From a virus, in the IMG/VR virus record IMGVR_UViG_3300046355_000067, positions 1 to 21,090 of that record: DNA of 21,090 nt. One strand, 5' to 3'. The notes under the pieces were generated by a model that made no database searches, was not told where the DNA came from, and saw only the letters and a list, made by a program, of their open reading frames with translations. This document shows positions 1 to 21,090 of this stretch, in pieces (the stretch's first letter is position 1; the number at the start of each line of letters is the position of its first letter). A program made the position numbers and the translations under genes.

Positions 1-1
1 G

Positions 2-838
2 CACAAGGGTGATCCGTTTGGTAAATCCATGCTTCGTGATGCCTACTTAGCTTGGAGATTCTTGAGTGTAATCGAAGAGATTGAAGCAAATGGTGTAGCT
101 AAGGATTTAGCAGGTCTACCAGTACTAAAGCTTCCTCCACAGTATCTATCGTCAGATGCTTCTCCTGATCAAAAAGCAATTCGTGCTTACTATGAAAATG
201 TAATGCGTAATTTGCAGCTAAATCAGCAGTCAGCTTTGATTTTACCACAAGCGCATGATCCTGACTCCAAACAACCTATGTTTGAATTAGAATTACTATC
301 TCTAAATGGTAGTAAGGCAATGGACACATCTAAGATTAAAGAATACTATAAAAACCTAATCTTGACATCCTTATTTGCTGATATTCTAGTACTAGGTCAA
401 TCAGGTGGTGGTTCCAATGCTCTAGGTCAAGTAAAAAATTCTCTTTCCGCTTCTGCTGCTGAAGCAATGCTGAGAAAGATTCGTGATGTTATCAATGAAG
501 AGTTAATTAAACAGACATATGAACTCAATGGTTGGGATACTTCCAGAATGGGTCACATGGATTTTGATAACTTAGAATCAGAAGATTTAGAATCATTCTC
601 TAAAGCTGTTCAGCGTTTTGCAAGTACTTCTGTTATTGAAGTTGACCGCGCAGTTCTCAATAGAGTTCGTGAGAGCATTGGTGTTGATGCTTTACCAGAG
701 GATATGGAACCTGATAAAGAAAAGCTACCAGCTATGACTTCTCGTAGTGGTGATGGTTTTAAAACTGCAGGTGAAGGTACTGCAACATCACCATCTGGTA
801 ATGACACAAGTTCTGGTAACTTAGAGAATGCAGCATAA
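2..838 (+). CDS. Phage portal protein, C-terminal part (5' truncated by window edge)
   Basis: This is the C-terminal part of what looks like the portal protein, the ring at the capsid vertex through which DNA is packaged. The open frame begins before the window: codons from base 2 (HKGDPFGKS) lead without a stop into the ATG at 29, so that ATG is internal. The motif GKSMLRDAYLAWRF followed by an acidic helix and a GLPVLKLPP segment resembles the clip and stem regions of DUF935-like portals. A helical stretch with AEAMLRKIRDVINEELIK follows. The tail (about the last 50 residues) is Ser/Gly/Thr-rich and probably disordered. The gene order portal, fibre, protease, scaffold, capsid supports the call. 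The stop codon overlaps the next start by 11 bases. The family assignment is from pattern memory; a portal is likely but the exact family is not certain. Confidence 0.75.
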   Translation, partial: HKGDPFGKSMLRDAYLAWRFLSVIEEIEANGVAKDLAGLPVLKLPPQYLSSDASPDQKAIRAYYENVMRNLQLNQQSALILPQAHDPDSKQPMFELELLSLNGSKAMDTSKIKEYYKNLILTSLFADILVLGQSGGGSNALGQVKNSLSASAAEAMLRKIRDVINEELIKQTYELNGWDTSRMGHMDFDNLESEDLESFSKAVQRFASTSVIEVDRAVLNRVRESIGVDALPEDMEPDKEKLPAMTSRSGDGFKTAGEGTATSPSGNDTSSGNLENAA

Positions 839-1187
839 AATTGCAGTTCTATATTGGTTGCATCTAAAAGAACACACTGACGTATTCACACAAGGATACG
901 TTGGTGTTACTACTCGTTTAATTGAAACCAGATTCAAAGAGCATTGTGGTAAATTTAATAATTCTTACAATCCTTATAATCCTTTGCATCTGGCATTTAA
1001 AGAATACGGAATTGAAAATATTATTAAAACTAGACTCTGTGTTTGTGAAGAAAAACAAACATATGAATTAGAGAAAATTTTCAGACCATTTGAATACATG
1101 GGTTGGAATACTGTACAAGGTGGTAAGTTCTCACCACAAGCAAGACAACTTATAATTAGGAATAAAAATGCCATATTCAACCGATAA
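828..1187 (+). CDS. Small free-standing GIY-YIG endonuclease
   Basis: This 119-residue protein is essentially a single GIY-YIG nuclease domain. LYWLHL (residues 8-13) matches the first strand, GYVGVT (23-28) the YIG strand, R30 and R35 with H39 the catalytic helix, E80 or E82 in YELEKIF the metal-binding glutamate, and WNTVQGG (93-99) the usual closing Asn-containing turn. The domain cleaves DNA and in phages is usually carried by selfish homing genes of the T4 Seg type. No separate DNA-binding domain is visible, so target specificity is unexplained. The gene overlaps the portal end by 11 bases and the following small gene by 20 bases, so it is embedded in the structural operon and is not an intron ORF. 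It could be an active homing gene or one retained after losing its targeting domain. Confidence 0.75.
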   Translation: MQHKIAVLYWLHLKEHTDVFTQGYVGVTTRLIETRFKEHCGKFNNSYNPYNPLHLAFKEYGIENIIKTRLCVCEEKQTYELEKIFRPFEYMGWNTVQGGKFSPQARQLIIRNKNAIFNR

Positions 1188-1392
1188 TATCCCACAGTGG
1201 GCTAATAAAAAGTCTAAGTCAGTTCAAGAAGTAGCCATTAGAGTATTTAATCAGACTTTGAAAGATACAGGTTCTGAAGAAAAAGCCAGAATTGCTTCAC
1301 TTGCTGCCATGAAAAATGCAGAAGAAGCTAACAAGAAAGATAAAGTTAAGAAATCCGTAGAGGATATTATTAAAAGTAAGTATCTCAAATAA
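1168..1392 (+). CDS. Small ChaB-like phage protein
   Basis: A 74-residue, highly charged helical protein beginning MPYSTDNIPQWA. The layout, with a short N-terminal loop containing a Pro-x-Trp followed by SVQEVAIRVFNQTL, a TGSEEKAR turn and a second helix ASLAAMKNAE, is that of ChaB-like domains common as short stand-alone phage proteins. Their role in phages is not established. The lysine-rich C-terminus ends KKSVEDIIKSKYLK. The start ATG lies within the end of the nuclease gene and is preceded by AGGAA at about 1157. The N-terminus of the next, much larger protein has a similar helix-turn-helix pattern, suggesting the two share an origin. The ChaB-like call is by pattern only. Confidence 0.6.
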   Translation: MPYSTDNIPQWANKKSKSVQEVAIRVFNQTLKDTGSEEKARIASLAAMKNAEEANKKDKVKKSVEDIIKSKYLK

Positions 1393-1400
1393 GGAACAAC

Positions 1401-3821
1401 ATGCAATGGACTGCAGATAACACACCGTCTACTATACAAAGTAAATCTTTAAAATTAAGAGAATTATTTGCAAAAGTAGCTAATGCTTCCTTAGATAAAG
1501 GTTTCTCAAAAGAAGAATCTATTTTTGCAGGTACTAATGCTGTAAAAATTGAAGAGCGTAAAAATCAACCCGCTAAAGTTAAGGCTCCTAAATTACCATC
1601 ACACGTAGAAGCACTTAGAAGTTATACGAATCCTTTTGAAGTTGTTTCAAAAGCTGAAGAAATTATAGAAGTTCAAAGTACTGTAAAATCTGCTGAATTT
1701 GATGCAGATGGACATTTGATATTGTCAATGTCAGATGGTAAGAAGATTAAAACTAAAAACAAAGCTGCAGAACAAAATATTGAACAGAATATTGCTATTG
1801 CTCCAAATGTTCAGTTATTTTCATCAAATGATAGTGTAAATATTACTCAAGATGGTCAAGCTTTTGATTTGACTACAGTTGGTTCAAATGTAGATGTAAT
1901 TTCATCTGATGGTACTATAACAGTTTCACAAACTGGTGATGTATTTGATTTAAGTGCATCATCTGGAAGTGTAACTGTAAATTTGACATCCTTGGATGGT
2001 AGTATTGTTATCACAGAAAATACTGGTAGTTATGATTTAGCAGTATCAGCAGCTTCCCCTGCTTCCACTTTAGTTGTTCAAGTAAGAAATCAAACGGGTT
2101 CTACACTAACAAAAGGAACTGTTGTTTACATCAATGGTGCTTCTGGAAATAAACCGCTGGTTAGTAAAGCTCTCGCAACTTCGGATGCAACTTCTGCACA
2201 AACACTTGGTTTGATAACTGCAGATATTAATACAAATCAAAATGGTTACGTAACAATCATTGGTGTGGTTGCAGGTTTAAATACATCAGCATTCGCAGAA
2301 GGTGTTCAGTTATATCTAAGCCCTACTGTTGCAGGTACATATACGGCAACAAAACCACATGCTCCTAGTCATCTCGTATATGTTGGTGTTGTAACTAGAA
2401 GTCATCAAAATCAGGGTACTATTGAAGTTAAAGTTCAAAACGGTTATGAACTCGATGAAATTCATGATGTACAAATTGTTAATCCTACTGATGGTCAGAT
2501 AATTGCATATGATTCTGATACACAACTTTGGAAAAATATTGATGCACCTGCAAATTCTGTAACATCAGTAACAGCAACTGCTCCAATTAATAGTACTGGT
2601 GGATTAACTCCTATAATTTCTATCACTGAAGCTACCACAACTTCTTCTGGTAGTATGAGTGCTGGTGATAAATTAAAGCTTGATGGTATTAGCGTTGGCG
2701 CACAAGTTAACAGTATAACTTCTGTAGCTGGTAAAACTGGTGATGTAACTTTAGATAAATCAGATGTTGGTTTATCTAATGTAGATAATACCGCTGATTC
2801 TGCTAAAAGTGTAGCCAGTGCATCTACTCTAACTACAGCACGTTTAATTAACGGTGTATCTTTTAATGGTTCTGCAGATATTACTATTGCAGATTCAACC
2901 AAGCAACCTCTAGATACTGATTTAACAGTAATTGCAGCCTTAACAGGAACCTCTGGTTTACTTAAGAAAACCGCAACAAATACTTGGACTCTAGACACAA
3001 ATAATTATGTTACCAGTTCAGGAGTAACATCTGTAAATGCTACAGGTACTGTAAGTGGTTTAACATTCAGTGGTACAGTTACATCAACTGGTGACTTAAC
3101 ATTATCGGGTCAACTAGAAGTTTTACCTTCAGATTTTCAAAGTCAAGCTGCTAATTTAGTTTTAGCATCTCCAAATTCTACAACTGGTAAACCTACTTTT
3201 AGAGCTTTGGTGACTTCTGATATTCCAAACTTAGATGCTTCTAAGATTACAAGTGGTACTATTGACGCTGCACGTTTACCTAGTTATATAGACGATGTTC
3301 TAGAGTTTTCTAATTTAGCAAGCTTTCCATCTACAGGTGAAACTGGAAAATTATATGTAGCACTAGATACTAATAAAGTTTATCGTTGGAGTGGTAGTAC
3401 TTATATTTTTATTACAAGTGGAGCCGTTGATAGTGTAGCTGGTAAAACTGGTGTTGTTACATTAAATAGTTCTGATGTAGGATTAAGCAATGTAGAAAAT
3501 AAAAGTTCAGCTACAATTCGTGGTGAACTTACCAGTGGTAACATAACTACAGCGTTGGGTTTTACACCATATAATGCCACAAATCCTAATGGATATATTA
3601 CTAGCAGCGGATCAATTACTGGTAATGCAGCAAGTGCTACTGTATTGCAAACTGCAAGAACAATTAACGGTGTATCTTTCGATGGTTCTGCAAATATTAA
3701 TATTGCTACAAAATTACCAATACTTAACAGACTTAATTCAGTTGTTAATGTAACAATAGCGAATGCTCTACTTGCAGTGACAAATAGAGCAGGTTCAACA
3801 ATTAACGTAGCAGTAGGCTAA
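1401..3821 (+). CDS. Large fibre-like structural protein encoded in the head module
   Basis: An 806-residue, Ser/Thr/Gly/Asn-rich protein with the low-complexity beta texture of phage fibres. Residues 1-55 form a charged helical segment resembling the preceding ChaB-like protein, probably an anchor. Residues about 228-360 carry a beta domain with KGTVVYING, TLGLITADI and VQLYLSPT segments, recurrent in environmental phage structural proteins. Two repeats beginning SVAGKTG and reaching DVGLSN occur near residues 440 and 677, and two INGVSF(N/D)GSA motifs typical of tail-fibre shafts also occur. The start ATG follows AAGGAA at 1391. Its position between portal and protease, away from the tail-fibre genes, suggests a head fibre or a portal-vertex appendage. 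A tail fibre encoded out of place is the alternative. Confidence 0.7.
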   Translation: MQWTADNTPSTIQSKSLKLRELFAKVANASLDKGFSKEESIFAGTNAVKIEERKNQPAKVKAPKLPSHVEALRSYTNPFEVVSKAEEIIEVQSTVKSAEFDADGHLILSMSDGKKIKTKNKAAEQNIEQNIAIAPNVQLFSSNDSVNITQDGQAFDLTTVGSNVDVISSDGTITVSQTGDVFDLSASSGSVTVNLTSLDGSIVITENTGSYDLAVSAASPASTLVVQVRNQTGSTLTKGTVVYINGASGNKPLVSKALATSDATSAQTLGLITADINTNQNGYVTIIGVVAGLNTSAFAEGVQLYLSPTVAGTYTATKPHAPSHLVYVGVVTRSHQNQGTIEVKVQNGYELDEIHDVQIVNPTDGQIIAYDSDTQLWKNIDAPANSVTSVTATAPINSTGGLTPIISITEATTTSSGSMSAGDKLKLDGISVGAQVNSITSVAGKTGDVTLDKSDVGLSNVDNTADSAKSVASASTLTTARLINGVSFNGSADITIADSTKQPLDTDLTVIAALTGTSGLLKKTATNTWTLDTNNYVTSSGVTSVNATGTVSGLTFSGTVTSTGDLTLSGQLEVLPSDFQSQAANLVLASPNSTTGKPTFRALVTSDIPNLDASKITSGTIDAARLPSYIDDVLEFSNLASFPSTGETGKLYVALDTNKVYRWSGSTYIFITSGAVDSVAGKTGVVTLNSSDVGLSNVENKSSATIRGELTSGNITTALGFTPYNATNPNGYITSSGSITGNAASATVLQTARTINGVSFDGSANINIATKLPILNRLNSVVNVTIANALLAVTNRAGSTINVAVG

Positions 3822-3832
3822 AGGAGATTTCA

Positions 3833-4423
3833 ATGCCAGCAATATACCCATTAGTATTAAATGGTACATCAATTCAAGAATTACAAGCGTCTGATACATT
3901 AAATGTAACCTCTGTGCAACTTACAAGTGGTGCAGCAACTCTTAGTTTTCCTACTACAAGTGGTACATTTGCTTTAACAAGTCAAGTACCCACACTAGGT
4001 GCAAACGTAGGTACTTTCTTGGCGACACCTAATAGTACAAACTTAGCTGCAGCGATAACAGACGAGACAGGTTCTGGATCATTAGTATTTAATACAAATC
4101 CAACTTTAATAGGATATAGAGAAACTAGAGTTGCAATTGCTACTAGTGCAATTGATTTATCTGCTGGTAATTTTTTTACAAGAACAATATCTGGTGCAAC
4201 CACTTTTACTGTATCAAATGTTGTTGGTTCCGGTAGTGTTAATAGTTTTGTATTAGAACTAACAAACGCAGGTTCTGCTGCGATTACATGGTTTTCTGGT
4301 GTAAAGTGGACAGGTGGAACAGCACCAGCTTTAACTGCATCTGGTATAGATATCTTGGGATTTTATACACATGATGCAGGTACTACTTGGCGCGGCATGC
4401 TTTTATCTAAGGATAATAAGTAA
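3833..4423 (+). CDS. Fibre-like protein sharing its C-terminal domain with the tail fibre at 19442-20179
   Basis: This 196-residue protein has an N-terminal half with TSGTFALTSQVPT, LGANVGTFLATPNS and ETGSGSLVFNTNPTL, motifs that recur in phage fibre proteins. The last 100 residues match the C-terminus of the fibre at 19442-20179 at about two thirds identity by hand alignment; the shared core includes AITWFSGVKW, LTASG and THDAGTTW. The shared domain is probably a beta-rich fibre tip. A good ribosome site, AAGGAGA, overlaps the stop of the previous gene (3821-3827). It probably forms a complex with, or is attached to, the upstream 806-residue fibre-like protein. The function is inferred from texture and context only. 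Confidence 0.65.
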   Translation: MPAIYPLVLNGTSIQELQASDTLNVTSVQLTSGAATLSFPTTSGTFALTSQVPTLGANVGTFLATPNSTNLAAAITDETGSGSLVFNTNPTLIGYRETRVAIATSAIDLSAGNFFTRTISGATTFTVSNVVGSGSVNSFVLELTNAGSAAITWFSGVKWTGGTAPALTASGIDILGFYTHDAGTTWRGMLLSKDNK

Positions 4424-4461
4424 TATTGGGTATGAGATTTAATCCTTAAGATATATTTCTC

Positions 4462-4490
4462 TTGATTTTACTATAAAATTATGGTATAAT
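4462..4490 (+). promoter_or_regulatory. Sigma70 promoter with extended -10, upstream of the protease gene
   Basis: TTGATT (4462-4467) and a perfect TATAAT (4485-4490) are separated by exactly 17 bases, with TG at 4482-4483 giving an extended -10. It lies in the 98-base gap before the prohead protease and would drive the head-maturation genes. The second promoter at 11151-11179 has the same hexamers and spacing. No terminator hairpin is visible between 4424 and 4461, so upstream transcription probably reads through. Confidence 0.85.
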
Positions 4491-4521
4491 TATGTTTATA
4501 CATTTACAATAAGAGGTGAGC

Positions 4522-5319
4522 ATGGAAACAGTAAATAAAGCTAAAAGTTTTGCTCCCACAGATGCAATGCGAAATAATGCTAGACGAGGTTTGGCATTAC
4601 GTGAAAAATGGAATCGTGGTGGACTAGACGCTTCTCAAGCTAGTGCAGAGGGAGTAGGTTCTGGAGTAGCTAGAGCAAGAGACATTATTAACGGTAATCT
4701 TAGTTTAGATACAGTTAAACGCATGTACGCTTTCTTTAGCAGACACGAAAAGAATTATGCACCAAAGAAGAAAATGCCTGATGGTGGACCAACTGCTGGT
4801 ACTATCGCTTGGTTACTTTGGGGTGGTTCTGCTGGTTTAGCATTTGCTAGACGAGTATTAAAAGAAGAAGAAATTCTAAAAAGTTATATCAAAGATATTA
4901 CAGATGAAGAAGTAAATTCTGAAGATAGTTTACTGGGAGTAAAACTTCCAATTACAAAAGCAGTTGACGAAGAATTAAAACAAGCTACATTTATTGTAAT
5001 GACACCTGAAGAAACTGATCTACATGGTGACATTACCAGTGAAGCAGAAGTTCGTAAGGCTTGTCACAATTTCAATAAATACAGTATGAAAGCTAATTTG
5101 TTTCATTTAGTTGAAACTGATACTTTCGAATTCTGTGAAAGCTATTGCTGCCCTAGTGATTTTGTCTTAGGTGATAAATTTGTAAAAAAAGGTACTTGGT
5201 TAGCAACTATTCAATCCTTAGATGATGATCTTTGGGAATTAATCAAGTCTGGTGAAATCAATGGTTTGAGTATTGGTGCTTTAGCATCTGTTGAATCAAT
5301 CGAAGAGGATGATGAATAA
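4522..5319 (+). CDS. Prohead protease, XkdF/S78_2-like, with conserved N-terminal domain
   Basis: Processes the prohead during capsid maturation. The 265-residue product has two parts. Residues 10-112 form a domain seen in many phages, with RRGLALREKWNRGG, VGSGVARARDI, MYAFFSRH and AWLLWGG blocks. Residues 150-262 are an XkdF-type serine protease domain (Peptidase_S78_2), with TPEETDLHGDI, a likely catalytic His195 in NLFHLVE and a likely nucleophile Ser250 in NGLSIGA. An in-frame GTG at 4516 would add two residues, but it lies inside the ribosome site AGAGGTGA, so the ATG at 4522 is the better start. The gene ends in a TAATG overlap with the next gene, indicating translational coupling. It is the first gene after the promoter at 4462-4490. 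Confidence 0.85.
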   Translation: METVNKAKSFAPTDAMRNNARRGLALREKWNRGGLDASQASAEGVGSGVARARDIINGNLSLDTVKRMYAFFSRHEKNYAPKKKMPDGGPTAGTIAWLLWGGSAGLAFARRVLKEEEILKSYIKDITDEEVNSEDSLLGVKLPITKAVDEELKQATFIVMTPEETDLHGDITSEAEVRKACHNFNKYSMKANLFHLVETDTFEFCESYCCPSDFVLGDKFVKKGTWLATIQSLDDDLWELIKSGEINGLSIGALASVESIEEDDE

Positions 5320-6539
5320 TGGCAACACAACGAAAAGCTAAAAGAAAACTATCAGATATTAGTTTTGAAAAAGAAGGCGCTCACGTAGCACTTACCAGTA
5401 AGCAACAAGGTGGACCTGCTAACGGTCACGATTATGCACTAGTACTAAAAGCTAATAAATTTAGCGAAGAGTTTGTACAAAAGATGCAACAAGTTCGTGT
5501 AACTATGGAACTGCCTGATTTCTTACGCAAGTTCTTTTCTGTATATTACGAAGATGCCGAAGTTTTAGCTCGTATGATGGGTTACGAAAAACCGGAAATG
5601 ACTGAAGAAGTCAAAACACAAGATTATGAAGATTACATTCAATCAAAATTAGAAGCATTTGAAATTCTGAAATCTGCTAATGATTCAGAGAGTTTATCAC
5701 AAGTGTTATCTGATTTAGATGAAAATGAATATCTAGCAATGCTCAATGATCAAGAACGAATCGAAAAAGCATTTGAAGAATTAAAAAAAGCATATAAGCC
5801 TAAAACTGGTGACATGGTTCAATGGAACTCAAGTGGTGGTAAAGCCACTGGTAAAATTGAGCGTGTTATGACAGAAGGAACTTTGGATGTTCCAGATACT
5901 GAATTTAGTATTAATGCTAGTGCAGAAAATCCTGCTACTCTAATTAGAATTTATACAGATGGTGAACCTACTGAAACATTAGTTGGTCACAAAGCTAGTA
6001 CGCTCACTAAGGTGAAAAAGTCTGTAACAAAAGAATCTGCACCTACTGCTTCTGCAGACGGTAATGATACCTCAACAAACGCTGGCGTTGAGAATATTGA
6101 AGGGGTGTCTACCTCTGTTAACAAAGAAGAATTGGAGAAATCTAAGATGGAAGACGAAGTAAAAGTCGAAACCGTTGAAAAAGCTCAATTTGAACTTGTA
6201 CAAAAAGCTTTAGAAGAGCAAAAAGTACAACTACAAAAAGCTATGGAAACAATCGCTCAATTTGAAGCTGAGAAAAAAGAAGCTATCAATAAAGCGAAAA
6301 CTGAAAAAGTTAAAGCTATCGTTAAAGACGAAAGCAAAGTAGAAGCAATCGCTAAGGCTGCTCTATCACTAGAATCCGAAGATGATTTTACAGCGTTCCT
6401 CGCCGCAATCGAAGCGATGATGACTACTGTTGAAACATCTGAGATGTTCGTAGAAAAAGGTGCTTCAACTCAAGAAGAAACCGTTGTTAAAGAATCTGCT
6501 GTGGCAAAATTACTTAAAGCCAAGCAAGTAACTAAGTAA
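5319..6539 (+). CDS. Tudor-domain and scaffold-like head assembly protein
   Basis: This 406-residue protein is coupled to the protease (TAATG). Residues 1-90 form a conserved head-module segment with KLSDISFE, GGPANGHDYAL and ELPDFLRKFF. Residues about 161-233 resemble the Hva1_TUDOR (DUF2945-like) beta barrel: GDMVQWNSSGGKATGKIERV, then LVGHKASTL. A disordered Ser/Thr/Asn linker (234-270) leads to a Lys/Glu-rich region, about residues 277-350, predicted by eye to be coiled coil, and an amphipathic C-terminus. A charged helical protein between protease and capsid genes is the usual place for the scaffold around which the capsid assembles. An internal ATG with its own ribosome site at 6147 could release the helical part alone. 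The scaffold role is inferred from position and composition. Confidence 0.65.
   Translation: MATQRKAKRKLSDISFEKEGAHVALTSKQQGGPANGHDYALVLKANKFSEEFVQKMQQVRVTMELPDFLRKFFSVYYEDAEVLARMMGYEKPEMTEEVKTQDYEDYIQSKLEAFEILKSANDSESLSQVLSDLDENEYLAMLNDQERIEKAFEELKKAYKPKTGDMVQWNSSGGKATGKIERVMTEGTLDVPDTEFSINASAENPATLIRIYTDGEPTETLVGHKASTLTKVKKSVTKESAPTASADGNDTSTNAGVENIEGVSTSVNKEELEKSKMEDEVKVETVEKAQFELVQKALEEQKVQLQKAMETIAQFEAEKKEAINKAKTEKVKAIVKDESKVEAIAKAALSLESEDDFTAFLAAIEAMMTTVETSEMFVEKGASTQEETVVKESAVAKLLKAKQVTK
6147..6539 (+). CDS. Possible nested scaffold protein from an internal in-frame start
   Basis: Codon 277 of the 5319-6539 gene is an ATG preceded by GGAG at 6134-6137, a usable ribosome site nine bases upstream. 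Initiation here would give a 130-residue Lys/Glu-rich, almost wholly helical protein starting MEDEVKVETV. It would lack the Tudor and N-terminal parts. In lambda the scaffold Nu3 is made in just this way from an in-frame start inside the protease gene C. The split between a folded N-terminal region, a disordered linker and a helical C-terminus falls exactly at the internal start. This is an inference; the spacing is slightly long. Confidence 0.4.
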   Translation: MEDEVKVETVEKAQFELVQKALEEQKVQLQKAMETIAQFEAEKKEAINKAKTEKVKAIVKDESKVEAIAKAALSLESEDDFTAFLAAIEAMMTTVETSEMFVEKGASTQEETVVKESAVAKLLKAKQVTK

Positions 6540-6554
6540 TAAAAGGAAAATAAA

Positions 6555-6950
6555 ATGCCATTAATCGCAACAGAAGCTAAACGTCTTTCTAACGTTGTCA
6601 AACAAGAACTATTCCCTGAATCTGCCTACTGCCGTGTAGCTGTAACCTATAATGGTACTGCTGCTGCTCTAGTTCCCGGTACTGTTCTCGGTAAAGTCAC
6701 TACTGGTGGTAAGTACAAAATTGCTGTGCAAACTGCTACCGATGGTTCAGAAGTTGCTGACGCTATCGTGATGGTTGAACAAACCGTTGCTGCTACCACT
6801 GACACAAAGGTTCTATGCCTAGTTCGTGGTCCTGCTATCGTATCCAAGGCTGGTCTAGTTCTAGATGCAACCTACAATACTGATGCTGAATTAGCCGCTG
6901 TATACGCTGCTCTAGAAGCCAAGGGTATTCTCTGCAACGATGCAGTTTAA
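6555..6950 (+). CDS. Head decoration protein (lambda gpD-like)
   Basis: A 131-residue protein directly upstream of the major capsid gene, the usual place for a decoration protein that stabilises the expanded shell. The sequence has the family pattern: an N-terminal arm with RLSNVVKQELFPESAYCR, a LVPGTVLGKVTTGGKYKI block, an ATDGSEVADAIVM block and an LCLVRGPAIV strand. The length is close to that of gpD (110). Its codon use resembles that of the capsid gene, as expected for a protein made in hundreds of copies. The ribosome site AAAAGGAAA lies at 6541-6549, 15 bases after the previous stop. Confidence 0.8.
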   Translation: MPLIATEAKRLSNVVKQELFPESAYCRVAVTYNGTAAALVPGTVLGKVTTGGKYKIAVQTATDGSEVADAIVMVEQTVAATTDTKVLCLVRGPAIVSKAGLVLDATYNTDAELAAVYAALEAKGILCNDAV

Positions 6951-6987
6951 TATCTAAATTACCGAACAATAAAACAAGGAAATTATA

Positions 6988-8001
6988 ATGCAAACTCGTA
7001 GTTTTGAAAAACCATTTGAACTAGTCGATTACACAGAAGAACTACTCTTAGTTCCTAATAAGTGGGGCTTGATCAATGAATTAGGTCTATTCGGTGAAGA
7101 AGGCGTAGCTCAACACAGCGTTACCGTTGAATCCAGCGAAGGTACTCTCGGTCTAGTTACCGACAAAATCCGTGGTGAGCGTAACAACGTAGCTAAGAGC
7201 GACACACGCGCTTTACGTTCATTCGCCATTCCACACTTCCCAATGGATGATGCAGTTAAGCCTGAAGATGTCCAAGGTAAACGTGCTTATGGTTCTGCTG
7301 ATCAAGCTGAAACCGAAGCTGCTGTTATCGCTCGTAAACTAGAGCGTATCCGCATGAACCACTCAGTAACTCTAGAAGCTGCTCGTGCCTATGCAATTAC
7401 TGTTGGTGCTATCTACGCTCCTAACGGTACTGTAGCTGGTAACTTCTACACTGATTTCGGTATCACACGTAAGTCTATTGACTTCGTACTCGGTACTTCC
7501 ACTACTGACCTAAACGCTAAGTCAGAAGAAGGTATTGCTCACATTCAGGACACAATCCAGAGTGGTGAAGTTGTTAGCAACATTATCGTACTATGCTCTC
7601 CAGCATTCTTCGCTAAGTTGATTAACCACGCTACAGTCAAAGAAGCTTACAAGTACTACACAAGCACTCAAGAGCCTCTACGTAACCGTCTAGGTTCTGG
7701 TGTATATCGCCGTTTCGTACACGGTGGTGTTGAGTACATCGAATACCGTGGTTCTTACAACGGTACTGCTCTAATCCCTGCTGGTGAAGCTTACATGCTA
7801 CCACAAGGTACTTCTGACATGTTCAAGACTTACTTTAGCCCTGCTAACAAGTTCTCACATGTTAACACCATTGGTGAGCAAGCTTATGTATTCACTTACA
7901 AAGACCCTAAAGACAGCGAAATTCAGATTCAATCAGAAGCAAACTTTTTGAACTTAATTCGCCGCCCACAAGCTGTTGTTCAATTGACAACTTCTAACTG
8001 A
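6988..8001 (+). CDS. Major capsid protein (lambda gpE family)
   Basis: The 337-residue shell protein of the head. The size and motifs fit the phage major capsid protein E family: an N-terminal F-x-L-V-x-Y segment with LVPNKWGLINELGLF, the VTVESSEGTLGLV turn, the RSFAIPHFPMDDAV strand and QGKRAYG, a long helix with RKLERIRMNHSVTLEAAR, and near the C-terminus AYMLPQGTSDMF and the SEANFLNLIRRPQAVV strand. Leu is encoded by CTA in 12 of 23 cases and never by CTG, and Arg only by CGT or CGC, a bias expected for the most highly made protein. It ends in tandem stops (TGA TGA, 7999-8004), followed by two UUCG hairpins. The ribosome site AAGGAAA is at 6976-6982. Confidence 0.93.
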   Translation: MQTRSFEKPFELVDYTEELLLVPNKWGLINELGLFGEEGVAQHSVTVESSEGTLGLVTDKIRGERNNVAKSDTRALRSFAIPHFPMDDAVKPEDVQGKRAYGSADQAETEAAVIARKLERIRMNHSVTLEAARAYAITVGAIYAPNGTVAGNFYTDFGITRKSIDFVLGTSTTDLNAKSEEGIAHIQDTIQSGEVVSNIIVLCSPAFFAKLINHATVKEAYKYYTSTQEPLRNRLGSGVYRRFVHGGVEYIEYRGSYNGTALIPAGEAYMLPQGTSDMFKTYFSPANKFSHVNTIGEQAYVFTYKDPKDSEIQIQSEANFLNLIRRPQAVVQLTTSN

Positions 8002-8006
8002 TGATT

Positions 8007-8021
8007 GCCCTTCGGGGCTTT
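8007..8021 (+). terminator. Short UUCG hairpin after the capsid gene
   Basis: GCCC (8007-8010) and GGGC (8015-8018) pair around a TTCG loop, giving a very stable C(UUCG)G cap, followed by TTTCT. The stem is only four base pairs and the T-run is short, so it may act as a weak terminator or protect the 3' end of the capsid mRNA. Confidence 0.45.
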
Positions 8022-8032
8022 CTAAAGTAAAT

Positions 8033-8060
8033 TTAGATTCCCTCTTCGGAGGGGGTCTAA
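8033..8060 (+). terminator. 12-bp UUCG hairpin after the capsid gene
   Basis: Bases 8033-8044 pair with 8049-8060 around a second TTCG loop. Twelve pairs form in RNA, two of them G-U (8038 with 8055, 8039 with 8054). No T-run follows, so intrinsic termination is uncertain; mRNA stabilisation or partial attenuation between the capsid and connector genes is as likely. Its right arm overlaps the left arm of the inverted repeat at 8056-8114. Confidence 0.5.
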
Positions 8061-8114
8061 CATTAGTCTTATGTTGTAACATTATATGTGTTATATTATA
8101 GGATTAATGTTAGA
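8056..8114. repeat. 10-bp perfect inverted repeat around a promoter, possible operator
   Basis: TCTAACATTA (8056-8065) is repeated inverted as TAATGTTAGA (8105-8114). The core TAACATTA also occurs as a direct copy at 8077-8084, 19 bases from the first, or close to two helical turns. ATGTTGTAACAT (8071-8082) is a further imperfect palindrome. All of this flanks or overlaps a promoter-like sequence, the usual layout of a repressor or activator site. Confidence 0.5.
8089..8097 (+). promoter_or_regulatory. Probable extended -10 promoter for the connector genes
   Basis: TG-T-TATATT (8089-8097) fits an extended -10 element. The best -35 at 17 bases is TTATGT (8069-8074), a weak match, as is common for extended -10 promoters. 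It is centred inside the inverted repeat at 8056-8114, so it could be regulated. It would drive the head-tail connector gene, which starts at 8138 with ribosome site AAGGAAT. Confidence 0.5.
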
Positions 8115-8137
8115 TATATTTATATAAGGAATAATAA

Positions 8138-8545
8138 ATGGCTACAATCCAAGACCTTCGCTATGAACTAGGTGATACTTCAGCCGAATTCCCGATTATG
8201 AGTGATGCTGAGTACACTTATTTTTTGACTAAGAATTCAGGTGTTCTTTACCGATCTGCAATGGATGCTGCAAAAAGCATTATGCTTAAGCTGTCAATGC
8301 GTACTGATGAAACAGTAGATATCTTTAGTATTAAAGGTGCTTCTGCTGCTAAGAACTACATGCAAGCTTTGCAAATGTATATTAAGAATCCTGACCTAAA
8401 TGCAATGTATGATAAAGTACAAGGTTATGCTGGTGGTATCTCAAAAGCAGATATGCAAGCTAACGATTCTAACTTAGATAATAACATTGTTGTGCAACCT
8501 ACTGACGAAACATTTACATACCGCCCAAGTTCATTCGGTATTTAA
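8138..8545 (+). CDS. Head-tail connector (adaptor) protein
   Basis: This 135-residue mostly helical protein, immediately downstream of the capsid gene, is probably the adaptor ring that docks below the portal. It begins IQDLRYELGDT, followed by a DAEYTYFLTKN helix, DAAKSIMLKLSMRTDETVDI and IKGASAAKNYMQALQMYI. These blocks recur in phage connector proteins in this genomic position. The C-terminus is extended and polar (NDSNLDNNIVVQPTDETF), suggesting an arm that contacts neighbours. It is first in the cluster of connector, stopper, neck and tail-terminator genes. Confidence 0.75.
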   Translation: MATIQDLRYELGDTSAEFPIMSDAEYTYFLTKNSGVLYRSAMDAAKSIMLKLSMRTDETVDIFSIKGASAAKNYMQALQMYIKNPDLNAMYDKVQGYAGGISKADMQANDSNLDNNIVVQPTDETFTYRPSSFGI

Positions 8546-8559
8546 GCCAAGGAAATACT

Positions 8560-8916
8560 ATGGATAAATACTTAGCGATAGCACTTAAAGCAATTAGTAC
8601 TCACGGTAAAACTTGCAGCTACACCATAGTAACTGAAGGTTCTTATGATATTGAGACAGGTAGTACAACCAACACAGAAACATCATATTCTGTTAAAATG
8701 TATAAGAAGCACGTTAGAGCAAGTCAATATAACTTTCCAAATATGATCGGCAGAGATTCTGCTCTATTCTATTTACCCAATAATAACTTGGGTTTTGTAC
8801 CTGCACCTACAGATAAGATCACAATTGATTCTATTACTTATACGGTAGATTCTGTTACAGAACATGCTGCTGATGGTCTTGTAATTTTATACAAAATATT
8901 AACTGTAAAAGGTTAA
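8560..8916 (+). CDS. Head-tail stopper-like protein
   Basis: A 118-residue beta-rich protein with no residue motif I can tie to an enzyme. Its size, its content of short strands (KTCSYTIVTEGSYD, DKITIDSITYTVDSV) and its position between the connector and the HK97 gp10-like gene suggest the head-completion or stopper protein that closes the portal channel after packaging. The segment GFVPAPTDKITIDSITYTV resembles the C-terminal strands of this group. The ribosome site AAGGAAA lies 8 bases before the ATG. The call rests mostly on synteny. Confidence 0.6.
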   Translation: MDKYLAIALKAISTHGKTCSYTIVTEGSYDIETGSTTNTETSYSVKMYKKHVRASQYNFPNMIGRDSALFYLPNNNLGFVPAPTDKITIDSITYTVDSVTEHAADGLVILYKILTVKG

Positions 8917-8918
8917 CC

Positions 8919-9410
8919 ATGCAAGTTACATGTGATACTTCAAAACTAGAACAAAGCTTAAAGAAGTTCCATGAAGAAGCTGTTCGTAAAATGCAAGGTA
9001 TGGTTCAAAAGTTTTCATATATTGTTGCATGGACTGCTATTGATAATACACCTCTTGGTGATTCTATAAAATGGGAATCATTATATTTGAAGCGTGAAAA
9101 ATCTATTGGTTTAGAACCAATTGAAGGTTTTGCTAAAGGTTCTTGGCGAGTATCAATGGATGGTACATTGGAAATGCAAACTCTATATGGTCAAGATTCT
9201 GATGAAATGGCTGCTTCTCTAATTAGACAAGACTTGAATCAGTATAAACTTGGTGAGACTGTGATGATCAGTAACTTTGGTCCTTATATTGTAGAGTTAG
9301 AGAAAAACTTTACGAGATACAATAAACAACAACCAATTGTACAACCAACTATGGAATCTGTTTACAGAACATATCAGTTGAGTTTAGATGATTATTATAA
9401 GGCAAGTTAA
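8919..9410 (+). CDS. HK97 gp10-like neck / minor tail protein
   Basis: A 163-residue protein of the HK97 gp10-like group of tail-completion proteins found between stopper and terminator genes. It starts with a helix (LEQSLKKFHEEAVRKMQGMVQKFSY), continues with TAIDNTPLGDSIKW and GFAKGSWRVSMDG, the usual N-T-P-x-G and G-x-x-x-x-W-x-V positions of the family, and has an ISNFGPYIVELE segment where the family often has N-x-x-x-Y-A-x-x-L-E. It starts two bases after the previous stop, and its stop overlaps the next start by one base (TAATG), so these genes are translated together. Confidence 0.75.
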   Translation: MQVTCDTSKLEQSLKKFHEEAVRKMQGMVQKFSYIVAWTAIDNTPLGDSIKWESLYLKREKSIGLEPIEGFAKGSWRVSMDGTLEMQTLYGQDSDEMAASLIRQDLNQYKLGETVMISNFGPYIVELEKNFTRYNKQQPIVQPTMESVYRTYQLSLDDYYKAS

Positions 9411-9817
9411 TGGCAATATTAGAAATTAAAAGAGCAGCCGAAAGAAAACTGAACACATTAAGTCCTGTATTACCTACAGCTTATGAAGGTGTTACTTTTA
9501 ATCCTCCAAATGGATTATATCAAAGAGTGCAGTTTACTATTCAAACTCCAGATGATCCTGTGCTTGGTACAGGCTTTCACAGAGAAAGAGTAACAATGCA
9601 GATATTCATAGTCGGTGCTGCAAACAAAGGAACCTCAGAAGTAATTACTCGTGCTGAATTGATTAGAAATCATTTTGCAAAAGGTTTGGTGCTTCAAGAA
9701 GGTAATGTAAAAATACACGTATTAAAAACTCCGCAAGTTGCTGGAAATACAGTTGTATCTGAAAGAGTAATTTGTCCTGTACTAATTGAATTAGTTGCAG
9801 AAATCTATTCTTACTGA
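9410..9817 (+). CDS. Tail terminator protein (DUF4128-like)
   Basis: A 135-residue protein in the position of the tail terminator, which caps the completed tail tube and joins it to the head. Features are an N-terminal helix (LEIKRAAERKLNTL), YEGVTFNPPNGLYQRV, then IQTPDDPVLGTGFHRERVTMQIFI, a pattern I associate with DUF4128 terminators, and RAELIRNHFAKG and VKIHVLKTPQV. It is coupled to the upstream gene by TAATG and is followed by a 64-base gap before the tail tube gene. Confidence 0.75.
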   Translation: MAILEIKRAAERKLNTLSPVLPTAYEGVTFNPPNGLYQRVQFTIQTPDDPVLGTGFHRERVTMQIFIVGAANKGTSEVITRAELIRNHFAKGLVLQEGNVKIHVLKTPQVAGNTVVSERVICPVLIELVAEIYSY

Positions 9818-9881
9818 AAACAAGGTTGCTGAACCTAAACCAGCGCATTTGCAAATGCTAAATTTAAATTAAGGAAATAAT
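9818..9881. other. Short non-coding gap with palindromes before the tail tube gene
   Basis: The 64-base gap holds a small hairpin (9823-9827 with 9832-9836, loop GCTG), a perfect 14-bp palindrome GCATTTGCAAATGC (9845-9858) and the palindrome AATTTAAATT (9861-9870). The ribosome site AAGGAAA for the tail tube gene follows at 9872-9878. No promoter or terminator pattern is evident. Confidence 0.5.
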
Positions 9882-11087
9882 ATGACAATTTCAAAAGGTA
9901 CAGCCAAACAGGTTGCTTACAAAAAGGAAACTACATTTGGTACTCTAGCAGGTAATACTTCTGGTAAACTATTGCGTAGAGTTACAGCTAACTTTAACTT
10001 GGTAAAAGAAGCTTATGAATCAGCCGAAATTCGTGTTGATCGTCAGGTAGCTGATTTCCGTCACGGTGTTCGTTCTGCTGAAGGTACTCTAAATGGTGAA
10101 CTCTCTTCAGCTTCATATGCTGACTTTATGGGTTCTATCGTAGGTAAAGATTTTGCTGCTGTTACACTCGGTTCTGCTGTTCAAACTACAGTTACTGCTG
10201 TTGGTACAACCTACACTCTAGTTCGTTCAACTGGTTCATGGTTAACTGATGGTATTCGTGTTGGTATGGTTATTCGTGCAAGTGGTTTGACTGCTACTGC
10301 TGATAACGGTAAAAACTTACTAGTTGCGTCCTTGACTTCAACAAACGCTGTTGTAGTACCTTTAAATGGCTCTACCATCGCTGCACAAGCTGTCGCAAGT
10401 TCAGTTACACTAACTACTCCCGGTAAACAAACCTTTGTACCTGCAACTGGTCACACTGATGATTCCTACACTGTAGAAGAGTTTTATTCTGACATCGCTC
10501 AGTCTGAAGTCTACACAGGTATGAAAGTTAACAACCTATCTGTTCAGTTACCTGCAACTGGTTTAACAACTGTAGATATCGGTTTTGCTGGTAAAGACTT
10601 AACTCAAGTTGGTACTAGTCAGTATTTCACATCCCCTACTGCTCAGAATTCAAACGGTATCTTTGCTGCTGTAAACGGTGTGATGCTTGTTGATGGTGCT
10701 GCCGTAGCTCTAGTTACTTCTGCAGATTTTGCAATCGAACGTGCTACTGAAAATGCTGCTGTTGTTGGTTCCAACTCTGTTGCTGATATTTTCACTGGTC
10801 GTATCCGTGTAACTGGTAACTTAAGTGTTTACTTCCAAGATGCTGCTTTCCGTGATTACTTCGATGACGAAACTCCTGTTTCAATCGTATTGACAGTAAC
10901 TGCTGATAGTTCTGATGCTGCAAACTTCGTAGCGTTTACTTTACCTAAAGTTAAGCTCGGTAGTTTCACAAAAGATGACGGTGAACTTGGTCTAATCGCT
11001 TCAGCAAGCTTTCAAGCTCTATTGAACGATGTTACTAGTGCAGGTCTAGCTGCTACTACAATTCAAATTCAAGATTCTGCAGCATAA
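9882..11087 (+). CDS. Major tail tube protein
   Basis: A 401-residue beta-rich protein that fits the siphovirus tail tube subunit. It begins with SKGTAKQVAYKKETTFGTLA, a start common in this family, followed by LLRRVTANFNLVKEAYESAEIR and RHGVRSAEGTLNGELS, strands that line tail-tube folds. The middle part, about residues 95-175, is Thr/Ser/Val-rich (TVTAVGTTYTLVRSTG) and looks like an inserted beta domain. The C-terminal half has VNNLSVQLPATGLTTVDIGF and ITGRIRVTGNLSVYF-like strands. Codon use is capsid-like with many CTA leucines, as expected for an abundant protein. A strong terminator follows directly. No sheath gene lies nearby, which argues for a non-contractile tail. Confidence 0.85.
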   Translation: MTISKGTAKQVAYKKETTFGTLAGNTSGKLLRRVTANFNLVKEAYESAEIRVDRQVADFRHGVRSAEGTLNGELSSASYADFMGSIVGKDFAAVTLGSAVQTTVTAVGTTYTLVRSTGSWLTDGIRVGMVIRASGLTATADNGKNLLVASLTSTNAVVVPLNGSTIAAQAVASSVTLTTPGKQTFVPATGHTDDSYTVEEFYSDIAQSEVYTGMKVNNLSVQLPATGLTTVDIGFAGKDLTQVGTSQYFTSPTAQNSNGIFAAVNGVMLVDGAAVALVTSADFAIERATENAAVVGSNSVADIFTGRIRVTGNLSVYFQDAAFRDYFDDETPVSIVLTVTADSSDAANFVAFTLPKVKLGSFTKDDGELGLIASASFQALLNDVTSAGLAATTIQIQDSAA

Positions 11088-11110
11088 TATTGCTAATGTA
11101 ACTTGATAAG

Positions 11111-11139
11111 CCCCGGTTAATAGCCGGGGGTTTTTTTTT
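11111..11139 (+). terminator. Strong intrinsic terminator after the tail tube gene
   Basis: CCCCGG (11111-11116) pairs with CCGGGG (11124-11129) and is followed by nine T residues (11131-11139). It is a textbook rho-independent terminator and closes the capsid-to-tail-tube block. Confidence 0.95.
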
Positions 11140-11150
11140 GCTTACATCAC

Positions 11151-11179
11151 TTGATTTATCATAAAAAATATGCTATAAT
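11151..11179 (+). promoter_or_regulatory. Sigma70 promoter with extended -10, upstream of the tail chaperones
   Basis: TTGATT (11151-11156), 17 bases, then TATAAT (11174-11179), with TG at 11171-11172 as extended -10. It follows the terminator by 12 bases and restarts transcription for the chaperones and tape measure. The hexamers and spacing are identical to those of the promoter at 4462-4490. Confidence 0.9.
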
Positions 11180-11214
11180 CAGTACTTCATTAACAATAAC
11201 AGAAAGGAACTATT

Positions 11215-11628
11215 ATGACTTTTGATCTAGCAAAACATAATTATACAGAGATTGCCGAAGTAGGCTACAAATTTGAATTAAAACTTCCCGGTACTGGTGA
11301 AGCAACTGGAGTATTTATCACAGTACGTGGTGATCAATCTAAAACAGTTAAAGCTTTTGCTCGTAAGAAGTATGCTGAATTCAAACTACGTGAACAACAA
11401 GCTAAACGCAGAGGTAAAGATGTTGAAGACATGACCTTGGAAGAAGCTGAAGAACTAAGCATTGAGTCTGCTGTTGTACGAGTCATTGGTTGGGAGAACA
11501 TTACTGAAAACGGTAAGGTTGTTACTTTCACTAAAGAAAATGCTGAACGAATCTTTAAGGATTATCCTTGGATTAAAGAAGCGGTGATGGAGGAATCAGG
11601 TCAAATCCTGAACTTTCGATCAGAGTGA
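11215..11628 (+). CDS. Tail assembly chaperone, short form (lambda gpG-like)
   Basis: A 137-residue protein in the chaperone position just before the tape measure. It has an N-terminal beta part (EVGYKFELKLPGTGEATGVF, ITVRGDQSKTVKAFARKK), a charged helix (REQQAKRRGKDVEDMTLEEAEEL) and a C-terminal segment GWENITENGKVVTFTKENAE plus IFKDYPWIKEAVMEES that is characteristic of this group. Short chaperones coat the tape measure during tail assembly and are made in excess over the frameshifted long form. The stop lies three codons past the predicted slip site. The ribosome site AAAGGAAC is at 11202-11209. Confidence 0.85.
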   Translation: MTFDLAKHNYTEIAEVGYKFELKLPGTGEATGVFITVRGDQSKTVKAFARKKYAEFKLREQQAKRRGKDVEDMTLEEAEELSIESAVVRVIGWENITENGKVVTFTKENAERIFKDYPWIKEAVMEESGQILNFRSE

Positions 11629-12007
11629 AATTCAAGAAGCTATAACTTTTTCTAAACAAGAGTTTGGCTTCGGTAAGCGTTCTAAAGATGGCTCTACCTT
11701 AAGAGATCAACTCAATTCCGTATGGAGACAAACAGGTATAAAACCTAAAGAGCTTGAAGATATAACAGAGCTACCTGATGGTTGTATTCATGTATGGAAA
11801 TGGTTTATTGATCTACATAATGCACGAAGCTCCAACGGCTTTGGTGTCAACCCAATAGCTTATACAGAAATTAAAGCTTATTTTGATTTAATAGAGTTGC
11901 AGCCTGAAGAATGGGAAATTAACTTGATTAAGTTATTTGACAATGAAGCATTACAAGCTTACGCGAAAGAAGCTGAAGCAGAACGCAAGAAAAGTAATAA
12001 GAAATAA
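11215..12007 (+). CDS. Tail assembly chaperone, long frameshifted form (gpGT-like)
   Basis: After the short chaperone stop, the +1 frame is open from 11612 to the TAA at 12005-12007 and encodes a convincing protein with no usable start near its beginning: FSKQEFGFGKRSKDGSTLRD, WRQTGIKPKEL, CIHVWKWFIDLHNARSSNG and a helical end with LIELQPEEWEINLIKLFDNE. This is a typical T-domain extension. A ribosome slipping +1 at the Phe codon UUU (11614-11616) would re-pair on UUC (11615-11617) and continue with GAU, giving 134 + 129 = 263 residues. The join would be 11215-11616 with 11618-12007. In lambda the equivalent shift is -1, so the direction here is notable. The homologous role is to recruit the tail tube protein to the tape measure. 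Confidence 0.8.
11614..11619 (+). promoter_or_regulatory. Predicted +1 ribosomal frameshift site UUU_CGA
   Basis: The shift must occur between the +1-frame stop TGA at 11609-11611 and the zero-frame stop TGA at 11626-11628. The only site there where a tRNA can re-pair well is UUU CGA: tRNA-Phe moves from UUU to UUC, its better codon. UUU_CGN is the known +1 shift motif of influenza PA-X and of amalgaviruses. Confidence 0.65.
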
Positions 12008-12013
12008 AGTAGT

Positions 12014-12031
12014 AGCCTTCTAACGAGGGCT
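12014..12031 (+). terminator. Small hairpin after the long chaperone frame
   Basis: AGCCTTC (12014-12020) pairs with GAGGGCT (12025-12031) around TAAC, with one G-U pair. Only TTCT-like bases follow, so termination would be weak. It begins seven bases after the chaperone stop. Confidence 0.35.
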
Positions 12032-12069
12032 TCTATGTGTATAGATTAGTGTAGTTTATACACATAGGA
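12031..12069 (+). promoter_or_regulatory. Long hairpin in the leader of the homing endonuclease gene
   Basis: CTATGTGTATA (12033-12043) is perfectly inverted at 12057-12067. In RNA the stem extends outwards by two pairs and inwards by four more with G-U wobble, leaving a five-base loop (12048-12052). It lies 15 bases before the ribosome site of the endonuclease gene (12085-12090). A role in holding down or processing that mRNA is possible; several T4 homing genes are restrained by leader RNA structure. Confidence 0.55.
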
Positions 12070-12096
12070 ATTTACATCCACAACGGGAGAAATGCT

Positions 12097-12882
12097 ATGG
12101 AGAATAAAGATTATTATGTTTATGTACACAGACGAAATGATAATAATACTGTGTTTTATCTCGGAAGTGGAAGATTAAGAAGAAAAGATGCAAAAGGAAG
12201 AACTAAAACCAAAGAATGGTCTGTAATAGACTCTGAAGCAGATGGACACACTGTTGAAGTTTTATACTCGGGTTTGTCTAAAGATGAATCAATCCGTTTA
12301 GAAAAACAACTATTAGGAATTCCAGATGAGTCTTGGAAACTTGTAAATAAAAGACCTGCATTTAATGAACACGAACTGAACATTGATATGCTTAGTTCAC
12401 TGTTTGAATACAGTGAAGACAGTCCAAGTGGTTTAGTGTGGATAGGTTCTAAACATAAAACCAGGAATGGAAAACAAGCAGGTTCTTTGCAAAATTCAAA
12501 CAGTAAGCAATATTGGGTTGTTAGGAAAGATACTAAGTTATACCTTGTTCATCGTGTTGTAATGGCACTACAAGGTTTAAAACTGGATGGTTTAGTTGTA
12601 GATCATATCGATGGTAACGGTCTTAACAATAATCTTGAAAATCTGAGAGTTTTGACACAAGCTCAAAATAGCTTAAACTGCAGATTAAAAACTAATAACA
12701 GTAGCGGACATACTGGCGTTGGCTTGATTAAACAGAACAAGACTGAATATTGGGTTGCTACAGTTACTGTAGGAAATCGTAAATACGTTAGAAAGTTTAA
12801 TACACTAAAGTACCTCAATGCAAAAGAATTGGCAATATCTTGGCATAAACAAAAAATATCAGAATTAATACTAAAGGTTTAA
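12097..12882 (+). CDS. Homing endonuclease with GIY-YIG, HNH and AP2-like domains
   Basis: A 261-residue protein joining two nuclease folds. Residues 7-75 look like a GIY-YIG domain: YVYVHRR (7-13), FYLGSG (20-25), Arg-rich helix, and E70 in IRLEKQLL. Residues about 150-195 are an HNH nuclease of the HNH_3 type: HRVVMALQG, VVDHIDGNGLNNNLENLRVL, with His170 the likely general base and Asn182 in the usual place. Residues about 203-252 resemble the AP2 DNA-binding domain that follows HNH_3 (SGHTGVG, YWVATVTVGNRKY). It fits a selfish gene inserted between the chaperones and the tape measure, cutting phages that lack it. The 5' gap is 89 bases, with hairpins, and the stop is one base from the tape measure start. 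Arg is mostly AGA or AGG, unlike the capsid gene. Confidence 0.85.
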   Translation: MENKDYYVYVHRRNDNNTVFYLGSGRLRRKDAKGRTKTKEWSVIDSEADGHTVEVLYSGLSKDESIRLEKQLLGIPDESWKLVNKRPAFNEHELNIDMLSSLFEYSEDSPSGLVWIGSKHKTRNGKQAGSLQNSNSKQYWVVRKDTKLYLVHRVVMALQGLKLDGLVVDHIDGNGLNNNLENLRVLTQAQNSLNCRLKTNNSSGHTGVGLIKQNKTEYWVATVTVGNRKYVRKFNTLKYLNAKELAISWHKQKISELILKV

Positions 12883-12883
12883 A

Positions 12884-15800
12884 ATGGAATTAGCCGAACT
12901 TAAATTTGTGGTGGACACCAAGCAGTTGGAAGATGCTGCCAAGAAAATAGATGCACTTGCTGTTTCAGTTTCAAAGGTTAATAAACCTGTTACTGATGCA
13001 GCAATGAAGAGTGAAAAACTAGCGCAAGCACAAGCAAAGACTGCTCGTGAAGCTGCTAAACTAGAAGAAGCAAATACCAAAGCTTCTATTGCTGCTGAAA
13101 AACTGGCCAAAGCTCAGAATAGTGCTACTGAATCTAGTAAGACACACATGTCGATTCTTGAGAAGCAAACAAGCATTACAAGTTACATGTCTGATGGTTT
13201 GTCTAAAGGTATGGCTACCATTATGTCTTACGGTAAAGCAGCGGGTCTTGCCGCAGGGGACTTAAAATTATTACTTGACACGTTACAAACTCAAAAGAAA
13301 TTCTCTGGTGATCCATTTGATAACAGTCTAAGTGGAGTTACATCTTTAAAGAATGAATTAAGTATTCTTAGAGAGGTTCAAAGATTGTATGGTGCAGGTG
13401 TTGACTTAACATCAAAACAAGTGCGTGAACTAGCCTCAGATAAAGAACGATTGATTGTAAAGCTTAAACAAGAGGGTTCTTCTTTATCTGCGATAAAAGA
13501 ATCGCTAAGAAATCTCAATAGCGAATACATTGGTCTTGCAACAAGTATAAATAAACTTTCAGACGCAGAGAAGCAAAGAATAAAACAGCAAAATGACGCT
13601 GCAAGAGCTACTGAATATGTTGCATCAGAGACAGAGCGTTTAAATAGACTAACTGAATCTAACGGTAGTGTCACTAGTGCAACAAATAACAAGTTAATTA
13701 AGTTTGAACAAGCTTTAAAAGCAACAGGTATGTCAGCTAATGAACAAGTAATTGCATTAGAAAAATACAAAGCTAGTTTGTTATCTGTACAAAAAGCTGC
13801 AGGTAATCGTCAGATTGATTATCTATCAAGAGCTTTGGGTCCACAGATTACCGACATTGGTGTTGGTTTAGCTACAGGTCAAGCACCTTTAACTATCTTG
13901 TTACAACAAGGTGGTCAATTACGCGATCAATTTGCGTTAGCTGGTGTAGCTGGTTCAGAAATGGGTAAGATGCTTGTTCAAGCCAGTAAAGCAATGGTTA
14001 CAAGTATTAAAGATATTGGTCTTGCCGTTGGTCAACTAGTAACTGGTGCTATAGCTGGTACAGGTAAAGCTATTTTTGATGGAATTATTGCTCCTTTCAA
14101 AAGATTATCTGAAGCTAGAGATGCTTTAAAACAATTTGATGATGGTTTAATTTCTAGTACTCGTTATGCCAGATTAATGGAATTGGCTACTGGTAGAATG
14201 TATCAGTCTTTATTTTCATTGGGTAAGGTCATTGGTGTAACTGCTGCTATTGGTCTTGGTTTACTTGCTAAAGGTCTTTATGATGTAATTAAAGAGCAAG
14301 ATGCCATGACAACACAGCTTGTTTTAACAGGTGCTTCTTTAGGCGTTAATACCACTGCTGCAATATCTTATGCAAATTCTTTAAATTCAGTAGGTGTTAC
14401 AACTGCTTCTGCTTTAAAAGTAATGCAAGCAATGGCAAAAGAAGGTGGTTTTGTTGCTGGTGAAATAAATATGATTGTCACCTCTGCAAATAACTTAAAA
14501 TTAGCAGGTGTCGCAATTGAAGATACTGTAAAGCAGTTTGCTAAACTAAAAGAAAAACCAGTCGAAGCGTTACTTGAAATTGCGAAAGCAACAGGTATGG
14601 TTTCTCCTGAAGTAACTAAATTAGTTTATGAATTAGCAGAACAAGGTAAAACAAGTGAAGCTGCTGCTGTAGCAATGAAGGCATATGCTGATGTAACTGT
14701 CAAGCAGAAAGATAGATTAAAATCAGAACTTAGTGATTTTGCTATATTTGTAAAAAGTCTATCTTCTAGTATTGCTGAATTTTTTGATGAAGTATTCAGA
14801 GGTTTGTTTAGAAAAACATCACCAACAGAAGCTATTAAAAGAGAAATAGCTGATCTTGAGAATACAATCAAATTGGGTACACAAGCTTCACCAGAAACAA
14901 AAGCTAGAAACGATGCTAACTTATCTGCACTTAAAGAGCAGTTGAAGTTATCACAACAAGCACTTGATATTGAACAAACGAGATCATCTGATCAAGCCAG
15001 AAACGCCAAGATGTATCAAAGTTTTATTGCAGATCAAGCTCAGTTCGCTTCCAATGAAATGAAGCGAACAAAAGAGATTGCTGAAGCTGAAAACAAATAT
15101 CAGGGTCTAGTAAAGAATGGTCAGATTTCACAACTTCAATATGAAACACTTATTTCCAATATTAAAGATAAATATAAGGATGCAAAACCTGAAGTTGATA
15201 AAGAAGCAGAAGCATTGAGAAAGAGTGCTGAAAAATATTTAAATAGAATTTCTTCATTAACTAATGCTGCCACTAAAGAACAAGAAAATTATACTAAAGC
15301 GCAAAAATTAGCACTTGATATTTTTTCTGATCCTACATTTGCAAATCAACCGGAATTAATGAAAAGGACAATTGTTGCTGCTATTGAAAGAGCACATGCT
15401 GAAGAACTAGTTGCTGATGAACTTGAACGTCAGAGAAAGATATCTGAGCAAGTTGTCAAAACTCGTAACGAACTAGTTTCAAAAGGTTCTAAGGAAATTG
15501 AACAAGCTAAAGTAACAACTAAAGCATTGGAAGAAGAATCTGCATTATATGACTACAGACTCAGTTTAGTTGGCCTACAAGAAAAAGAAGTAGAAAAAAT
15601 ATTATCCCTTAAAAAGATAGAAATCGAATATGAGAAAGAACTTGCCAGAATTAAATCTCTAGGATTACTATCTGGTCAAGAATCAGATTTAAGACTACAA
15701 GCTTATAGTAATTATCTTCTAAAGAAAGAAGTGCTAGATAAAGCTTCAAATCTCAAAGTCGTCCAAGATTTACAAAAGGAATACGATAGAATCAGTAATG

Positions 15801-18439
15801 GTGTTACAGACAGTATTGTAACCGCTTTATTTGAAGGTGGTAAAGCTGGAAGTAAAAAACTCAGAGACTTGATTATTGCTGAACTTAAAAAGCCAATTAC
15901 AATTGTAGTCAAAGCTCTGATTGATGCTACACTCGGTAGTTTTATTCAAAGTGCAATTGGTAGTGCTGCAGGTAGTTCTGGTGCTTCTTTTGCAGGTTCT
16001 GCTGCAGGTTCTGCAGCTACTGGTGGTATTTCCAATATGGCGATTGGTGGAGCTACATTAGGTGCTCAAGCTGGTGCATTTGGTTCAGGAGTTGCTTCGG
16101 GGTTTAGCTTCGGTGCTCCTGTATCCTCCATGGGTAGTGCAACATCTGCTTCATTTAATGCAGGTGCTACATATGGTGCTCCTGTTCTTGGAGCTGTCGG
16201 TGGTATGGCTATAAATAGAGGTATCAGTAACGGTTATAAAATTAGCAATACTGTCAATACTGTTCAAGATATTGCTACTGCAGTAGCTTCTGCTATCAAT
16301 CCTGTTTTTGGTTTGATTGCTGGTGCTTTCTCCGGTTTAACTAATAGAGCGTTTGGTCGTAAATTAGCTGGTGTAGGTATCGAAGGTACATTGGGTGGTG
16401 AAACTGGTTTTGAAGGCAATCGTTACACTTTTGAAAAAGGTGGATTTTTCCGTAGTAATAAAACTACAAGATCAGTTTTAGAAGAAGCAGATCGTAGTGC
16501 TATTGCCTCTGATTTTAGACTTATTAAAACATCTGTAATGGAACTTGCTGAATCAGCAGGTTTTGGTTCAAGTGCATTGGATAACTTTACACAAAGATTC
16601 GCTATTGATTTGATGAATCTTTCACCAGAAGATGCTGTTAAAAAATACAAAGAAGAGTTTGCCAAGATCGAAGAATCTATGGCTAAAGCTGTTATTGGCA
16701 CTAGTGGTTACAGAAGAGAAAATGAAACCAATATTCAGGCTTTGAGTAGAATCAGTGGTTTTATGAAAGGTGTGAATACTGCATTTGAGAAACTAGGATT
16801 TGAGACTTATAAACTAGAGTTAGCTTCATTAGATGCTGCTCAATCATTTGTTGACATGTTTGGTGGTATCGAAGGTTTCAGTCAAGCTATGAGTTTCTTT
16901 TATGAGAACTTCTTCACTGATGCTGAAAAAACTGCTAATCTAACTAAAGATTTGACAGATGCTTTTGCTGATTTAGGTGTTGAACTTCCGGGTACTCGTG
17001 AAGCTTTCAGAGCTTTGGTTACTACTGCTCAAGAAGCTGGTGATGATCAGCAAGTTAAAAATCTACTTGATTTACAACAAGCATTTGCACAGTTAGTACC
17101 TGTTACTGAAGTACTAGTAGAGACTGTTGAATTAATAAGTAAAACTATGCAAGACCTCTTGAAGGAAAGAGCAAATCTTGAAGTGGAATTATTACAGGTA
17201 CAAGGTAGAACAGATGAAGCTAATGCTGCATTACGTAGAATTGCTACTGAAGGTTTTACTGAAGCTGAAATAGCTGCTTATGATTTTAATCAATCTTTAA
17301 GAAATCAAATTCAAGCTTATAAAGACGCAGACACCGCTGCTAAAGAAGCTGTTAAGTCGCAAAAAGAAGCTGCTGAAAAACTAGTTCAAACTAGAACACA
17401 GGAAACTGATGCTGCTCTTGATAGTGTAAGACGAGCTATTGATGCTGAAAAGGAATTGGTTCAGGTTCGTTTAGATGCTGCTGAAAAAGAAGAACGATCC
17501 ATTAAAGCTGTCTTTGATTTATTATCTTCTACTATCTCAGATATTAGAGGTCAGTCAAATGCAGCAGGTAATCTAAATTCAGCAAGAGCTTTAATATCTA
17601 ATGCTATCAACACTGGTGTATTACCTGATGCTGATAAGTTATCAGATGCCTTGAATATTGTTAGAGGTAGTATTGAATCTACAGCATACGCTACAAAGAC
17701 TGAGCAAATCAAAGCAGGTTTAAAACTTGCTAATGAACTTCAGTCATTACAAGATATTGCTGAACCTCAGTTATCTGCAGCGGAACGAGCCGTTATTTTG
17801 GCACAAGACCAATTGGTGATATTAGATAATCAACTTAAACAAGCTCAATTACAAGTTGATGCATTGAGAGGTGTTGATACTTCAATTGTTAGCTTGAGTA
17901 CAGCGATGGGTAACTTGGCTACTGCTATCTCAGCAGAAGCTGCTGCTAAAGCTGCTGTTACTGCTTCTAATAAGACTTCTACAAGTACAGCATCACAGAG
18001 TTCTACAGGTGGTTATAATCTTGTAACAACTGCAACTGGAGCTACGTTGAACTTCCCCGGTGGTGGTTCTCACTCCGTTGCTGGACCAGACGCTGTTAAG
18101 TTGTTAACAGAAGCTTATGGTCTAGTATCCGGTCCCGGTGGTAGTTTAGTAAGAACTAGAGCCGATGGTGGTTATACACCTCCCGGTATGACTTTGGTTG
18201 GTGAAGATGGTCCAGAATTGGTTAACTTTAGTCGCCCAAGTATGGTTTATACTGCTGCACAAACTAGCTCTTTGATGGGTGGTTCTTCTTCTGAAGAGCT
18301 TGCTGCTATTAGACAAGAGTTAATAATGCTTCGTGCAGAAACTCGTGCAGTTGTTAGCAACACATCTAAGACAGCTAAAATTCTTGACAGGTCTAGTCCA
18401 GATGGACAAAGCTTGCAAGTTACTGTTGTTACACCTTAA
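12884..18439 (+). CDS. Tail length tape measure protein
   Basis: The 1,851-residue ruler fixes tail length and enters or lines the channel during DNA injection. It starts with Ala/Lys/Glu-rich coiled coil (LEDAAKKIDAL, EAAKLEEANTKASIAAEKL). Near residue 320 is the block TDIGVGLATGQAPLTILLQQGGQL, typical of TMP_2 tape measures. Hydrophobic helices follow (for example GVTAAIGLGLLAKGLYDVI near 450-468). After more coiled coil there is a Gly/Ala/Ser-rich stretch near 1020-1150 (SAIGSAAGSSGASF). Near 1760-1785 is DGGYTPPGMTLVGEDGPELV, a C-terminal motif common in these proteins. At about 1.5 angstrom per residue the tail would be near 280 nm. The ribosome site AAAGG (12873-12877) lies within the end of the homing gene. 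Confidence 0.95.
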   Translation: MELAELKFVVDTKQLEDAAKKIDALAVSVSKVNKPVTDAAMKSEKLAQAQAKTAREAAKLEEANTKASIAAEKLAKAQNSATESSKTHMSILEKQTSITSYMSDGLSKGMATIMSYGKAAGLAAGDLKLLLDTLQTQKKFSGDPFDNSLSGVTSLKNELSILREVQRLYGAGVDLTSKQVRELASDKERLIVKLKQEGSSLSAIKESLRNLNSEYIGLATSINKLSDAEKQRIKQQNDAARATEYVASETERLNRLTESNGSVTSATNNKLIKFEQALKATGMSANEQVIALEKYKASLLSVQKAAGNRQIDYLSRALGPQITDIGVGLATGQAPLTILLQQGGQLRDQFALAGVAGSEMGKMLVQASKAMVTSIKDIGLAVGQLVTGAIAGTGKAIFDGIIAPFKRLSEARDALKQFDDGLISSTRYARLMELATGRMYQSLFSLGKVIGVTAAIGLGLLAKGLYDVIKEQDAMTTQLVLTGASLGVNTTAAISYANSLNSVGVTTASALKVMQAMAKEGGFVAGEINMIVTSANNLKLAGVAIEDTVKQFAKLKEKPVEALLEIAKATGMVSPEVTKLVYELAEQGKTSEAAAVAMKAYADVTVKQKDRLKSELSDFAIFVKSLSSSIAEFFDEVFRGLFRKTSPTEAIKREIADLENTIKLGTQASPETKARNDANLSALKEQLKLSQQALDIEQTRSSDQARNAKMYQSFIADQAQFASNEMKRTKEIAEAENKYQGLVKNGQISQLQYETLISNIKDKYKDAKPEVDKEAEALRKSAEKYLNRISSLTNAATKEQENYTKAQKLALDIFSDPTFANQPELMKRTIVAAIERAHAEELVADELERQRKISEQVVKTRNELVSKGSKEIEQAKVTTKALEEESALYDYRLSLVGLQEKEVEKILSLKKIEIEYEKELARIKSLGLLSGQESDLRLQAYSNYLLKKEVLDKASNLKVVQDLQKEYDRISNGVTDSIVTALFEGGKAGSKKLRDLIIAELKKPITIVVKALIDATLGSFIQSAIGSAAGSSGASFAGSAAGSAATGGISNMAIGGATLGAQAGAFGSGVASGFSFGAPVSSMGSATSASFNAGATYGAPVLGAVGGMAINRGISNGYKISNTVNTVQDIATAVASAINPVFGLIAGAFSGLTNRAFGRKLAGVGIEGTLGGETGFEGNRYTFEKGGFFRSNKTTRSVLEEADRSAIASDFRLIKTSVMELAESAGFGSSALDNFTQRFAIDLMNLSPEDAVKKYKEEFAKIEESMAKAVIGTSGYRRENETNIQALSRISGFMKGVNTAFEKLGFETYKLELASLDAAQSFVDMFGGIEGFSQAMSFFYENFFTDAEKTANLTKDLTDAFADLGVELPGTREAFRALVTTAQEAGDDQQVKNLLDLQQAFAQLVPVTEVLVETVELISKTMQDLLKERANLEVELLQVQGRTDEANAALRRIATEGFTEAEIAAYDFNQSLRNQIQAYKDADTAAKEAVKSQKEAAEKLVQTRTQETDAALDSVRRAIDAEKELVQVRLDAAEKEERSIKAVFDLLSSTISDIRGQSNAAGNLNSARALISNAINTGVLPDADKLSDALNIVRGSIESTAYATKTEQIKAGLKLANELQSLQDIAEPQLSAAERAVILAQDQLVILDNQLKQAQLQVDALRGVDTSIVSLSTAMGNLATAISAEAAAKAAVTASNKTSTSTASQSSTGGYNLVTTATGATLNFPGGGSHSVAGPDAVKLLTEAYGLVSGPGGSLVRTRADGGYTPPGMTLVGEDGPELVNFSRPSMVYTAAQTSSLMGGSSSEELAAIRQELIMLRAETRAVVSNTSKTAKILDRSSPDGQSLQVTVVTP

Positions 18440-18445
18440 TGCAAT

Positions 18446-18476
18446 AAACAGAGGGAGTTAATTCTCCCTTTGTTTT
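18446..18476 (+). terminator. Terminator-like hairpin after the tape measure gene
   Basis: Bases 18446-18457 pair with 18464-18475: twelve pairs, one G-U, loop TTAATT, GC-rich centre GGGAG/CTCCC and T-rich 3' arm running into TTTTATATT. It starts six bases after the stop codon. It probably limits read-through into the adsorption genes. No clear promoter follows, so termination is likely partial. Confidence 0.8.
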
Positions 18477-18493
18477 ATATTCGAAGGAATAAA

Positions 18494-18559
18494 ATGAAGT
18501 TACTTAAATTCAAAGATAACTTAGATATAAATCAAGAGAGTTGTTATGCAAGTTCTTAA
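18494..18559 (+). CDS. 21-residue leader ORF overlapping the next gene
   Basis: ATG at 18494 is preceded by a strong ribosome site, GAAGGAAT (18482-18489), and opens a 21-codon frame (MKLLKFKDNLDINQESCYASS) ending at TAA 18557-18559. It overlaps the start of the next gene (18546) by 14 bases in another frame, and that gene has a weaker site of its own (GAGAG, 18536-18540). This is the arrangement of a translationally coupled leader. Whether the peptide itself has a role is unknown; it could also be the remnant of a longer gene. Confidence 0.5.
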   Translation: MKLLKFKDNLDINQESCYASS

Positions 18560-19445
18560 GCCTCTAGTATTTCAAAACTCTCAACTGATTAGTACTACTG
18601 CAGTTAATGCAGATGCTAATTATAATTCAGGTACAACATATGCATTAGGTGCAAAAGTATCTTATCAAGGTATTCGTTATGAATCTTTGCAAAACACTAA
18701 CTTAAATAAAACACCCGATGTTTCACCTACTTGGTGGCTTAACATAGGTGCAACTAATCAGTTTGCAATGTTCGATCAGTTTGTAAGTACTAGTACTACA
18801 GCAACTACAAGTTTAACTGTAGTATATGCTCCGGGTGCAGTATTTAATAGCATCGCACTAATTAACTTAGAAGCTGCTGTTGTTACTATAACAATTAGAG
18901 ATGGTTTAGCTGGTCCTATTGTATATGAAAATTCTGCAGGTCTTTCAGGTGCTAACGTAACAAATTGGTATGATTATTTCTTTCTTGATCCTCTACTAAA
19001 AAGAACACAAGTAGTATTCTCTGGATTACCTGCTTATGTAAATTCGTACATTACAATTGAATTAACAAATAGTACAGGTCAACCAGTAAGCGTAGGTCAA
19101 GTTGTAGCGGGTGATCTTGCTTCTCTTGGTCAGACTCAATATGGTGTATCTGCAGGTATTGTAGATTACAGTGTTAAAGAAACTGATGAATTTGGTAATA
19201 CAACATTTGTTAAAAGAGCATTTAGTAAAAGAATGCAATCTGATTTCTTCTTGGAGAATAATCAATTAAATAGAGTACATGCTTATCTAGCTTCAGTAAG
19301 AGCTACACCTGCTGTATGGATTGGTTCTAGTGATCCTCAGTTTGAAGAAGCATTAATTATCTATGGTTTCTATAGAGAATTTTCATTGCAAATTGCATAC
19401 CCAAATAATAGTTTATATAACATCGAGATAGAAGGATTAACATGA
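18546..19445 (+). CDS. Tail-tip / adsorption protein with carbohydrate-binding module
   Basis: A 299-residue protein downstream of the tape measure. Residues about 22-70 match the small CBM5/12-type chitin-binding fold: YNSGTTYALGAKVSYQGIRY, ESLQNTNLNKTPDVS and the terminal WW, an aromatic-rich surface that binds polysaccharide. The remainder is beta-rich and unrecognised (SLTVVYAPGAVFNSIALINL; VVTITIRDG; SYITIELTNSTGQPVSV), ending with a mixed domain containing RMQSDFFLENNQLNRVHAYL and AVWIGSSDPQFEEALIIYGFYREF. The position suggests a distal tail or tip protein contacting cell-surface glycans. Its stop overlaps the next start (ATGA). The exact tail role is not decidable from sequence alone. 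Confidence 0.65.
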   Translation: MQVLKPLVFQNSQLISTTAVNADANYNSGTTYALGAKVSYQGIRYESLQNTNLNKTPDVSPTWWLNIGATNQFAMFDQFVSTSTTATTSLTVVYAPGAVFNSIALINLEAAVVTITIRDGLAGPIVYENSAGLSGANVTNWYDYFFLDPLLKRTQVVFSGLPAYVNSYITIELTNSTGQPVSVGQVVAGDLASLGQTQYGVSAGIVDYSVKETDEFGNTTFVKRAFSKRMQSDFFLENNQLNRVHAYLASVRATPAVWIGSSDPQFEEALIIYGFYREFSLQIAYPNNSLYNIEIEGLT

Positions 19446-20179
19446 CAACAATTACAACTTTACCAACACCTCCAAGTAGAAGCGATCCTGTTAACTTTGC
19501 AGATAGAGCAGACGAATTTCTTGGTGCTTTACCTACTTTCGGTGATCAAGCAAATGCTGTAGCTAGTGAAGTAAACGGTTACGCGAGCAATGCACAAACT
19601 GCTAAAACACAAGCTGAAGCTGCCGCTGCTGCTGCACTAGCAACTGCTAACACAAGTCTTTGGGTTAGTGGCACAACTTATGCTGTAGGTGTAGTTACAT
19701 ATAGTCCTATTACCTTTTTGAGTTATCGTAGAAAAACATCAGGTGCAGGAACTACCGATCCTTCTGCTGATGCAACAAATTGGCAACTAGTCGCTGGTTC
19801 AGGTGATGTTACTTTAACAGGTACACAAACACTGACTAATAAAACATTAATTTCTGTTATTTCAACTGCTACTAAAGAGACTAAGGTTTCTATGCCAGCT
19901 AATAACTTTGATTTGAATACAGCTAATTATTTTACTAAGACAATCAGTACAACAACTACTTTTACAGTAAGTAACGTACCATCAAGTGGAACAAGTGTTG
20001 CTTTTATTTTAGATGCTACAAATGCAGGTTCTGCTGCAATTACATGGTTTTCTGGTGTAAAATGGGCTGGTGGTACAGTACCTTTGTTAACAGCAAGTGG
20101 TAGAGATATCTTAGGATTCTTTACACATGATGCAGGTACTACTTGGAATGGCTTAGTTTTAGCTAAAGATATTAAATAA
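19442..20179 (+). CDS. Tail fibre protein with carbohydrate-binding-like module
   Basis: A 245-residue fibre. The N-terminus, TTLPTPPSRSDPVNFADRAD then EFLGALPTF and an Ala-rich helix (QTAKTQAEAAAAAALATANT), is the tail-attachment segment common to many phage fibres. Residues about 77-117 hold WVSGTTYAVGVVTYSP plus YRRKTSGAGTTDPSADATNW, a small module also frequent in fibres. TGTQTLTNKTLIS marks the shaft. The final 100 residues are the tip domain shared with the protein at 3833-4423. The gene is translationally coupled to the upstream gene (ATGA) and followed eight bases later by the next adhesin-like gene. The tip domain probably determines receptor contact or trimerisation. Confidence 0.8.
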   Translation: MTTITTLPTPPSRSDPVNFADRADEFLGALPTFGDQANAVASEVNGYASNAQTAKTQAEAAAAAALATANTSLWVSGTTYAVGVVTYSPITFLSYRRKTSGAGTTDPSADATNWQLVAGSGDVTLTGTQTLTNKTLISVISTATKETKVSMPANNFDLNTANYFTKTISTTTTFTVSNVPSSGTSVAFILDATNAGSAAITWFSGVKWAGGTVPLLTASGRDILGFFTHDAGTTWNGLVLAKDIK

Positions 20180-20187
20180 GGAGTATT

Positions 20188-21090
20188 ATGACAGCAAGAA
20201 ATATATTAATGGCTGCAGCGGGAGGTTCTACTGATGCTAATTATATTGAGGATGTGTTCTCGACTTGGCTTTACGCAGGTAACGGCTCTACGCAGACCAT
20301 CACCAACGGTATTGATCTGGCAGGCAAGGGCGGGTTGGTTTGGGCAAAAGGGCGAAACCTTGCTGGCTATAACCACTGCTTAATGGACACAGCGCGCTCT
20401 GGCATCTTGTTTTCAGATACAACGCAACCAGCAAGTGATTACCCGACCGACATTCAGTCATACAACTCAAACGGGTTTACGCTTAAGGCTCAAGCGTCCT
20501 CATCGTACTCAAACATTGTCGGCACAAACTACGTCTCATGGACATTCCGCAAGCAACCAAAGTTCTTTGATGTTGTGACGTATACAGGTGATTCAACCTC
20601 TGGCAGAGCTATTCCACACAGTCTTGGTAGCACTCCCGGCTGCATCATTGTAAAAACAACCAACGCAGACGATCAGTGGGCTGTTTACCACAGAAGTTTG
20701 ACTTCTGGTTTTTACATTCGACTGCAATCAACAGGCGCAGCCATAAGCAATAGCGGAGTATTCACCACCACACCACCAACAAGTACCGACTTTATTGTTG
20801 GCAACGACAGTGCATCAAACTTGAGTGGCCGCACATACGTTGCCTATTTATTTGCCCACAACGCAGGAGGCTTTGGCCTGACGGGTACGGACAATGTGAT
20901 TTCGTGTGGGTCGTTTACGACTGATGGCAACGGGACAATTCCAGAAACCTCTTTGGGATACGAGCCACAATGGGTAACGTTCAAAGCATCCAGCACAACA
21001 GGCGCGTGGACAATTAACGACACAATGCGGGGTCAACCTACGCCAGCTACGGCAAATGCTTCAGCCCCTGATGCAACGCTGTACGCTAAC
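20188..21090 (+). CDS. Tail-associated adhesin-like protein, DUF7483-type repeats (3' truncated by window edge)
   Basis: The frame from ATG 20188 is open for all 301 codons to the right edge; the ribosome site AAGGAG is at 20178-20183. The N-terminus MTARNILMAAAGG is followed by motifs I associate with DUF7483, a structural domain of marine and freshwater phages: STWLYAGNGSTQTITNGIDL, KGGLVWAKGR, then YNSNGFTL, YVSWTFRKQPKFFDVVTYTG, IPHSLGSTPGCIIVK, WAVYHRSL, YVAYLFAHNAGGFGLTGTDN and YEPQWVTFKAS. It probably binds the host surface or decorates the tail. Its composition departs from the rest: one 60-base line (20281-20340) has 34 G or C, and Leu is CTG or CTT in 8 of 16 cases and never CTA. 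The higher GC begins about 25 codons in. It was probably acquired by recombination. Confidence 0.8.
   Translation, partial: MTARNILMAAAGGSTDANYIEDVFSTWLYAGNGSTQTITNGIDLAGKGGLVWAKGRNLAGYNHCLMDTARSGILFSDTTQPASDYPTDIQSYNSNGFTLKAQASSSYSNIVGTNYVSWTFRKQPKFFDVVTYTGDSTSGRAIPHSLGSTPGCIIVKTTNADDQWAVYHRSLTSGFYIRLQSTGAAISNSGVFTTTPPTSTDFIVGNDSASNLSGRTYVAYLFAHNAGGFGLTGTDNVISCGSFTTDGNGTIPETSLGYEPQWVTFKASSTTGAWTINDTMRGQPTPATANASAPDATLYAN

Follow-up and report, generated by a model that had tools for sequence, protein, structure and literature searches.

A +1 ribosomal frameshift at UUU_C very probably gives a freshwater phage its long tail assembly chaperone

One of the closest described counterparts of the locus analysed here is the gpG/gpGT chaperone gene of phage lambda. 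As in lambda, the gene lies between those of the tail tube and the tape measure, is laid out for a short form and a C-terminally extended T form, and has its frame overlap near the end of G; lambda, however, reaches the extension by -1 tandem slippage, whereas the shift predicted here is +1 at UUU_C. In lambda, the tail tube protein is bound by the T domain and may in this way be delivered to the tape measure protein with its coat of chaperone; gpG and gpGT are absent from mature lambda virions (PMC5009743).

Sites of the UUU_CGN type have been established or inferred as +1 frameshift sites in influenza A PA-X and in plant amalgaviruses (PMC3498833, PMC5052127). The UUU_CGU shift of PA-X was demonstrated by peptide sequencing, and Firth et al. 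predicted that UUU_C +1 sites form a general class in which the choice of A- and E-site codons is limited (PMC3498833). The mechanism proposed here matches the PA-X shift, and the locus shares with PA-X and the amalgaviruses the P-site UUU_C slip, a CGN A site with several nucleotides allowed as N, a restricted E site, and the lack of an evident 3' structure. It differs in its bacterial ribosome, in belonging to a structural-assembly gene, in a CGN codon that can be replaced by CAG, CTT or TGC, and in an upstream GGAGG; its E-site codon is AAC, compared with UCC in PA-X.

Among tailed viruses, a +1 shift has been judged very likely for the tail chaperone of HSTV-2 (PMC5009743), and a +1 shift at TTT-CGC has been proposed for that of the HF1 group of haloarchaeal myoviruses (PMC7230728). 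HF2 (locus L238, 6028–6811) reads GAG AAG TTT CGC AGA TAG, and the chaperone ORF that follows lies in the +1 frame. Motif, gene position and direction are all shared with the window, but the host is archaeal and the proposal covered six related genomes without a codon-level comparative test; the HF2 G protein scores at noise level (7 bits) against the profile of the window's family. An earlier note on this DNA had called the use of UUU_CGN by a phage tail chaperone a convergence with PA-X and the amalgaviruses. Those precedents hold, but with the HF1-group proposal, tailed viruses already have a precedent for such convergence. Listeria phages PSA, A118 and A500 and phage SPP1 shift +1 at CCC (PMC5009743, PMC6316719), likewise by P-site slips in phage structural genes, but on a proline codon directly followed by a stop and in a tail tube or capsid gene, the SPP1 chaperone being described as -1. 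No paper describing a UUU_C +1 tail chaperone in phages of bacteria was found in the open-access literature. The new element here would be a UUU_C +1 chaperone in such phages, of which the apparent switch of shift direction is the notable part.

In the window, by which is meant the whole 21,090-nucleotide stretch of DNA that was analysed, the chaperone pair sits between the tail tube gene upstream and the tape measure gene downstream, past an HNH gene:

9882–11087, + strand: tail tube protein (Phage_tube_2; PF18906, E=3.2e-37), synteny context
11111–11129, + strand: predicted intrinsic terminator between the tail tube gene and the chaperone (sequence scan)
11151–11179, + strand: predicted sigma-70-like promoter, TTGATT-17-TATAAT, TG-extended, ahead of the chaperone (sequence scan)
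12097–12882, + strand: HNH homing endonuclease between the T and tape measure genes, outside the shift (PF13392)
12884–18439, + strand: tape measure protein, 1851 aa, synteny context (PF06791 TMP_2, E=7.3e-23; PHROGs)

The order of these elements suggests a separate transcription unit for the chaperone and the tape measure protein. A similar terminator and promoter arrangement (here 11111–11179) is present in Limnohabitans phage DC31 and several IMG/VR relatives. The interval from T to the tape measure gene is a gap of 75–147 nt in most relatives and holds inserts of 630–1035 nt in seven loci, including the window. Elsewhere in the window, a small GIY-YIG-like homing endonuclease ORF lies in the head gene region (828–1187; PHROG 314, E=2.7e-8; Pfam below cut-off), and two proteins encoded 15 kb apart (3833–4423 and 19442–20179) have a near-identical C-terminal stretch (ITWFSGVKW...DILGF.THDAGTTW). 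A long fibre-like protein is encoded at 1401–3821, ahead of the presumed major capsid gene; a tail fibre would be unusual there, and the protein is possibly a head fibre.

Profile searches identified both parts of the pair. The short product, G, scores E=2.6e-18 against PHROG 313 ("tail assembly chaperone"); its match to Pfam PF08748 TAC_4 is weak (17.6 bits, under the cut-off of 21.1) and counts against the assignment. The extension, T, matches Pfam PF23812 TAC_18 (E=2.8e-19, 69.5 bits against a cut-off of 27), and the fused protein P0003, translated with C11617 skipped, spans PHROG 313 end to end, residues 10–258 aligning with positions 19–256 of 258 in the profile. When G and T were folded separately with AlphaFold2, their translations unchanged, both models were confident (pLDDT 91 and 87, respectively). 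The T model begins a helix immediately past the junction, and Foldseek matched it to a 268-aa protein of Escherichia phage Seurat, the tape measure chaperone (E=2.4e-5, TMq 0.80); no solved structures of G or T were found. The sequence evidence marks the extension as genuinely coding, and synteny, the overlapping startless extension, the family relation of G, and the relation of T in sequence and modelled fold all argue for a gpG/gpGT-type pair. The elements at the junction are the following:

11215–11628, + strand: short tail assembly chaperone (gpG-like, TAC-N), 137 aa, product of normal decoding (ORF, PHROG 313, AlphaFold2)
11611–11613, + strand: E-site codon AAC, choice restricted (AAC in 67/75)
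11612–11628, + strand: overlap shared by the open 0 and +1 frames (frame scan)
11614–11619, + strand: predicted frameshift site UUU_CGA (TTT in 75/75; E-P-A codon table)
11618–12007, + strand: extension T with the TAC-C domain, read in +1 and adding 129 aa past the shift, stop included in the span (PF23812, +1 homologues, model)
11626–11628, + strand: zero-frame stop TGA, end of the short form (ORF)

ORF 11215–11628 ends in the codons AAC TTT CGA TCA GAG TGA (11611–11628), and the +1 frame, closed by TGA at 11609–11611, is open from 11612 to 12004 and stops at TAA 12005–12007. The earlier note had described an extension in the +1 frame relative to the short chaperone, startless near its beginning, with the frames overlapping only at 11612–11628 and the site at TTT CGA 11614–11619; the coordinates and frame relation proved exact, and codon reading bore out the overlap and site. 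Position 11609, with which that note began its feature, is the first base of the TGA closing the +1 frame. No ATG, GTG or TTG occurs in the T frame of the window upstream of 11897, and the earliest, a TTG at that position, lies deep within the conserved domain. The in-frame sequence TTT_CG occurs only once among the 5970 codons of 17 window genes, namely at 11614, which, like the retention of TTT_Y in 75/75 homologous +1 loci, exceeds chance expectation.

The ORF and the +1 frame to 12007 together are thus read as one recoded chaperone gene of the lambda gpG/gpGT type with a +1 slip on UUU, a reading that we consider highly probable from the sequence. The majority of ribosomes would terminate at TGA 11626 and yield the 137-aa short form. 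In a minority, tRNA-Phe would occupy UUU (11614–11616) while the A-site CGA is slow to fill, and a +1 slip would follow, in which the anticodon GAA shifts from UUU to UUC, decoding passes over C11617, and GAT becomes the next codon. The product would be 263 aa in length, with an ...ILNF-DQSE... junction and the junction peptide EAVMEESGQILNFDQSEIQEAITFSK. If the role known from lambda is assumed, its T domain would bring tail tube subunits to the tape measure protein coated with chaperone. A review points out that slippage on UUU may be restricted by the bulky modification at A37 of tRNA-Phe (PMC5009743), which counts against the proposed slip. Transcriptional slippage, a general alternative to ribosomal frameshifting, could also join the frames through mixed mRNAs, but the longest homopolymer in the overlap is three T, and slippage usually requires far longer runs, which makes this route extremely improbable.

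Homologous loci were collected from IMG/VR and phage records, and 75 sequence-distinct loci in which G and T were detectable and T lay in +1 make up the +1 set. Most are metagenomic contigs, many of them close relatives of one another, and the set includes the isolates Limnohabitans phage DC31 and Curvibacter phage P26059A; no homologue was confirmed in GTDB genomes (prophages). The homologue alignment that the earlier note had advised showed the two-frame layout and TTT_Y in 75/75, with T in the +1 frame throughout, fusion in 0/75, and no start codon for T conserved among these relatives. Several relatives have a frame overlap as small as 8–14 nt, always with an in-frame TTT_Y. As a contig from an uncultivated virus, the window could owe its split gene to a sequencing or assembly error; that explanation is refuted by the recurrence of the split, never fused, in 75 sequence-distinct loci and two cultured phages, and its remaining probability is negligible. 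A separate T gene, unfused to G and entered by re-initiation or from a non-canonical start of its own, would fit the truncated ORF annotated within T in P26059A, as well as the ATT at 11630 just past the stop and the GGAGG upstream. Against this, the usual start codons are missing before 11897 and none is conserved in relatives, where ATT 11630 is replaced by ACT, GTT and others; the GGAGG is ~35 nt away from this ATT; and an independent start would not account for the absence of synonymous change at UUU. A separate gene is therefore very unlikely.

The codons at the site further define what is conserved. The base after TTT is C in 73/75 loci and T in 2/75. Counts of the E-, P- and A-site codons are AAC TTT CGA 38, AAC TTT CGC 13, AAC TTT CAG 8, AAT TTT CGA 5, AAC TTT CGT 5, AAC TTT TGC 2, TCA TTT CGC 2, AAT TTT CGC 1 and AAC TTT CTT 1. 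The earlier note had asked whether homologues keep UUU_CGN, and they do so in part: UUU_C or UUU_U is found in 75/75, but the A-site codon is CGN in only 64/75 and otherwise CAG (8), TGC (2) or CTT (1). Because the next codon is CAG, CTT or TGC in 11/75, the invariant is UUU_C (more broadly UUU_Y), not UUU_CGN. In either case, tRNA-Phe would re-pair well, from UUU to UUC or from UUU to UUU.

Two other positions or modes of shifting were weighed against a +1 slip on UUU. An RF2-like shift at the stop codon (GAG_UGA or CAG_UGA) would suit the majority of loci, in which the stop follows within a few codons, including eight in which UUU is followed by CAG TGA. The zero-frame stop, however, lies at differing distances from UUU among relatives and after differing codons, while UUU_Y is invariant, and re-pairing from GAG or CAG to AGU is poor. 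Because the stop position relative to UUU varies, TGA 11626 is not taken as the shift codon, and a shift there is most improbable. A -2 shift at or near the same codons would end in a frame identical to that of a +1 shift, and the gpGT tail chaperone of phage Mu provides a -2 precedent (cited in PMC3498833). Such a move would nevertheless put tRNA-Phe on ACU and Arg-tRNA on UUC, with pairing in neither, and inspection of the window sequence revealed no -2 re-pairing. Overlaps of 8–14 nt with a conserved AAC_UUU_Y offer no better -2 site, and a -2 slip leaves the absence of UUC at the UUU position unexplained. It is because of tRNA re-pairing that +1 is preferred to -2, which we regard as improbable; we infer that the ribosome makes the shift and that it does so in the +1 direction.

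Selection on individual codons was assessed from changes on a DNA tree of the 75 +1 loci, from which the columns of the site were left out; changes on the tree were counted because the sequences are related. The Phe codon of the site is TTT in 75/75, with 0 inferred synonymous changes, compared with 10–14 at each of five other conserved Phe columns. The preceding Asn is AAC in 67/75, with 5 changes, whereas the window genes use 68% AAT and 32% AAC; with AAU ahead of UUU, the Phe tRNA could re-pair in the -1 direction, which is a plausible reason for the preference for AAC. CGA accounts for 7% of Arg codons in the window genes versus 43/64 of the CGN A-site codons at the site. The use of CGC and CGT at the A site of other loci, both of them rather common codons, counts against the proposed mechanism. 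The features of the UUU_CGN class, namely a conserved UUU_C P site in the overlap, a CGN A site (CGA here), and a restricted E site, are all found at this locus.

A further element of the site lies upstream of the overlap:

11589–11593, + strand: Shine-Dalgarno-like GGAGG, ending 20 nt ahead of UUU, candidate 5' stimulator (position and density counts)

GGAGG stands exactly 20 nt upstream of UUU in 56/75 +1 loci and in 12/39 related loci with T in the -1 frame. Its density in G is 11.3 per kb in the last 60 nt versus 0.10 per kb in the remaining gene body. Because Glu-Glu pairs elsewhere in G are mostly GAA GAA (114/143), the conservation of GGAGG involves codon choice and not the amino acids alone. 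In prfB (RF2), as proposed here, the P-site tRNA re-pairs one base forward downstream of an SD-like sequence, but there the SD precedes the slip codon by about 3 nt and the A site is a stop, compared with 20 nt and the sense codon CGA at this site. The corresponding SD spacing is about 10 nt in dnaX, and we know of no frameshift stimulator with a distance matching 20 nt. A prfB-type role for GGAGG was ruled out by this spacing. The parts that AAC, CGN and GGAGG would play in the shift are suggested by these patterns of conservation. No conserved downstream RNA helix was found by RNAalifold in 20 relatives (-0.6 kcal/mol), a negative result that weighs against the proposed shift; the window's own downstream hairpin (z -1.9, single sequence) is not conserved in relatives. 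Rfam searches of 11000–12200 gave nothing close to gathering scores, and no tRNA genes were found in the window.

The -1 set comprises 39 sequence-distinct loci that share the T domain, have a recognisable G and carry T in the -1 frame; Pseudanabaena phage Pan1 is an additional -1 locus beyond the 39. These relatives include Pasteurella phage Pmp13, Mannheimia phage 1152AP2, the IMG/VR loci L212 and L225, marine loci, Queuovirinae, Bradleyvirinae and Pamexvirus. All have a homologous T domain and the nearer ones also a homologous G, and their shift site lies at or beside the same Asn/Asp-Phe codons, but with T in -1 instead of +1. A canonical X_XXY_YYZ heptamer is present in the overlap of 26/39, with G_GGA_AAC, G_GGA_AAG, A_AAT_TTT, T_TTT_TTY and G_GGT_TTT among those found, and many of the remaining -1 loci have G_GAT_TTT. 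In the +1 set, 73/75 have no canonical heptamer and A_AAT_TTT occurs in 1/75; the window, with T in +1 as in all 75, does not conform to the X_XXY_YYZ -1 type. In L212 and L225, whose G is ~60% identical to that of the window, A_AAT_TTT falls on exactly the Asn-Phe codons that read AAC_TTT_C in the +1 group. UUU would therefore be the A-site codon in many -1 lineages (A_AAT_TTT, G_GAT_TTT) and the P-site codon in the +1 lineage (AAC_UUU_C).

Because the closest outgroups use -1, the site appears to represent a direction switch inside one homologous gene pair. One change of direction is required on the G-only, T-only and pruned joint trees, and two on the full concatenated tree, with weak support (23–90); depending on the tree, L212 and L225 would be either a reversal to -1 or the nearest outgroup. 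From the sequences, the shift direction seems to have changed at least once within the family, and the outgroups point to -1 as the ancestral state, so that the +1 site would have arisen in a chaperone family whose farther members slip -1 at or beside the same codons. More tentatively, and with the balance tipping against it, the direction may have turned from -1 to +1 with both the pivot UUU codon and the GGAGG exactly 20 nt upstream retained, the latter acting as a long-range 5' stimulator for both directions.

In the GenBank records of DC31 (L002, 3742–4220) and P26059A (L003, 3356–3583), the T extension is absent or truncated, and the T protein of these cultured relatives is due for re-annotation. 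The DC31 record is filed under Pakpunavirus, a genus of Pseudomonas myoviruses, a mismatch with the DC31 host and its siphovirus-like tail genes.

Frameshifting in tail chaperones is conserved and mostly -1, and the 75 +1 loci set beside 39 related -1 loci constitute a large natural series. This series shows which A- and E-site codons are tolerated in nature, and it lends comparative support to the UUU_C +1 class predicted from PA-X, which it would extend to phages of bacteria. Since the direction differs between homologues at near-identical codons, the evolution of recoding direction should be testable with small reporters.
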